A DNA stretch of 64,000 bases from a bacterium. Lineage in GTDB: Bacteria; Elusimicrobiota; Elusimicrobia; Elusimicrobiales; UBA9959. Below, in pieces: positions 1 through 64,000 of this stretch. Both the position numbers and the translations under genes were made by a program. Under the pieces are notes generated by a model that saw only the letters and a list, made by a program, of their open reading frames with translations, was not told where the DNA came from and did not search any database. The stretch spans positions 62,001-126,000 of the forward strand of contig JAJYJH010000004.1 in assembly GCA_021789695.1 (NCBI GenBank), in the 5' to 3' direction. How positions within the stretch are numbered: position 1 is the stretch's first letter; each line of letters begins with the position of its first letter.

Positions 1-1241
1 AGGATTATCGTGGATGCCTTTATGCCGGCCGCGTTCAGCATGGCCACCAGCAGCAGGGATTTGTCTATGCAGCAGCCGTAGCGGCGCTTCCAGGTGACGT
101 TGGCGTCGTAGCCTCCCCAGCCCGAGGCGACGCCTACCTTGACGGCGATATAGCGGATGTCCTTCTGCACGTAATGATAAATCTTCGCCGCCTTTTCCTC
201 GTCGGTTTTGGAACCCTTGATCAGGTTCAGGGTGAACTGTCTAAGTTCGGGCGAGGCTTTGGAGCGTTCCCTGTGCATGGCGCCCATCCAGTCGAAGATG
301 CGGCCCCAATCCTTGAATATGGCCCCGCGCACGAAGGGCGCCACGTCCTCGTAGGCGGGCATCTTCGGTTCTCCGACTATCGGCGGAACGTCCGTAAGCG
401 ACCAGGTGTAGGTCTTGTTCCCGGCGGAGGCGGAAAGGGCCGGCTTGGAGCTGCCGAGACCGGAGAAATTTTTGACCGAATAGTAGAATGTGGCGCCGGC
501 CGGCAGCGTCACGGACATCCGGGAGAGAGCCTCCGGGCCCTGGTAGTCCTGAAAACCCCACTGCGGGAAGAAGAAGTCCTTGCGGAAGGGATTGTAAGTA
601 TCTATAGAATACTCATAATCCACTATGGACCCAATCTGGACGTTGGGCAGTTCGTACTGCGTGCAGATATCCCCGCTGGTGAAGAAGTCTCCTCCTTCTT
701 CCTGAGGCTTGGAGGTCTTTATCTGCGACGGGGCCAGAGTGTAGATGCTGCCGTCGGGGTTGTAGACGTTTGCCTTGGTTATCTTCACCCTGTCGCGGCC
801 GTCCTCCACACAGGCGACGATCTGTCCCCAGTCCTGCTTCAGCGAATCCTTCAGTATCTGTTTCACCTCGTGCTCGCGCAGGAGCTGGGTGCCGTCCTGG
901 TTCAGGGTGTAGTCTCCGGAATCCAGCAGGGTGATGCCGTTGACGCCGGGGAATTTTTGGGCCAGCGCCGCGGCTTGGGCAAAATACTTCTTGGCGGCTG
1001 CGCGGTCCTCGGGGGAGGCGGCCGAGGCCTTGGCCGCGGGCGCGGCGGAGGCTTCGGCCCTGAGCTGTATCTCGGATACCTCCGAACGCGGCAGTACCTT
1101 GCCGTCCTCCAGTTTCACTTCGGACGTGTCGAACGAGGCGACCTGGGTGTCGACCTCTGTTCCGGAGCGCAGCGTGAGCTGTGCCGCGGTGACCGGGCCG
1201 CAGGTCAGGGCCAGCGTGAAAAATAACAGAACGGTTCTCAT
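1..1241 (-). CDS. Exported DUF3857/transglutaminase-like protein (3' end outside window)
   Basis: An open frame of 413 codons runs from an ATG at 1241, with a good ribosome site (gggagg) just upstream, to the window edge without a stop. The first 19 residues form a signal peptide ending around VTAAQ, so the protein is exported. An Ala-rich linker follows, then a beta-rich region (residues about 110-290) resembling DUF3857. A transglutaminase-like segment begins near residue 355 and carries the sequence YGCCIDKSLLLVAMLNAAGI with Cys 390/391, the usual site of the catalytic Cys (often GDCKDK in relatives). The His and Asp partners would lie past the edge. Such proteins are common in Bacteroidetes-like and Elusimicrobia-like genomes and their substrates are unknown. 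The domain assignment is by motif recognition only. Confidence 0.75.
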   Translation of the reverse strand, partial: MRTVLLFFTLALTCGPVTAAQLTLRSGTEVDTQVASFDTSEVKLEDGKVLPRSEVSEIQLRAEASAAPAAKASAASPEDRAAAKKYFAQAAALAQKFPGVNGITLLDSGDYTLNQDGTQLLREHEVKQILKDSLKQDWGQIVACVEDGRDRVKITKANVYNPDGSIYTLAPSQIKTSKPQEEGGDFFTSGDICTQYELPNVQIGSIVDYEYSIDTYNPFRKDFFFPQWGFQDYQGPEALSRMSVTLPAGATFYYSVKNFSGLGSSKPALSASAGNKTYTWSLTDVPPIVGEPKMPAYEDVAPFVRGAIFKDWGRIFDWMGAMHRERSKASPELRQFTLNLIKGSKTDEEKAAKIYHYVQKDIRYIAVKVGVASGWGGYDANVTWKRRYGCCIDKSLLLVAMLNAAGIKASTII

Positions 1242-1339
1242 CTTGCCTCCCAAGAAACTTGGCGGCCATAGGTCGCCGTGTCGTTAAATGATAGTAAATT
1301 TGTGTTCCGGCCTCTATTTCAATCCAGCGGAAATAATGC

Positions 1340-1345
1340 TAAAAT
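1340..1345 (+). promoter_or_regulatory. Probable -10 box of tRNA-Ile2
   Basis: TAAAAT lies about 20 bases before the mature tRNA start. A weak -35 (TTTCAA, 1317-1322) sits 17 bases upstream. The spacing fits a sigma70-type promoter giving a short 5' leader on the tRNA precursor. Confidence 0.4.
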
Positions 1346-1365
1346 ACATATTCTTTAAAATTTAC

Positions 1366-1439
1366 GGGCCCATAGCTCAGTTGGTTAGAGCAAGCGACTC
1401 ATAATCGCTGGGTCGTAGGTTCAAGTCCTACTGGGCCCA
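1366..1439 (+). tRNA. tRNA-Ile2 (anticodon CAU, expected to carry lysidine)
   Basis: The cloverleaf is complete. A 7-bp acceptor stem (1366-1372 with 1432-1438) is perfect, the anticodon stem AGCGA/TCGCT encloses the loop CTCATAA, and the T stem GTAGG/CCTAC is intact. The anticodon is CAU, but the anticodon arm and variable region (GCGACTCATAATCGCT, then GGTCG) match the minor isoleucine tRNA of E. coli (ileX) much better than initiator or elongator tRNA-Met. TilS is therefore expected to convert C34 to lysidine so that it reads AUA. No CCA is encoded, so a CCA-adding enzyme is needed. A terminator follows at 1457. Confidence 0.9.
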
Positions 1440-1456
1440 GACTTTAAAATAAAAAA

Positions 1457-1485
1457 GCCGTCCGGAGTTGCCGGGCGGCTTTTTT
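1457..1485. terminator. Bidirectional intrinsic terminator
   Basis: A 9-bp stem (GCCGTCCGG / CCGGGCGGC, one G-U pair) with a 5-base loop is flanked by a T run on the right and an A run on the left. It can end the tRNA-Ile2 transcript on the plus strand and the convergent gene ending at 1500 on the minus strand. Confidence 0.85.
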
Positions 1486-1499
1486 GCTCTGCCGGAGCT

Positions 1500-2543
1500 T
1501 TATTTAAGTTTAACGGCCCTGTAGTCGGAGTAGGAGTACTGCGCGGGGGCCGGACCGGTTCCATAGACGCGCAGGAGCGCCAGCTGGTTGCCCTTGAATA
1601 CGAACTCCCGCGAGAGCGTGCCGTCTTTTTCGAACGCCTTAACCGTGCCGTCAGGCACTTTGCCTTCCTTGCGCAGCAGGTTGAACCCCTCATCCAGCGT
1701 CAGCCTGGCGATCAGCTTGTCGTTGAGCCTGAAAGTGAAGAGTTCTCCGCGGGCCAACCGCCTGCTCTGGACCGTCACCAGAGTAGCCGGCTGCGGCGGC
1801 GCGAGGGCTTCCCGCTTCCGGCCTTCCGGCGGAGCGGCAGGGGACGCGGGCTGGACCGCTGCCGGCTGGCCGGCGGAATAATAAGTGCGGGAGGCAACGG
1901 AGCCGTCCGGACCGTATTCTGTTTTCCAGCCGTCCAGTTTGTCGGCTTTGTAGTAGGCCTCCATCAGCAGTCTGCCGTTCTCTGTGTAATATTTGAACGG
2001 GCCGTTCTTGAGCCCGGCAAGGTAGGCGGCTTCAGCCTGCAGCTTTCCGGAGGGATAATAGGCCTTGAGGAGACCGTCGGCTTTTCCATTCAGCATATTT
2101 TTTACCGTTTTAGCGGTAGCGCCCGGGTAGTACTCGGTGTAGACGCCGTTCCCTATGCGCCCTTCGGAGGAGAGCAGGGCGCCGGCGGCGTCGAAGGTCT
2201 CGGTAGCGATTATCACGCCATCGTCCATATAAACCTGCAGGCGGGTGGAGGCGCTGGGGGAGAGCGTGACGAAGGTGAGGCCGTGCGCGGATACGGCGGC
2301 CGTGGAGTTCTGCGGCTGTTCCTGGGCCGAGGGCGCCGCCGCGGCCGCCGGGTCGGTTATCTTTTGTTCCTTGATGTCGGCGAGACGTATGGTCAGCGGA
2401 CCGTACTTAGTCTGCACCAGCAGGGTGCCGTTAATGGTGCCGGTCACGCTGCCGTTTACCCTCGTTCCGTCGTTCAGGACGAATGTGTCGGCGCTTCCCA
2501 GGGAGGGGAGCGCAAGAAGCGTTAGCATCAGAAAGGTCTTCAT
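1500..2543 (-). CDS. Exported MORN-repeat (YwqK-like) protein
   Basis: The 347-residue protein starts with a signal peptide (MKTFLMLTLLALPSLGSA). A short N-terminal domain (residues 20-70, FVLNDGTRVNGSVTG then YGPLTIRLADI) resembles small beta domains that sense or bind at the envelope. Residues about 105-225 hold at least four MORN-variant repeats of the type G-x-x-x-x-Y-Y-P-x-G-x-L/V (EYYPGATAKTVKN, AYYPSGKLQAE, YYTENGRLLMEAYY, EYGPDGSVASRTYY). These repeats define the YwqK family, often labelled as an antitoxin although that role is poorly supported. No toxin partner lies nearby. The function is unknown; an envelope location is likely. Confidence 0.75.
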   Translation of the reverse strand: MKTFLMLTLLALPSLGSADTFVLNDGTRVNGSVTGTINGTLLVQTKYGPLTIRLADIKEQKITDPAAAAAPSAQEQPQNSTAAVSAHGLTFVTLSPSASTRLQVYMDDGVIIATETFDAAGALLSSEGRIGNGVYTEYYPGATAKTVKNMLNGKADGLLKAYYPSGKLQAEAAYLAGLKNGPFKYYTENGRLLMEAYYKADKLDGWKTEYGPDGSVASRTYYSAGQPAAVQPASPAAPPEGRKREALAPPQPATLVTVQSRRLARGELFTFRLNDKLIARLTLDEGFNLLRKEGKVPDGTVKAFEKDGTLSREFVFKGNQLALLRVYGTGPAPAQYSYSDYRAVKLK

Positions 2544-2616
2544 TTCTTTCTCCTGTTTTCCGTTATTCTACCAAAAGAAAAGCTTTGCGCGGCGGAAAGA
2601 GCGGTGTAAACGAGTA

Positions 2617-2645
2617 TTGCGTTAATGATACTCAAATAGTATCAT
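2617..2645 (+). promoter_or_regulatory. Promoter of the rrf2 operon
   Basis: TTGCGT (2617-2622) and TATCAT (2640-2645) are separated by 17 bases. The start codon at 2653 lies only 7 bases after the -10 box and has no Shine-Dalgarno sequence, so the transcript may be leaderless. The palindrome at 2623-2647 fills the spacer and covers the -10 box, as expected for a repressor operator. Confidence 0.55.
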
Positions 2646-2647
2646 TA
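2623..2647. promoter_or_regulatory. Perfect 10-bp inverted repeat, likely Rrf2 operator
   Basis: TAATGATACT and AGTATCATTA are exact reverse complements with a 5-base spacer (CAAAT). The 25-bp dyad ends 5 bases before the rrf2 start codon. Rrf2 proteins bind as dimers to AT-rich dyads of about this size, so autoregulation is the simplest reading. Confidence 0.65.
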
Positions 2648-2652
2648 ATTTA

Positions 2653-3048
2653 ATGAAGGTATTGAACAAGGATGTGGATTACGCTGTACGCGCGCTGGTG
2701 CTGATGGCCCGGAACGACAAGCCAGCAACGCCTGTTGCCGGGATGCGGGCGGAGGTCAGGGTTTCCGGTCCCTTTCTGAGAAAAATCATGCAGAAGCTTC
2801 AGCGCGCGGGCTTTGTGCATTCTGTTAAGGGCAGGGGCGGCGGCTTCTCGCTGGCGCGCGACCCGGGGAACATAAGGCTTAGTGAATTGGTTTCCGCGTT
2901 GCAGGGCGGAATAAAGCTGAACGACTGCGCCTCGGAAGGAAAGCTCTGCGGCCTTCACTCAGCCTGCAAGCTGCGCCCCCGGCTGGCCTCGATGGAAGGC
3001 CGCCTTTTAGAAGAACTGGCGGCCATAACGGTAAAGGACCTGGCATGA
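2653..3048 (+). CDS. Rrf2-family iron-sulfur transcriptional regulator
   Basis: The 131 residues give a winged helix typical of Rrf2 (DVDYAVRALVLMA at the N terminus, then VSGPFLRKIMQKLQRAGFVHSVKGRGGGFSLA for the recognition helix and wing). Three cysteines, C92, C99 and C105, occupy the place where IscR and NsrR hold their Fe-S cluster. It probably senses redox state, nitric oxide or iron-sulfur status. It overlaps the next gene by four bases (ATGA), so regulator and iron-sulfur protein are made together. The dyad just upstream suggests autorepression. No isc or suf genes are adjacent, so it is not clearly IscR; the regulon is unknown. Confidence 0.88.
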   Translation: MKVLNKDVDYAVRALVLMARNDKPATPVAGMRAEVRVSGPFLRKIMQKLQRAGFVHSVKGRGGGFSLARDPGNIRLSELVSALQGGIKLNDCASEGKLCGLHSACKLRPRLASMEGRLLEELAAITVKDLA

Positions 3049-3920
3049 AGACGAAAAGGAGAATTATAAACGTGGACGAGGATAAGTGCGACGGCTGCGG
3101 CGCCTGCGCGACCGGCTGCCATGAGGGCGCGTTGCTTGTGATAGACGGCAAGGCCCGGCTGGTCAGCGACCTGCTCTGCGACGGGCTGGGGGCCTGCATA
3201 GGGGACTGTCCGCGCGGCGCCATCAGGATCGAGGAGCGCGCGGCCGAGCCATACGACGAGGCGAAGGTCATGGAGGGCATGGTGAAGCACGGCCCGGGCA
3301 CCATAAAGGCCCACCTGGAGCACCTGGCCGGCCACGGCCAGAAGACCCTGCTGGCCCAGGCCCTGGCCTATCTGAAGGCGCGCGGCATCAGTAGCCCCAT
3401 GGAGGAAGAAATGTCACGGAATGAGAAGAACGGCCAGCGTCACGGCGGTAACGGTCCCTGCGGTTGCCCGGGTGAGCGGACCATGGATTTCAGGGAGGAG
3501 GGAGGTCCCGGCGCGGAGGAGGGGGCCGGGGAGGCGAAGTCGCAGCTGCGGCAGTGGCCGGTGCAGCTGCACCTGATCTCTCCCCAGGCGCCATATTTCA
3601 GGAAAGCGGACCTGCTGGTGGCGGCCGACTGCACGGCCTACGCCTACGGCGATTTTCACGAGGACTTCATAAAGGGCAGGGCCATGGTGGTGGCCTGCCC
3701 AAAGCTGGACGACGGGCTGGAGGTCTACGAGGAAAAGTTGCGGGCGCTCATAGAGGATGCCGGCGTGAACACTATAACGGTGGCGCAGATGGAGGTGCCC
3801 TGCTGCGGGGGCCTGCTGTCCCTGGTCAAGAGGGCGGCGGAGGCGGCCGGGCGCAGGGTACCTGTGAAGCGCGTGGTGGTGGGAGTGCAGGGTGGAATAA
3901 AAAGCGAAGAGTGGGTCTAG
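3045..3920 (+). CDS. 4Fe-4S ferredoxin-domain protein coupled to Rrf2
   Basis: The 291-residue cytoplasmic protein opens with a ferredoxin-like domain. The first cluster motif is C15-x2-C18-x2-C21-x3-C25. The second (C45, C51, C55-P) lacks one ligand because Leu48 stands where a Cys is usual. A Cys-containing linker (GPCGCPGE) leads to a second domain from residue about 165 (QWPVQLHLISPQAPYF) with an ADC motif, a VVACPKLDD segment and a CCGG pair, which may hold further metal. Proteins of this build sit beside Rrf2 or Crp regulators and hybrid-cluster genes in anaerobes, suggesting a role in nitrosative or redox stress. No hcp gene is visible here. The specific reaction is unknown. Confidence 0.75.
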   Translation: MKTKRRIINVDEDKCDGCGACATGCHEGALLVIDGKARLVSDLLCDGLGACIGDCPRGAIRIEERAAEPYDEAKVMEGMVKHGPGTIKAHLEHLAGHGQKTLLAQALAYLKARGISSPMEEEMSRNEKNGQRHGGNGPCGCPGERTMDFREEGGPGAEEGAGEAKSQLRQWPVQLHLISPQAPYFRKADLLVAADCTAYAYGDFHEDFIKGRAMVVACPKLDDGLEVYEEKLRALIEDAGVNTITVAQMEVPCCGGLLSLVKRAAEAAGRRVPVKRVVVGVQGGIKSEEWV

Positions 3921-3989
3921 TCCCCTCCCTCTTTACCGAAGGCCGGCTTAGAGGTAGAATAGAGCCGTTGGTAGACGGGGAAGGAAGTT

Positions 3990-4676
3990 ATGAAGAAAAT
4001 AGTATTCCTTTTTTTCCTGGTCCTGCTCGGCGGCTACGTGCTGCTGCTGGCCAAGCCGGAACTGTATTTCGACAAGAGCGTCGATTACGGCATATTCACG
4101 CTTAGGGCGCGGGGAGAGCTGCCGGCGTCCCCGGAGGGCGTGTTAAACTCGGCTGGGGACAGGATCTCGGGCTCCGATATCTATACGCCAGGGCAGAGGT
4201 TCGAGCTGATACTCACTTCCGGGCCGTGGGAGTACAGGCTTTTCACCCCTTTCCTGAAGGGCGGTTTCTTCCGGGTCAACCCCTATAACGCCGCCGTCTT
4301 CCTGGCGCCCGGGGCGGATTTCGCCGGCGACAAGGCTGTCACGGCCTCCGGCTATCTCCGCAGCCTGAGCGGGGTGGTGACGGCCGCGGCCGCCTGGGTG
4401 ATGACCTTGCGCAAGGTGATGCCGTTGACCTACCTGACCATGGGCGACTGGGAGCTGCGCGGCTACGCCGAGCTGCTGTCCGGCGGCACCGGCGAGTTCA
4501 ACCCGGCTGATGCCTGCGCTGGCGGGGACCGGCCGGGCCTGGAGGACTACAGGGACGGACTCTTACTGGACAGGCTGCTTAAGGAGGAGAACCTGGTCTA
4601 TAACGACCTGCTGCTCCGGGGAGCCAGCAAGGAGGACGCCGAAAGGCGGTTCAGAAGGAATTACTGTGGCGGCTGA
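3990..4676 (+). CDS. Membrane-anchored protein of unknown function
   Basis: I do not recognise the family. The 228 residues begin with a hydrophobic helix (IVFLFFLVLLGGYVLLLA) that could be a signal anchor, then a soluble part with an aromatic patch (GPWEYRLFTPFLKGGFFRVNPYN) and a weak second hydrophobic stretch near residue 125. The C terminus is charged (GASKEDAERRFRRNYCGG). A -10-like TAGAAT at 3954-3959 precedes it and a modest ribosome site (ggaagt) lies before the ATG. It ends 45 bases before tRNA-Cys and appears to be a single-gene unit. Confidence 0.6.
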   Translation: MKKIVFLFFLVLLGGYVLLLAKPELYFDKSVDYGIFTLRARGELPASPEGVLNSAGDRISGSDIYTPGQRFELILTSGPWEYRLFTPFLKGGFFRVNPYNAAVFLAPGADFAGDKAVTASGYLRSLSGVVTAAAAWVMTLRKVMPLTYLTMGDWELRGYAELLSGGTGEFNPADACAGGDRPGLEDYRDGLLLDRLLKEENLVYNDLLLRGASKEDAERRFRRNYCGG

Positions 4677-4681
4677 CGGTT

Positions 4682-4710
4682 TTGTCTGGCGGCCCGCTTT
4701 TTGATAAAAT
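4682..4710 (+). promoter_or_regulatory. Promoter of tRNA-Cys
   Basis: TTGTCT (4682-4687), a 17-base spacer and TAAAAT (4705-4710) give a strong sigma70-type promoter. Transcription should start about 4 bases before the mature tRNA. The -35 box follows directly on the stop of the preceding gene. Confidence 0.65.
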
Positions 4711-4720
4711 ATTCCGGCAC

Positions 4721-4792
4721 GGCGCGGTGGCCAAGTGGTAAGGCGACAGTCTGCAAAACTGTTATTCGCGGGTTCGATTCCCGCCCGCGCCT
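4721..4792 (+). tRNA. tRNA-Cys (anticodon GCA)
   Basis: The acceptor stem GGCGCGG/CCGCGCC, the anticodon stem ACAGT/ACTGT around the loop CTGCAAA, and the T stem GCGGG/CCCGC are all perfect. The discriminator base is U, as in other tRNA-Cys. CCA is not encoded. Confidence 0.93.
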
Positions 4793-4844
4793 TTCTTCTT
4801 TTTCAAATATCTACCGGAGGAGGGGCATAGATCCCCTTACCGCC

Positions 4845-6005
4845 ATGAACCTCAGCAGATTAGCCCAGTCCCTAGGCCAGTCGGCCACCCTCAGACTCAA
4901 CGAGATAGCCAACAACCTTAAAACAGAAGGCAAGCCGGTGGTACATCTCGGCGGCGGGGAGCCGGAGGAGAAGATCCCCCGCGGCGCGCTGGAGGAGAGC
5001 GGCAAGTTGCTGGACTCCGGCTTCGTGCGCTATACACCCACTTCCGGCACGGCGGCGCTCAAAAAGGAGATCGCCGCCTACACCGAGAAGCATTATGGCG
5101 TGAAGCCCGGCCCGAGGAACATCCTTGTCTCTTCCGGGGCAAAGCAGGCCATCTATAATTTCCTCGTCTCGGTGGTGGACCCCGGCGACGAGGTCGTTTT
5201 CCCCGCGCCTTATTGGGTGAGCTATCCGGAGATGGTGCGCTTAGCCTACGGTAACCCGGTGGTGGTGAAGCCGCGCGGGGGCGAACTGCTGGTTAAAGCC
5301 GCCGACATAGAAGCGCATATCACCAGCCGTACCCGGGCTATACTGCTCAACAGCCCCAACAACCCATCCGGCCAGGTCTATCCGGAGGATCTCGTCCGCC
5401 ATCTGGTAGAGATCTGCGAGGACCGCGGCGTTTACCTGCTGATGGATGACATCTACAACCGGCTGGTCTTCGACGGGCTCAGGGCGCCTTCCGCCTTCGC
5501 TTTCACTAAAAAGCCGCTCAACGACTCACATATCGTCTCTATCAACGGCGTTTCCAAGACCTTCTCTATGACCGGCTACCGCATAGGCTGGAGCGTGGCC
5601 AACGAGGCCCTGACGCAGGCGATGGTGAAGGTGCAGGCGCAGGTCTCGTCCTGCCCGTCCGCGCTCAGCCAGGCCGCGGCCGCGGGCGCGCTGGCCGAGG
5701 GGGACGGCTTCGTGGAGGCGCTGCGCAAGGGGCTGGAGAGGAAGCGCGACGTGATGGCCGCGGAGCTGGCGAAGCTGAAGAAGGTCAGGCTGCACAAGCC
5801 GCAGGGCACATTCTATAGTTTTCCCGATTTCGGCGCCTACGAGAAGGACTCGGCGAAACTCTCCGGCATACTGCTCGAGAAGGCCCTGGTCGTTACCGTG
5901 CCGGGGGTGGAGTTCGGTCTAGAGGGCCACCTGCGCCTGAGCTATTGCGGCTCGGAGAAGGACATAGTGGAAGGCGTGAAGCGCATACGCGAGATTCTGG
6001 ACTAA
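4845..6005 (+). CDS. PLP-dependent class I/II aminotransferase (aspartate aminotransferase-like)
   Basis: The 386-residue fold-type I aminotransferase transfers an amino group between an amino acid, probably aspartate or an aromatic one, and 2-oxoglutarate. Family marks are the NSPNNPSG loop (169-176), the MDDIYNRLVF segment carrying the Asp that contacts the pyridine nitrogen, and the Schiff-base lysine K238 in SKTFSMTGYRIGW. The frame is open further upstream through tRNA-Cys, but the family begins at MNLSRLAQSL, so the ATG at 4845 is chosen. The strong GGAGGAGGGG tract is about 20 bases away, farther than usual. It sits 9 bases before pckA, linking amino-acid and oxaloacetate metabolism. 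Confidence 0.88.
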   Translation: MNLSRLAQSLGQSATLRLNEIANNLKTEGKPVVHLGGGEPEEKIPRGALEESGKLLDSGFVRYTPTSGTAALKKEIAAYTEKHYGVKPGPRNILVSSGAKQAIYNFLVSVVDPGDEVVFPAPYWVSYPEMVRLAYGNPVVVKPRGGELLVKAADIEAHITSRTRAILLNSPNNPSGQVYPEDLVRHLVEICEDRGVYLLMDDIYNRLVFDGLRAPSAFAFTKKPLNDSHIVSINGVSKTFSMTGYRIGWSVANEALTQAMVKVQAQVSSCPSALSQAAAAGALAEGDGFVEALRKGLERKRDVMAAELAKLKKVRLHKPQGTFYSFPDFGAYEKDSAKLSGILLEKALVVTVPGVEFGLEGHLRLSYCGSEKDIVEGVKRIREILD

Positions 6006-6014
6006 GGAGAACTT

Positions 6015-7598
<1,584 letters not shown>

Positions 7599-7686
7599 AA
7601 TAGGTACAGATGACGTTTTATTTTTTCGCAGCACTGCCGGTATTATGGGGGGATTGGGTATCCGTCCCTGTTTTCCTATTTTCTCA

Positions 7687-7716
7687 TTGACACCAGGTTG
7701 GGAAAATAGGTTATAT
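7687..7716 (+). promoter_or_regulatory. Probable promoter of the SWIB gene
   Basis: A consensus TTGACA (7687-7692) is followed after 18 bases by TTATAT (7711-7716). A strong ribosome site, aggagg, precedes the ATG at 7762, which fits a highly expressed small basic protein. Confidence 0.5.
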
Positions 7717-7761
7717 GTAGGGGTAATTTGAGAAGTGCATAGTTCATAGGAGGAAGTATCA

Positions 7762-8022
7762 ATGCCCGCTGCTAAAGCAAACTCGAAGTTCATGGCTCCC
7801 ATCACCCCGAACGAGACCCTGGCCGCCGTCGTCGGCAACAAGCCGATGCCCCGCACCGAGATCGTGAAGAAGATGTGGGCCTACATCAAGAAGAACAACC
7901 TGCAGGACAAGAAGAACAAGCGCAACATCAACGCCGACGAGAAGCTGCTGAAGCTTTTCGCAGGCAAGAAGCAGGTCACGATGTTCGACCTGGCCAAGAT
8001 CATCGGCAAAAACGCGAAGTAA
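7762..8022 (+). CDS. SWIB/MDM2-domain protein
   Basis: The 86-residue, Lys-rich protein is almost entirely one SWIB fold: FMAPITPNETLAAVVG, then PMPRTEIVKKMWAYIKKNNLQD, then INADEKLLKLF and the MFDLAKIIGKN end. In eukaryotes SWIB is part of SWI/SNF chromatin remodellers. Stand-alone bacterial copies are known in Chlamydiae and some other lineages, where one is fused to topoisomerase. A DNA-associated or nucleoid role is likely but not shown. It has its own promoter and terminator. The codon choice is strongly biased to GC-ending codons, suggesting high expression. Confidence 0.9.
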   Translation: MPAAKANSKFMAPITPNETLAAVVGNKPMPRTEIVKKMWAYIKKNNLQDKKNKRNINADEKLLKLFAGKKQVTMFDLAKIIGKNAK

Positions 8023-8041
8023 GCCGATCGCTGTTCAACCG

Positions 8042-8073
8042 ACGCCGTCCGCTTAAAACCGGGCGGCGTTTTT
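8042..8073 (+). terminator. Intrinsic terminator after the SWIB gene
   Basis: A 10-bp stem (ACGCCGTCCG / CGGGCGGCGT, one G-U pair) around an 8-base loop is followed by TTTTATT, 20 bases after the stop. Confidence 0.85.
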
Positions 8074-8078
8074 ATTTG

Positions 8079-8113
8079 CCCATAGGGCCCTGGGTTGGCC
8101 TGGGCCCTATGGG
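8079..8113. repeat. Perfect 12-bp inverted repeat
   Basis: CCCATAGGGCCC and GGGCCCTATGGG enclose an 11-base loop. It lies between the SWIB terminator and the protease promoter and has no T run, so it is not a second standard terminator. An operator or an insulating hairpin are possible. Confidence 0.7.
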
Positions 8114-8115
8114 GA

Positions 8116-8144
8116 TTGACATTCGTCAACTTGCCCTCCATAAT
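8116..8144 (+). promoter_or_regulatory. Promoter of the secreted protease gene
   Basis: TTGACA (8116-8121), a 17-base spacer and CATAAT (8139-8144) are near-consensus. A small dyad TTGAC-attc-GTCAA overlaps the -35 box. Predicted transcription start is about 10 bases before the start codon at 8162, with an agagga ribosome site between. Confidence 0.65.
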
Positions 8145-8161
8145 ATTACCAGAGGACGATT

Positions 8162-9352
8162 ATGAAGCGCGCGACCATCACAGTGGCTTTCCTGATACTG
8201 GCCCTCGGCTGGGCCGGGCCCCTGCGCGCCCAGTACGGCGGGGCTCGCATAGAGCGTACCTCGTATTACGGAAGCAATAACCTTGAGGAATACTACCAGG
8301 CGCACAGGACTATGCGTCAGTTGTCGGATTCTACCGTGGCCCTCTTCAACGGCCGTCTGTTGAACTTCGACAGCGCCTCCGGGAATTACACCCTCGCCAC
8401 TCGCACGCTGCAGGATAAGTACAACCTCCGCCAGGGAGAGACCTACGGGAAAGAACCGGTCGGTTCCTACTGCTCGGGTGTCCTGGTCGGAGACGATTTG
8501 GTCCTGACCGCTGGGCATTGCTTCGCCCCTTACGAGGGGGGAGGCCCCTGCGACAAGGTAAAGCTGGTCTTTGGCTACGCCATGACGGCGCAGGGGACGC
8601 CGAGGACGTCTTTCCCCGCTTCCGAGGTCTACAGTTGTAAGCGGATAATAAAGCAGCGGGTGATGGACGCTCCCGGCAGGATCGGGCGAGGCCATAATTT
8701 CACCTGCGTCAATGGTTCCTGCACCCAGGGCCAGCCCGGAGCGGACGGCCCCGATTACGCCCTTATCAGGCTGGACCGAAAGGTGACCGGGCATTACCCG
8801 CTTCCAATCAGCCGTACGCCCATAACCGCCGGCGCCAAGGTGGGAGTGATAGGCTATCCCAGCGGTATGCCGGTAAAGATACAGGAGACAGGGGCCTCGG
8901 TGCGCAGGGTGGACGGCAACGGCTATTTCGTGACCGACCTGGACACCTTCCGGGGCAATTCAGGCAGCCCGGTCTTCAACCTCTCCACTTTCAAAATAGA
9001 GGGCATCATAGTGCGCGGTGGGGACGACTACCTTTACAATCCGCGTTATTCCACTTCTACCGTGGTGGCCGACCCGCAAAGTCCGGAGTTCTACCGCCCC
9101 GGCCGGGCCAATTATTATACGCAGGACGGCGGTCGCGGGGAGGACGCCACGCTCTGCGGCGAGTTCCAGTCTCTGATACCCAGGAGCCGGCTTGAGGATA
9201 TGTTCGACAAGGCCGCCCTGCTGCGCAGCCGTCAGTCCAGGCCCGTGGCTGCTCCGGCTGTATATACACCGGGAGTGGAGGGGGCGCCGCAGGTACAGCC
9301 GGCCGTGTATTACGCTCCTGAGCCCTCGGCTCCCGCGCCGGTACGGATTTGA
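8162..9352 (+). CDS. Secreted V8/trypsin-like serine protease
   Basis: The 396-residue protein has a signal peptide (cleaved near LRAQ) and a chymotrypsin-fold protease domain. The catalytic triad is visible: H119 in LTAGHC, D198 in PDYALIRLD and S267 in FRGNSGSPVF. The GNSGSP form and the layout resemble staphylococcal V8 glutamyl endopeptidase relatives more than digestive trypsins. A Pro/Ala-rich tail of about 80 residues follows the domain and may be a linker or surface anchor. It probably acts outside the cytoplasm. Its stop codon lies in the first copy of a 36-bp direct repeat. The next secreted proteins downstream suggest an exoenzyme cluster. Confidence 0.88.
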   Translation: MKRATITVAFLILALGWAGPLRAQYGGARIERTSYYGSNNLEEYYQAHRTMRQLSDSTVALFNGRLLNFDSASGNYTLATRTLQDKYNLRQGETYGKEPVGSYCSGVLVGDDLVLTAGHCFAPYEGGGPCDKVKLVFGYAMTAQGTPRTSFPASEVYSCKRIIKQRVMDAPGRIGRGHNFTCVNGSCTQGQPGADGPDYALIRLDRKVTGHYPLPISRTPITAGAKVGVIGYPSGMPVKIQETGASVRRVDGNGYFVTDLDTFRGNSGSPVFNLSTFKIEGIIVRGGDDYLYNPRYSTSTVVADPQSPEFYRPGRANYYTQDGGRGEDATLCGEFQSLIPRSRLEDMFDKAALLRSRQSRPVAAPAVYTPGVEGAPQVQPAVYYAPEPSAPAPVRI

Positions 9353-9448
9353 CGCCGCGCCAAAAAGCGGCCAGTGAAAAGTTTTAAGCTGAAACAGAAG
9401 CTCTTTGAATACGATTTGACGCCGCGCCAAAAAGCGGCCAGTGAAAAG
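9346..9448. repeat. 36-bp direct repeat, 67-bp period
   Basis: The same 36 bases, starting GATTTGACGCCGCGCC and ending GGCCAGTGAAAAG, occur at 9346-9381 and 9413-9448, so a 67-bp unit is present about 1.5 times. Each copy contains GCCGC/GCGGC arms around an A-rich loop. The first copy contains the stop codon of the protease gene. Confidence 0.9.
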
Positions 9449-9529
9449 GGGCGCCCCAGGCGGGACGCCCAAATTTTTTTCTCCAGCCCTTGCCAAGCGC
9501 TGTGGCGTGTGGTAAAAATTAGACTATGA
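9374..9529 (+). CDS. Possible 51-residue ORF spanning the direct repeat
   Basis: A GTG-initiated frame begins in the first repeat copy (KSFKLKQKLFEYDLTPRQ) and stops in an ATGA overlap with the next gene at 9526. The charged, Lys/Arg-rich sequence is not recognised. It lacks a good ribosome site and may be a gene remnant or pure chance, but the four-base overlap with the downstream start is like that of true gene pairs here. Confidence 0.2.
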   Translation: MKSFKLKQKLFEYDLTPRQKAASEKGRPRRDAQIFFSSPCQALWRVVKIRL

Positions 9530-10707
9530 CCGGCAGATCCCTGCTTACGGCCGTCATGGCCGTTCTGATGTCGGCCCCCGCCGCGGCCGCGGCGGAAGGG
9601 CCTCATTATTTCGTGGCGCTGGAGAATGGCGGCTACGATTTTCCCGGCGGAGAAAAGCAGATGGCGGAGTCGTTCAAGGTACTGGAGGCCATGGTGAAGC
9701 TGGCCGGGGCGCAGAACGCGCGCCTGACCCTGCTTTTCAGCGCCCAATACGCGGTTTATATAGCCACGGACCCGTCCCGCCTGGCCGAACTTCAGGCCTG
9801 GAAGGATGCCGGCAACGAGGTCGGGGCCTACCACGTTGGGCCATGGGCCGCTGGATGGGACGGCTATTCCGACCTCCAGGCCAGGCGGCTGGCCGGTTTG
9901 CGCGGGAAGGCTGCGGCCGCCGGCGAGGTGCCAGGCCACGCCGCCTACCTGGCCGCTCTCAATAGGCTGGAACCCGACCTCAAGACCGGCTGCATGGAGG
10001 CCTCGGCCGGAGATAGGAAGTTCCTGGCGGCGGCCCCTCCTTACGATGTCTGCCGGCATTCCGCCGACCCAGGCGCGGCTCCCGGAGCCCAGGGCGACAA
10101 CAGCTTCATAGGCGTCGGAGCCAAAGGAGGCAGGGAGAAATTCCTTTTCGCATTCCATCCGGTGGAAAAGAGCGGGGTAAATGACGCGGAGAGGGCTTTT
10201 TCTGCCCTGTCTGACGGGGTCTACGGCGCGGTTTTCAGGAGCACTCCTTCTGAATTTGGAGCTTTCTACGCCTGGCTGGGCTTCCTGCGCAAGCAGGACC
10301 CCCACGGGGGTCGCAGCCGCACGGTGAATACCGCCATGAACAGCGGCCTGCTGGCTGAAAGACAACCGCCAAGTCCGGTCCAGACCGCTGAAAAAACCGA
10401 GAAGAAGGTCCTGCTGCCAAGGCCGAAGCCGATAATCCGGTCGGCCCAGGCCAGGGCCGAAACCCGCATCCCGCGGCTTCGGCCGGTGCCCTCGTTATTT
10501 GGTAGCGTGGAGCGTATCCCGTCCGGCCCGGGCCGCAGCGCGCCGTATGGGCAAATCGGCTCTTACTTACTGGGCAATGTAAACCGCGTGATATTCGTCG
10601 TCTACCCCAAACGGCGCCTGCCCAGGCTGGGCAGGTGCGGTGACGGCGTTTGCGACGTCTTTGAGCGCAGCCATCCGGGCAGCTGCCCGCGGGACTGCGG
10701 CCGCTGA
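9526..10707 (+). CDS. Secreted polysaccharide-deacetylase-like protein with Cys-rich C-terminal motif
   Basis: The 393-residue protein has a signal peptide (to about APAAAAAEG). Residues 25-270 look like a NodB-type barrel fragment: YFVALENGGYDFPGG, then ARLTLLFSAQYAVYI, then AWKDAGNEVGAYHVGPW, an order seen in deacetylase-like proteins whose His/Asp sites are altered. A long basic, Pro-rich linker follows. The last 30 residues hold CGDGVCDVFERSHPGSCPRDC, a four-Cys module (CGDGxCDxxE...CPxDC) found at the ends of many secreted proteins. The enzyme activity is uncertain because the full NodB metal triad is not clear. Only three bases separate it from being translationally coupled to the small frame upstream. 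Confidence 0.6.
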   Translation: MTGRSLLTAVMAVLMSAPAAAAAEGPHYFVALENGGYDFPGGEKQMAESFKVLEAMVKLAGAQNARLTLLFSAQYAVYIATDPSRLAELQAWKDAGNEVGAYHVGPWAAGWDGYSDLQARRLAGLRGKAAAAGEVPGHAAYLAALNRLEPDLKTGCMEASAGDRKFLAAAPPYDVCRHSADPGAAPGAQGDNSFIGVGAKGGREKFLFAFHPVEKSGVNDAERAFSALSDGVYGAVFRSTPSEFGAFYAWLGFLRKQDPHGGRSRTVNTAMNSGLLAERQPPSPVQTAEKTEKKVLLPRPKPIIRSAQARAETRIPRLRPVPSLFGSVERIPSGPGRSAPYGQIGSYLLGNVNRVIFVVYPKRRLPRLGRCGDGVCDVFERSHPGSCPRDCGR

Positions 10708-10813
10708 GGCAGGGACTTTGGGCCTAGGCTTGTCCGGGTCCTGGGCCACTTACGCCGCGCGCGCCGGCAGGCTACAATACAATGAATGAAGCGGAACAAG
10801 AGGGCCGGATAAT

Positions 10814-12175
10814 ATGAAAAACAATCTAAAGCTTCTCTTTTCGGGCGCGCTGACTGCCGGGCTGCTGCTGCAGTACGGGCCGGCTTTCTCCGCGCAGGAC
10901 GATTTCGGTCTTAACGGGATCAGCGCCGCCAGCTTCTTCGGCGCCTCCTCGCCGTCCGCCCCGCGCGCGACTGCGGTTCTGCCAGCCTCCCCCCGGGCGC
11001 CAAAGGACTGGACCGTGATGGTCTTCATGAACGGCAAGAACAACGTGCAGAAATACGCCGAGCTCAACCTCAGGGAGATGGAGAGGGTGGGCTCCACCGA
11101 CCATATGAACGTGGTGGTGGAGATAGGCCGCCTGCACCAGGGTTCCCAGCGCCTGCTGGTGGAGAGGGCCAGCGGGAACACCGTTAACGACGTGCTGCTC
11201 TCCAACAACCCCAACGCCGACATGGGCGACTACAGAGACGCGGTGGATTTTATAAAGTTCTCCAAGGCCAACTACCCCGCGAAGCATTATATGTTCATCC
11301 TCTGGAACCACGGCCTGGGTTGGCTTGACCCGATCATGAAAGGCGGCTCCGAGAAAGGCATCTCCTTCGACGACGATACGCACGACTACATCCGCACGCC
11401 GCAGATGGGCGAGATCTTCCGCGAGGCCGGCCCGGTGGACGTGTACGCGGCTAATGCCTGCCTGATGCAGATGGCCGAGACGGCCTACGAGGTGAAGGAC
11501 TACGTAAAGGTCATAATCGGCTCCGAGGAGACCATGCTGGCCGTCGGATTCGACTACCAGGACCTGCTCGGCTACATCGATTCCAACCCTGACGTTTCCC
11601 CCAGGGCCATAGGCGCCAGAATAGTAGGTGACTGGAAGAGTTTTATGAACGCCTATCCGCAGATAGCCAAGGTGCCGGGCACCATGTCCGCGCTGGATCC
11701 GGCCGCGGTGGGCGAGCTGCCCTCCAGGCTGGATGCCTTCTCCGAGGCCGTGATGGCCTCCAACGACAAGGCGGCCGTGGATTACGCTATAGCCAACGTG
11801 ATACGCTTCACCAGCATAGCCGGCGACACCGACACCGCCAAGGCCCTCTCCACCTACGGCGACCTGTACGACTTCGTCCGCCTGATCTGCGAGAAGACGC
11901 AGGACCAGGCGGTAAAAGCCGCCGGCCGCGACCTGATGGACTTTATCACCAACCGCCTGGTGCTCTCCTACACCGGAGTGCACGTGGACGCGCAGGGACA
12001 GGACTACTCCCGCGCCCGCGGCATCTCCATAAACCTGACGATGAAGCGCAAGCTCAAGCCGGGCCAGTTCGACAGCATTCTCGAGACCAAGTACGGCGAT
12101 CTGGCGCTCGCGCGGGCGAGCCGCTGGGGCCAGTTTGTGGACTGGACTGGCCAGGTTTGGACCGCTTCCAGGTAG
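10814..12175 (+). CDS. Secreted clostripain-family cysteine peptidase (C11)
   Basis: The 453-residue precursor carries a signal peptide (to about AFSAQ), a short propeptide-like region and a C11 caspase-fold peptidase. WTVMVFMNGKNNVQKYAE is the family's first strand and helix. The catalytic pair is H166 in LWNHGLGW and C216 in VYAANACLMQMAE. Clostripain-type enzymes cut after Arg or Lys and are often activated by self-cleavage. The C-terminal half (GTMSALDPAAVGELPSRLD) is the usual C11 extension. A -10-like TACAAT is seen at 10773-10778 and a terminator follows at 12199. Probably acts on the cell surface or on outside protein. Confidence 0.9.
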   Translation: MKNNLKLLFSGALTAGLLLQYGPAFSAQDDFGLNGISAASFFGASSPSAPRATAVLPASPRAPKDWTVMVFMNGKNNVQKYAELNLREMERVGSTDHMNVVVEIGRLHQGSQRLLVERASGNTVNDVLLSNNPNADMGDYRDAVDFIKFSKANYPAKHYMFILWNHGLGWLDPIMKGGSEKGISFDDDTHDYIRTPQMGEIFREAGPVDVYAANACLMQMAETAYEVKDYVKVIIGSEETMLAVGFDYQDLLGYIDSNPDVSPRAIGARIVGDWKSFMNAYPQIAKVPGTMSALDPAAVGELPSRLDAFSEAVMASNDKAAVDYAIANVIRFTSIAGDTDTAKALSTYGDLYDFVRLICEKTQDQAVKAAGRDLMDFITNRLVLSYTGVHVDAQGQDYSRARGISINLTMKRKLKPGQFDSILETKYGDLALARASRWGQFVDWTGQVWTASR

Positions 12176-12198
12176 CCCCTCCGTCCAGGCGCGAAGAG

Positions 12199-12229
12199 CC
12201 CGGGACCAAGCGGCCCCGGGTTTTATTTT
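12199..12229 (+). terminator. Intrinsic terminator after the C11 peptidase
   Basis: CCCGGG (12199-12204) pairs with CCCGGG (12215-12220) across a 10-base loop and is followed by TTTTATTTT, 24 bases after the stop. Confidence 0.75.
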
Positions 12230-12247
12230 GCCAGGCGGCGGGCAGGA

Positions 12248-12361
12248 TTTTGATATTATAGACAAAACCGGGCGCGCTCACGCGGGAACCAGAAGAACGC
12301 GCCTGAAAAAGCTGGAGAATCGGGATGACGGACGATAACCTCGCTATGCCGCCTACAATTA
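12248..12361 (+). repeat. Dispersed upstream module, copy A (partner at 61415-61531)
   Basis: The segment opens with TTTTGATATTATA, then (G/A)ACAAAAC, and ends with an ATGACG...GATAAC...TATG..CCTACA.TT block. The same order, with near-identical ends and a diverged middle, recurs at 61415-61531. Each copy precedes a glycosyltransferase gene or fragment. TATTAT may be a -10 box. Confidence 0.6.
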
Positions 12362-12432
12362 ACCGCTCTCTCATTGCGGAGAGCCTCAAGGAAATTCCGG
12401 TGGCGGGTGAGGCCGTCCTGAAGGGACGCTGA
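12325..12432 (+). CDS. Possible 35-residue leader ORF
   Basis: ATG at 12325 opens a frame reading MTDDNLAMPPTINRSLIAES and onward to a TGA at 12430, 16 bases before the glycosyltransferase start. A GGAG lies upstream (12313-12316). The matching place in copy B begins MTITALMSPTVYQQS, so the start and several residues are shared. It may be a leader peptide or the conserved start of a gene family; protein-level evidence is thin. Confidence 0.3.
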   Translation: MTDDNLAMPPTINRSLIAESLKEIPVAGEAVLKGR

Positions 12433-12447
12433 CTCGGGCGCCGCTTT

Positions 12448-14475
12448 ATGGGCCCGGAACCTCCGTCCAGGAAAGCCGGCAGTTACGCGGCGACCGCGGC
12501 CGTCACGTTGCTGCTGGCGGTCTTCTTCGTCCGGGAGCTCTACTACGTTTCCTATTCATCCCCCACCTTTGACGAGGCGCAGTATACCGCCTACGGCTTC
12601 TCGCTGCTGAAGACCGGGGACTTCAGGCTGGCCAACTACAAGCCTGACCTGGTGCCCTTGCTCTCCGCGCTGCCGCTGCTGGCCACCCGCGCCAGGCTTG
12701 ATACGTCCGACCCGCACTGGAAGAACGCCGGGGCCAGCAGCGACGACCTTTGGCAGGCCACTCTGGACTTCCTGCACCACAACGTCCTGCCCGCAGACGA
12801 GCTGCTCTTCTACGCGAGGCTCCCGATAATATTCCTGGCCCTGATGCTGGGGCTGGCCGTCTACGACTGGTCTTCGCGCCTCTACGGCAGGGCCGCCGGC
12901 CTGCTGTCGCTGCTGCTCTTCACCACCGGGCCCAATATGCTCGCGTACGGCGGGCTGGTGACCGAGGACATGGCCTTCACGGCCCTCTCCTTCCTCGCCG
13001 TCTACGCCTGGTACCTCTACAACAGGGAGGGCGGGAAGGCCGCGCTGGCGGCCTCCGGCCTGTTTCTCGGTCTGGCGCTCAACGCCAAGTACACGGCCGT
13101 GCTGCTGCTGCCGTCGCTGGCGGCCTATCTCCTGCTGGAACTACGGCTGCGGCGCGCCGCGGTTCCGGAGGTCCGGAGCGGGCTGGCCGCGCTCGGGACG
13201 GTCTTCGGGCTGGCGGCGCTCACGCTGCTGGCCTTCTACGGCTTTACGCACGCGGGGCATTATCTGGGCGGGCTGCTGGAGACGCGCTCGCACATAAACG
13301 GCGGGCAGATGTCGTACCTGAACGGCAGATACTCGCCGACAGGGTTCTGGGACTATTTCCTCTACGCGTTGCTCGTCAAAACCCCGCTGCCGGTCCTGCT
13401 GCTGGCCCTGCTGGCCGCGGCGGTCCGGATTAAGGAAAAGAGCCTGCTCTCCCGGGACGGGCTGTACCTCGCTTTCTTCCCTGCGCTGCTGCTGGTCTCG
13501 GCGTCTTTCTCCAATTTCAACATCGGCCTGCGGCACGTGCTGCCGGTCTATCCTTTCCTGTTCGTTTTCTGCGGCGGGGCGCTGAAACTTTTCAAAAAAA
13601 AACTCTCCTTTATCGTCCCGGCGCTGCTGCTGCTCTGGCAGATTAAGGCTTCGGCCGGCGTGCAGCCCTATTTCCTGACCTATTTCAACGAGCTGGCCGG
13701 CGGTCCTGCGCGCGGCGACGAACATTTGCTGGACTCCAATCTGGACTGGGGCCAGGACCTGAAGGGCCTAGGGCGCTACCTGGACCGGGAGAAGGTTTCC
13801 GACCTTATACTTTCCTATTACGGTTCTACGCTTCCGGACTATATAGGGAGGCCCTATCAGGACCTCTTCTCCACGATAGAGCCGCGCTCGCGCCACCTCG
13901 ACGGCCTGCACCCGGCCAGGGAATACCTCGCCGTCAGCGCCACCAACCTGCACGGGCTCTATTACAAGGAGTTTGGCAAGGATATTTTCTACTGGCTGCG
14001 CGGCAGGAAGCCGAAGGCCGTCATAGGAAACAATATCCGCGTCTACGACGTCACCTCCGACGCCGGCGCGCACGAGGGCCTGGCAAGCGTCTATTTCCTG
14101 GCCGGCTATCCGGCGCGGGCCGTGCGCGAATGCGAGCGGGCGCTGCTGCTGGACCCGGCCTCGCGCAGGACGGAATTCCTGCTGGCGCTGGTGCTGCTGA
14201 AAACCCCGGCGACGCAGAAGGAGGGGCTGAAGGAACTCAGGGAGTACCTGCGCGTCCGCGGCCGGGAAGTTCCTGCCGGGCTTTTCAACTTCATGCCGTC
14301 CCCTTTCTTCCGCTACCGCTACTACCTGGCGGCCGGCTACGCCGCAGAAAAGCTCCGCGGGGCAGGGGACCCCGCGGACGCGGACTTCATGCTGAGACTG
14401 GGGGACCTGATAAAGGAAGAGGGGGCCAGGGCGCGGGCCGAAGCCGCTCGCCGGCGAACGCGGCCCTTCCTGTGA
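12448..14475 (+). CDS. GT39-like polytopic membrane glycosyltransferase with C-terminal repeat region
   Basis: The 675-residue protein has about 10-11 membrane helices in residues 12-410. An early acidic motif in a periplasmic loop (SSPTFDEAQYTAYG) matches the DE motif of GT39/ArnT/PMT lipid-linked sugar transferases, and FSNFNIGLRHVLPVYPFLFV is the helix usual in that fold. The C-terminal third is soluble, with a TPR-like stretch (GLASVYFLAGYPARAVRECERALLLDP). It likely moves a sugar from a polyprenyl phosphate donor to a protein or surface glycan on the outer face of the inner membrane. Acceptor unknown. Gene start is an ATG with weak ribosome site, following the small leader frame. Confidence 0.8.
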   Translation: MGPEPPSRKAGSYAATAAVTLLLAVFFVRELYYVSYSSPTFDEAQYTAYGFSLLKTGDFRLANYKPDLVPLLSALPLLATRARLDTSDPHWKNAGASSDDLWQATLDFLHHNVLPADELLFYARLPIIFLALMLGLAVYDWSSRLYGRAAGLLSLLLFTTGPNMLAYGGLVTEDMAFTALSFLAVYAWYLYNREGGKAALAASGLFLGLALNAKYTAVLLLPSLAAYLLLELRLRRAAVPEVRSGLAALGTVFGLAALTLLAFYGFTHAGHYLGGLLETRSHINGGQMSYLNGRYSPTGFWDYFLYALLVKTPLPVLLLALLAAAVRIKEKSLLSRDGLYLAFFPALLLVSASFSNFNIGLRHVLPVYPFLFVFCGGALKLFKKKLSFIVPALLLLWQIKASAGVQPYFLTYFNELAGGPARGDEHLLDSNLDWGQDLKGLGRYLDREKVSDLILSYYGSTLPDYIGRPYQDLFSTIEPRSRHLDGLHPAREYLAVSATNLHGLYYKEFGKDIFYWLRGRKPKAVIGNNIRVYDVTSDAGAHEGLASVYFLAGYPARAVRECERALLLDPASRRTEFLLALVLLKTPATQKEGLKELREYLRVRGREVPAGLFNFMPSPFFRYRYYLAAGYAAEKLRGAGDPADADFMLRLGDLIKEEGARARAEAARRRTRPFL

Positions 14476-14571
14476 AGAACACCGGCTGGAGCGGCGGGAA
14501 CGGGTGATCAGCGGCGGCAGTCGATAAAAGCGTTTGTCAGCCGGGGTCCGGCGGCCGGCCCGGGATTTTCC

Positions 14572-16293
14572 TCAGTCCTTGCGGCGGTCCACTATGTAGT
14601 GGCTCCTGTCGGAGGCCTTGGCGCCCTTCTTCAGCTCGGTGCCGATGTTGCTGACCTGGGCGAAGGAGTTCAGCTGGCGGGTGCCGTTGTGCACTATGCC
14701 TATGGCTATCGAGAGGAACGGGAATTTCTTTATGTTGCCTTGCCGGTCGGTGGCCACTATGTGGCCCCGCTCTCGGTCTGCCCTGTTGTAAAAGGACGGC
14801 GCGATTTCATCGAAGCCGTGTACTATGCGCTGGGCCAGCTGCTCGGCGCGCTCGTAGCCGGTGACCACGATGAAGTCGTCGCCGCCGATGTGCCCTATGA
14901 AGTCCTCGGCCTTCTCGTTCTGTATCGTCAGCTTCACCAGCAGGTTGGCCGTGGCCTTTATCACCCGGTCGCCGGCCTCGAAGCCGTAGATGTCGTTGTA
15001 GGCCTTAAAATTGTTCAGATCCAGGTAGAGCACGGCGAACTTGCCGCCCTTCTGGAGCTCGCGCTCCACGCGCGCCTGGATGGACGGATTGCCGGGCAGC
15101 CTGGAGAGCGGGTTGGTGTCGAGCACCTGGCGGTTGCGTTTGAGGATCATGCGGATGCGCGCCACCAGCTCGTCGGCGTCCACCGGCTTTATCAGGTAGT
15201 CGTCTATGCCCATGCTCAGGCCCTTTAACTTGGCGTGTTTTTCTCCAAAGGCCGTCACGATAATAATCGGAATGTGCGCGAACAGCGGGCTGTCCTTGAG
15301 GTCCTGGGCCACCTCCAGGCCGTTCTTGCGCGGCATGTTGTAGTCCAGCACTATGATGTCTGGGTTGGTTTCGAAAACTGCCCGCATGGCCTCCACGCCG
15401 TCGTTGGCCGTGACGACCTCGAAGCCGGCATACTCCACCATCTCCTTCATCAGCATCAGCAGTTCGGTCTGGTCGTCGGCCATCAGCACCCGGGGCCGGT
15501 CGGCGCGCCTTTCCGCCGGCTGCGGCGTCTCCGCGGCGGCCTCGCCGTTGCCGCCGGTCTGCTCCTCCACCAGTTTCAGCAGCAGGTCGCCGGGAATCTC
15601 GCGGGCCACTATCTCCGGCAGGCCGGTCAGTACCCCGCGCTCCTGGTAGTTCTCCAGCCTCAGCGCGCTGAGGATTATTATCGGTATGCCGACAGTGTCC
15701 ACCGACTCCTGCATCTCTTCCATTATGGCGAAGCCGTCCTTGCCCGGCATCATGATGTCCAGCAGCAGGGCGTCAGGCTTGCGCTCGCGCAGGCTGGCCA
15801 GCACCTGCAGGGGGTCGTTCACCACCACGGGGGTGTAGTCGTTGGCCTCCAGGAACATCTTAACCAGGTCAGAAAACTCGGTGTCGTCGTCGGCCACCAT
15901 CACGGTCAGCTGGCGGCCTTCCTGGGGCGGAGCGGCCTTGGTCAGCGCCGCCTTCAGCGCGTCGAAGTCCACCGGCTTGGTGAGGTAGCCGCTCACGGTT
16001 GGGGTCGGCCCTGTGACGATGTCCGTCTTCGGGGTCTGGGAGAAGATGATTATCCTTTGCCCCTCGGTGAAGGGGTTCTTGCGCAGCTCTGTGATGAGGT
16101 CCAGCGGGTTGAAGGCCTGGATCAGGATGTTCAGTATGACCAGGTCCGGCCTCCAGTTCTGCACGGCCGTCAGGGCCTGCTGGTAGCCGCCCACGGTCTG
16201 GGTGGCGTAGCCGTGCCCCTCCAGGAAAGAGGCCGTGCCGGCTGCCGCCTTGTCGGTGTCCACCAGCAGTATCTTCTTCCTGTCGCCGGCCAT
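14572..16293 (-). CDS. Triple-receiver response regulator with GGDEF domain
   Basis: The 573-residue protein holds three receiver domains (about 7-120, 128-245, 268-388) and a C-terminal diguanylate cyclase-type domain (395-570). REC1 has Asn55 where the phospho-Asp should be (LVILN), so it cannot be phosphorylated normally. REC2 has the Asp (LLLDIMMPGKDG) but the usual KP lysine is replaced. REC3 looks complete (VLDYNMPRKNG, YLIKPVD). The GGDEF signature is GGDDF, an accepted active variant. It may make cyclic di-GMP in response to phosphorylation of REC3. No kinase is adjacent. The ATG lies 6 bases after a TAGAAT on the minus strand, so the transcript may be leaderless. Confidence 0.88.
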   Translation of the reverse strand: MAGDRKKILLVDTDKAAAGTASFLEGHGYATQTVGGYQQALTAVQNWRPDLVILNILIQAFNPLDLITELRKNPFTEGQRIIIFSQTPKTDIVTGPTPTVSGYLTKPVDFDALKAALTKAAPPQEGRQLTVMVADDDTEFSDLVKMFLEANDYTPVVVNDPLQVLASLRERKPDALLLDIMMPGKDGFAIMEEMQESVDTVGIPIIILSALRLENYQERGVLTGLPEIVAREIPGDLLLKLVEEQTGGNGEAAAETPQPAERRADRPRVLMADDQTELLMLMKEMVEYAGFEVVTANDGVEAMRAVFETNPDIIVLDYNMPRKNGLEVAQDLKDSPLFAHIPIIIVTAFGEKHAKLKGLSMGIDDYLIKPVDADELVARIRMILKRNRQVLDTNPLSRLPGNPSIQARVERELQKGGKFAVLYLDLNNFKAYNDIYGFEAGDRVIKATANLLVKLTIQNEKAEDFIGHIGGDDFIVVTGYERAEQLAQRIVHGFDEIAPSFYNRADRERGHIVATDRQGNIKKFPFLSIAIGIVHNGTRQLNSFAQVSNIGTELKKGAKASDRSHYIVDRRKD

Positions 16294-16336
16294 CTAGCGA
16301 TTCTAACATTTTTAAGGTCGGGACTTTTGGTAGAAT

Positions 16337-16564
16337 TTGAAGGTGGGGCAGAAGGACGATTATTGGAATTACGCCCAGATAGGGTTGGAACTGACCGCGG
16401 CGGTGCTGCTGGGGTTCTGGGCCGGCTACGAGCTGGACAAGAAACTGGGCACATCCCCCTGGCTGATGCTGGGCGGGGCTGCGGCCGGCATGGCGGCCGG
16501 GTTCTATACGGTGGCGCAGGAGTTGTTCCGCCTGAACGGGCCGCGCGGCGGGGGCAAGAAATGA
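16337..16564 (+). CDS. atpI: AtpI-like assembly factor of F-type ATP synthase
   Basis: The 75-residue protein has two membrane helices (YAQIGLELTAAVLLGFWAGYEL and WLMLGGAAAGMAAGFYTVA) joined by the DKKLGTSP turn typical of AtpI/AtpQ-family proteins, which help load ions or assemble the c-ring. It starts with TTG at 16337; a GTG at 16343 is an alternative, and lies at the predicted transcription start of a TAGAAT -10 box (16331-16336). It heads the F-type operon and overlaps the next gene by four bases. Confidence 0.8.
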   Translation: MKVGQKDDYWNYAQIGLELTAAVLLGFWAGYELDKKLGTSPWLMLGGAAAGMAAGFYTVAQELFRLNGPRGGGKK

Positions 16565-16848
16565 CTCTTACTCCCGTATCGGCCGCGCTTTCCGGCGCGC
16601 TGACGGGGCTGGCGTCCGGCTGGCTTTCCAGGCTGGCGCTGAAGCGGGTGTTCCGTTCCGAAGACAAGGTTTTCTACGCGGTCTTCGCGGGCGGCATACT
16701 GGCCAGGCTGGCGCTGCTCGCCTGCGCGGTTTGGATTTTAAGACGCGAAAATTATATAATAATTGTCCTGTTTTCCGTGGCTTTGATCTTGACGCAGACG
16801 GTTTTCGAGGCTTTTCCTCTTAAGCATGGGACTAAAAGAGATACTTGA
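16561..16848 (+). CDS. Small membrane protein of the ATP synthase operon (ATP synthase subunit I-like)
   Basis: The 95-residue protein begins at the ATG that overlaps the atpI stop (ATGA) and ends 23 bases inside atpB. It has about three to four hydrophobic segments (ALSGALTGLASGWLS, VFYAVFAGGILARLALLACAVWIL, NYIIIVLFSVALILTQTVFEAFPL). Size, charge and place between atpI and atpB match the second small subunit I-like protein seen in many bacterial F-type operons. A direct role is not proven. Confidence 0.7.
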   Translation: MTLTPVSAALSGALTGLASGWLSRLALKRVFRSEDKVFYAVFAGGILARLALLACAVWILRRENYIIIVLFSVALILTQTVFEAFPLKHGTKRDT

Positions 16849-17587
16849 GCACCATGTGGTGGACCATGTCTGGTCCTGGATAGCGCTGGGGCCGTTGCAT
16901 CTTCCCGTCTCGCGCTTCCTGCTGATGATGGCGATAGCGGCCGTCATCCTGCTTGTCGTCTTTCCGCTCGTCATACGCAGCCGCTCCGCGGCGCTGGCGC
17001 CCTACCGCTCTATGATAGAGATGGTGGTGTTGTTCGTCCGCGACGAAATAGTGCTGCCGAACCTGGGCTCGAAGGGCCCGGGCTATATGCCCTATTTCGC
17101 CACGCTTTTTTTCTTCATCCTGATCATGAACCTTATAGGGCTGGTGCCCTACGGCTCCACCGCCACCGGCAACTGGTCCGTCACGGGTGGTCTGGCGCTA
17201 ACCAGCTTCGTGCTGATAAACTTCGCTGGCATGCGCGAGCAGGGCGTGTTGGGCTATCTGGGCCACATCGTGCCCAGGGGCGTACCGGGCTGGCTGTACG
17301 CGCCCTTGTTCGTCATAGAGCTGCTGAGCCTGGTTACCAAGACCGTGGCGCTCTGCGTGCGTCTCTTCGCCAATATGGTGGCGGGCCACATCGTGATCCT
17401 TTCCTTCATCAGTTTCATTTTCATCTTTGGCACGCTGGGTACGGGGGTGGGCCTGGCGGTGTCGCCGGTGTCGGTGGCGCTGGTGCTGTTCTCGCTGCTG
17501 TTGGAGGTCTTCGTGGCCTTCCTGCAGGCCTACGTTTTCGTGTTTCTGACGGCCATCTTCACCGGCATGGCCATGCACCCCCATTGA
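16826..17587 (+). CDS. atpB: F-type ATP synthase subunit a
   Basis: The 253-residue integral membrane stator subunit forms the ion half-channels beside the c-ring. Its essential arginine is in KTVALCVRLFANMVAGH in the next-to-last long helix. NLIGLVPYG and the C-terminal LQAYVFVFLTAIFTGMAMHPH are also standard. Length is normal. The start codon lies inside the preceding gene, so translation is coupled. Confidence 0.95.
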   Translation: MGLKEILEHHVVDHVWSWIALGPLHLPVSRFLLMMAIAAVILLVVFPLVIRSRSAALAPYRSMIEMVVLFVRDEIVLPNLGSKGPGYMPYFATLFFFILIMNLIGLVPYGSTATGNWSVTGGLALTSFVLINFAGMREQGVLGYLGHIVPRGVPGWLYAPLFVIELLSLVTKTVALCVRLFANMVAGHIVILSFISFIFIFGTLGTGVGLAVSPVSVALVLFSLLLEVFVAFLQAYVFVFLTAIFTGMAMHPH

Positions 17588-17635
17588 GCGGGACGGATTT
17601 TTGGTTCATGGTTGATCTTAAACGGAGGTAGTACA

Positions 17636-17932
17636 ATGAACGACTTGACGTTTCTCGGTCTCGGCTATATAGGCGCCGGCGTAGGCGCCGGCCTGACGCT
17701 GATAGGCGCCGGAGTGGGCATTGGCCTGGTAGGCAAAGGCGCGGTGGAAGGCACCGCCCGCCAGCCAGAGGCCGGCGGCGCACTGCGCACCACGATGATC
17801 ATCGCGGCGGCCCTTATCGAGGGTCTCGCCTTCTTCGCGCTGGTCATCTGCCTGCTGGCTGTGATGAACTTCTCGATGCCGAAGCCGGAGCCCGGCGCCG
17901 CTGTCCCGGCCCAGACCGCGGCCCAGAAGTAA
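17636..17932 (+). CDS. atpE: F-type ATP synthase subunit c
   Basis: The 98-residue proteolipid forms the rotor ring. Helix 1 carries the glycine motif GAGLTLIGAGVGIGLVGKG, the polar loop is ARQPEA, and helix 2 holds the ion-binding Glu in MIIAAALIEGLAFFALVICLL. The residue after this Glu is Gly and helix 1 has Leu in place of the Na+-ligand Gln, so a proton-coupled ring is predicted. The ATG at 17636 has an excellent ribosome site (ggaggt), stronger than its neighbours, as expected for the subunit needed in most copies. An Ala/Pro-rich C-terminal tail of about 20 residues is unusual. Confidence 0.95.
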   Translation: MNDLTFLGLGYIGAGVGAGLTLIGAGVGIGLVGKGAVEGTARQPEAGGALRTTMIIAAALIEGLAFFALVICLLAVMNFSMPKPEPGAAVPAQTAAQK

Positions 17933-17985
17933 GCCGCGCGCGACCAGGGGGCGGGGCCGCGCGCCGCCGCCCGCCGCGCGCTTTT
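17931..17985 (+). terminator. Attenuator-like stem-loop between atpE and atpF
   Basis: Directly after the atpE stop, AAGCCGCGCGC can pair (one bulged C) with GCGCGCTT at 17976-17983. An inner GGGCGG/CCGCC stem fills the loop, and TTTT follows. Such a structure can halt part of transcription or protect the atpE message, raising the ratio of c subunits over the rest. Confidence 0.5.
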
Positions 17986-18008
17986 AGAACCAGCAGCCAG
18001 GAGCCGTT

Positions 18009-18530
18009 ATGGAAGCGTTGATAAAGCCCGAATTCGGTCTGATGTTCTGGACCATACTCTGCTTCGTCCTGCTGAGCGTGGTGCTGGCCCGCACGGCATG
18101 GGGCCCTCTGATGAAGGCGGTGGACGACCGCGAGAAGGCCATAAAGAGCGACCGTCGCGCCGCGGAGACGGCCAGGGCCGAGGCCGAGAAGGCCAGGGCC
18201 GAACTGGAGTCCCGGCTGGCCGAGCTGAAGGCCGAGATATCCCGCAGGCTGGAAGAAGCCCGCGCGCAGGCTTCGCGCGAGAAAGACTCCGTCATAGAGG
18301 AGGCCCGCCGCAGCGCGGCCCAGATAGTGGAGTCCTCCCGCCGCGAGATAGAGGCTCAGAAACTGGAGGCCGCCCGCGACCTCAAGAACAAGGTGGCCGA
18401 GCTCTCCGTGCTGGCCGCCGAGCGCATCCTGCTCAAGCAGTTGGACCGCCGCGCCAACACCGACCTGGCCTCCCGTTACCTCTCCGAGCTGGAGAAGGAG
18501 AAGCCGGAACTGAGTCTGGGGAACAACTGA
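18009..18530 (+). CDS. atpF: F-type ATP synthase subunit b
   Basis: The 173-residue peripheral stalk protein has one N-terminal membrane helix (FGLMFWTILCFVLLSVVLA) followed by a long Ala/Glu/Arg-rich coiled coil (residues 35-150), the dimeric stalk that binds subunit delta. Length is usual. Ribosome site caggag is present. Its stop overlaps the atpH start by one base. Confidence 0.93.
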   Translation: MEALIKPEFGLMFWTILCFVLLSVVLARTAWGPLMKAVDDREKAIKSDRRAAETARAEAEKARAELESRLAELKAEISRRLEEARAQASREKDSVIEEARRSAAQIVESSRREIEAQKLEAARDLKNKVAELSVLAAERILLKQLDRRANTDLASRYLSELEKEKPELSLGNN

Positions 18531-19084
18531 TGGACCCGAGCGCCAGAATACTAGCCAAGCGCTATGCCAGGGCCTACATGGACCTGGACGGCAAGCCCTA
18601 CGGCCCCGAAGCCGAGGCGGGCGCCCTGAAGAAGCTGGAATGCCTGATAAGGGTCTTCGAACTGGCGCGCCCCTACCGGAAGGTGCTGACCCATCCCGCG
18701 ATAAACAGCGAGGTGAGGCTGGAGGTGCTGGGGAAGATACTGGGCGCGACCAACTGCGGCCCGGCGGCGGCCTTCTCCGCGCTGCTGGTGCGCGAGGGGC
18801 GCTTCGGCCTGCTGGACGAGGTCATGGCGGAGTGCGTGCGCCTCAACGATTCCTTCCGCGGCCTGGTGCGCGCCGAGGTGTACAGCCGCTACGAGCTTTC
18901 CGAGGGTGAGATGAAGCGGATGACGGCGCTGCTGGCCGCGGCGGTGGGGAAGAAGGTGAGCCTGCGCCAGGTTCTGGCCGAGCGCGTGCTCGGCGGGTTT
19001 GAGATAAAGATCGGGGACAACCTTATAGACGCCAGCGCGCGAGGCAGGCTGGAGGCCATGAAGGCCGGCCTGCTGAGAACATAG
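18530..19084 (+). CDS. atpH: F-type ATP synthase subunit delta
   Basis: The 184-residue protein links the peripheral stalk to the top of the alpha3beta3 head. ARILAKRYARAYMD at the start, an all-helix N-terminal domain (RPYRKVLTHPAINSEVRLEVLGKIL) and the C-terminal LGGFEIKIGDNLIDASARGRLEAMK are the family hallmarks. Start chosen at the ATG overlapping the atpF stop (TGATG). Confidence 0.92.
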   Translation: MDPSARILAKRYARAYMDLDGKPYGPEAEAGALKKLECLIRVFELARPYRKVLTHPAINSEVRLEVLGKILGATNCGPAAAFSALLVREGRFGLLDEVMAECVRLNDSFRGLVRAEVYSRYELSEGEMKRMTALLAAAVGKKVSLRQVLAERVLGGFEIKIGDNLIDASARGRLEAMKAGLLRT

Positions 19085-19096
19085 CCTGAGGACCTT

Positions 19097-20614
<1,518 letters not shown>

Positions 20615-20629
20615 GATAAGGAGACGGCC

Positions 20630-21553
20630 ATGAAAAGGTACCTTGTAACGGGCGGGGCTGGTTTCGTCGGGGCCAACGTGGCCTTCGCGCTCGAACACGA
20701 GCGCAAGGCCGCCGTGGTCGTGCTGGACGACTTCTCCTCCGGCCATTACAAGAACCTGAGCGGTTTTGCCGGCGAGGTGGTGACCGGCGACATTGGCTCG
20801 CGCGGCTGGTTCGAGCGGGTGGGCCGGGTGGACGCCATCCTGCACCAGGCCGCAGTGGTGGATACCACCGAGACCGACCAGCGCAAGATGATGGCCGTCA
20901 ACGTGGACGCCTTCCGCAACGTGCTGGAGTACGCCGCCGTTTACGGCGTGAAGAGCGTGGTCTACGCTTCCTCGGCCGCCGTTTATGGCAATTCCAAGTG
21001 CCCGATGCGCGAGGACCAGGAGCCTACGCCGGAGAACGTCTACGGCTTCTCGAAGGCCATCATGGACAACGTCGCGCGCGAGTTCGCCGCCTCGCGCAAG
21101 GACATGACCATAGTCGGCCTTCGCTACTTCAACGTGTATGGCCCGCGCGAATATTACAAGGGCAAGATGGGCAGTATGGTCTTCCAGCTCTACAACCAGA
21201 TGAAGGCCGGCAAGCGCCCGCGCGTGTTCAAGTACGGCGAGCAGACGCGGGATTTCGTCTACGTCAAGGACATCGTGCGCGGCAACCTGAACGCGCTCGA
21301 CGCCAAGCGCTCCTGCGTCTGCAACCTGGCCACCGGCAAGCCAGGCAGCTTCAACGACATCATCGAGGCGCTCAATAAGGCGCTGAAGACCGACCTGAGC
21401 CCGGAGTACATCGACAACCCCTATCCGTTCTATCAGAACAGGACGCAGGCCGATATGCGTAACGCGAAGGCGCTTATTAATTACCGGCCCGAGTGGAGCC
21501 TGGCCGACGGCGTGGCTGACTACGTGAAAATACTGGAGAAGGCTAAGATCTGA
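20630..21553 (+). CDS. HldD-like ADP-glyceromanno-heptose 6-epimerase inside the ATP synthase operon
   Basis: The 307-residue short-chain dehydrogenase-type epimerase has the Rossmann loop GGAGFVG (8-14), SSAAVYG and the catalytic Tyr/Lys pair in VYGFSK. The segment LRYFNVYGPREYYKGKMGSM and the C-terminal FTQADL-like RTQADMRNAKAL are typical of HldD/RfaD, which turns ADP-D-glycero-manno-heptose into the L form for lipopolysaccharide inner core. It could also be a related nucleotide-sugar 4-epimerase. It lies between atpA and atpG, with gaps of 15 and 4 bases, and has an aaggag ribosome site, so it is made with the ATP synthase. No other heptose gene is nearby. Confidence 0.75.
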   Translation: MKRYLVTGGAGFVGANVAFALEHERKAAVVVLDDFSSGHYKNLSGFAGEVVTGDIGSRGWFERVGRVDAILHQAAVVDTTETDQRKMMAVNVDAFRNVLEYAAVYGVKSVVYASSAAVYGNSKCPMREDQEPTPENVYGFSKAIMDNVAREFAASRKDMTIVGLRYFNVYGPREYYKGKMGSMVFQLYNQMKAGKRPRVFKYGEQTRDFVYVKDIVRGNLNALDAKRSCVCNLATGKPGSFNDIIEALNKALKTDLSPEYIDNPYPFYQNRTQADMRNAKALINYRPEWSLADGVADYVKILEKAKI

Positions 21554-21557
21554 GTTT

Positions 21558-22460
21558 ATGGCCTCATTGCGAGACATCCGGAAGCACATCTCTTCCGTCA
21601 AAAGCATCAAGCAGATAACCTACGCCATGAAGATGGTGGCGGCCGCGCGCATCAAGCGCGCGCAGAACGCCATCCTGTCGGCGCGCCCCTTTGCGGAGGA
21701 GATGGACCGCCTGATAGCTGACCTCTACGGCGAGCTCTCCGGCGACGACCTTTACGGCACCGAGGCCGGCCGGCTCTTCGAGGAGCGGCCAGCGGACAGT
21801 CCCCTCTGCCTGGTGCTGGTCACCGGCGACAAGGGGCTCTGCGGCTCCTTCAACACGAACCTGCTCAAGGCCGCCGCGGCCTGGATGCGCGCGAACCGCG
21901 GCCGGAAGATTTACGCGCTGGCCGCCGGCCGCAAGGGCCGGGACTTCCTGCGCCGCCTGAAGGGCCTGGACCTGGAGCTCTCCCACGAGCTGGTCGGCAT
22001 CTTCCCCAAGGTAACCTACGCGCACGCCCAGATTCTCAAGGAGGCCGTGCTGAAGCTCTACGACGAGGCCGGCGTGGAGAGCGTGACGCTGATTTACAAC
22101 GAGTTCAAATCCATGATGGCGCAGCACGTGGTCACAGACCAGTTGCTGCCGCTGAAGAAGCACATATTGGAGGCAGGCCCGGAGCGGCCTCCCAGGAGAA
22201 CGGACTTTTCCTTCGAGCCGCAGAAGACCGAGCTGTTGGGCGCTCTGCTGCCGCGCCACATAGGCGCCCAGCTTTACCGCACGCTGCTGGAGTCGCAGGC
22301 GGCCGAGCTGGCGGCCCGCATGAGCGCGATGGAGGCCGCCTCCAAGAACGCGGCGGACCTGATAGACGGGCTGACGCTCAAGATGAACAAGACCCGCCAG
22401 GCGATGATCACCACCGAGCTCAACGAGATCGTGAGCGGCTCGGAGGCGCTGAATGGTTAG
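21558..22460 (+). CDS. atpG: F-type ATP synthase subunit gamma
   Basis: The 300-residue central rotor shaft has the N-terminal coiled coil (RDIRKHISSVKSIKQITYAM then KMVAAARIKRAQ) and the matching C-terminal helix (AMEAASKNAADLIDGLTLKMNKTRQAMITTEL). The middle domain carries VTGDKGLCGSFN. It starts 4 bases after the epimerase stop, with its ribosome site inside that gene. Length is normal. Confidence 0.95.
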   Translation: MASLRDIRKHISSVKSIKQITYAMKMVAAARIKRAQNAILSARPFAEEMDRLIADLYGELSGDDLYGTEAGRLFEERPADSPLCLVLVTGDKGLCGSFNTNLLKAAAAWMRANRGRKIYALAAGRKGRDFLRRLKGLDLELSHELVGIFPKVTYAHAQILKEAVLKLYDEAGVESVTLIYNEFKSMMAQHVVTDQLLPLKKHILEAGPERPPRRTDFSFEPQKTELLGALLPRHIGAQLYRTLLESQAAELAARMSAMEAASKNAADLIDGLTLKMNKTRQAMITTELNEIVSGSEALNG

Positions 22461-22469
22461 AGAATTTAA

Positions 22470-23915
<1,446 letters not shown>

Positions 23916-23924
23916 GCCGGGGCC

Positions 23925-24359
23925 ATGGACAAGAAACATCTCCTGCTCACCATAGTCACTCCGGAAAGGACCGTGCTTTCCGGGAAGCCGGTGGACTCCG
24001 TGGCCGTTCCTGCGGCCGGCGGCGAGCTGGGCGTGCTGCCCGGCCACGCGCCGTACGTGGTGCAGCTCAAAGAAGGGATGATGCATTACAAGGACGGCCC
24101 CAACAAGGAGTTTTTCTCTGTGCTCTCCGGTTTCGCCGAGATCGCCCCCGACCGGGTGCTGGTGCTGGCGGAGGCTGCTGAACTGGCCAAGGAAGTGGAC
24201 GAGGAACGCGCCAGGCAGGCCTACCAGAAGGCAAAGGATAAGCTGTCCTTCAAACCGGCCGACCTGGACCTGGAAGAGGCCGGCGCGGCCCTGCGCCGCG
24301 CCGCCGCGCGCCTGAAAGTGGCCGAGTTCCAGCGCAAGCGCCGCAGGCAGCAACAATAA
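23925..24359 (+). CDS. atpC: F-type ATP synthase subunit epsilon
   Basis: The 144-residue protein has the ten-strand beta sandwich (LTIVTPERTVLSGKPVDSVAVPA, GELGVLPGHAPYV) and two C-terminal helices (DEERARQAYQKAKDKL and the Arg/Ala-rich end) that can extend into the head and block ATP hydrolysis. It is the last gene of the F-type operon, and a strong terminator follows 18 bases on. Confidence 0.93.
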   Translation: MDKKHLLLTIVTPERTVLSGKPVDSVAVPAAGGELGVLPGHAPYVVQLKEGMMHYKDGPNKEFFSVLSGFAEIAPDRVLVLAEAAELAKEVDEERARQAYQKAKDKLSFKPADLDLEEAGAALRRAAARLKVAEFQRKRRRQQQ

Positions 24360-24377
24360 GCGTCCGCCGGCCCGGGA

Positions 24378-24406
24378 ATACCCCGCTCCGAGCGGGGTAT
24401 TTTTTT
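24378..24406 (+). terminator. Strong intrinsic terminator of the F-type ATP synthase operon
   Basis: A perfect 10-bp stem (ATACCCCGCT / AGCGGGGTAT) with a 3-base loop is followed by seven T residues. It clearly separates the F-type from the V/A-type operon. Confidence 0.93.
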
Positions 24407-24438
24407 GTTTTGCCGGGCCTTGCATTTCCCGGCCCTGT

Positions 24439-24516
24439 TTGCTAACCTGAACTTGGGGGAAGTCAATAAAACGTAAGGCACCGGTTCCGCGGCTCCGCCG
24501 CGGTGCACGGCTTTTT
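24439..24516 (+). promoter_or_regulatory. Putative promoter and leader hairpin of the V/A-type ATPase operon
   Basis: A weak promoter may be formed by TTGCTA (24439-24444) and TCAATA about 18 bases on. A perfect 7-bp GC hairpin (CCGCGGC-tcc-GCCGCGG, 24487-24503) follows, and a T5 run sits at 24512-24516. This could be a leader attenuator. The -10 match is poor. Confidence 0.3.
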
Positions 24517-24535
24517 AGTGCGCGGAGGGGTGGGG

Positions 24536-24877
24536 ATGAAGGAAATCATAGACAGGATACTGGCTGCCGAGGCCGAGGGCGGGCGAGCCGTAGCCGAAGC
24601 CCGTTCCCGCGGCGAGGCCGTCCTGGCCGCCGCGCGGGCGCGGGCGGTAGAACTGAGGGAGACCCTTCTAAGGACCGCGGAGCTGGAGGCCGCCGCGCGG
24701 GCGGAAGAGCTCCTGGCCGCGGCCGCGCGGGCGCGGGCGGAAAGGCTCGAGCGCCGGCGCCGGGAGCTGGAAGCCGTTATTTCCGGGCGCTCCGGGAGGC
24801 GGGCCGAAGCGGCGCGCGAAGCGGCGCGCTTGGTGCTTGGAGCGGGACGGGGGGCATGGACGGAGTCAAGGACATAG
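24536..24877 (+). CDS. V/A-type ATPase peripheral stalk subunit H (G-type)
   Basis: The 113-residue protein is an almost unbroken Ala/Glu/Arg-rich helix, typical of the H (also called G) subunit that pairs with subunit E in the peripheral stalks. The first 15 residues MKEIIDRILAAEAEG are the conserved part. The ATG at 24536 follows a GGAGGGG ribosome site. A frame extension upstream to 24503 is unlikely. It overlaps subunit C by 22 bases. Confidence 0.75.
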   Translation: MKEIIDRILAAEAEGGRAVAEARSRGEAVLAAARARAVELRETLLRTAELEAAARAEELLAAAARARAERLERRRRELEAVISGRSGRRAEAAREAARLVLGAGRGAWTESRT

Positions 24878-25809
24878 AATACCTGGCGGCAAGGCTCCAC
24901 GGCCGCCGCGCCAGATTGGCGGAAGGCGCGCGGCTGAGGGCCCTCTGCGCCCTCGGCTCAACGGCGGCCCTGGCAGAAGCGCTGTTGCCTGGCTCCGGTA
25001 TAAAGGAGGCCGCGCCGCTTCAGCGGGCTCTCGCCGGGCGGCTGGCCGCCGAGGTCCTGGAAATAGCCGATTCGCTTGCCGGTCCGCTAGGGGAGTTCGT
25101 GTGCGGAGAGTGTGACCGCTTCAGGCTAGAGAACATCAAAACCGCGGCGCGTTTTCTGGAGTCCGGCCGCGAAGGGGCTGCGCCGGAAGAGCTGTTCATC
25201 CGGCTGCCGGCGGAGCTCGGCTGCGGACCTGAGTTGGCGGCGGCCGGCAGCAGGGAGGAGTTGGTTTCCCTTGTGCCGGCCGGGCCGCTGCGCTCGGGGC
25301 TGTTCCGCGTTTATACAAGGCAGCCCACGCCCGCGCCGGTTTTCGCGCTGGAAACGGCCCTGGAAAGGGGCCGTCTGGAATACGCCGCGGAGCTGGCGGG
25401 GCGGCTCGGCGGCCGCGACGGAGAGGCCGCCTCGCTTTTCTGCCGGTTGAACACGGCGCTGTTCGGGGCGTTGCTGGCCGCGCGCCTGCGGCTGACGCCG
25501 GGAGCCGGGGACGCGGCGGAGCCGGTCAGCGCTAAGGCGCTTACAGAGGAAGCCTTCGTTCTCGCCGGCCTGGCGGCCGCCGGCGAGGCCCCGGCGGACC
25601 CGGAGCTCTCGGCCTGGGCGATTTACTCCGGGCTGGCAGGCAGGTATTTCAGGCGCTGGCACATGACGTTCGGCGCGGCGCTGTTCTATCTGGCGTTGCG
25701 GCTGAATGAGCTGCGCGCGCTTGGGACCGTTTCGGAGGGGTTGCGCCTGAAGATTCCTGCGGGCGAACTGGCCGTTCTCGCGGGTTCAGCGGGAGACGCG
25801 GATGTTTAG
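24856..25809 (+). CDS. V/A-type ATPase subunit C (central stalk cap)
   Basis: The 317-residue helical protein starts DIEYLAARLHGRRARL, the usual start of subunit C/d, which sits on the K ring like a funnel and holds the D/F shaft. RLENIKTAARFLESG and ELRALGTVSEGLRLKIPAGEL mark repeats of the three-lobed fold. Family members are about 320-350 residues. It overlaps the I gene by 8 bases. In many bacterial V/A operons C follows E; here it comes second. Confidence 0.83.
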   Translation: MDGVKDIEYLAARLHGRRARLAEGARLRALCALGSTAALAEALLPGSGIKEAAPLQRALAGRLAAEVLEIADSLAGPLGEFVCGECDRFRLENIKTAARFLESGREGAAPEELFIRLPAELGCGPELAAAGSREELVSLVPAGPLRSGLFRVYTRQPTPAPVFALETALERGRLEYAAELAGRLGGRDGEAASLFCRLNTALFGALLAARLRLTPGAGDAAEPVSAKALTEEAFVLAGLAAAGEAPADPELSAWAIYSGLAGRYFRRWHMTFGAALFYLALRLNELRALGTVSEGLRLKIPAGELAVLAGSAGDADV

Positions 25810-27691
25810 GCCGGCCGAAATGCGGAGGCTGGAAGCCGTGCTGCCGGCTGAAAAGCTGGAGGCCGCCCTGCGCGGCCTGGGGAGCGCGGGCGCGGTGGAG
25901 CTTTCCCGGGCGGCCTATCCCGCCGTTTCCGGCGCGCAGCGGCCTGAAACCAGCTACGCCGCGCTCTCCGTCCGGCTGCGCGCCCTGATAAAAAAACTTG
26001 ATTGCGGCGGCGCGGCACCTGCCGGGCGCATGAGCGCCGCAGAGGCCGTTGCAGCGCTGGACCGTTGGGAGCGGGCCTCCGGCTATCCGCTCAAGCGCCG
26101 CGCCGAGCTGGAGGCGGAACTGCCTGGCCTGCTGGCGGCGGCAAGAGGGACCGCTCCTTACCGCGGCCTGGCGCTGCCGTGCATGGGGCACGGCCTGCGC
26201 TTCGTCTGCCTCCGCGCGGGCAGCCTGCCTGCGAATGCGGCGGATGGGCTGGAAGGCTCCATCCCGAGGTTCTGGGCGCTGCTGGTCCTGCCCTCCTCCG
26301 GAGGGCGTGTCGGGGTCTTGGCGCTGGCGCCGAAAAGCTTGGAGGCGGAACTGGACGCCTGGCTGAAGAGCCTCGGTTTTGCTAGTTCCGATGCCGGCGG
26401 GCCAGGCCTGACGCTGGGCGCCATGGCGGCTGGCGCCGCCGCGCGGGCCGAGGCCGCCGCGGCGGAGCTGCGCAGATTCTCCGACGGAATCCGCGCTCTG
26501 GCTCTGGGGGCCGCCGGCGCGCTGGCCTCAGCCTCTCAAGCTCTGGCCGAGGCTGGGGCCCTCGCCGAGGCCGGCGCGCTGGCCGGCCGCACGGCCAGCG
26601 TCGCCGTGCTCTTCGGCTGGGTGCCGGCCTCGCAGGCCGGCAGGGCCGGGCGGGTCTTGGCGGAAGCCTGCGGCGGCCTTTGCGCGGCGGAAAGCCGTTC
26701 GCCCGAGCGCGGCTCTTCCCCGCCGGTGCTGTTGGCCCAGCCGGGGTTGCTGAAGCCTTTCGCCGCGCTGGTGGCAGCCTACGGCCTGCCCCGCTATGGC
26801 GGCTTGGACCCCACGGTCTTCGCGGCGCTGATTTTCCTGCCTATGTTCGGCATGATGTTCGGGGACTGCGGTCACGGAGCCCTCGTCGGTTTTGTAGGGC
26901 TATGGTTGGCCCTGCGAGGCCGGCCTGACCTGCGGGCTGCGGGCTGGGGCGTCTTCGCCTGCGGCCTTTCTTCTATTTTCTTCGGCCTCCTCTACGGCAG
27001 TTTCTTCGGCCTGGAAGGTTTTAAAAAATACGCGCTGTGGCGGGATCCACTTGCGGGTGACCCTCTGGCCCTGATAAAAATCGCGCTGGCCGGGGGCGTG
27101 GCGGTTATAACGCTCGGGTTGATTCTGAATATTCATTCCCGCCTTCGTTCCGGAAATCTGGCCGGCGCGCTGCTGGGCAGGTTCGCCCTGGCCGGCCTGA
27201 TATTCTACTGGGGAGCTCTTTCCGCCGCCGCCGGCCTGCTCCCTTTCGCGGTCGCCATTCCGCTAGTCTGCGCTGGCGTTCTTTGCTGGGTGGCGGGTGG
27301 GCTGGTCCCGGGCCTGGAGCCGGGAGCGGAGGGGAGCGGTCGCGCCGGGGCCCTCGCCGCCGCGGCGATAGGGGCCTTTGAGGGCGCGTTGCTTTACCTG
27401 GCCAACACTGTCAGCTTTGTGCGCCTGGCCGCATACGCGCTCAGCCACGCCGCGCTGCTGGCGGCCGCGCTTTCCCTGCGCGACGCGGCCGACGGAATCT
27501 GGGGGCGGGGCTGTCTGGCCGGGGTGCTGTCCCTCGTGGCCGGCAACGCCGCGGCCATAGGCCTGGAGGGGCTGGTGGCCTCGGTACAGGCGCTCAGGCT
27601 GGAGTACTACGAATTCTTCGGAAAGTTCTTTGAGACCGGCGGGAGGCCTTTCAAGCCTTTCGTTCTTCAAGTTGGAGGTGAACCCAGATGA
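25802..27691 (+). CDS. V/A-type ATPase subunit I (a-subunit homologue)
   Basis: The 629-residue stator subunit has a soluble N-terminal half with helical arms and a C-terminal half of about seven to eight membrane helices. PTVFAALIFLPMFGMMFGDCGHGALVG and NTVSFVRLAAYALSHAALLAAAL are family signatures. The arginine in SFVRLAAYALSHA is the likely ion-path residue facing the K ring. The soluble half is Ala-rich with little sequence conservation, as is common. Confidence 0.9.
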   Translation: MFRPAEMRRLEAVLPAEKLEAALRGLGSAGAVELSRAAYPAVSGAQRPETSYAALSVRLRALIKKLDCGGAAPAGRMSAAEAVAALDRWERASGYPLKRRAELEAELPGLLAAARGTAPYRGLALPCMGHGLRFVCLRAGSLPANAADGLEGSIPRFWALLVLPSSGGRVGVLALAPKSLEAELDAWLKSLGFASSDAGGPGLTLGAMAAGAAARAEAAAAELRRFSDGIRALALGAAGALASASQALAEAGALAEAGALAGRTASVAVLFGWVPASQAGRAGRVLAEACGGLCAAESRSPERGSSPPVLLAQPGLLKPFAALVAAYGLPRYGGLDPTVFAALIFLPMFGMMFGDCGHGALVGFVGLWLALRGRPDLRAAGWGVFACGLSSIFFGLLYGSFFGLEGFKKYALWRDPLAGDPLALIKIALAGGVAVITLGLILNIHSRLRSGNLAGALLGRFALAGLIFYWGALSAAAGLLPFAVAIPLVCAGVLCWVAGGLVPGLEPGAEGSGRAGALAAAAIGAFEGALLYLANTVSFVRLAAYALSHAALLAAALSLRDAADGIWGRGCLAGVLSLVAGNAAAIGLEGLVASVQALRLEYYEFFGKFFETGGRPFKPFVLQVGGEPR

Positions 27692-28011
27692 AAAAGAAAT
27701 GTTCGAGCCTGGCCGCGGCGGTCCTGGCGTTCTGCGCCAGTCCGGCGGCGGCCGCTGCAGCGGCCGCCGCCGATTCCGGGGACGGACTGAACCGCTACAA
27801 GGAGATCGGTTTAGCCTTCTCCGCCGCCCTGACGATGAGCGTGTGCGTGCTTGGCGCGGCTTACGCCGTGGCGCGCATAGGCGCGGCCGCGATGGGGGCC
27901 GCTACGGAGAAGCCCGAGCTGCTGATGCGCAGCCTGATGTTTGTGGCGCTGGCGGAGGGGCTGGCCGTGCTTGGCTTCGTCATCGCGATGCTGATACTGG
28001 GTAAGATGTGA
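27688..28011 (+). CDS. V/A-type ATPase proteolipid subunit K
   Basis: The 107-residue protein has a Lys-started, Ala-rich signal-like N terminus, then two membrane helices. The second helix (LMFVALAEGLAVLGFVIAMLIL) has the ion-binding Glu in ALAEGLAV. The Na+-type LPGTQ motif of the sodium V-ATPases is missing, so protons are the predicted ion. The single-hairpin form is like that of Thermus, not the doubled eukaryotic one. Overlaps subunit F by four bases. Confidence 0.88.
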   Translation: MKKKCSSLAAAVLAFCASPAAAAAAAAADSGDGLNRYKEIGLAFSAALTMSVCVLGAAYAVARIGAAAMGAATEKPELLMRSLMFVALAEGLAVLGFVIAMLILGKM

Positions 28012-28277
28012 GCGCCAAGGACTCGTTCTTCTGCGTGGGCGGGGAGGAGACGGTGCGCGGTTTCGCGCTGGCCGGCGTGCCGGGGGCCGTGGCGCGCGAC
28101 CTGGCCGGAGCCGAGGCGGCGCTGGCCGCGGCGGCCGGCGCCGGCTGCGCCGTGCTGATAATCTCCTCTCCGGTGGCGGGGCTTGCCCGCGCGGCGGTGG
28201 ACAAGCTGAGATTCGGGCGCCGCCCCCTGGTAGTGGAGATAGAGGAGACCGCGGCCGGAGGCTCCGTGTGGAAGTAA
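28008..28277 (+). CDS. V/A-type ATPase subunit F
   Basis: The 89-residue Rossmann-like protein of the central shaft starts with GTG at 28008 overlapping the K stop (GTGA). FFCVGGEETVRGFALAGV is the family's first strand and helix, and VLIISSPVAG is the third strand. It is a little shorter than the usual 100 residues. It overlaps the E gene by 10 bases. Confidence 0.82.
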   Translation: MSAKDSFFCVGGEETVRGFALAGVPGAVARDLAGAEAALAAAAGAGCAVLIISSPVAGLARAAVDKLRFGRRPLVVEIEETAAGGSVWK

Positions 28278-28885
28278 TAGGCGATCCCGAGGGTCTGGCC
28301 GCCCACGCGCTGGAGGCGGCGCGCCGCGAGGCCGAAAGGCTGCTGGCCGCGGCGGAAGAGGAAGCCGCTGAGCTGTTGGAGAAGGCCCGAGCCGGGGCCG
28401 AGGCCGAAGCTCGCGGGCGCGCCGAGGCCGCCGGAGCGGAAGCAGCCCGCCGCGCGGAGATGCTGCTGGGCGCGGCGGAGGGTGAGGAAACCCTGCTGCT
28501 GGCCGCGCTCCTGGAAGCCGAACTGGAGGAGGTCAGGATGGGAACCGAACGCTTGCTGCGCGTGGAAAGGACGGCGCACGAGGGCCGGACCCTGGCGGCG
28601 CTGGCGGCCCAGGCCGTGGCCGGCATGGCCGGAGAGGCTTTCGTACTGCGGACGTCTCCGGAGGACGAGGCCGCGCTGTGCGCCGCGCTGCACGAAGTGG
28701 GCCGGCTGGCCGGCAGGGAAGGGCTGCGGCTGGAGGTGGAGGTGGATCCTTCCGTAGGCGGCGGCGTAGTCGTCCAGGCTGCCGGCGGCGGGCAGTTATG
28801 GGACAACAGCCTGACGGGCAGGCTGGAGAGGCTCTGGCCCTCGCTGAGAACGGAGTTGGCCGGCTTCCTGGGGGATAAGCCATGA
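28268..28885 (+). CDS. V/A-type ATPase subunit E
   Basis: The 205-residue stalk subunit has an Ala/Glu/Arg coiled coil (residues 12-75) and a C-terminal alpha/beta head (LRLEVEVDPSVGGGVVVQAA, then LWDNSLTGRLERLWPSLR) that binds subunit B. The VGGGVVV and DNSLTGRLER segments match the family. Starts with GTG at 28268. Overlaps the A gene by four bases. Confidence 0.85.
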   Translation: MEVIGDPEGLAAHALEAARREAERLLAAAEEEAAELLEKARAGAEAEARGRAEAAGAEAARRAEMLLGAAEGEETLLLAALLEAELEEVRMGTERLLRVERTAHEGRTLAALAAQAVAGMAGEAFVLRTSPEDEAALCAALHEVGRLAGREGLRLEVEVDPSVGGGVVVQAAGGGQLWDNSLTGRLERLWPSLRTELAGFLGDKP

Positions 28886-30654
28886 CTGGCCGGGACGGAA
28901 AGGGGCGTGTTACGGGGGTGAGTGGCCCGGTGGTTTCGGCCGACGGGATGGCCGGCGCGCGGATGTACGAGGTAGTGCGCGTGGGCGGGTTGGGGCTGGT
29001 CGGAGAGGTGGTCAGGCAGGCCGGGGATTCGGCCACGGTGCAGGTTTATGAGGATACCTCCATGTTGAGGCCCGGTGCGCCGGTGGAACTAACGGGAGCG
29101 CCTCTCTCCATCTGGCTGGGCCCGGGGCTCATCGGGAATATCTTTGACGGAGTGCAGCGCCCGCTGCCGGAACTCAAAAGGCTGTCCGGCACGTGGATAC
29201 GGCGCGGTGACAGGGTCGACCCGCTGGACCTCTCCAGGCGCTGGGATTTCGAGCCGCTGTTAAAGGCCGGCCAGGAGATCTCCCCGGGTCAGGTCATAGG
29301 GTTGGTCAGGGAGACGCCGCTTGTGATGCACAAAGTGCTGGCTCCGCCGGAGATGAAGGGAACGGCGGTATCCGCCGCTCCGGCCGGGGGCTATACCCTG
29401 CTGGAAGAGCTGGCCTCCGTGAGGACAGCCGACGGAACAATGCCGTTGAGGATGCTGCAGAAGTGGCCCGTGCGGACGCCGCGGCCGGTGCGCGGAAGAC
29501 TGCGCGTCAGCGAGCCGCTCGTCACGGGCCAGCGCGTGATAGACTCTCTGTTCCCGCTGGCCAAGGGAGGCTGCGCCTGTATCCCCGGCGGTTTCGGCAC
29601 AGGCAAGACCATAACGCAGCACCAGCTGGCCAAGTGGTCTGACGCCGCGGTAGTAATCTTCATCGGCTGCGGCGAGCGCGGCAACGAGATGACCGAGGTA
29701 TTGCGCGAGTTTCCGGAGCTTAGGGACCCGCGCTCCGGCCGCCCGCTGATGGAGCGGACTATCCTGATAGCCAACACCTCTAATATGCCGGTGGCCGCGC
29801 GCGAGATCTCTATCTACACCGGCATCACGATGGCCGAGTACTACCGCGACATGGGCCTTGATGTGGCCGTGTTCGCGGATTCTACGAGCCGCTGGGCCGA
29901 GGCGCTGCGCGAGATGGCCGCGCGGCTGGAGGAGATGCCGGCAGAGGAGGGTTTTCCGGCGAGCCTGCCTTCGAGGCTAGCACAATTCTACGAACGCGGC
30001 GGCGCCGCGACCTCGCTGGGGGGAGAGAAAGGATCGGTCACCATCGTAGGGGCTGTCAGCCCGCCCGGAGGAGATTTCTCGGAGCCGGTCACGCAGCACA
30101 CGCGGCGCTTCACGCGCGTGTTTTGGTCGCTCGACCCGGAGCTCGCCAACGCCCGGCACTACCCGTCCATAAACTGGCTGCGCTCCTATTCCGATTATCT
30201 CGACGAGGTCGGGGAGAGCGTGGAGAAAGCTTTCCCAGGCTGGCGCGGGCTGAGGGACGGGGCCGTGGAGGCGCTGCAGCGCGAGGAGCACTTCCGGCAG
30301 GTGGCCAAGCTGGTAGGGCCTGACTCGCTTCCCGACGGCCAGCGCCTGCACCTGTTTTTCGGCGGCCTGCTGCGCGACGGCTTTCTGGCGCAGAACGCCT
30401 TTGACCCGGAGGACTCCTGGTGCCCGCCGGAGAAACAGGGAGCGTTGCTGGGGCTGCTGATGGATTTCTACCGCGCCGCGGGCGCGCTGATAGCCGCCGG
30501 CACGCCGCTTTCCGAAGTGGCGGCCCTGCCCTGCGCGGCTGCCCTGGTCAGGGCGAAGACAGAGTGCCGCGGGACGGCGGAGCTGGCGGCGCTGCGGGAG
30601 CGGATGCGCGGGGAACTGGCTCGCCTAGGACGGGCCGGAAGGGGAAAGGAATGA
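28882..30654 (+). CDS. V/A-type ATPase catalytic subunit A
   Basis: The 590-residue catalytic subunit has the P-loop GGFGTGKT, the [15 protein letters not shown] catalytic region and [13 protein letters not shown]. The bulge domain typical of A subunits (residues about 110-190) is present, which separates it from F-type beta. All residues known to be needed for ATP hydrolysis or synthesis are in place, so the enzyme should be functional. Overlaps B by four bases. Confidence 0.96.
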
Positions 30655-32075
30655 GCGCCGGCGACGGCCTGGAGTATATAGGGGCCTCGCGTATAGAGGG
30701 CCCGATAGTGGCCGTGGAGGGCGTGCGCGAAGTCGGTTTCGACGAACTGGTGGAGATAAAGGACCCGTCCGGCCGGCGCAGGCTCGGGCGCGTGCTGGAA
30801 GTCTCGCGCGAGAACGCGGTGGTGCAGGTACTGGAGGGGACCGAGGGTCTGTGCGGGGCTACGCTGCACGCCCGTTTTTTGGGCGAGAGCCTGCGGATCC
30901 CGGTCGGGGAGGAAATGCTCGGCCGCGTCTTTGACGGGCTGGGCCGGCCAGCCGACGGCGGGCCGGCGCCCTTCTCCGGGGACAGGCGCGACGTCAACGG
31001 CGCCCCGATAAACCCGGTGGCTCGCCGCTATCCGAGAGAGTTCATCCAAACCGGCATCTCAGCGATAGACGGCATGAACTCGCTGGTGCGCGGCCAGAAG
31101 CTGCCGGTCTTTTCCGGCAACGGCCTGCCGCACGACCGCGTGGCCGCGCAGCTGGCGCGCCAGGCGAAACTGCCGGGAGAGGACGGCAGGTTCTGCGTGG
31201 TCTTCGCCGCTATGGGTGTAAAGCGTGACGTGGCCGATTATTTCAGGCGCGACTTCGCCGAGTCAGGCGCGCTCTCCCGCACGGCGATGTTCCTTTCGCT
31301 GGCCGACGCGCCTGGCGTGGAGCGGCTGCTGACGCCGCGTGCCGCGCTGACGCTGGCCGAGCATCTCGCCTTTGACCTTGGCCGCCACGTGCTCGTGATA
31401 CTCACGGACATGACGAACTACTGCGAGAGCCTGCGCGAGGTCGGGACTGCCCGCGGCGAGATTCCGGGCCGCAAGGGGTACCCAGGCTATCTCTATTCCG
31501 ACCTGGCCTCGCTCTATGAGCGGGCGGGGCGCGTGGACGGCTCTCCGGGCTCGATCACGCAATCGGCGATCCTGACGATGCCTTCCGATGATATCAGCCA
31601 TCCCGTGCCTGATTTGACCGGCTATATCACCGAGGGACAGATAGTGCTGGACCGGGAGCTGTTCCAGCGCGGCGTTTACCCGCCGATAGCCGGCCTCCCC
31701 AGCCTGTCGCGCCTGATGAAGGACGGCGTCGGCAAGGGCTATACGCGCGAGGACCACCCGGCGCTGGCAAGCCAGCTGTTCGCCTGCTACGCCTACGTCA
31801 AGCGTGTGCGCGCGCTCGCGGACATCATAGGCGAGGAAGAACTGGGCGCGCTGGACAGGCGTTATCTGGAATTCGGGGAAGCCCTTGAACGCCGCTTCCT
31901 AAGCCAGGGGGAACGCGAGGACAGACCGATAGGGCGCACGCTGGACCTGGGCTGGGAGATGCTGTCCCTGCTCCCGCGCGATGAGTTGCGCCGCGTCAGC
32001 TCCGCACTTCTGGATGGACATTACGGGAGGAATCCGGCCACGCTTCCGGACGGGGGGGGGGATGGCGCTGCTTGA
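30651..32075 (+). CDS. V/A-type ATPase subunit B
   Basis: The 474-residue non-catalytic head subunit lacks a P-loop ([15 protein letters not shown] stands there), as usual. [14 protein letters not shown] and the [16 protein letters not shown] region are strong signatures. The ATG at 30651 overlaps the A stop. A run of ten G residues (32052-32061) lies in its last codons just before the D start, giving a Gly-rich tail. Confidence 0.95.
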
Positions 32076-32733
32076 GGTGCCGGCCACCAAGTCCGCCCTG
32101 CTGGCTTTGCGCAGGCAACTGGAATTCGCCGAGGAGGGATATGCGCTGCTGGACCGGAAACGGGAGCTTCTGCTCCTGGAACTGGCGGAAACGCGCAAGA
32201 AGGCGGCCGTGGCCGGTCTGGAAGCGGGTAGGACGCTGTGTGCCGCCTTTTCCGCGCTGCGCGCCGGCGAACTTTCCGGCGGCGGAGCGGCGGTGGACAG
32301 GGGCTCCGCCGGCGCTCCGCCGGCGCCGGCCGTCGTCATAAAGGAGCGGCGTCTGATGGGGGTGGTCCTGCCAGAGGCTTCTGCGCCGCCGCCTACGGGG
32401 TCGCAGGCCTTCGGCCCGGTTGGAATGCCGCCCGAAGCGGCGCTGGCGCGCGGACTCTTCTGCCGGGCGCTACCGGGGCTGGCCGCGCTGTCTGGCCTGC
32501 AGACCTCGGCCGCGCGCCTGGCCGCGGAACTGAGAAAAACGCAGCGCCGCTGCAACGCGCTGTCCAAGAAGGTCATCCCGGACTGCCGTGAGACGATCCT
32601 TTACCTAGGCGGGGCGCTGGAGGAGCGCGAGAGGGAGTATTTTACGACGCTAAAACTGATACGCGGGCGCTTAAAGCTAGCGCGCTCAGGCCCGGGCGGT
32701 ATGAACGGCGACGGCTCCGGGGCAGATGATTGA
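32062..32733 (+). CDS. V/A-type ATPase central shaft subunit D
   Basis: The 223-residue protein has two long helices that form the rotor shaft: [21 protein letters not shown] at the start and [21 protein letters not shown] near the end (the RRVNALE-type motif of the family). A short Gly/Ala/Pro-rich loop joins them. The ATG at 32062 follows a ten-G tract that also must serve as ribosome site. It overlaps B by 14 bases and is the last gene of the operon; its 3' end overlaps the convergent methyltransferase gene by 48 bases. Confidence 0.88.
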
Positions 32734-33390
32734 ACTGGAGACGGTGGAGAAGCCAGCCTCGCGCAGCAGGACGGAGAGTTCGCCAGCGGTGTAGAAATCC
32801 AGTATGGTGTCGCGCAGGAACTGGTATGAAGTCCTGCTTTTCGGGGAGACCAGGTTGAGCAGGCCTATCAGCGTCTTTACGTGGACGCGCATCATGAAGC
32901 GCACCGCGGGGTTCTCCGGCCGCGTAGTCTCCAGGTTCAGGAAGAGCCCGCCCGGCTTCAGCACGCGGCGGAATTCGCGCAGCGCCGCCAGCAGCCTGTC
33001 CCTGTCTATATTAAGGTTGCGCGTGGCGAACGCTATCGTGACCAAATCGAACGTGTCGTCGGGGAACGGTAGCTCCTTGGCCTCCGCCTTTACCAGCTTT
33101 ACGCCCGGAAGTTTCCTGGCCGCAGAGGAGAGCATCGCTTCGCTGAGATCGGCGCCGGTAAGCGTCAGTCCGCCGCCAAAGGCCTTTTTTAGCGCGAGCG
33201 CGAAGTCTCCTGTGCCGCAACAGACGTCCAGCGCCCGGCAGCCGCCGGGGAAGGCGTTGCGGGCCGTCCACGCGGCTCGCCTGCGCCAGTAGCGATCCAG
33301 CCCGAAGGTTAGAAAGGAGTTCGCGGTTTCGTAGAAATGATAAATGCCGTCGTAAAACCCGGCTACTGCCAGTTCAGGTCTTGACGGCAT
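32686..33390 (-). CDS. UbiE/MenG-type demethylmenaquinone methyltransferase
   Basis: The 234-residue SAM-dependent methyltransferase has motif I LDVCCGTGDFALAL, motif II FDLVTIAFATRNL and motif III VLKPGGLFLNLETTRP, in the exact form of UbiE/MenG enzymes that make menaquinone or ubiquinone. It is likely the last step of menaquinone synthesis; no other men genes are in the window. It is convergent with the V/A ATPase operon, its last 48 bases overlapping subunit D. Confidence 0.88.
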   Translation of the reverse strand: MPSRPELAVAGFYDGIYHFYETANSFLTFGLDRYWRRRAAWTARNAFPGGCRALDVCCGTGDFALALKKAFGGGLTLTGADLSEAMLSSAARKLPGVKLVKAEAKELPFPDDTFDLVTIAFATRNLNIDRDRLLAALREFRRVLKPGGLFLNLETTRPENPAVRFMMRVHVKTLIGLLNLVSPKSRTSYQFLRDTILDFYTAGELSVLLREAGFSTVSSSIICPGAVAVHTARA

Positions 33391-33428
33391 TTACGTCCAG
33401 TGACTGCGGAACGAAAAAACTGAAGAGT

Positions 33429-33602
33429 TTACTTCTTTTCTTCTTTGTTGTCGTTCTCGGCCACGAACTTCTTGATGTCCTCGAAGCCCTCGATGATGAG
33501 GCGGGCCTTGGAGAGCCCGAAAGAGAACGGGTACTTGTCGTTCTCGTTCCTTTTGAGTATCAGAACGGGCTGGCCTTTATATTCGGTTCTTTCGACGAGC
33601 AT
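33429..33602 (-). CDS. Small conserved-looking protein, 57 residues
   Basis: A short frame starts at ATG 33602 behind a good ribosome site (ggagga) and reads MLVERTEYKGQPVLILKRNE, then KYPFSFGLSKARLIIEGFED and a charged KEEKK end. The strong start, mixed charged-hydrophobic make-up and 38-base gap to the UbiE gene on the same strand support a real gene. Not recognised. A -10-like TATAAA lies upstream on the minus strand. Confidence 0.65.
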   Translation of the reverse strand: MLVERTEYKGQPVLILKRNENDKYPFSFGLSKARLIIEGFEDIKKFVAENDNKEEKK

Positions 33603-33742
33603 TGTAATCCTCCACGCGCCTGCCGCTTCTGCTATCCGTGCTTGGCGCCTGCAACAGCTTGCCCCCCTCGGGGCGCGTCCTTATATTTATAGCATAAAAA
33701 TTCGCGTTCTCCAATAACATCACCAAATGCACTAATATTTAT

Positions 33743-33796
33743 AGCCCGCGCCGGGGAGCGTTCCGGGGGGGGGTAGCCGCCGGGCGGGCTTTTTTG
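33743..33796 (+). terminator. Hairpin with T run, isolated
   Basis: AGCCCGC (33743-33749) pairs with GCGGGCT (33784-33790), with further GC pairs inside and TTTTTT directly after. No plus-strand gene ends here, so it might end read-through from the V/A operon, attenuate the gene at 33811, or end a small RNA. Confidence 0.45.
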
Positions 33797-33810
33797 TTAA
33801 ATTCCTGGGT

Positions 33811-34359
33811 ATGCCGAAGAAAGATTTGCTTTGGGAGCTGGCGGTAAAGTCCGTTAAGACGCTGCTGGCGATTTTCACGTTGTTCGCCGCGGGACTGTTC
33901 GTTTCCGGGCTGCCTTACGCGCGGGAGCTGCCGTTCTTCAGCGCTAAATTGCCGGTCTCCGTCTTCCTCGGGGCGGTGGTCTCGGCTCTGGCCGTAGCGG
34001 TCTTTGTAAGGTTCGGCGCGGAGATATCCCCCGCCCTTGATGGGTTGCTGGAGTTCCTGCCCGGGGCTGGCCGCCTGGCGCGCAGCGTTGTGAAGGTGCT
34101 GGCGCTGCTTTTCTCCTATTACGCCTTCCAGGAGGCGGTGTTCCCCTTCATCGGCGGGTTAGAATGGGTCTACCAGGCGCTGTTCCTGGTCTTTACTCTC
34201 TTCTTTACCGCGCGGGCCGCGTTTCAGGTCTACGCCTCCAGCGAAACGCTAAGCCGTTTTCTGGTGGGCATGCTCAGACCCCCTTTCGTGAGCGCCGAAG
34301 GCGGGGGGGAGGTAGGCGGCCGCCGGGACGCGGAGGGTCCGCGCGGCGGGCGTTCTTGA
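33811..34359 (+). CDS. Multi-pass membrane protein of unknown function
   Basis: The 182 residues hold about four membrane helices (LLAIFTLFAAGLFVSGL, VSVFLGAVVSALAVAVFV, VLALLFSYYAFQEAVFPFI, WVYQALFLVFTLFFTARA) and a polar Gly/Arg tail. The family is not recognised. It ends right at the TTGACA of the pil operon promoter, so it is probably a separate unit. Confidence 0.65.
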   Translation: MPKKDLLWELAVKSVKTLLAIFTLFAAGLFVSGLPYARELPFFSAKLPVSVFLGAVVSALAVAVFVRFGAEISPALDGLLEFLPGAGRLARSVVKVLALLFSYYAFQEAVFPFIGGLEWVYQALFLVFTLFFTARAAFQVYASSETLSRFLVGMLRPPFVSAEGGGEVGGRRDAEGPRGGRS

Positions 34360-34384
34360 CAAGCGTTGATTTTGCTGTAATAAT
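34356..34384 (+). promoter_or_regulatory. Promoter region of the pilMNOPQ operon
   Basis: A consensus TTGACA (34356-34361) stands 16-17 bases before TAATAA/AATAAT. Further -10-like boxes (TATAAT at 34392, TATACT at 34404) follow in this AT-rich patch, which contrasts sharply with its surroundings. Confidence 0.5.
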
Positions 34385-34451
34385 TATTTAATATAATTGC
34401 TCTATACTGTGTTGTAATGTGCAAGTTCGCCGGCAGCTAAGTCAAGAGTCG

Positions 34452-34471
34452 CGCGCCGGGAGTCCGGCGCG
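34452..34471 (+). promoter_or_regulatory. Leader hairpin before pilM
   Basis: CGCGCCGG and CCGGCGCG are perfect complements around a 4-base loop. The hairpin sits just before the GGGAGGG ribosome tract and could influence pilM translation or message stability. Confidence 0.5.
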
Positions 34472-34489
34472 GGAGGGTTTCAGAATTTA

Positions 34490-35596
34490 ATGCTTTCTAA
34501 CCTTGTAAAGAAACTGTTCCCCTCACGGGACGTGCTGGGCATAGACATAGGCAATTACGCCGTCAAGATTATCTGCTTCACCGAGGAGAAGAAGGTGCTC
34601 AAGCTCCGTGACTGGGGCTACATACCGCTAGCCATAAAGCCTGACACCCCGCCGGAGGAAAAGAAAGCCATAATCTCCCAGGAGATAAAGACCTACGTCA
34701 AGAAGAGGGGGCTGCAGGTCAGGTACGCGGCCGCCTCCATTTCCGGCAACGCCGTCATAGTGCGTTACGTTAAGCTTCCTAAACTCACGAAGAAGGAACT
34801 GGATCTCACGATCGGCGTCGAGGCTGAGCCGTTCATACCTTTCGACATCAAGGACGTGGCTCTGACCTACAGCATCCTCAACGATTCGCTGGAGGAAGGC
34901 GAGCCCAAGATGGACACTGTGCTGGTGGCGGCCAAGCGCGAGGCGGTGCAGGATAAGATAGACGTGATCTCCGGGGCCGGCCTTGACCCACTGGTGATAG
35001 ACGTGGACTCCTTCGCGCTGGAATCCCTGTACGACCTGATCGGGCCCAAGGGGGAGACCGGCTCGGTGCTGATCCTCAATATCGGGCAGAAGGCCACGAA
35101 CCTCTCCATCGTGGCGCAGGGCGTGACGCGCGTCGTCCGCGACATCTTTATCGCCGGTTCCACGCTGGACAAGGCTATAGTCAAGGCGCTGAAATGTACG
35201 CCCGAGGCTGCCGACAACTTTAAGAAGACCCGGCCGCTGCTGGTGGGCGACGAGGACAAGGAGGCCGCTATAGAGAGTTTCGACAGGGACGGAATAGCCG
35301 TCTCCAAGGCCGCCTCCGCCGTGCTGAGGGACCTCTACACCGAGGTTTCCCGCTCCATAGATTTCTATCTCTCGCAGGGGGTGGAGCATTCCATCTCCAA
35401 AATACTGCTCTCCGGCGGCCTTTCCAACATGGGCAACATCACTAAGTTCCTGTCGGCCGAGTTCAAGGTACCGGTGGAGGTCATCAACCCGCTGTCGTTC
35501 CTGCCCGAGGTCCCGAAGAATATGCCCAAGGACGTGCTCCCCTCGCTGGCCGTGGCCGCAGGGCTGGCCCTGCGCAGGATGAAGGATTGGGAATAA
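34490..35596 (+). CDS. pilM: Type IV pilus assembly protein PilM
   Basis: The 368-residue actin-like cytoplasmic protein binds the N-terminal tail of PilN and starts the inner-membrane alignment complex. GIDIGNYAVKII is the first phosphate loop, SVLILNIGQKATNLSIV the second, and KILLSGGLSNMGNI the adenosine motif. Length is normal. First gene of pilMNOPQ. Confidence 0.93.
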   Translation: MLSNLVKKLFPSRDVLGIDIGNYAVKIICFTEEKKVLKLRDWGYIPLAIKPDTPPEEKKAIISQEIKTYVKKRGLQVRYAAASISGNAVIVRYVKLPKLTKKELDLTIGVEAEPFIPFDIKDVALTYSILNDSLEEGEPKMDTVLVAAKREAVQDKIDVISGAGLDPLVIDVDSFALESLYDLIGPKGETGSVLILNIGQKATNLSIVAQGVTRVVRDIFIAGSTLDKAIVKALKCTPEAADNFKKTRPLLVGDEDKEAAIESFDRDGIAVSKAASAVLRDLYTEVSRSIDFYLSQGVEHSISKILLSGGLSNMGNITKFLSAEFKVPVEVINPLSFLPEVPKNMPKDVLPSLAVAAGLALRRMKDWE

Positions 35597-36147
35597 TGGT
35601 AAAGATAAACCTGATCCCTCCGGAGTATATAGCAAGGATCAACCGCAAGGTCCTGATCGCCAAGGTCGCGGTTTCCGCGGCGGCAGCGGTCGCCGTGGTG
35701 CTGATGCTCTCCCTCTGGCACGCCGGGCGCGCCAGGTCGGTGGATTCAAGTCTGGCCGACCTCACGAAGCAGATGAGCGTGCTCCAGAAGGACGTGGATA
35801 AGGCAAAACAGATACAGCAGCAGATAGCGGAAGTGCAGAAATATCTGGACGCCATCACCAGCCTTAACAAGGGCCGCTTCGTTTACACCGGGTTCATGCA
35901 GGACCTGGTCAAGGACCTGCCCGCGACGCTCTGGTTCAGCAGCGTCAACACTACCCTTTCCGGCAACGTCCTAAGCGTGGCGCTGAGCGTCAACTCCAAT
36001 TCCGCCTACGATCTCGCCTACTGGATAAACGCGCTTGAGATCTCCGGGCCTTACAGCGACGTCGCCGTAGGCGCCATCTCTGTAACCGACTCCGACATGG
36101 GAAAGAAATATACGGTCCCGATAACCCTGAAGTACACCTATCAATAA
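35596..36147 (+). CDS. pilN: Type IV pilus assembly protein PilN
   Basis: The 183-residue inner membrane protein begins MVKINLIPPEY, the conserved N-terminal tail (INLLP type) that docks into PilM. A single membrane helix (VLIAKVAVSAAAAVAVVLML), a coiled coil and a ferredoxin-like periplasmic fold follow. The ATG overlaps the pilM stop by one base (TAATG). Confidence 0.9.
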   Translation: MVKINLIPPEYIARINRKVLIAKVAVSAAAAVAVVLMLSLWHAGRARSVDSSLADLTKQMSVLQKDVDKAKQIQQQIAEVQKYLDAITSLNKGRFVYTGFMQDLVKDLPATLWFSSVNTTLSGNVLSVALSVNSNSAYDLAYWINALEISGPYSDVAVGAISVTDSDMGKKYTVPITLKYTYQ

Positions 36148-36150
36148 ATC

Positions 36151-36702
36151 ATGAACAAGATAGAACTTACCAAGGAGCAGATAACTCAGATCGCCGGAGC
36201 GTTGCTTTTCGGCGGCCTGTTCGTCTATCTTTACCTGTTCTATTTCTGGCTGCCGACCTCCAAGAAGATAGACGAGGGAACCGTCAAGATAGAGAAGATG
36301 CAGCGGGACATAGACCAGGCCCGCATGATGAAGGCCAAATGCAGCGACCTGTCCGGAGAGCTGGACAGGCTGAAAGCGCAGCGTGAAGCGGCCGTAAAGA
36401 AGCTCCCCAGCGGAAAGGACGTGCCGGAGCTGATACGCACGGTCACCAGGCTTAGCCGGAAGTACGGGGTAAGCGTACTTTCCATCAACCCCTCCGGGCA
36501 ATCCAAAGTCGCGTACTTCACCAAGGGTACCTATCTCATAAACATCAAGGGCGATTACCACGACATAGGACGTTTTCTCACCGCGCTCGGCCTGGAGGAG
36601 CGAATACTGACCTCCGAGAACCTCTCCCTTACGGCGACCAACGGCTCCGACACTTCCGCCACCGCCACCTTTACGCTGGCCGCCTACCAGTACAACGGCT
36701 GA
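36151..36702 (+). CDS. pilO: Type IV pilus assembly protein PilO
   Basis: The 183-residue partner of PilN has one membrane helix (IAGALLFGGLFVYLYLFYFWL), a coiled coil and a periplasmic domain with the LPSGKDVPELIRTVTRLSRKYG pattern of PilO. It starts 3 bases after pilN. Confidence 0.9.
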   Translation: MNKIELTKEQITQIAGALLFGGLFVYLYLFYFWLPTSKKIDEGTVKIEKMQRDIDQARMMKAKCSDLSGELDRLKAQREAAVKKLPSGKDVPELIRTVTRLSRKYGVSVLSINPSGQSKVAYFTKGTYLINIKGDYHDIGRFLTALGLEERILTSENLSLTATNGSDTSATATFTLAAYQYNG

Positions 36703-36706
36703 AATT

Positions 36707-37150
36707 ATGAACCTTATACTTACGGCTTTACTGGCTTGCGGCGCCGCCCCTGCGGCGGCCCAGGTTACCGTCTCCACGCCGCCCGTCACCGTTGGGGCGG
36801 CCTATCACCCCGCCAATGGCAGGGACCCGATGGTGCCGTCCACTATCTATGGCGACCTGACAGGCCGCGGCAGCCTGCCGGTCAAGGGCGGCAAGCAGAG
36901 CGCTGTAGTGGCCGAGAGCACCTTTTCGGTCTACGCGCTTGAGCTTGTCGGGGTCATGGAGGACGCCGGAGGCCGGCAGGCGCTGCTGAAGGACGCCGCC
37001 GGGAACGTTTACATACTCAGGGGCGGGCGTCTCATCGACTCCCGGAAGAAGGCCGTGCGGGGGGTTTCCGGTGTCATAAAAGGCAAGCAGGTAACGCTGA
37101 TGACAGAGAATAAGATGGCATGTCATCTTAATATGCGGGAGAACCAATAA
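36707..37150 (+). CDS. pilP: PilP-like pilus assembly protein
   Basis: The 147-residue exported protein has a hydrophobic N terminus with a possible lipobox (LLAC at 9-11), though no basic residues come first. Residues 30-145 include GRDPMVPSTIYGD and YALELVGVMEDAGGRQALLKDAAGNVYIL, matching the homology-region fold by which PilP links PilNO to PilQ. Shorter and more diverged than Neisseria PilP; position between pilO and pilQ supports the call. Confidence 0.78.
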   Translation: MNLILTALLACGAAPAAAQVTVSTPPVTVGAAYHPANGRDPMVPSTIYGDLTGRGSLPVKGGKQSAVVAESTFSVYALELVGVMEDAGGRQALLKDAAGNVYILRGGRLIDSRKKAVRGVSGVIKGKQVTLMTENKMACHLNMRENQ

Positions 37151-37151
37151 A

Positions 37152-38897
37152 ATGAAAAAGTTCATATCAGCCGCAGTCGCCGCGCTGTTCCTGGCCGCGC
37201 AGAACCCGGTTCTGGTGATGGCTGCGGGGAACGCGACCGTGGAAGCCGTGCGTGTCTCTTCCGGCATCGTCTATATAGAGACCGACAGGCCGGTGGAGTA
37301 CAAGAGCTTCACGCAGCGCAATCCGCCGAAGTTGATAGTCGAGCTCATGAACTCCAGGCTCAGGACGCTGGAGGATATTCCCGCCGGCGGTAATCCGATA
37401 TTAAAGGTGCGCACCGGACAGTTCAAGACCTCCCCGGTCAGCGTTTCCCGCGTGGTGATGGACCTCTCCCGCCAGGTCCCCTACAAGATAACCCGCAACG
37501 GCGGAGAACTCGCCGTAGTGTTCGGCGGCTCCTCCGCCGCGCCGGGGACAAAGGACGCCCCCGCCCCGGTGCCTGCCGGGGTGAAGGTCATAGCCCCGGG
37601 CCCGGCTCAACCGCCGGCCGCCGCGGACCGCGTGAAGATCTACTCTGTCCCCGCGGCCAGGCGTGCGCCTGTCGTCCTGGACAGAAGGGCGACCCGCTAC
37701 TCCTCAACGCGCGACATTCTGGACAACCTTCCCCGCGACCCGATAAGTTTCGACTACAACGACGCCGACGTGCGCGAGGTGTTCGATATGCTGGCAGCCA
37801 AAGCCAACATAAACATCATCTACGACCCCGACGTGTCTGGCACCGTTACCATAAACCTGACCAAGGTGCCTTTCAACGAGGCCTTTAAGACGTTGCTCAA
37901 TATCAAGGGGCTAGCTGCCGAGCAGGTGGGCGACAATATCCTGCGCATCGCCACCCCTGCCACTTTCTTCGCCGAGCAGAAGAAGGCTATGCCGGAGACC
38001 CGCGTCTTCTTCCTGAACTACGCCAGGGCCTCCGACGTGATGAATCAGATTTCCGCCGTGGCTACCGCCGAGAACAGGATCTCGGCCAAGTGCACGGTGG
38101 ACGCTCAGAACAACGCCCTCATCGTGACCGACACCCCGCTCGCCCTGGACGCCACAGCCAGGCTTATACACAGCCTGGACCGCGTGCCGAAGCAGGTTAT
38201 GATAGAGGTGAAGCTCGTGGAAGTGGACCTGTCCCACTCCATGGACTTGGGGGTGAACTGGAACTTTTCCAATAATTCCGGAGGCATATCCGGTGGCTCC
38301 TATTTCCCCGGGCCGGTGCCAGGAGGCACCATCAACGGCGGCTCGTTCACTTTCGGGAAGATGCTGGGCAACACCCGGCTTGACGCGGTCATAGCCGCGG
38401 CCGTTCACGACGGTAAGGCAAAGGTGCTTTCCGACCCCAAGGTGGCCACGCTGAACAACAAAGAGGCAAATATCAATATAACCGACCAGACCCCGTACGA
38501 CCAGCAGACCGTCACCGTGGTCAACGGCGTCAGCCAGACCGCGCACGCTTACTCCAACGTGACAACCGGCATAACGCTGAAGGTCACGCCGACGATAAAC
38601 AGCGACGGGCGCATCACGATGCACCTGGTGCCTTCGGTCGTACAGCTCACGGCCACTCCCAACGGCGTAGCGCCCCCTCCCACCGCCACCAGAAACGCCG
38701 ATACAAACGTGATAGTCAGGGATGGAGAGACGATAGTTATCGGCGGCCTTATACAGGACGTTCAGTCCGAAGACGTCTACAAGGTGCCGCTGCTCGGCGA
38801 TATCCCGCTGCTCGGCGCGCTGTTCAGAAAAAAGTCCACGTCCAGGAAGCGCGTGGAGCTCCTGATCTTCGTAACGCCAAGGACCGTGGAGGCCTGA
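37152..38897 (+). CDS. pilQ: Type IV pilus secretin PilQ
   Basis: The 581-residue outer membrane channel protein has a signal peptide, one AMIN domain (residues about 28-120), a Pro/Ala linker, an STN domain (PISFDYNDADVREVFDMLAA), an N1 domain and a secretin domain ending VPLLGDIPLLGALFRKKSTS and LLIFVTPRTVE. Only one AMIN domain is clear. A terminator follows, so it closes the operon. Confidence 0.95.
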   Translation: MKKFISAAVAALFLAAQNPVLVMAAGNATVEAVRVSSGIVYIETDRPVEYKSFTQRNPPKLIVELMNSRLRTLEDIPAGGNPILKVRTGQFKTSPVSVSRVVMDLSRQVPYKITRNGGELAVVFGGSSAAPGTKDAPAPVPAGVKVIAPGPAQPPAAADRVKIYSVPAARRAPVVLDRRATRYSSTRDILDNLPRDPISFDYNDADVREVFDMLAAKANINIIYDPDVSGTVTINLTKVPFNEAFKTLLNIKGLAAEQVGDNILRIATPATFFAEQKKAMPETRVFFLNYARASDVMNQISAVATAENRISAKCTVDAQNNALIVTDTPLALDATARLIHSLDRVPKQVMIEVKLVEVDLSHSMDLGVNWNFSNNSGGISGGSYFPGPVPGGTINGGSFTFGKMLGNTRLDAVIAAAVHDGKAKVLSDPKVATLNNKEANINITDQTPYDQQTVTVVNGVSQTAHAYSNVTTGITLKVTPTINSDGRITMHLVPSVVQLTATPNGVAPPPTATRNADTNVIVRDGETIVIGGLIQDVQSEDVYKVPLLGDIPLLGALFRKKSTSRKRVELLIFVTPRTVEA

Positions 38898-38924
38898 GAC
38901 CGCACCTTTTGTGCCGGTCGGCGT

Positions 38925-38959
38925 GGGCCAGGGCCGTAAGGACCTGGCCCTCCGTTTTT
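38925..38959 (+). terminator. Intrinsic terminator of the pil operon
   Basis: GGGCCAGG (38925-38932) and CCTGGCCC (38943-38950) form a perfect 8-bp stem with a 10-base loop; TTTTT follows after TCCG. Confidence 0.8.
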
Positions 38960-38982
38960 AAAAGGGGATTTTCGGCGGGCAA

Positions 38983-40428
38983 ATGCTGGCATATATCCTG
39001 ACCTTTGTGCTGGGGCTGGCTCCGGCGCTGCAGTCCGTCTTCGACCTGCCGCTGCAGCTGGCGCTGCAGCAGGGGGTGCTGGCTGCCTGCCTGGCATGGC
39101 TTTTCCTGCGCGCTTTCGGGGAAGGGCTGCCACGCGGCATGGCCTCCCGGCGTTTCTATCCTCTCTGGACCGCGGCCGCCCTGTCCCTGCTGTCCGTGCT
39201 CTTCAGCCCGTTCCGCGGCTGGATTTTCAACGAATGGGGTAACTACGGGGTAGGCATTCTAATCTTCTATTTCGCCTCATTCCTGACCGCGCGAGAGCGC
39301 GACAGGGTGCAGAGAGCTGTGCTGTGGGGCGCCTGGCTGCTCTTCGCGCTTTGCCTTCTGCAGGCCTTCGCGCTCGGGAATTTCCAGACGCAGCCTCCTC
39401 TCACCAACCTGAACGCGCTGGCGCTTTACGCGGTGATGATCATGCCCGCGGCGCTGGAGCGCAAGGCTTGGCCGCTGGCTGTGGCCATGCTGGTGCTGGT
39501 CATCTGGACCCAGTCCGTCGGAGCCGTGCTGGCGCTGCTGGCCGCTGCGGGCTTTTACGCCGTTTCGCGCCGCGGCGGCCACCTGAAGGAGAACGGCCTG
39601 CTGCTGGCCGGTCTGGCCGTCATGGCTGTCGCGCTGTTCTACCTGTTGCAGGCAGACTCGGTGGCCGGCAGAATCACATGGTGGCGCGTAGCCTGGCGTA
39701 TGTTCTCTGCGCGGCCGCTGACCGGCTTCGGCCACGCCGCCTTTACCTGGGCTCAGGCCGGCTTCCAGCCTTTCGGGGCTTTCCGCGAACATTCAATCTA
39801 CGCGCACAACTACTACCTGGAATTCCTCGCGGAGAACGGCCTGCCCGCGGCGGCCGCCTGGTTCTGGCTGCTTTTCTCCGCGGTACGTTCCCGGTCCGGC
39901 CTGGTCAAGTACGGTCTGATAGCCGCCCTGGCCCACTCTCTGGTAGACTTCGGCCTGTCGGTGCCGGCCGATTTCTGGCTTTTCTGCTGGTTGCTCTCCT
40001 CCCCAGCCGAGGAGGCGGGGGTTTTCCGGCCTTCGCGCCGCGCCGCTGCGGCCGCCCTGTCCTTCGCGCTGCCGCTGTGCGCGGCGCTGGGCGGGCTGGA
40101 CCTGCGCAGCCTCGCTTTTGGAAGAGCCTGCGCGCGCGCTGGAACTTCGGCCGAGGCCGGAGACTTTGGCGCGGCGGAGTCTTGTCTGGCGCCGTTCCTT
40201 CGCTCACGGCTTTTCCGCGAGCCGGCCCTTGAAGTGCTCGCCGGCCTGTCGGCCGGCGACAAGTCCGCGCCGCCCGGCTTCAAACAGGCCGTCTACTGGG
40301 AGGAGGCCCTGCTGGAAAACCGCTATGCTCCGGCCCCGTGGGCCGGGCTAAGGGAGATATATTCCGCGCCGGGGTTGCAGAAAGAGGCGTCTGGCCTTGA
40401 TAAGAGGCTGGGGGAGGTCTACCGGTGA
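38983..40428 (+). CDS. O-antigen ligase/PglL-like membrane protein (first of two)
   Basis: The 481-residue polytopic protein has about 11 membrane helices and the Wzy_C-type periplasmic loop (ITWWRVAWRMFSARPLTGFG, then EHSIYAHNYYLEFLAENG), where the conserved Arg and His take part in moving a lipid-linked glycan to an acceptor. A TPR-like soluble tail of about 100 residues follows. Placed right after pilMNOPQ, it could glycosylate pilin (PglL/PilO-type) or ligate O-antigen; the sequence alone does not decide. It overlaps the next gene by four bases. Confidence 0.8.
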   Translation: MLAYILTFVLGLAPALQSVFDLPLQLALQQGVLAACLAWLFLRAFGEGLPRGMASRRFYPLWTAAALSLLSVLFSPFRGWIFNEWGNYGVGILIFYFASFLTARERDRVQRAVLWGAWLLFALCLLQAFALGNFQTQPPLTNLNALALYAVMIMPAALERKAWPLAVAMLVLVIWTQSVGAVLALLAAAGFYAVSRRGGHLKENGLLLAGLAVMAVALFYLLQADSVAGRITWWRVAWRMFSARPLTGFGHAAFTWAQAGFQPFGAFREHSIYAHNYYLEFLAENGLPAAAAWFWLLFSAVRSRSGLVKYGLIAALAHSLVDFGLSVPADFWLFCWLLSSPAEEAGVFRPSRRAAAAALSFALPLCAALGGLDLRSLAFGRACARAGTSAEAGDFGAAESCLAPFLRSRLFREPALEVLAGLSAGDKSAPPGFKQAVYWEEALLENRYAPAPWAGLREIYSAPGLQKEASGLDKRLGEVYR

Positions 40429-42062
40429 CGGCCGCGGCCGTGCGCGAGAAAGCTTCCCGCCTGGGTCCGGCGCTGCTGCTGGTGGCGGCTTTCGCGCTTG
40501 GGGGGGGGCGGTCCGTCCCCTCCAAGGCGGCTCTCGCCGTTTTTCTGACCGCGCTGGCCGCGTTGCTTAGGCCTGGTTTTTCGGCCGAGGCCCCGTTGCC
40601 GCCGCTCCTGTTCTTCGGCTGGCTCGGGGCGGCCGCGTTGTTTTCCCCGGACCCGTCCGTCTCTCTTCCGGCCTTCTCCGGCTACGCGTTGGCCGGAGTA
40701 ATCTTCTATCTGGCGGCCTCTGGGCCGGCCGGCCGGAGCGGATGGCTGGCTGCGGTGAAACTACTGGGCGCCCTTTCGGCCGGCGTTCTCCTGTTGCAGC
40801 GCCTCGCCGGCTTCCCGCTGCACGGCCTGGTAGGCGCCAATCCCAACTATTCGGCCGTCTTCTGCGCCGCCGCTTTCGCGCCAGTGCTTCTGGATGTTTC
40901 AGCGGGAGGCCGTTTCCGCGCCCTGGCCCCGCGCGCGGCCCTCGCCCTGCTGCTGGCCGCAGGGATACTGGCTTCGGGCTCCCGTGGCGCGGCGCTGGCC
41001 GCTTTCCTTTCCGGTGGTGCAGGCCTGGCTTACGCCAGGCGCTGGCGCTGGCTGGCCTGGCTCTTGGCCGCTGCCGCCGGCGCTGCCGCCCTGCTGCCCT
41101 CCTCCGTCCTAGCCGGTATGCTCAAGTTGGGCGACCCGCGTGCCTACGCGCGTCCCAGGCTATGGGGGGCCGCGCTGCGCGCCGCCTCCTCCGCCCCGCT
41201 GCTCGGTTTGGGGCCGGGGCGCTTCTGGGCCGCTTTCGAGCTTTTCAAGTTCCCCTATTTCGACGGTATCTCCTATTACGGTCACTCTACTCTGGGAGCC
41301 CACGGCGCTCTCTTTGATCTTGCGGCCGAAGCCGGTTTCCCGGCCGCGCTTTTCTTCCTCGCCGCAGTTGTCCCCCCGCTGGCGTTCGGGCGTAAGGAGG
41401 AACTGCCGCTCAGGCTCTGTGCCTTGGCCGTCCTGCTGCAGGGCTGCGTCGACATGGTCTTCTATTCCGGCGCGGTGCTCCTGTTGCTCTGGGGCTCGCT
41501 GGGATTCGCCGCGTCCGGAGCCGAGGGATTCCGTTGGAAAAGGGCCCTGCCGTCGGCCTCCGCTCTGCTTTTGACCGTCCTGGCAGCCGCGGCCCTGCTG
41601 GGCGGGACTGGCGGCCAGTCGCGCTACCGCGAGGTCGTCGCTTTGGAGAACATGGCCGGCCGCGACCCTGTCCTGGCCGCGGCCGTCTATGCCCGAGGCC
41701 TGCTGGACGAGCCGTTCAACTCGCTGTATGCCGAGGGCGAAGGGCGCGCGCTAGCCGCGGCCGGCGACCTGCGCGGCGCGCAGGCGCAGCTCGGCCGTGC
41801 CCTTTCGCTGGAGCCGTACTTCTATAGGGCCAGGCTGGAACTGGCCTCGGTCTACGCGGCCGAGGGCCGCGGCGGCCTGGCCTGCGCGCTGCTGAAAGCG
41901 GCTCCGGCCGCGCCTGCGGAGGCGCCCCGGAACGGATACCAGCGTCGGCTGCTGGAGCGCCCGGCTGGCGCCGGGAGGACGGAGAATACGATATGCGGGA
42001 AATGGAAAACTGGCGGCGTTACTGCGCGGCGCCGGAACAGACCCTGGAAGGCAACGAAATAG
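40425..42062 (+). CDS. O-antigen ligase/PglL-like membrane protein (second of two)
   Basis: The 545-residue protein repeats the layout of its neighbour: many helices, the loop GLGPGRFWAAFELFKFPYFD with SYYGHSTLGAHGALFDLAAEA, and a C-terminal TPR-like region (ALAAAGDLRGAQAQLGRALS). A run of nine G residues lies at codons 26-28. Its last 70 bases overlap the start of the cardiolipin synthase gene, so the true C terminus is read past the usual TPR end. Probably a polymerase/ligase pair with the gene before it. Confidence 0.75.
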   Translation: MTAAAVREKASRLGPALLLVAAFALGGGRSVPSKAALAVFLTALAALLRPGFSAEAPLPPLLFFGWLGAAALFSPDPSVSLPAFSGYALAGVIFYLAASGPAGRSGWLAAVKLLGALSAGVLLLQRLAGFPLHGLVGANPNYSAVFCAAAFAPVLLDVSAGGRFRALAPRAALALLLAAGILASGSRGAALAAFLSGGAGLAYARRWRWLAWLLAAAAGAAALLPSSVLAGMLKLGDPRAYARPRLWGAALRAASSAPLLGLGPGRFWAAFELFKFPYFDGISYYGHSTLGAHGALFDLAAEAGFPAALFFLAAVVPPLAFGRKEELPLRLCALAVLLQGCVDMVFYSGAVLLLLWGSLGFAASGAEGFRWKRALPSASALLLTVLAAAALLGGTGGQSRYREVVALENMAGRDPVLAAAVYARGLLDEPFNSLYAEGEGRALAAAGDLRGAQAQLGRALSLEPYFYRARLELASVYAAEGRGGLACALLKAAPAAPAEAPRNGYQRRLLERPAGAGRTENTICGKWKTGGVTARRRNRPWKATK

Positions 42063-43147
42063 AGCTACTGCGCGGAGGGGAAGAGGCTTTCCCCGCCATG
42101 CTTTCAGCCATAACCGGGGCAAGGGAACACGTCCTGCTGGAGTTTTATTCCTTCGCCGACGATTCGGCCGGCAGGTCCTTCGCGGAGTTGCTGAAGAAGA
42201 AGGCCCTGGAGGGCGTGTCCGTCTACCTGCTTTATGACTCCATAGGCTCCATCCTTACCGGCCGCCGGTTCTTCCTCGACCTGGCGGCCTCCGGAGTCAA
42301 CGTGGCCGAGTTCAGGCCGGTCATCTATTGGAAGCCATACTGGAACTGGATAAAGCGCGACCACCGCAAGACCGTCTGCGTGGACGGGCGCTGGGTCTTT
42401 GTCGGCGGCTTTAACATCACCGAGAGCGACGCACCGAGGTCCATGGGCGGGCGCGGCTGGCAGGACACGCAGGTGCGCGTCAGCGGGCCGGTGACCGCCG
42501 AGATAGAGCGCATCTTCTGGGAGGCCTGGTACGCGTCCACGCCGGTAGCCGGCCCGCACGTCCCGGGGCTGCGGGTGCAGCCGGCCCCGCCGGCCGGCGC
42601 AAAGCGCGCGCTGGCCGTCTTCGCCGGGGGGGTGCGCAATTCCCGCTCCATCCGCCGCGCCTACCGTCACGCCATAGACAGCGCGTCGGAATACATCTAC
42701 ATCACCAACGCCTACTTCCTGCCGGACAGGATGGTGCTGCGCCGCTTGGAGGAGGCGGCGCGCCGCGGCGTGGACGTGCGCATCATAGGGCCCGTGGAGA
42801 CCGACCATCCCTACGTGCGCTGGGCTTCCTGGGCCATCTTCGGCCGGTTGCTGCGCAGCGGAGTCAAGATCTACGAGTGGCAGGGGGCCATACTGCATTC
42901 CAAGACGGCCGTGATAGACGGCGTCTGGTCCTCCGTCGGCAGCCATAACCTGGACCATCGCAGCCTGCATTACAACCTGGAGGTGAACGTCAACGTCTAC
43001 GACAGGTCCTTCGGCTCCGCCATGGCCCGGGCCTTCCGGGAGGACCTTAAGAACTGCAGGGCCGTTTCCTACGCCGACGTGAAGCGCAGGCCGCTGACGG
43101 CCAAGGCCGCGTCCAAGTTCCTCTACTTCTTCCGCTCATGGCTATGA
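41993..43147 (+). CDS. Cardiolipin synthase-type phospholipase D protein
   Basis: The 384-residue protein has two PLD half-sites, HRKTVCVD (124-131) and HSKTAVID (302-309), each followed by a Gly-Ser/Gly-Phe-Asn motif (GGFNIT, GSHNLD). This is the ClsB-like short form without N-terminal membrane helices; it likely joins phosphatidylglycerol molecules at the inner membrane. ATG 41993 follows a ggagga ribosome site inside the upstream gene. Confidence 0.87.
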   Translation: MREMENWRRYCAAPEQTLEGNEIELLRGGEEAFPAMLSAITGAREHVLLEFYSFADDSAGRSFAELLKKKALEGVSVYLLYDSIGSILTGRRFFLDLAASGVNVAEFRPVIYWKPYWNWIKRDHRKTVCVDGRWVFVGGFNITESDAPRSMGGRGWQDTQVRVSGPVTAEIERIFWEAWYASTPVAGPHVPGLRVQPAPPAGAKRALAVFAGGVRNSRSIRRAYRHAIDSASEYIYITNAYFLPDRMVLRRLEEAARRGVDVRIIGPVETDHPYVRWASWAIFGRLLRSGVKIYEWQGAILHSKTAVIDGVWSSVGSHNLDHRSLHYNLEVNVNVYDRSFGSAMARAFREDLKNCRAVSYADVKRRPLTAKAASKFLYFFRSWL

Positions 43148-44571
43148 ACCGCCCGCTTGCGCTGTTGCTGTCCGCCCTGTTGCTGCCCTACGCGGCCGTT
43201 TTCGCGCGTACCCTGGAGGCGGCCCCGAAGGACGCGCAGGCAGACGACGCCGCTGCCGTGCGCGACAAGTTGATGACCAGCCTTTTCTTCCGCGGGGAGG
43301 TGGCCGACGGAATAATAGGCTCCGGGGAGGCCGGTCGCTTCGTGGACCTGTCCGGAGTCGACACTTACGCCGGAGAGCGCTCGGCCCTGCTGGGCTGGAT
43401 AGCCGACCATCCCGACGAGGCCGCCAGAGTCTGGCTGGAACTGGCTGGCGGCGGGGGGAGTCTGCACGACAGCCTGACCAAGGACGTCGTGACATGGAAA
43501 CTCAGGAAATCCTTTCTGAACGACATCGAGGCGCTGCGCGCGGCCGCCGAGGGGCCGGGCGTTTCCATGGAGGCCATGGAGATGGCGGAGCGCAGGCTCT
43601 ACGGCGGAGCGCAGACAGAAGGGGCGCCCTACGTGAGCCTGACCGGCGCGAAGGAGAGCTCCGGCGGAGGACTTCGTCCTTCCGACTACGCCGATTTCAG
43701 GCCCGACAAGGCCGGTCTGGACAGGGAGGTGGCCCGCCTTGGCGATTGGCTGGCTTCGGCCAAGACCCTGGCCTCCTGGGGGGAGGCCGCCGGGACCTAC
43801 GCCAGGGCTTTTTCTCTCTACAGGGATTTCGTGGTGGAAGCCTCTTCGCTGAAAGGACGCGAGGCCATGACCGGCGCCGAATCCGCGGGGCTGGAAGCGC
43901 TGCGGGCCAGGCTGCGCGCCGCTCTCACCTCTCTGACGATGCTGGGCAGGTCTCTCCAACTCGGCCAGGCGGCCGTGGCGCTGGCCTCCGAAAGCGGCGA
44001 GCCCGGCGCGGCAGAGCTGCTCGCCTCGCTCCGGGAGCTGCAGGCTTCGCTGGAGTCGGCGGCGGCCGCCGCCGACGGCCAGGATATACGCGCGCTGGCC
44101 TCAAAGCTGGGCGCGGCCGAGGACAGGTTTGCGGCGGCCTATCTGTCCTACACGGCCTACGACGGGCTGCTGGCCCTGAAGCGCAGGGCGACTCCCCGCG
44201 GTTTCTCCTGCCTTTACGATTACGCCGTCTTCCGCCTGCTCTCCGCCTTCCTCCCGTCCTCGCGGTACCTGCGTGAGCGGGCCCTGTTGGAGTCTTCGCG
44301 CGGCGCCCTGGACGCGGCGCTCGAAAAAGCCGGCCGCGGCGACCCCGCCGCCGCGCTCGCGGGGCTTGATGTCCGCGCGATCGCCAAAGCGGCGGCCGAC
44401 GTGCGCGCGGCTTCGGACTTCAACAGGGCCGCCGAGTTTTTTTCCTGGGGCATCTTCTTCAGGCCCCTCGAGCTGCGGGTGACCGCCTCCGGAAAAAGCG
44501 CCTCCCTGAGGCCGGTCTTCACTCTGGCCGAGGTTCTCCGGGCCGGCCGCAGGAAACCGCCGGCCAGGTGA
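43144..44571 (+). CDS. Exported helical protein of unknown function
   Basis: The 475-residue protein has a signal peptide (MNRPLALLLSALLLPYAAVFA) and is otherwise helical, rich in Ala, Leu and Glu, without a clear domain. The ATG at 43144 overlaps the preceding stop (ATGA); ATG 43138 is an alternative two codons earlier. It probably shares an operon with the cardiolipin synthase gene. Not recognised; a periplasmic place is likely. Confidence 0.65.
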   Translation: MNRPLALLLSALLLPYAAVFARTLEAAPKDAQADDAAAVRDKLMTSLFFRGEVADGIIGSGEAGRFVDLSGVDTYAGERSALLGWIADHPDEAARVWLELAGGGGSLHDSLTKDVVTWKLRKSFLNDIEALRAAAEGPGVSMEAMEMAERRLYGGAQTEGAPYVSLTGAKESSGGGLRPSDYADFRPDKAGLDREVARLGDWLASAKTLASWGEAAGTYARAFSLYRDFVVEASSLKGREAMTGAESAGLEALRARLRAALTSLTMLGRSLQLGQAAVALASESGEPGAAELLASLRELQASLESAAAAADGQDIRALASKLGAAEDRFAAAYLSYTAYDGLLALKRRATPRGFSCLYDYAVFRLLSAFLPSSRYLRERALLESSRGALDAALEKAGRGDPAAALAGLDVRAIAKAAADVRAASDFNRAAEFFSWGIFFRPLELRVTASGKSASLRPVFTLAEVLRAGRRKPPAR

Positions 44572-44580
44572 GCCCTTGCG

Positions 44581-44609
44581 TTGCCAACGCCGCGGCCGTT
44601 TAATAGAAT
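44581..44609 (+). promoter_or_regulatory. Promoter of the phosphoketolase gene
   Basis: TTGCCA (44581-44586), a 17-base spacer and TAGAAT (44604-44609). The predicted start is about 24 bases before the ATG at 44640, with a gcaggagg ribosome site between. Confidence 0.65.
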
Positions 44610-44639
44610 GGAAGCTAACGCCTGCCGCAGGAGGAAAAA

Positions 44640-47036
44640 ATGGAAAGATCCGGAACTCAGAAAGCCCAGGACCGGGCGCTTTCGCCAGAACTGGCGCGCA
44701 GGATGGACGCCTACTGGCGCGCCGCCAACTATCTCGCGGTCGGACAGATTTATCTTTACGACAACCCTCTGCTGAAGGAGCCTCTCTCGCTGAAACACGT
44801 CAAACCGCGGTTGCTCGGGCACTGGGGCACCACGCCCGGCCAGAACTTCATCTACGTGCACCTGAACCGGGCTATAAAGCAGTACGGCCTGGACATGATC
44901 TACATCGCCGGTCCGGGCCACGGCGGGCCCGCGCTGATCGCCAACACCTACCTGGAGGGCACCTACAGCGAGGTCTACCCGGAGGTTGGCCGGGACGAGG
45001 AGGGGCTCAGGCGCCTCTTCAAGCAGTTCTCGTTCCCCGGGGGCGTTCCCAGTCACGTCGGCGCGGAGACCCCGGGCTCGATACACGAGGGCGGGGAACT
45101 GGGTTATTCGCTCAGCCACGCCTTCGGCGCGGCGCTGGACAACCCGGACCTGGTGGTGGCCTGCGTCGTCGGCGACGGGGAGGCCGAGACCGGGCCCCTG
45201 GCGGCCTCGTGGCATTCCAACAAGTTCCTCAACCCGGCGGCGGACGGCGCTGTGCTGCCGATACTGCACCTGAACGGTTACAAGATAGCCAACCCCGCGG
45301 TGCTGGCCCGCATAACGCCCACGGAGCTGGAACAGTTTCTGCGCGGCTGCTGCTGGGACCCGCTTTTCGTGGAGGGCGACGAGCCAGGGCAGATGCACCA
45401 GAAGATGGCGGCCGCGCTGGACAAGGCGATAACCGCGATAAAAACCATACAGAAGGCCGCGCGCGAGGAAGGCTCGACCGAGCGGCCGCGCTGGCCGATG
45501 ATAGTGCTGCGCACGCCCAAGGGCTGGACTGGCCCGAAGGTGGTGGACGGCGTGCAGATAGAAGGCACGCACCGCGCCCACCAGGTGCCGCTCTCCGGGC
45601 TGGCCGACAAGCCCGCCCACCTGAAGATGCTGGAGGAGTGGCTGCGTAGCTACGGACCCGGGGAGCTCTTTGACGAAAAAGGCGCCTTGAAGTCGGAGCT
45701 GGCGGCCCTGGCTCCTGAGGGGGAACGCCGCATGGGCTCCAACCCGCGCGCCAACGGCGGCCTGCTGCTGCGCGACTTGCGTATGCCAGACTTCCGCGAC
45801 TACGCCGTGAAGGTGCCGGCGCCTGGCGCCGCGGAGGCCGAGGACACGCGCGAACTGGGCAAGTTCCTGCGCGACGTGGCCAGGCTCAACGCCGGGAGCC
45901 GCAACTTCCGCGTGTTCGGCCCTGACGAGACCGCCTCCAACAGGCTGGACGCGCTGTTCGAGGCCACTTCGCGCCAGTGGCAGGGAGGTATACTGAAGAC
46001 CGACGAACATCAGGCGCGCGACGGCCGAGTGATGGAGACGCTCAGCGAACACCAATGCGAGGGCTGGCTGGAGGGCTACCTGCTGACGGGGCGCCACGGG
46101 GTCTTCAACAGCTACGAGGCCTTCATCCACATCGTAGACTCGATGTTCAACCAGCACGCCAAGTGGCTGAAGGTTACGCTGGGCCTGCCGTGGAGGCGCA
46201 GGATAGCCTCGCTGAATTACCTGCTGTCGTCGCACGTCTGGCGCCAGGACCACAACGGCTTTACCCACCAGGACCCGGGCTTCATAGACCATGTCTGCAA
46301 CAAGAAATCCTCCATCGTGCGCGTCTACCTGCCGCCAGACGCCAACTGCCTGCTGTCGGTGATGGACCATTGCCTGCGCAGCCGGCACTACGTAAACGTC
46401 GTCGTGGCGGGCAAACACCTGGCGCCGCAGTGGCTGGACATGAAGTCCGCCGTGCGCCACTGTACGGAGGGCATAGGGATCTGGGGCTGGGCGGGCAGCG
46501 CCGGCGACGCGGAGCCGGACCTGGTGATGGCCTGCGCCGGTGACGTGCCCACGCTGGAAACGCTGGCCGCCGTTTCGATACTGCGTGAGCGCCTGCCGGA
46601 GCTGAAGATACGCGTTGTCAACGTCGTGGACCTGATGAAGCTGGAGCCGCCGACCGAGCACCCGCACGGCCTTTCGGACGCGGATTTCGACGCGCTGTTC
46701 ACTAAGGACAGGCCCGTCATCTTCGCCTATCATGGTTACCCGTGGCTGATACACCGCCTGACCTACCGCAGAAACAACCACGGCAACATCCACGTGCGCG
46801 GCTACAAGGAGGAGGGCGCCATAACCACGCCGTTCGATATGGCGGTGCTGAACGAAATGGACCGCTTCCACCTGGTGATGGACGCGATAGACCGCCTGCC
46901 GCTGCTGGCCGGCCGAGGCGACCGCCTTAAGCAGGAAATGCGCGACAGACTGGTGGACCACAGGCAGTACATCTACGAGCGCGGCGAGGACATGCCGGAG
47001 GTCAGGGACTGGAAATGGGAGGTCCCCTCGGCGTGA
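44640..47036 (+). CDS. xfp: Xylulose-5-phosphate/fructose-6-phosphate phosphoketolase
   Basis: The 798-residue thiamine diphosphate enzyme splits xylulose 5-phosphate or fructose 6-phosphate with phosphate into acetyl phosphate plus glyceraldehyde 3-phosphate or erythrose 4-phosphate. [31 protein letters not shown] and the cofactor motif [11 protein letters not shown] are exact family signatures, and length is standard. It provides a bypass of upper glycolysis and direct acetyl phosphate for ATP. No acetate kinase gene is in the window. It has its own promoter. Confidence 0.96.
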
Positions 47037-47048
47037 GGCCGCGGACGA

Positions 47049-47444
47049 TCAGCGCCGCGGGCCGCCCCGGCGGCGCTCTTTAAGCAGATCTTCCGGAGGG
47101 CGCCCGGTGTCCCAGGTCTCGGTCAGCAGGGCGGCCGCCTCCGCGCCGGAAAGTTTCCCGGCGGCGGAGAGCGCCGCTATCCTGACCAGCGCCGCGGGCT
47201 TCGGCGCCCGGACCGGTATCCCGCTGTGCGGTATTTTCAGCTCCGCCAGCCTCGAGAGAAAAACCCCGGTTATCAGGTCTATCACGGCCTTGGAGCCGGC
47301 GCCTATAGCGGCCGCTTCCTGCATACAAGCCGTAACATAGGCCGCCAACTCCGGGCTGGCGGCCGCGGCGGCCGCATCCGCCGCGCTCAGCGCGTATTCC
47401 CTGCTGAACATCCGCTGCAGGCGTTCTCGATTGGAGGGGATCAT
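47049..47444 (-). CDS. Stand-alone GatB/YqeY C-terminal-domain-like protein
   Basis: The 131-residue protein aligns by eye with the C-terminal helical and tail domains of amidotransferase subunit GatB: REYALSAADA (GatB YGLSEYDA), ELAAYVTACM, then KPAALVRIAALSAAGKLSGAEA (GatB LAELIKLIEDGTISGKIA) and TGRPPEDLLKE. The catalytic cradle domain of GatB is absent. The ATG at 47444 overlaps the Nudix stop by four bases and follows a ggagg, so a true gene seems likelier than a broken one. The tail domain binds tRNA in GatB and in YqeY; here the role is unknown. Confidence 0.6.
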   Translation of the reverse strand: MIPSNRERLQRMFSREYALSAADAAAAAASPELAAYVTACMQEAAAIGAGSKAVIDLITGVFLSRLAELKIPHSGIPVRAPKPAALVRIAALSAAGKLSGAEAAALLTETWDTGRPPEDLLKERRRGGPRR

Positions 47445-47854
47445 GCGCTTTTCAGCAGTTCCAGCAGTTTGAAATCGCTGGGATAGGAGAGCTCCCTGCG
47501 GGCTTCTTCCAGCGCCAGCCACCTGACGTCCAGGACCTCGTCCGGAGTTGAGGGCACTCCGTCCCCGCCGACGCGTTTCAGCAGATACCAGCGCACGTCC
47601 TTGTCCACCGGGACTCCGTGGCGGGTGAAAGAATAGCGCGCGGTCGCCAGGTCCGAAAGTATTTCGCATTTCCAGCCGGTCTCTTCCAGCACCTCGCGCA
47701 GGGCCGCCTGTTCAGCCGTCTCCCCGGGGTCCAGGTGGCCCTTTGGGAAGGTCCAGACCTCCCGGCCCTCAAGGTTGCGCATCCGGATGAGCAGGACCCG
47801 GCCGTCCTCTAAAATGACGCCGCCGGCGGAGTGCTCCTGTCTAATTTCCTGCAT
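47441..47854 (-). CDS. Nudix hydrolase (MutT-like)
   Basis: The 137-residue protein carries a full Nudix box, GHLDPGETAEQAALREVLEE followed by TG, which binds metal and cuts nucleoside diphosphate-linked compounds. The beginning SAGGVILEDGRVLLIRMRN and KGH match bis(5'-nucleosyl)-tetraphosphatase-like enzymes. The ATG at 47854 has a gggaagg ribosome site; a much longer frame upstream is only the shadow of the helicase gene. The gene follows pcrA by 32 bases. Confidence 0.87.
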   Translation of the reverse strand: MQEIRQEHSAGGVILEDGRVLLIRMRNLEGREVWTFPKGHLDPGETAEQAALREVLEETGWKCEILSDLATARYSFTRHGVPVDKDVRWYLLKRVGGDGVPSTPDEVLDVRWLALEEARRELSYPSDFKLLELLKSA

Positions 47855-47886
47855 CCTTCCCCCTGAACTGGAAATTATGATAGCAA

Positions 47887-50079
47887 TTATATCGGCTGCA
47901 GCGGCGCGTACTTCAACATGAAGGTCTGGCGAACCCCTGAATCGAACACTACGGTCACTTTGGCCAGCTCGCCGGAGCCTATCTGGTCGATCACGCGACC
48001 GGGGCCGTGGATGGGGTGCATGACCTTGCGGCCTTTGCCTACGCGCGGCATGGCCGGCGGCGGCGAATAGGAGGAGATCATCTGCACGTCCTCCTCGCCG
48101 CGGCGCGGCGCGGTTTCTTTGGCCACCTTGCTTTCGAAGATAAAGCGGCTGGCCAGGTTGGGATAGGTGGTGCCGTAGACGCGGCGCGTGCCGGCCCAGG
48201 TGATGTAGAGACGCTCTTTGGCGCGCGTCATGCCCACGTAGGCGAGGCGCCGCTCCTCCTCGAGGTCCTCCTCGGAAGAGTTGGCCGCGTTGATAGGGAA
48301 CAGGTTCTCCTCCAGACCGGTCAGGAACACGGCCGGGAACTCTAGGCCCTTGGCCAGGTGCACCGTCATCAGCGTGACCGCGTGGGCGTCGGTGTTCATG
48401 GAGTCCACCTGGCTGGCCAGCATCACGTCCTCTAAATACTTGTGCAGCGTCGGGGCCTGGCCTTCCTTGGTGCAGCGCTCCTCGAAATCCTTCACGGCGT
48501 TCACGAGTTCCTGCAGATTGCCCAGGCGCGCGAGCGACTCCTGCGGGTCCTTCTCGGCCTCGTCCTCGCACATCTTCCAGTAGCCGGAGTTGGTGAGGAT
48601 CTTCTCCAGCATCGCGCTCGGAGTGGCGCTGAACAGGTCCGACTTCACGCCTTCCAGCAGGTCGAAAAATTCCTTGATGCCGCGGCGGGCGGTATTGGTG
48701 ATGTCCGGCACCTGTTCCGCAGAGAGGAAGGCGTCGTAGAGCGGCATCTCCTTTTGGCGGGAATAGCCGAGCACCCGCTCGACGGCCGTCTTGCCTATGC
48801 CGCGCGCCGGCAGGTTGATGACGCGCAGCAGGCTGACCGTGTCGGCGGGGTTCACCAGCAGTTTCAGGTAGGCCAGCGTGTCCTTGACCTCCTTGCGCTC
48901 GTAGAAGCGCATGGAGCCGATGAGCCGGTAGGGGACGCGGCGGTTGCGACAGGCCTCTTCGAAGGCGCGGCTCTGGTTGTTGGTGCGGTAGAAAACGGCG
49001 ATGTCGTTATAGCCGAGGCCGCCGCGGTTGGTCAGCTCGCGGATCTCCTCCACGACGCCCCTGGCCTCCTCGTTCTCGTTGCCGAACTCCATCACGCGGG
49101 GCGGCTCGCCGTGGTCGGCCTTGGTCCAGAGGTTCTTGGGGCGGCGGTTGCGGTTGTGCTTTATTACCTCGTTGGCCGCGTGCAGGATGCGCGCCGTGGA
49201 ACGGTAGTTCTCCTCCAGTACCACGGTGGCCGCGTCGGGGAAATCCTTCTCGAACTCCATGATGTTTCGGATGTCGGCGCCGCGCCAGCCGTAGACGCTC
49301 TGGTCCGGGTCGCCCACCACGCAGAGGTTCTTGTGCTTGGCCGAGAGGGTCTTAACCAGCACGTATTGCGCGTGGTTGGTGTCCTGGTACTCGTCCACGA
49401 GGATGTACTGGAACATCTCCTGGAAGTAGCCGCGGATCTCCTCTTTCTCGTTGAGGAGCTCTACCGTGCGCACGATCAGGTCTCCGAAGTCGAGCGCGCC
49501 GGCCTCGACGAGTTTCTTCTGGTAGCGCAGGTAGATCCTCGCGGCCTTGAGCCTGGCTTCGTCGCCCACGGCCTGCGCGTTTATCATATAACTGGCCGCG
49601 TCCAGCAGGTCGTCCTTGGCCCGCGAGACGATGGAGAGGTACATGGAGGCCTTGTTCTTCTCCTCCGCCAGCCCCAATTCCTCCATCGCGAGGCTGATCA
49701 GCTTCTTTTGGTCGTCGTCGTCGTAGATGACGAAATCGTTCTTGACGCCTATCAGCCGGCCGTGAGCCCTCAGGACGCGCGCGCCGAGCGCGTGGAAGGT
49801 GTGGATCCACATACCGCCGGAGTACGGCACCAGCCTGCCGACGCGGTGCTGCATCTCCTGCGCGGCCTTATTGGTGAACGTGATGGCGAGAATGCGCGAC
49901 GGGGAGACGCCGGAGGCTATCAGCAGGGCTATCTTGGAGGTCAGCGTCTTGGTTTTACCGGTGCCAGCCCCGGCCAGGATCAGCAGCGGGCCGGCGAAAT
50001 ATTGCACGGCCTCGCTCTGCTTCGGGTTCAGGCCTAACTTGGGCAGCAGCGCCGGGTTCAGGTTGAGGTCGAGGCTCAC
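47887..50079 (-). CDS. pcrA: UvrD/PcrA-type DNA helicase
   Basis: The 730-residue superfamily 1A helicase moves 3' to 5' on DNA in repair and in removal of recombination intermediates. LNPKQSEAV (Q motif), AGAGTGKT (motif I), ITFTNKAAQEM (Ia), VDEYQDTN (II), VVGDPDQSVYGWRGA (III), VLEENYRSTARI (IV), MTVHLAKGLEF (V) and VGMTRAKERLY (VI) are all intact. The C-terminal TUDOR-like tail (GKGRKVMHPIHGPGRVID, then LKYAPLQPI) binds RNA polymerase in PcrA, supporting this name. Confidence 0.96.
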   Translation of the reverse strand: MSLDLNLNPALLPKLGLNPKQSEAVQYFAGPLLILAGAGTGKTKTLTSKIALLIASGVSPSRILAITFTNKAAQEMQHRVGRLVPYSGGMWIHTFHALGARVLRAHGRLIGVKNDFVIYDDDDQKKLISLAMEELGLAEEKNKASMYLSIVSRAKDDLLDAASYMINAQAVGDEARLKAARIYLRYQKKLVEAGALDFGDLIVRTVELLNEKEEIRGYFQEMFQYILVDEYQDTNHAQYVLVKTLSAKHKNLCVVGDPDQSVYGWRGADIRNIMEFEKDFPDAATVVLEENYRSTARILHAANEVIKHNRNRRPKNLWTKADHGEPPRVMEFGNENEEARGVVEEIRELTNRGGLGYNDIAVFYRTNNQSRAFEEACRNRRVPYRLIGSMRFYERKEVKDTLAYLKLLVNPADTVSLLRVINLPARGIGKTAVERVLGYSRQKEMPLYDAFLSAEQVPDITNTARRGIKEFFDLLEGVKSDLFSATPSAMLEKILTNSGYWKMCEDEAEKDPQESLARLGNLQELVNAVKDFEERCTKEGQAPTLHKYLEDVMLASQVDSMNTDAHAVTLMTVHLAKGLEFPAVFLTGLEENLFPINAANSSEEDLEEERRLAYVGMTRAKERLYITWAGTRRVYGTTYPNLASRFIFESKVAKETAPRRGEEDVQMISSYSPPPAMPRVGKGRKVMHPIHGPGRVIDQIGSGELAKVTVVFDSGVRQTFMLKYAPLQPI

Positions 50080-50089
50080 TTCCGGCTCC

Positions 50090-51163
50090 TCAGACGTTGA
50101 ACTTGAAGAAGCAGACGTCGCCGTCCTTCATGACGTAGTCTTTGCCTTCGGAGCGGATTAGGCCCTTCTCGCGCAGCGTTTTCTCGTCCTTGTATCTCAT
50201 GATGTCGTCGAAAGAATAGACGTCTGCGCGGATGAAGCCCTTCTCGAAGTCAGTGTGGATGCGGCCGGCCGCCTGTGGGGCCTTGAGGCCGCGCTTGAGG
50301 CTCCACGCGCGCACCTCGTCCTCGGACCCGGCCGTAAAGAAGCTGATCAGGTCCAGCAGCCTGTAACCGGCTATCGCCATCTTCTCGAGGCCGGTGTACT
50401 CCTCGCCGAGGTCCTGCAGGAAGACCGCCTTCTCCTCGTCGGGCAGCTCAATGATCTCGGACTCTATCTTGGCGGAGATCTCCACCAGCACGGCGTTCCG
50501 GGCCTTCAAAAAGCCGCGCAGCTTCGCGAGCACCTCTTTGTCGGGCTGCTCCGAGGTGTTAGCGACGAAAAAAACAGGCTTAGTGGTCAGCAGGTTGAAG
50601 TCGCGGACCTCTTCGGCGGAATAGCCCGCGTCCCGCGCCGGCCTGTCGTCCTCGAGCAGCTTTTTGACCTTCTCCAGCTTTACCTGCCGCTCCTCGGCCT
50701 CCTTCGTGCGGGCCTTCAGGTCGCGCTGGTTCTTCTCCAGCGCCTTATCGATGGCCTCCAGGTCGGCGAGAATGAGTTCGGTCTCTATGACCTCTATGTC
50801 GCGCACGGGGTCTATTTCTCCCAGCACGTGCACGACGTCGGGATCCTTGAACACGCGCACTACCTGCACTATGGCGTCCACCTCGCGGATGTTGGCCAGG
50901 AACTTGTTGCCCAGGCCTTCGCCGCGGCTGGCGCCCTTTACCAGGCCGGCGATGTCGACGAACTTGATGTAGGAGGGCACCTTCTTCGGCGGCTTGAACA
51001 GGTCGAACAGCGCGTCGAGGCGCTTATCCGGCACGGGCACCACGCCCACGTTCGGGTCTATGGTGGTGAAAGGGTAGTTGGAGGAGGCCGCCCCCGCGCG
51101 CGTCAGCGCGTTGAATAGGGTCGATTTCCCCACATTGGGCAAACCTACGATGCCGATTTCCAT
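50090..51163 (-). CDS. ychF: Obg-like ATPase YchF
   Basis: The 357-residue protein has the P-loop [15 protein letters not shown], the switch region [30 protein letters not shown] and a C-terminal TGS domain ([16 protein letters not shown], ending [13 protein letters not shown]). YchF binds ATP, associates with ribosomes and takes part in stress response. Length is normal. It is followed after 10 bases by pcrA. Confidence 0.96.
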
Positions 51164-51324
51164 AATCTTTCCTTAAAGGACGGGGCCGAATATTTTGTCG
51201 CAGACCAGATTTTATAAAGATTGTGCCCGCTCCTTCCAGCGCCAAGCGCTCTCTTTGCCAGGCGCGGCCCGGCCCGGCCCCCGAATTTGCTAATATTCTC
51301 CATGATCGGCAGCTGTACGGTAAA

Positions 51325-51996
51325 ATGACGGATTTCGACCGCAGCGCGGAGAGCTACGACCGCTGGTACGACGAGCACCGGCCGGTCTATCTTTCCGAGT
51401 TAAGGGCCATACGCGCGGCGCTGCCCAAGCGCGGCCGCGGCCTCGAGATAGGCGCCGGGACGGGGCGTTTCGCCTCGGAACTCGGCATAAAAATCGGCGT
51501 GGAGCCTTCCGCCGCGATGGCCGCGCTGGCGCGCGGCCGCGGCTTAGAGGTCCACCTGGCGCGCGCTGAAAAACTGCCTTTCTCCGATAATTCCTTCGGT
51601 TTCGCGCTGATGGCCGCGGCCCTCTGTTTCGTTAAGAGGCCGCTGGCGGCGCTGAAGGAGGCTCGCCGCGTTATAAAGCCTGGCGGGCGGCTGGTGCTGG
51701 CGATTATCGACGGCGACAGCCCGGCCGGCAGAAAGTACTGGAGTAAAAGGGCCGGCCGCCATTTCTACAGGGGGGCCAGGCCCCTCGGCGCCGCCGCCGC
51801 GGCCGTCCTGCTGAAAGAGCTGGGGTTCGGCGGGATAAAAACTTTCCAGACGCTGTCCTCGCAGCCGGAGGACGTAAAAAAGCCTGAGCCGGTGCGGGCG
51901 GGCCACGGCGAGGGGATTTTTGTGGTGATTTCGGCAATAAAGGCCAAAAGGCGCGCGCCGCGCGCCGGAGGCGGAACAAAGAGGAGACTGAAATGA
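51325..51996 (+). CDS. SAM-dependent class I methyltransferase
   Basis: The 223-residue protein has motif I GLEIGAGTGRFASEL, LPFSDNSFGFALM and VIKPGGRLVLAIID, typical of Methyltransferase_11 enzymes acting on small molecules. The frame runs further upstream, but family starts and context favour ATG 51325 (MTDFDRSAESYDRWYDEHRP). The basic tail KAKRRAPRAGGGTKRR is unusual. Overlaps the DsrE-like gene by four bases; substrate unknown. Confidence 0.8.
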   Translation: MTDFDRSAESYDRWYDEHRPVYLSELRAIRAALPKRGRGLEIGAGTGRFASELGIKIGVEPSAAMAALARGRGLEVHLARAEKLPFSDNSFGFALMAAALCFVKRPLAALKEARRVIKPGGRLVLAIIDGDSPAGRKYWSKRAGRHFYRGARPLGAAAAAVLLKELGFGGIKTFQTLSSQPEDVKKPEPVRAGHGEGIFVVISAIKAKRRAPRAGGGTKRRLK

Positions 51997-52343
51997 AGAA
52001 CCTGTTCATACTCAACGAGCAGCCCTACGGCGGAGAGAGGAGCTACAACGCGCTGCGCCTGGCCGTGTCGCTTGGCAAGAGCGCAGACCAGAAGGTCCGT
52101 GTCTTCCTGATGGCCGACGCTGCCGCCTGCGGCCTCAAGAACCAGAAGACGCCGCAGGGCTACTATAACATCGAGCATATGTTGAAACTCGTGACGAGGC
52201 AGGGCGGCGAGATAAGCGTCTGCGGCTCCTGCATGGACGCGCGCGGCATCTCCGAGGAGATGCTGACCGAAGGCGCCAGGCGCGGCACGCTGGCCATCCT
52301 CACCGAATGGACCGCCTGGGCCGACAAGGTGCTGGTGTTCTAA
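51993..52343 (+). CDS. DsrE/DsrF-like sulfur-relay family protein
   Basis: The 116-residue protein has the DsrE fold start NLFILNEQPYGGERSYNALR, RVFLMADAAACGLKNQ and the Cys pair ISVCGSCMDARGI of YchN/DsrE proteins, in which one Cys can carry persulfide sulfur. It is co-transcribed with the methyltransferase before it and the phosphatase after it. A role in sulfur trafficking is possible; no dsr or tus genes are present. Confidence 0.85.
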   Translation: MKNLFILNEQPYGGERSYNALRLAVSLGKSADQKVRVFLMADAAACGLKNQKTPQGYYNIEHMLKLVTRQGGEISVCGSCMDARGISEEMLTEGARRGTLAILTEWTAWADKVLVF

Positions 52344-52353
52344 TGGGCCGGTT

Positions 52354-53217
52354 ATGAAGAGTCTCCTTTTCCTTTCCCTGCTAGCCCTGCCGGCGGGCGT
52401 CGTTGGCGCCGCCGCTGCGGAGCCGCCCTGCGCCTGCGACAGGTGCGTGGCGGCCTACGGCGACATCCGCTCCGGCTACGATGTCCACCGCAAGATAGTC
52501 TCGCTGATAGAGGCCGCCCATCCGAAGGCCGTCTTCAACGTCGGCGACATGGTCTCCAAGGGGGGGCGCGGGGACGAGTGGAAGACCTTCGCTGAGATAA
52601 CGAATGGCCTGCGCGCCTCGGCTTCCTACTATGCGGCGCTGGGCAACCACGAGAAAGGCGGCGTCGGGGAGTTCGAGTCGCTGTTCCACTATCCCGGCAA
52701 CGGCAGATGGTACGCTGCCGAGGCGCCCGGCGCGCGCTTTATAGTGCTGGACTATCTCTCCCCGATGGGCAAGGGCAGCGCCCAGTACAAGTGGCTGGCG
52801 AAAGAGCTGGCGAGGCCCCGCGGCGGGGACAAGTTCGTGATAGTGGTGATGCACAAGCCGCTGATGAGCACCGGTCACCACGGTCGCGACAAATGGCCGG
52901 CTGGCAAGGACCTGGAGCGGCTCTTCAAGGCGCGTGGCGTGGACCTGGTAATCTCCGGCCACGACCATGACTACGAAAGGCTGGAGCGCGGCGGACTGAC
53001 GCAGGTGGTGACCGGCGGCGGCGGCGCGCCGCTGCGCCCTGAGGCCTTCAAGAGCCCCTACAGCAGGATATTCCGGGAGACCTACAACTACACGCTCCTT
53101 TCCGTCTGCGGCGACGCGCTTAAGCTGGAGGCCTTCGACCAGGACGGCAAACCGATAGACAGCTTCACTCTGAAAGCCCGCCAACAGGAAGCGCCGCGGG
53201 CGGCGGTCAAAAATTAA
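52354..53217 (+). CDS. Secreted metallophosphoesterase
   Basis: The 287-residue protein has a signal peptide (to about GAAAAEPP) and a calcineurin-like core: YGDIRSG, GDMVSKG, GNHEKG, VVMHKPLMS and SGHDHDYER, the order of purple acid phosphatase-like enzymes. The first motif reads GDIR where the usual form is GDxH, as in a known subfamily. Three Cys near the start (PPCACDRC) may be disulfide-bound. Acts in the periplasm or outside; substrate unknown. Confidence 0.87.
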   Translation: MKSLLFLSLLALPAGVVGAAAAEPPCACDRCVAAYGDIRSGYDVHRKIVSLIEAAHPKAVFNVGDMVSKGGRGDEWKTFAEITNGLRASASYYAALGNHEKGGVGEFESLFHYPGNGRWYAAEAPGARFIVLDYLSPMGKGSAQYKWLAKELARPRGGDKFVIVVMHKPLMSTGHHGRDKWPAGKDLERLFKARGVDLVISGHDHDYERLERGGLTQVVTGGGGAPLRPEAFKSPYSRIFRETYNYTLLSVCGDALKLEAFDQDGKPIDSFTLKARQQEAPRAAVKN

Positions 53218-53241
53218 AGCTTTATAGAAGGAGGCCGCTTC

Positions 53242-53670
53242 ATGAAGTGGATAACCCGCTCTCACGTGCATGTGGACAGGGTGGCCTGCCCGTGGCTTAT
53301 TAAAAGGTTCATAGATTCCGAGGCCGAGTTCCTCTTTGTCGCGGCCTCGGCGGTGGAGGAGACCGCCGCGAAGACCGGGGCAATCCCGTTCGACATAAAA
53401 GGCGTGGAGCTGGGCCACCACGGAGACAGGTGCACCTTCTGGGCGCTGATGGATAAGTACGGCCTGAAGGACCCGGCCCTGCTGAGGCTGGCCGAGGTGG
53501 TGAACGCGGCCGACACAGGCAGGCCGCAGGCGCACCCTTACGCCCCAGGCCTGGAAGCTGCCTCCAGGGGCTTCTCCCTGATGTTCCCCGACGACGGAGA
53601 GAACCTGCGCAGGCAGTTCGCTGTCTATGACGCGCTCTACGCCTGCCTCAGGACCGAAGCCGGTAAATGA
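53242..53670 (+). CDS. ChrB C-terminal-domain protein
   Basis: The 142-residue protein begins WITRSHVHVDRVACPWLIKRFIDSEAEFLFV, the signature of the ChrB C-terminal domain, linked in other bacteria to chromate resistance and to Mn superoxide dismutase loci. The DNA-binding N-terminal part of full ChrB is absent. A four-base overlap ties it to the MFS transporter. There is no ChrA chromate pump here, so chromate resistance is doubtful. Confidence 0.85.
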   Translation: MKWITRSHVHVDRVACPWLIKRFIDSEAEFLFVAASAVEETAAKTGAIPFDIKGVELGHHGDRCTFWALMDKYGLKDPALLRLAEVVNAADTGRPQAHPYAPGLEAASRGFSLMFPDDGENLRRQFAVYDALYACLRTEAGK

Positions 53671-54833
53671 GCCTGGACAAGCCCTTCAAGAACCTCGCCA
53701 TACTCCTGTCGGCCGCCGTCTTCATAGAGATGGGCGAGAAGATGGGGGAGCGCTTCCTGCCGCTCTACATAACGGCGCTCGGCGGCACCGCCCTGGCAGT
53801 GGGCTTCCTGAACGCCGCCGACAACCTGCTCAGCGCCGTCTACTCGCTGCCCGGCGGCTGGCTGAGCGACAGGCTGGGCTACAAGAGATCCCTCGTCCTC
53901 TTCAATCTCGCCGCCATAGCCGGCTACCTGGTCGTAATTCTTTTCCCTTCGTGGAAGGCCGCGCTGCTGGGCGCGGTGCTTTTCATCTCGTGGTCGGCGG
54001 TCTCGCTGCCGGCCATCATGAGCGCCATAGCCCGCCTGCTGCCGTTCCACAAGCGCACGCTCGGAGTCTCGCTGCATTCGCTGGCCAGGCGCGTGCCGAT
54101 GGCGCTGGGGCCTGTGTTGGGCGGCTTCTGCGTGCAGTACTACGGCGAGCGGGATGGCGTGCGGCTGGCCTTCGGTTTCGCTCTGGCGCTGGCCGTCATC
54201 GCTCTCTTTTTGCAGCATTATTTTCTGGAGCACGTGGAGCCACCGGAGCCCGCGGCCGGCGGCGTAGACCCGCTGCGCATCCTGCGCGCGGCCGGGCCGA
54301 AGCTCCGGCGCCTGCTTGCCGCCGACATTTTGATAAGGTTCTGCGAACAAATCCCGTACGCCTTCGTCGTCATCTGGTGCGTCAAGGACGCGAAGATAAG
54401 CCCGGTAGCCTTCGGCCTGCTGACTGCCCTGGAGATGGCCGTGGCCGTGCTTATCTACATCCCGGTGGCGAGGATGGTGGAGAAGACCGGAAGGAAAAAG
54501 CCGTACATAGCCGCCACCTTCGTTTTCTTCACCGCGTTCCCGCTGGCGCTGCTGTTTTCCAGGACCCTGCCCGCCCTTGCGGCGGCTTTCGCCGTGCGCG
54601 GTCTTAAGGAGTTCGGCGAGCCGACTCGCAAGGCCCTGATCCTGGACCTCTCTCCGGAGAACGGCCGCGCCGGCGTCTACGGGGCCTATTATTTCGTCAG
54701 GGACGCGGTGGTGGCGCTGGCGGCGTTAGGGGGAGGATTCCTGTGGGAGGCGTCTCCCCGGGCGAACCTGCTGACCGCCTTCGCCTTCGGCGTGCTGGGT
54801 ACCTCCTATTTCCTGCTCCGCTGCGAAGACTAG
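53667..54833 (+). CDS. Major facilitator superfamily transporter
   Basis: The 388-residue protein has about 12 membrane helices and the MFS loop motif GGWLSDRLGYKRSLVL between helices 2 and 3. The N-terminal EMGEKMGERFLPLYITALGG and LHSLARRVPMALGPVLGG are typical of putative drug or metabolite exporters. It is coupled to the ChrB-domain gene. Substrate not predictable. Confidence 0.87.
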   Translation: MSLDKPFKNLAILLSAAVFIEMGEKMGERFLPLYITALGGTALAVGFLNAADNLLSAVYSLPGGWLSDRLGYKRSLVLFNLAAIAGYLVVILFPSWKAALLGAVLFISWSAVSLPAIMSAIARLLPFHKRTLGVSLHSLARRVPMALGPVLGGFCVQYYGERDGVRLAFGFALALAVIALFLQHYFLEHVEPPEPAAGGVDPLRILRAAGPKLRRLLAADILIRFCEQIPYAFVVIWCVKDAKISPVAFGLLTALEMAVAVLIYIPVARMVEKTGRKKPYIAATFVFFTAFPLALLFSRTLPALAAAFAVRGLKEFGEPTRKALILDLSPENGRAGVYGAYYFVRDAVVALAALGGGFLWEASPRANLLTAFAFGVLGTSYFLLRCED

Positions 54834-54858
54834 CCGCCCGGGCCCAGTCTCCCTCTTT

Positions 54859-54900
54859 AGATTACAAAGTTATAATGCCGTGGAAAGAGCCGTGTAATCT
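54859..54900. promoter_or_regulatory. Inverted repeat flanking a TATAAT before the efflux operon
   Basis: AGATTACA (54859-54866) and TGTAATCT (54893-54900) are exact reverse complements with a TATAAT (54871-54876) between them. The centre-to-centre distance is 34 bases, about three helical turns, which would put two half-sites on one face of the DNA. It may be an operator for the RND efflux genes. Confidence 0.4.
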
Positions 54901-54922
54901 TGGCGGGGTACACTAGGAACCT

Positions 54923-55696
54923 ATGGGTCTGCGCGGAAAGTGGCGTTGGATGTTGCGCTTGAACATGGCTTTTGATATGCTGTGTTATATGCTGTATATG
55001 CCGGGGAAGTTGCGGCGATATGGACACATCCGGGGCGTGGTCGCGGGGCTGTTCTGCGCGGCCTGCCTTTTTTACGTCTTCCCGGCCGCCGCTGAGCCGC
55101 CGGCCTCGGCTGCGGGCACCGTCAAGGCCGTAAAGAAGACCTTTTCCGTCAGGCTGCGCGCTTACGCGCGGGTGGAGCCCTCGCTCGGCTGGAAGCTGCT
55201 GCCGCCCAAGGGCTGTCCGCCGGCCTCAAAAGAACTGCTGTGGCTGAAGGCCTCTTTTTACGGGACAGACATAAATAGCCTGCGCGCCGGTCTGGCAGGC
55301 AGCTTCGCGCCCGAGCGCGGCGGCGCGCCGGTGAAGGTGCGGGTCTGCTCCGTTTTCGACCTGCTGGAGCCGGACGGCGGCCGGGCCGTGGCCATGGTGG
55401 CGGTCGGCACGTCTCCTGGGTGGCTAAGCGGCCAGCTGGGTGCGGTCACGCTGAAAGGGCCTTCCAGGACGCTGGCGGCCGTGCCCACGCGGGCGCTGGT
55501 GCTGGACCGCGGCCGCTGGTGGGTGCTGGTGCGCACGCCCAAGGCAAACGTGCCTCGCGCCGTGGTGCCCGGTCCTTCGCGGGGCTGGCTGACCTTTATA
55601 GAAAGCGGCCTTTCCCCGGGGGAGGAAGTGGTCGCGGACGACGCCTACCTGGAATTCCACCGCAACATAGCCGGCAGCTACCAGCCGCCGGACTGA
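54923..55696 (+). CDS. Short RND efflux periplasmic adaptor-like protein
   Basis: The protein is 257 residues if it starts at ATG 54923; ATG 54998 would give a more usual signal sequence (MPGKLRRYGHIRGVVAGLFC and on). The C-terminal part (TLAAVPTRALVLDRGRWWVLV, then ESGLSPGEEVVADDAYLEF) matches the beta-barrel and membrane-proximal domains of efflux adaptors (HlyD/CusB type). The lipoyl and alpha-hairpin domains that normally reach TolC appear to be missing. It lies directly before the RND pump, so a role in the same complex is likely. Confidence 0.65.
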   Translation: MGLRGKWRWMLRLNMAFDMLCYMLYMPGKLRRYGHIRGVVAGLFCAACLFYVFPAAAEPPASAAGTVKAVKKTFSVRLRAYARVEPSLGWKLLPPKGCPPASKELLWLKASFYGTDINSLRAGLAGSFAPERGGAPVKVRVCSVFDLLEPDGGRAVAMVAVGTSPGWLSGQLGAVTLKGPSRTLAAVPTRALVLDRGRWWVLVRTPKANVPRAVVPGPSRGWLTFIESGLSPGEEVVADDAYLEFHRNIAGSYQPPD

Positions 55697-55697
55697 C

Positions 55698-58600
55698 ATG
55701 CCGGATATCAGACCGCGCGGCTTCCGCGAACTGCTGCTGCAACCGGTGCTCTGGGTGCTGGTTTACGGAGCGCTCGTCGCCTACGGCCTCTACGCCTGGC
55801 TGAACATCCCGGTGGAAGTGCTGCCCCGCTTTAATTTTCCGCAGATAAGAGTCATAGCGCACGAGCCGGGCGCGGGCGCGGCGGAGCTGGAAACGCAGGT
55901 GGTAAGGCCGCTGGAGGGCAGGCTGCTGTCCCTGCCCGGCCTGGCCGACCTGCGTTCGGTCATGGGCGACGGCACGGCGGAGCTGGACGCGCGCTTCACC
56001 GCGGGCGGCGACGCGCGGCTGGCCCTGCAGAGCGTGCAGGGCGCCATAGGCATGGCGCGCGCCGAACTCCCCCCGGGAGTGGAGCCGCTGGCCGAGATCA
56101 TGGGCAACTCCATAAACGAGATAGCCGATTACGCTGCCGTCGTCCCGCCCGGCACCGATCCGGCCGAAGTGCAGCGCGCCGTGCTGGCCGGCGCGGTCCC
56201 GGCGCTGCGCGCCCTGCCTGGGGTGCAGCGGGTGGAACTGTACGGCGCCGGCGGCGAGGCGCTGTGGGTGCAGCCGGACCTGGCCGCGCTGCGCCGCTAC
56301 GGCGTGTCCGCCGCCGCCCTCTCCCGCGCCCTCCACGAACAGGTGCTGCTGACCCCGGGCGGTTACGTGACCATGGGCCACCAGGACGTTTTCATCGAGG
56401 CCCGGGACCTGCCGGCCACCATAAAAGACGTCGAGTCGCTGCCGGTGCCGGGGCCAGGCGGGCCGATACCGCTGCGGGCGCTGGCGCGCGTGGTGCGCTC
56501 CTCCATCCCTACGCTCAATTCGGTCTCGCTCGATGGCGCGCCGACTATAGCGCTGGCCGTCTTCAAGCAGCCTGGCGCCTCCACCATCCCGGTCTCCAGG
56601 GCGGTGCAGGCCGCCCTGGCCTCCTCCTCCGGGCTGCCGCCCGGCACGCGCTGGGAGCGCATTTACGGCCAGGGCCGGCTGGTGGGCGTGGTGGGCAGGG
56701 ACCTGGGCGTGAACCTGGCCGCCGGCGGACTGCTGGCCATAGGCGTGCTGCTCTTGGTCCTGGGCGGCGGCCGCGGGACGTGGGTGCTGGCTTTCAGTAT
56801 CCCGCTTTCGCTGCTGATGGGGATAGCCGGCCTTTACGCGGCCGGGCAGGGGCTCAACCTGATGACGCTGGGCGCGCTCACCGTGGCCGTCGGGCTGCTG
56901 GCCGACGACGCGATTATAGTGTTGGAAAGCATTTACCACCGTTGGGAACAGGGCGACGCGCACCTGCCCGGCATTCTAAACGGTCTTAAGGACATAGCCG
57001 GGCCGGACATCACTGGCACGCTGACTACGGTCTCGGTCTTCGTGCCGCTCCTGTTCGTCGGAGGGCTGGCCGGCCTCTTCTTCATCCCGTTTGCGCTGGC
57101 CATGACGCTCTCGCTGCTGGCCTCGCTCGTGGTTTCGCTGACCTTCATCCCGATAGCGCTCGGTTTCCTGCGCCGGCATCAGGCCGGCGGCGCTGGGCGC
57201 GGGGCCGGCGCGGTCGAAGCCCTGCGCGCGCTCAACGGGCGGCTCTTCAACCTGGCGCTGCGGCGCCCGGGGGCGGCCGTGGCCTTCTGCGCCGGCCTGC
57301 TGGTCCTGAGCGCGGCCGGCCTGGCGCTGGTGCCGGTGAATTTCCTGCCGCTGCCCAACGAAGGCGTGCTGCTGGAGAGCTTTACTCTGCCGCCCGGCAG
57401 CTCGCAGGAGGACACGCAGGCCGCGGCCGCCGCCATCACGAAGCGCCTGCGCGCCGATCCCGCCGTGGCCCATACGCTGGCGCGCATAGGCTCTCCTTCC
57501 GGCGGCGCCTACACCGAGCCCGCTTACGCAGGCGAGATCATGATAACGCTGAAGCCGGGGGTAAGCGTCAACAGCCTTGACGCCATCGGGCAAAGGCTTA
57601 CGGAAGAAAGTAAAATGCCCGGCGTGCAGAGCGCTATCGATACCCCGACGCTGGAGCGCGTGGGGGAGAGCCTCTCCGGCCTGCCGCAGCCTTTCGTGCT
57701 GGACCTTTTCGGCAACGGCATAGACGAACTGCGGCGGCTGGCCGGGGAAGCCACGGCCCGCCTGCGCGGCGTCCCAGCCCTTACGGACATCTTCAACAAC
57801 GACGCCTACCCGGTGAGCCAGCTGCGCATAGAACCCGAGGCGGGCGCGCTGGCCGTACGCGGCCTTACGCCCGCGGACCTGCAGGCCCAGCTCTCGCCGC
57901 TCCTGACCGGCGAGACGGCAGCCCAGGTGCCGGCCGGGGACGTTCCGTTGGCCCTGTACGTGCGCCTGGCCGGGGCTCCGCAGTTGTCGCTTAGCCAGCT
58001 GAAAGCGCTGCCCATCCGCTGCTCCGGCGGCTGGACGCCGCTCGGGCAGCTTGCGGTTATAGGGCTGGAGACCGTTCCCAACCAGCTGCGCCATATAGCC
58101 GGCGCGCGGGCGCTGGAGATAACCGCCACGCCGACGGGGCCGCTGGGTTCCGTAATCTCCGCGGCCAAGCGCGCGCTGGCGTCCCTCAAGCTGCCGCCCG
58201 GTTACCGCGTAAGCTTCGGCGGCCTGTACCCGCAGCTCGAGCGCGCCGCCATAGGGCTGGCCGCGGCCGCGCTGGCGGCTTTCGCGCTGATGTTCGGCGT
58301 CATGGTAATTCAGTTCGACGGACTGCTGGCCCCGGGGCTGCTGCTGCTGCTGACCCCGCTGGCCTTTACCGGCGGCGCCATAGCCCTGGCCGTCACCGGC
58401 GTGGGCCTCAACGCCACAGGCCTGGTGGCTTTCCTCACTCTCATCGGCATAGGCATCAACCACGGCATAGTGCTGCTCCACCGGGCCCGCCGCAGCGAAG
58501 CCGCGGGCATGCCGCCCGAGGCTGCCGTGCGCGAGGCTATACAGGTGCGGTTTCGGCCGATAGTGCTCACCACGCTGACGGCGGTGTTGGGCATGCTGCC

Positions 58601-58760
58601 CACGGCGCTGGGCTTCGGCCAGGGCGCCGCGCCGGAGCAGGGACTGGCCATAGTCACGCTGGGCGGCGTCGTCTGGAGCGCCCTGCTGAGCACTAACCTT
58701 ATCCCGGCGCTTTACCTGAAACGCCGCCTGAAAGCTTCCGCCGGGAAGGAGGCTGGATGA
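55698..58760 (+). CDS. RND-family efflux pump inner membrane protein
   Basis: The 1020-residue pump has 12 membrane helices in two halves, each with a large periplasmic loop. TM4 shows the proton-relay pair DD in VAVGLLADDAIIVLESIYHR. In TM10 the usual Lys is replaced: GIGINHGIVLLHRA. NIPVEVLPRFNFPQIRV and the N-terminal docking region are normal. It is likelier an organic compound or mixed pump than a copper one because the Met clusters of CusA are not seen. Overlaps the tolC-like gene by four bases. Confidence 0.92.
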   Translation: MPDIRPRGFRELLLQPVLWVLVYGALVAYGLYAWLNIPVEVLPRFNFPQIRVIAHEPGAGAAELETQVVRPLEGRLLSLPGLADLRSVMGDGTAELDARFTAGGDARLALQSVQGAIGMARAELPPGVEPLAEIMGNSINEIADYAAVVPPGTDPAEVQRAVLAGAVPALRALPGVQRVELYGAGGEALWVQPDLAALRRYGVSAAALSRALHEQVLLTPGGYVTMGHQDVFIEARDLPATIKDVESLPVPGPGGPIPLRALARVVRSSIPTLNSVSLDGAPTIALAVFKQPGASTIPVSRAVQAALASSSGLPPGTRWERIYGQGRLVGVVGRDLGVNLAAGGLLAIGVLLLVLGGGRGTWVLAFSIPLSLLMGIAGLYAAGQGLNLMTLGALTVAVGLLADDAIIVLESIYHRWEQGDAHLPGILNGLKDIAGPDITGTLTTVSVFVPLLFVGGLAGLFFIPFALAMTLSLLASLVVSLTFIPIALGFLRRHQAGGAGRGAGAVEALRALNGRLFNLALRRPGAAVAFCAGLLVLSAAGLALVPVNFLPLPNEGVLLESFTLPPGSSQEDTQAAAAAITKRLRADPAVAHTLARIGSPSGGAYTEPAYAGEIMITLKPGVSVNSLDAIGQRLTEESKMPGVQSAIDTPTLERVGESLSGLPQPFVLDLFGNGIDELRRLAGEATARLRGVPALTDIFNNDAYPVSQLRIEPEAGALAVRGLTPADLQAQLSPLLTGETAAQVPAGDVPLALYVRLAGAPQLSLSQLKALPIRCSGGWTPLGQLAVIGLETVPNQLRHIAGARALEITATPTGPLGSVISAAKRALASLKLPPGYRVSFGGLYPQLERAAIGLAAAALAAFALMFGVMVIQFDGLLAPGLLLLLTPLAFTGGAIALAVTGVGLNATGLVAFLTLIGIGINHGIVLLHRARRSEAAGMPPEAAVREAIQVRFRPIVLTTLTAVLGMLPTALGFGQGAAPEQGLAIVTLGGVVWSALLSTNLIPALYLKRRLKASAGKEAG

Positions 58761-60070
58761 GGAAGGCGGCTTTCTTTCTCGCCGCGGTCCTGGCCGCCGG
58801 GGTCGTCCCCGGCCGCGCGGCGCCGGACTTTGCCGCCGTTCCCTCCACCGCCACGGCGGCGGCCTTCGTTTCTTCCGTTCCCGCAGGAGTGCTGGACGAG
58901 GACTCCGCGGTCGCCCTGGCAGTGCGCAACGATCCCGACCTCAGGGCCGCGCGGCTACGGGCCGGCGTGGCCGGGGCGCAGCTCTTCAAGGCCGGGTTGC
59001 TGCCGGACCCGCGGCTCTCCGCAGGGCTGGGGCGTTCCAGCGACCATACGGGCTACAGCGTCGCCTTGAGCGCCGACGTCCGCCCGTTCTTTGTGCGTGG
59101 AGCGGCAAGGAACGAGGCGGCCGCCGCGGCCGAAGAAACCCGGCTCGAGATACTTTGGCGGGAATGGCTGACGGCGGAAAAAGCCCGGGAGCTCTTCATC
59201 CAGGCCCGCGCCGACGAAGAACTCGAGAGGACTCTGGGCGAAACCCGCGACCTGCTGTTGGCGCAGTATCAGCTGGACCTGGCAGACTACCAGAAGTCCG
59301 TCTCCGCGCTTGCGGCCGTCTCCGCCGATCTGGCCGTCCTCGCTGACGCCGAGCGAGCCCTGCGCGGAGCGCGGCTGGACGCCGACCGGACGCGCCACGG
59401 GTTGAACTACCTGCTGGGGCTCCCGCCAGGCGCTAACCCCGTCCTGACCGGGGAATCGGCGGAAAAGGACCTCTCCGCCGGGGAATACCGCGCGGCGCTG
59501 GCCGCCATGCCGGAGCGCCGTTTCGACCTGCTGGCGCTGCGCGCCGGCTGCGACAGCGGAGAGAAAGCCCTGCGCCTGGCCTCGCTGGAGCGCTTCCCGC
59601 CTCTGACCGTCAGTTTGGAAAAGGCGCGCAGTTCGGAGGAGGGAGTGGATAGCGTGGGGGTGGGGCTGGAGCTCGGCCTGCCCATTTTCGACGGCAACCG
59701 CGGCGGGGTCGCCGTGACCCGCGCCACCAAGGACCAGCTGCGGCAGGCCTACAGCGCGCGCCTGGCCCGGGCAGACAGCCAGGCCGACGAGGCGCGCCAG
59801 GCCGCCCTGCTGAGCGAGGACCAACTGCGCGGCCTTGAATCGCGCCTGGCCGAGATGACGCAAGCCGCCGACGCAGCCGGCCAGCGCTTCCGGAGCGGGG
59901 CGCTCGGAACTGACGTCTATGTCGGGCTTATGAAGAGCCTGTTGTCAGCCAGAGCGGAAGCCGTTCGTCTGCGCGCCTCGCTGGCCGTGGCGCGCGTCGC
60001 CCTTAACGCACTGCTCGGCCTGCCTCCGGCAGCGCCGCCCCCTCCCCAGCCGGGAAAAACACCCCGGTAA
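58757..60070 (+). CDS. TolC-family outer membrane efflux protein
   Basis: The 437-residue exported protein has two repeats of the TolC fold (LAVRNDPDLRAARLRAGVAGAQ near residue 55; FRSGALGTDVYVGLMKSLL near 380), a beta segment (DPRLSAGLGRSSDHTGYSVAL) and long helices. It completes the efflux set: adaptor, pump and outer membrane channel in one operon. Confidence 0.88.
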   Translation: MRKAAFFLAAVLAAGVVPGRAAPDFAAVPSTATAAAFVSSVPAGVLDEDSAVALAVRNDPDLRAARLRAGVAGAQLFKAGLLPDPRLSAGLGRSSDHTGYSVALSADVRPFFVRGAARNEAAAAAEETRLEILWREWLTAEKARELFIQARADEELERTLGETRDLLLAQYQLDLADYQKSVSALAAVSADLAVLADAERALRGARLDADRTRHGLNYLLGLPPGANPVLTGESAEKDLSAGEYRAALAAMPERRFDLLALRAGCDSGEKALRLASLERFPPLTVSLEKARSSEEGVDSVGVGLELGLPIFDGNRGGVAVTRATKDQLRQAYSARLARADSQADEARQAALLSEDQLRGLESRLAEMTQAADAAGQRFRSGALGTDVYVGLMKSLLSARAEAVRLRASLAVARVALNALLGLPPAAPPPPQPGKTPR

Positions 60071-60234
60071 ATCATCCTCATAAGGCAGTATTGGCCGTCT
60101 GAAGGCCCCGATTTTTATAAAACCACGCACCAGTTTTTGTTGATTAAGCCGGTAACTGTGGTTGTCCTGTTTATTGGCCTTCCCCTATAAACCGGGCCTC
60201 ACCCGGCCCGCGGCCCGCCGGTCAGGGGATTTGT

Positions 60235-60240
60235 TATAAT
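60235..60240 (+). promoter_or_regulatory. TATAAT -10 box before the histidine kinase gene
   Basis: A perfect -10 hexamer lies 15 bases before the ATG at 60256. No good -35 is seen. Between 60071 and 60230 there is only a GC-rich patch with short GGGCC/CGGCCC arms and no other feature. Confidence 0.45.
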
Positions 60241-60255
60241 CCGTGTGGGGGAATC

Positions 60256-61122
60256 ATGGAAACTATCGGTTCTTATTCCGCCCGGTTCCGGGCGATGGAA
60301 ATGGCCAGTTATTTTCTGCTGGCTGTGCCATGGCTAGCCGGCGTAGCGGCGGGCCTGTTTATTAAAGCAGCGTTGAGCGCGACCATAGCCGCATTTATCT
60401 GGCTGCTGCATGACCTGAGGAAAAAAACCGCCGCGCTGGAGAAGATGAAGAAAAACCTCTCCTACGCGGCCATACACGACCTTAAAAGTCCGTTGACGTC
60501 TATAATCGGTGCGCTTTCCATAGTGGAAGAGCCTGGGGTGGACCCGGTGGTCAGGGATAAACTACTCAATGTGGCGGCGCAAAGCTCCAAGGACATGGTA
60601 AAGCTTATACGCATCCTTCTGGATACGGAACGTATGGAGATCGCGGCGATGGTCCTGGAAAAAAGTGAGTTGAAGACCGGACCGCTGATAAAGGAAGCAC
60701 TGACAATCCTGGAGCCGGTAAGCGAGGCGGCGGGAATAGGATTGACGATCATTGTCGACGAAAACATGCCCCCGCTTTATGCCGACCACGATCTTATGAT
60801 CCGGGTGCTGGAAAACCTGCTGCTGAACGCTGTCAAGTATTCTCGCCGCGGGGACAAGATTGAGTTGCGGGCAAGTTACGCGTCGGGGACTTTCAGTTTT
60901 GAGGTCTCGGACACGGGTATAGGAATAGCCCCTGAGAACATCAAGAAAGTCTTCGATAAGTATTACCGCGTCGAGGGGCAGGAGTCCGAGTCGCGCAAAG
61001 GCAGCGGCATCGGGCTCTATTTCTGCCGCCTTGCGGTGGAGGCCCATAAGGGCAGGATAGATATCAGCAGCCGCCTGGGCTATGGGACCAAAGTGGTGCT
61101 GGAGATTCCCGTAGCGCGATAG
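60256..61122 (+). CDS. Membrane-bound sensor histidine kinase
   Basis: The 288-residue protein has two N-terminal membrane helices (residues 15-55) with almost no periplasmic loop, a HisKA domain with the phosphoacceptor His in IHDLKSPLTSIIG, and an ATPase domain with N (ENLLLNAVKYS), G1 (VSDTGIGIAPENI), F (KVFDKYYRVEG) and G2 (GSGIGLYFC) boxes. It lacks a separate sensor domain, so it may read membrane state. No response regulator gene is adjacent. Confidence 0.9.
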   Translation: METIGSYSARFRAMEMASYFLLAVPWLAGVAAGLFIKAALSATIAAFIWLLHDLRKKTAALEKMKKNLSYAAIHDLKSPLTSIIGALSIVEEPGVDPVVRDKLLNVAAQSSKDMVKLIRILLDTERMEIAAMVLEKSELKTGPLIKEALTILEPVSEAAGIGLTIIVDENMPPLYADHDLMIRVLENLLLNAVKYSRRGDKIELRASYASGTFSFEVSDTGIGIAPENIKKVFDKYYRVEGQESESRKGSGIGLYFCRLAVEAHKGRIDISSRLGYGTKVVLEIPVAR

Positions 61123-61414
61123 CGTCCGCTGGAACCGCGGAACTGCCAACTGTAAAAGAGCCGGGCCGGCGCCGGCCTATCCCGGTCCTAAGAATTACAG
61201 GGAGTTCAAATACCATGCCGTAAACGCGGCCCGCCGGACGAAGACTGCCAGCTTAACCCGCAGGCGGCCGTCTGAGGCGCATAGCGCTTGATACGGCAGG
61301 CCCAGAGGGCTCGACCAATACGACTGCATAGATCCGCCTTCGCCTGAAGATTAATGCCTCCACTCACCTGCCCGGCGGAAAAACCGTGTGCAAAAATCAA
61401 AAAACGTGCCCGGT
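61123..61414. other. Intergenic stretch without a recognised gene
   Basis: It holds a perfect 14-bp palindrome GGCCGGCGCCGGCC (61164-61177) 40 bases after the kinase stop, and an AT-rich dyad (ATCAAAAAACG with CGGTTTTTGAT, one mismatch, from about 61396) that runs into repeat copy B. No tRNA, riboswitch or coding frame is convincing. Confidence 0.5.
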
Positions 61415-61531
61415 TTTTGATATTATAAACAAAACGCGCGCCGCTCAGCCGAAAATTTCAGAAAACACGCCCGGGGCAGGGGAAAAAAGCGGGGGGGAAT
61501 GACGATAACGGCGCTTATGTCTCCTACAGTT
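61415..61531 (+). repeat. Dispersed upstream module, copy B (partner at 12248-12361)
   Basis: TTTTGATATTATA-A-ACAAAAC opens this copy. The segment ends ATGACGATAACGGCGCTTATG, then TCTCCTACAGTT, parallel to copy A. The small frame from ATG 61499 (MTITALMSPTVYQQS) runs into the AT-rich patch and stops at 61577. Confidence 0.6.
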
Positions 61532-61547
61532 TATCAGCAATCAGGTT

Positions 61548-61799
61548 TTGGGCATCGGGAAACTAATCCGGGATGGTGAAAATGGATTTAGTTGCCCTCC
61601 TTCAGTAGAGGCGTTCTTGGAAAGGATAGATAACTATGTAAAATATCCGGAATTGATGGAGGTCCATGCGGCTATAAATCGTCCCTTGGCAAGACCCCTG
61701 TCGCTTAATGGGACGGCGGAATTCTTTAGTGGGATTATCGGAAGTAAATTGATGGGTGATCGCACAAATGAGACAGTAATGGCTGGGGTAAATGTGTAA
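61548..61799 (+). pseudogene. 3' fragment of a GT4-type glycosyltransferase gene
   Basis: The frame reads GIGKLIRDGENGFSCPPSVE and then AFLERIDNYVKYPELMEV, the C-terminal end of family 4 glycosyltransferases (GIPELIRDGENGFLVPP pattern). The first roughly 250-300 residues are missing. The only start is a TTG at 61548 with no ribosome site. Base composition is far more AT-rich than the surrounding genes. It seems to be a remnant left by an insertion or recombination event, or the edge of an assembly joint. Confidence 0.75.
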
Positions 61800-62509
61800 T
61801 GTCTTTTTCTAACAGATCCGATACGGTTTCAGCCTGTTCTACTGAGCGGGTCTACTCCAATTCAGGGAACTTGCCTCTGATTTCTCTCATCTCCGGAAAA
61901 TTCGGAAAAGTACTTGATGTGGGATGCGGTGCAGGGGATAATGCGGCATTAATCAGGTCCATTGACCCCAGAGCTGAACTTTATGGGGTGACTCGGTCCT
62001 CAAGGGAGGCTGAACTAGCGGGAAGATACATGACTTATTGTTGGGTATCGGATGCTGAGAGTTCTCTCCCGGAAGCTTTGTCGAAACTTTCTTTTGATGT
62101 TATCGTGTTTTCGCATGTTCTAGAGCATTTCCGTGAACCCGCGGATGTCTTGTCAGGTTTTTCCAAGCTTCTTCGACCAGGCGGAGTAATCTTGATTGCA
62201 GTTCCGAACATAGTGTCCTGGAAAATGAGGCTTGAGTTTTTGACAGGTAGTTTTGAGTATGACTCCGCTGGACCTTTGGATGATACGCATCTGCGATTTT
62301 TTACCTATCATAGCGCGGATAAGTATTTGCTGTCTAAAACTCCTGAGTTGACAGTTGTCGATAAACTCGGGGATGGGAGTGTGCCTCTTTGGTGGCTGCG
62401 AAGGTATGTCTTTCCGCGGAGATTATCCGAGTATCTTGATAAGTACGGGAGCAGGTGCTGCCCAAATCTTTTTGCAGGACAAGTTTTAATAAAGGCCGTA
62501 AAAAAGTAA
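61799..62509 (+). CDS. Class I SAM methyltransferase in AT-rich patch
   Basis: The 236-residue protein has motif I VLDVGCGAGDNAALI, FDVIVFSHVLEHFREP and KLLRPGGVILIAVPN of Methyltransferase_23-like proteins, which are often found in O-antigen or other surface glycan clusters. It starts on the ATG overlapping the glycosyltransferase fragment's stop (TAATG). Codon use (TTT, GAT, TCT, AAT) is unlike its neighbours, a sign of horizontal transfer. Confidence 0.85.
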   Translation: MSFSNRSDTVSACSTERVYSNSGNLPLISLISGKFGKVLDVGCGAGDNAALIRSIDPRAELYGVTRSSREAELAGRYMTYCWVSDAESSLPEALSKLSFDVIVFSHVLEHFREPADVLSGFSKLLRPGGVILIAVPNIVSWKMRLEFLTGSFEYDSAGPLDDTHLRFFTYHSADKYLLSKTPELTVVDKLGDGSVPLWWLRRYVFPRRLSEYLDKYGSRCCPNLFAGQVLIKAVKK

Positions 62510-62513
62510 TTCT

Positions 62514-62933
62514 GTGTATTACACGCCTACAGTTATTTTTGCCGGCATTAAGGACCGCTACGACCTGGCGCTGGGTCTTGGGCGCTATGTGCTGGACACG
62601 GCCGACGACAAACTGGCCGTGGAAGCCGGCGGCGGTTATATCTTCGAGGACCGCATTCATTCCGCCAACAAGTCTTTCGGCACGTACCGCGGCTACGCCA
62701 AGTACATCCGCAACCTGTCCGCCACGGCTAATGCCAGCCAGAACCTGGAATACCAGGGCGATTTTTCGGACAGGAAAGGCTACCGCATGAACGCGGAAAC
62801 GGCGGTGATTAGTTCCATCTCCACGCATTTCTCGCTTAAGGCCTCTTACGTTTGGAAATACCTGAACGCCCCGCCCCACGGCTTCAAAAAGACCGGCACC
62901 ATTCTCTCAATGTCGGTGATCGTTAATTATTAA
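62514..62933 (+). pseudogene. DUF481 outer membrane protein, N-terminal part missing
   Basis: The frame (GTG 62514) reads DRYDLALGLGRYVLDTADDK, then LAVEAGGGYIFEDRIHS and a final beta-rich part ending LSMSVIVNY, typical of the C-terminal two thirds of DUF481/YdiY barrels, which are usually over 200 residues with a signal peptide. Here only about 139 residues remain, with no signal peptide. GC content returns to that of the host right at the joint near 62510. Probably non-functional. Confidence 0.7.
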
Positions 62934-62943
62934 GGAGGAAACA

Positions 62944-63387
62944 ATGCTCAAGCACTTCAAAGAATTCATAATGCGCGGGAACGTGGTGGACATGGCCGTG
63001 GGCGTGATCATCGGCGGCGCTTTCGGCAAGATCGTGGCCTCGCTGGTGAGCGACGTCATCATGCCCCCCATAGGCAAGCTGACCGGCGGGGTGGACTTCT
63101 CGAGCCTCTTCATCAACCTGTCCGGCACGGCTTACGGCAGCCTGGCGGAAGCGCAGAAGGCCGGCGCCGCCACCATCAACTACGGCCTGTTCCTGAACAC
63201 CGTCATCAACTTCCTGATCGTGGCCGGGGCCATCTTCATCATGATAACCCAGATCAAGAAGCTCGAAGCCAAGTTCGAGAAGCCCGCCCCGGCAGCCGCG
63301 CCTTCCACCAAGGAATGCCCGCTCTGCCTCTCCGTAATACCGCTTAAGGCCGTGAAGTGCGCGCACTGCGCCTCGGACCTCAAATAA
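62944..63387 (+). CDS. mscL: Large-conductance mechanosensitive channel with C-terminal zinc ribbon
   Basis: The 147-residue protein starts [27 protein letters not shown], the pore helix of MscL, and has the second helix [22 protein letters not shown]. It releases solutes when membrane tension rises. After a Pro/Ala linker, the C terminus has [23 protein letters not shown], a double CxxC zinc ribbon. Good ribosome site (aaggagg). Confidence 0.95.
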
Positions 63388-63398
63388 AGGAAACTTAA

Positions 63399-64000
63399 AT
63401 GAAAAACGAAATAAAAACAGTTGTGGCGCTGGTACTGCTGGCCGGGACCGCGCTGCCGGCAGCCGCGGAGCTCAAGAACAAGAACGAAGTCTCGGTACAG
63501 GCCGGGGCCATGGTGTTCGAGGGCGACGCGAAGATAGAGAACGACTTCGTCTACGGCGCGCGCTTCGGCCACTTCTTCACCGAAAGGCTTTCGGCCGAGA
63601 TCTCGGCGTTCACCGGCGATACCAGCCGGAAGCATTCCGAAGCCAATCTGAACGCGCTGTACCCGACCGTAGCGGCCTCATACCACTTCCGCTTCGGCAA
63701 GTGGCTGCCGTTCGTACAGGTCGGGGCCGGCATCCTGCGCCTTCACCCCGCGGGCGCCAAAGCCGACTCGGACTTTGCGGCTCATTGGGGCGGCGGCCTT
63801 AAATATTTCTACAAGCCGGACCTGCTGCTAAGGGCCGACGTGGACCACGTGATAAACACCGAGAGCGGCAAAGGCACCAACAACCTGCTGGCCGTGTTGG
63901 GCGTGTCGTGGCTGTTCGGCAAAGAGGAAGTCGCGAAGAAGGTGGAAGAAGTCAAACAGGTGCTAAAGGATTCGGACGGCGACGGCGTTACCGACGACAA
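63399..64000 (+). CDS. OmpA-family outer membrane protein (3' end outside window)
   Basis: The first 200 codons give a signal peptide (to about LPAAAE), an eight-strand-like barrel (VSVQAGAMVFEGDAKIENDF, YHFRFGKWLPFVQVGAGIL, LLRADVDHVINT) and the beginning of a calcium-binding thrombospondin-3-like repeat (DSDGDGVTDD), which normally leads to the OmpA peptidoglycan-binding domain. The rest is beyond the edge. Starts 12 bases after mscL with aaggaaac as ribosome site. Confidence 0.82.
   Translation, partial: MKNEIKTVVALVLLAGTALPAAAELKNKNEVSVQAGAMVFEGDAKIENDFVYGARFGHFFTERLSAEISAFTGDTSRKHSEANLNALYPTVAASYHFRFGKWLPFVQVGAGILRLHPAGAKADSDFAAHWGGGLKYFYKPDLLLRADVDHVINTESGKGTNNLLAVLGVSWLFGKEEVAKKVEEVKQVLKDSDGDGVTDD

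What the first reader, a model, noticed from the sequence alone, without database searches (positions are those of the whole stretch)
20630..21553. HldD-like heptose epimerase gene inside the F-type ATP synthase operon
atpA and atpG are neighbours in nearly all bacteria. Here a nucleotide-sugar epimerase gene sits between them with gaps of 15 and 4 bases, so it must be co-expressed. It would couple lipopolysaccharide core supply to ATP synthase production, or is a lineage-specific insertion.
Basis: partly seen in the sequence, partly recalled or inferred. Interest (0 to 1): 0.55.

Follow-up and report, generated by a model that had tools for sequence, protein, structure and literature searches.

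The report
Heptose epimerase inside ATP-synthase operon
A gene for an enzyme that finishes a sugar of the bacterial outer membrane sits inside the gene set for the cell's ATP-making motor, and this odd arrangement is inherited across much of the Elusimicrobia bacteria rather than being an accident of one genome.

Summary
Window 20630-21553 (+) is an intact 307-codon hldD between atpA and atpG, with gaps of 15 and 4 bases. It passes NCBI's HldD model (313.5 bits, cut-off 274.6). It has HldD's S/Y/K/K residues. Its predicted fold is nearest to Helicobacter pylori HldD. It is the only HldD found in its genome. [quoted passage not shown]

The arrangement is not an artefact. It occurs in 92 of 93 Elusimicrobiales genomes that carry this hldD type and in further class families. 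HldD and AtpA distances correlate (r = 0.81), which fits vertical inheritance.

The proposed coupling of LPS to ATP synthase is unproven. A broader reading fits better: other heptose genes also sit in core operons (hldC after accC, gmhA between pyrH and frr), and some relatives have a plain atpA-atpG junction. The enzyme is ordinary; nine literature searches found no mention of the placement.

The parts
16337..16564 (+). small membrane protein at the head of the operon (AtpI-like by position and look; not confirmed by a model)
   Evidence: ORF; hit in most relatives at the same place
16826..17587 (+). atpB (F0 subunit a)
   Evidence: TIGR01131 137.9 bits, cut-off 102.6
17612..17932 (+). atpE (F0 subunit c); true start probably 17636
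   Evidence: ORF; conserved at this place in relatives; name by position and sequence, not by a model
18009..18530 (+). atpF (F0 subunit b)
   Evidence: TIGR01144 93.2 bits, cut-off 65.5
18530..19084 (+). atpH (F1 delta); inner start of the frame listed as 18098-19084
   Evidence: conserved at this place in most relatives; name by position
19097..20614 (+). atpA (F1 alpha)
   Evidence: TIGR00962 819.4 bits
20630..21553 (+). hldD: ADP-glyceromanno-heptose 6-epimerase, the gene of the finding
   Evidence: TIGR02197 313.5 bits over cut-off 274.6; PDB 3sxp E 9.9e-71; fold Z 42.0 to 3sxp_D; catalytic residues
21558..22460 (+). atpG (F1 gamma)
   Evidence: TIGR01146 279.5 bits
22494..23915 (+). atpD (F1 beta)
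   Evidence: TIGR01039 781.6 bits
23925..24359 (+). atpC (F1 epsilon)
   Evidence: TIGR01216 113.2 bits, cut-off 67.25
24374..24404 (+). intrinsic-terminator-like hairpin (14 pairs, T run) that closes the atp-hldD operon
   Evidence: 8 sites found in the region, 5.8 expected by chance; this one is by far the longest stem

Best explanation
[quoted passage not shown] It became part of the F-type ATP synthase operon in an ancestor within class Elusimicrobia and has mostly been inherited there vertically, so it is transcribed with atpBEFHA-GDC from one message. It supplies epimerase at the steady, growth-linked level of a core operon; it does not act on ATP synthase. It is one case of a wider habit of this phylum, in which ADP-heptose genes are spread over core operons (hldC after accC, gmhA between pyrH and frr) instead of sitting together. 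Shown: the sequence family, the catalytic residues, the fold match, the conserved gene order, candidates for the rest of the pathway, and the absence of another HldD in this genome. Inferred: enzyme activity, one message, and expression level as the reason for the placement.
For: TIGR02197 over its cut-off. Nearest solved relative is H. pylori HldD 3sxp, by sequence and by fold (45% identity, TM 0.91; Z 42.0, rmsd 1.6, 297 residues). Positions matching E. coli S116, Y140, K144, K178 are S, Y, K, K in 37 of 37 atp-operon rows of the tree, while the two other epimerases of this genome that were checked, L002 and L003, lack the K178 motif. One TIGR02197 match in the genome. Other steps: gmhA 198.6 bits (cut-off 209.45), hldA 355.8 (345), hldC 180.6 (181.5), a GmhB-like phosphatase, lpxK, kdsA, kdsB and two GT9 glycosyltransferases. 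Gene order in 92 of 93 Elusimicrobiales genomes; atpA-hldD gap 20 bases or less in 81 of 89 measured, hldD-atpG gap 20 or less in 76 of 92. HldD and AtpA distances correlate, r = 0.810 over 34 rows, 0 of 2000 shuffles as high. dN/dS 0.14-0.16 against three relatives. Codon adaptation 0.625, within the atp genes' range (0.55-0.72) and above all nine other heptose/LPS genes tested (0.37-0.54). hldC next to accC in 18 of 19 genomes looked at; gmhA next to pyrH in 9 of 9 f1 genomes looked at.
Against: No transcript or enzyme data. This hldD type scores lower on TIGR02197 (about 259-322 bits) than the phylum's other HldD type (about 321-408) and is only about 31% identical to it. gmhA and hldC fall just under their NCBIfam cut-offs, and the GmhB-like protein is under the GmhB cut-offs. 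Three near-complete class genomes (G138, G200, G239) hold heptose genes but no TIGR02197 match at 1e-50, so heptose genes can occur without a recognisable HldD. The codon index is not specific: an unrelated response-regulator gene of the window scores 0.684. Gaps exceed 20 bases in 8 of 89 and 16 of 92 cases.
Confidence: 0.82

Rival explanations
1. Specific coupling: the placement is selected because LPS heptose supply must follow ATP synthase or membrane energy state, so the two are regulated together.
For: Conserved order with short gaps in most Elusimicrobiales and in f4, f7 and f8. In f3, f5, f7, f8 and f9 other genes that look envelope-related or regulatory also lie inside the atp operon.
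Against: hldC and gmhA sit in other core operons with no link to ATP synthase. G177 and G122 carry the same hldD type elsewhere with a plain atpA-atpG junction. The g6 genomes have the plain operon.
Confidence: 0.1
2. Neutral relic: hldD landed in the operon by rearrangement and stays because removing it would disturb atpG expression; the place has no benefit of its own.
For: Atp operons of this class carry several unrelated inserts. The atp location is absent in f3, f5, f6, f9 and g6.
Against: Retention across at least five families while HldD diverged to about 49% identity; repeated placing of heptose genes in core operons; operon-like codon usage.
Confidence: 0.25
3. Another nucleotide-sugar epimerase (GalE-like or UDP-sugar epimerase) that only resembles HldD.
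For: The SDR fold is shared: UDP-sugar epimerases follow at Z 41.2 and below, the nearest within 1 of the best row.
Against: TIGR02197 passed, galE model TIGR01179 127.1 bits against a cut-off of 262.3. HldD's second catalytic lysine is conserved in 37 of 37 rows. The tree joins it to H. pylori and E. coli HldD and apart from the other epimerase rows included, 100/99.
Confidence: 0.06
4. Assembly chimera in a metagenome bin.
For: The genome is a draft in 63 contigs.
Against: The same order in 80 of 80 named relatives and 92 of 93 order genomes, including a single-contig genome (G067).
Confidence: 0.01

Closest known systems
HldD (RfaD, TIGR02197), above all Helicobacter pylori HP0859 (PDB 3sxp)
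   Same: Family model passed, S/Y/K/K residues, fold, length. PMC8204981 (passages seen) says HP0859 is HldD and that its knockout gives truncated LPS.
   Different: The H. pylori gene sits in a heptose cluster HP0857-HP0860 (PMC8204981, passage); here it sits in the atp operon.
E. coli K-12 rfaD (hldD)
   Same: Family, catalytic residues; 34% identity over the fold match to 1eq2.
   Different: E. coli rfaD heads rfaD-waaF-waaC-waaL. The window protein lies on the side of the HldD tree with H. pylori; E. coli joins the phylum's other HldD type.
Standard bacterial F-type atp operon (atpBEFHAGDC)
   Same: Same subunit order and strand.
   Different: hldD between atpA and atpG.
Second HldD type in Elusimicrobiota (e.g. 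Endomicrobium proavitum, G116)
   Same: Same family.
   Different: About 31% identity to the window gene; lies beside hldA in G116, G110 and G161 (coordinates). G116's contig length of 1,588,979 equals that given in PMC4505116 (whole text read).

Membership tests
ADP-glyceromanno-heptose 6-epimerase (HldD, TIGR02197) | score over the curated cut-off of 274.6 bits | tested here: met
   313.5 bits
ADP-glyceromanno-heptose 6-epimerase (HldD, TIGR02197) | SDR catalytic Ser, Tyr, Lys plus the second lysine (E. coli S116, Y140, K144, K178; positions recalled) | tested here: met
   window S115, Y138, K142, K177; same letters in 37 of 37 atp-operon rows
ADP-glyceromanno-heptose 6-epimerase (HldD, TIGR02197) | fold of solved HldD | tested here: met
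   3sxp best in Foldseek and VIA-align (Z 42.0); the fold alone does not separate it from UDP-sugar epimerases
ADP-glyceromanno-heptose 6-epimerase (HldD, TIGR02197) | the other ADP-heptose steps are present in the genome | tested here: met
   gmhA, hldA, hldC and a GmhB-like phosphatase; gmhA and hldC slightly under, and GmhB under, their cut-offs
[quoted passage not shown]
   needs an enzyme assay
E. coli-type HldD (NF008360) | score over the cut-off of 452 bits | tested here: not met
   190.8 bits; it is not of this narrower subfamily
UDP-glucose 4-epimerase GalE (TIGR01179) | score over the cut-off of 262.3 bits | tested here: not met
   127.1 bits
standard F-type atp operon | atpA directly followed by atpG | tested here: not met
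   hldD lies between

The most novel reading that the evidence does not exclude
In class Elusimicrobia the ATP synthase operon is a recurrent home for envelope-related genes: hldD, PilZ-like proteins, outer-membrane-barrel-like proteins and small secreted proteins. Envelope building is thereby tied to the making of the energy-coupling machine, so ADP-heptose supply is set by the same control as ATP synthase.
Probability: 0.12. Interest if true: 0.65.

Novelty: new variant of a known kind. Interest (0 to 1): 0.38.

Why it matters
The atpA-atpG junction is among the most stable gene neighbourhoods in bacteria (general knowledge). A conserved foreign gene there, kept across families while its sequence diverged, gives a testable case of whether operon membership is selected for expression level rather than for a shared pathway. 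It also shows how a Gram-negative phylum can run LPS heptose synthesis with its genes spread over core operons, which cluster-based pathway annotation would miss.

Tried and rejected
Chimera: rejected by recurrence. GalE-like enzyme: rejected by family scores, the lysine and the tree. RNA element in the operon: none at gathering score in 16000-25000. Single origin of the location as one clade on the HldD tree: not supported; the label needs 3 changes there and 4 on the AtpA tree, so either one gain with several losses or two or more gains. Clean replacement of the atp copy by the second HldD type: seen in G036, but G085 has both types and G046 has no TIGR02197 match at 1e-50, so no general rule. 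Genomes of the order without this hldD (8 of 101): G036 and G046 have a plain atpA-atpG junction. G098's contig starts inside atpG. G006, G008, G019, G037 and G052 have no atpG match, and these five cannot be judged.

Faults of mine: the row for G122 took a wrong atpD match and got a false long branch; one search repeats the tree with AtpA alone. One search failed to find a start or the order in several cut loci; one search repeats the count for the order.

Literature: nine searches found no paper on a heptose gene in an atp operon. Only listings were seen, except PMC8204981 (passages) and PMC4505116 (whole text). Most subscription journals are not held, so this is weak evidence of absence. 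Not tested: phyla other than Elusimicrobiota.

Full report
OBSERVATION. The frame 20630-21553 (+) encodes 307 aa. It lies 15 bases after the atpA stop and 4 bases before the atpG start. The neighbours are bona fide F-type subunits by NCBIfam. Terminator-like sites on the + strand were found at 24374-24404 (14-pair stem and T run, just after atpC) and as short chance-like ones elsewhere; none lies between atpA and atpD on the + strand. No Rfam family matches in 16000-25000.

WHAT THE PROTEIN IS. It passes the HldD model TIGR02197 with 313.5 bits (cut-off 274.6) and fails the GalE model (127.1 against 262.3) and the narrow E. coli-type HldD model (190.8 against 452). Its nearest solved relative is H. 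pylori HldD, 3sxp, E 9.9e-71, ahead of E. coli HldD 1eq2, 8.7e-45. A model from 39 aligned rows has mean pLDDT 93.9. 3sxp is the best match by Foldseek (45% identity, TM 0.91) and by VIA-align (Z 42.0, rmsd 1.6, 297 residues). UDP-sugar epimerases follow closely, the first within 1 Z unit, so the fold alone does not decide. The residues matching E. coli S116, Y140, K144 and K178 (positions recalled; one search found no paper) are conserved in 37 of 37 atp-operon rows of the tree. These include 3 rows labelled 'x' there, whose operon was confirmed. The two other epimerases of this genome that I checked lack the lysine motif. On a 62-row tree the protein groups with H. pylori HldD (95/70, not a strong branch). 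The E. coli protein joins the phylum's other HldD type, and all HldD rows are apart from other epimerases (100/99). PMC8204981 (passages) states that H. pylori HP0859 is HldD and that its knockout has truncated LPS.

THE REST OF THE PATHWAY. The genome has one TIGR02197 match; its next epimerase matches are 34% identical or less. gmhA is at C4 (198.6 bits, cut-off 209.45), hldC at C42 (180.6, cut-off 181.5) and hldA at C43 (355.8, cut-off 345). Near hldA on C43 lie two GT9 glycosyltransferases (one over the heptosyltransferase II cut-off), lpxK, a GmhB-like phosphatase (104-143 bits, under the GmhB cut-offs), kdsB and kdsA. So all five steps have a candidate, and the atp gene is the only candidate found for the last one.

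GENE ORDER IN RELATIVES. Record titles place the relatives in Elusimicrobiota. In the named collection 80 of 80 kept loci, 57-94% identical, have atpA-hldD-atpG on one strand; the scan kept the best 80 of 360. In 101 genomes of the order (own included), 93 have a strong match. I examined all 93: 92 have atpA-hldD-atpG, and one (G034) has hldD-atpG at a contig end. Gaps of 20 bases or less: atpA-hldD 81 of 89 measured, hldD-atpG 76 of 92. Of the eight without it, two (G036, G046) have a plain atpA-atpG junction, one (G098) is cut by its contig, and five have no atpG match. Outside the order, f7 (12 of 12 examined with this hldD type), f8 (1 of 1) and f4 (2 of 2) have hldD directly before atpG. 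For three of these (G152 and G204 of f7, G155 of f8) one locus was first misread in order and was settled by another locus. Families f3 (G122) and f9 (G177) carry the same hldD type elsewhere and a plain junction; f5 (3 examined) and f6 (1 examined) have a plain junction. f13 (G107) carries it between unrelated genes.

EVOLUTION. A second HldD type, about 31% identical to the window gene, is found in 12 rows from f1, f2, f5, f6, f10, f17, f19, f20 and f21 and forms one group with E. coli. It lies next to hldA in G116, G110 and G161. G116 has the exact length given for Endomicrobium proavitum in PMC4505116. HldD and AtpA distances correlate with r = 0.810 over 34 shared rows; 0 of 2000 shuffles reach it. 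Families f1, f2 and f7 are groups on the HldD tree and broadly so on the AtpA tree. The location needs 3 to 4 changes, so whether it arose once with losses or more than once is open. dN/dS is 0.139, 0.137 and 0.160 against three relatives.

A WIDER PATTERN. hldC follows accC (directly, or after gmhA) in 18 of 19 genomes looked at, from Endomicrobium to the window's genus; the exception, G046, has a fused hldE-like gene. gmhA lies next to pyrH, with frr following where the locus reaches, in 9 of 9 f1 genomes, and beside accC in 6 of 6 genomes looked at outside the order; it is in neither place in 4 of 4 f2 genomes. G018 and G133 have a second, divergent gmhA-hldE set that I left out of these counts. 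I left G133 out of the gmhA count as well, because its only gmhA match is in that set. Thus three ADP-heptose genes of the window's genome sit in three different core operons.

EXPRESSION PROXY. With rpsB, tsf, atpA and atpD as reference, codon adaptation is 0.625 for hldD, 0.553-0.648 for atpB, F, H, G and C, and 0.369-0.544 for nine other heptose/LPS genes. A response-regulator gene of the window scores 0.684, so the index is only suggestive.

READING. The enzyme is HldD and most likely serves LPS. The placement is real, old and mostly vertical. I favour co-expression at a core, growth-linked level over a specific link to ATP synthase, because heptose genes are also found in unrelated core operons and because the atp location is dispensable in several families. 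Co-transcription, activity and benefit are inferred. The enzyme is ordinary; the arrangement is a new variant of gene order, for which nine literature searches found no mention, in a library that misses most subscription journals.

Noticed in passing
24503-32733 (+): A V/A-type ATPase operon starts about 100 bases after the F-type operon's terminator, so two rotary ATPase operons are adjacent. Subunit I is supported by models; the other subunits are read by eye. V-type subunit hits also follow the F-type operon in 11 of the 80 named loci, many of which are too short to show it.
   Followed up: partly
L137:5550-5981, L140:5576-6040, L234:5551-5982, L136:5726-6220: In f7 and f8 a conserved small protein with a signal-peptide-like start (about 143-164 aa) lies between atpA and hldD.
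   Followed up: partly
L137, L140, L136, L127, L128, L129 (atpG-atpD gap): PilZ-like small proteins (by eye) lie between atpG and atpD in f5, f7 and f8.
   Followed up: no
L123 and L125 (atpG-atpD gap): Proteins of 232 and 222 aa that look like outer-membrane barrels (by eye) lie between atpG and atpD in f9 and f3.
   Followed up: no
L172:6842-7414; L173:7388-7861: gmhA between pyrH and frr, and hldC at the end of the accB-accC operon, in the window's own genome; conserved in relatives.
   Followed up: yes
L271:2501-3616; L280 (about 590 bases between atpA and hldD): Further lineage-specific genes inserted around hldD in G092 (371 aa) and G095 (178 aa).
   Followed up: no
L179, L184: A second, divergent gmhA-hldE gene set in G018 and G133, and by coordinates in several other genomes, perhaps for another heptose polymer.
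   Followed up: no
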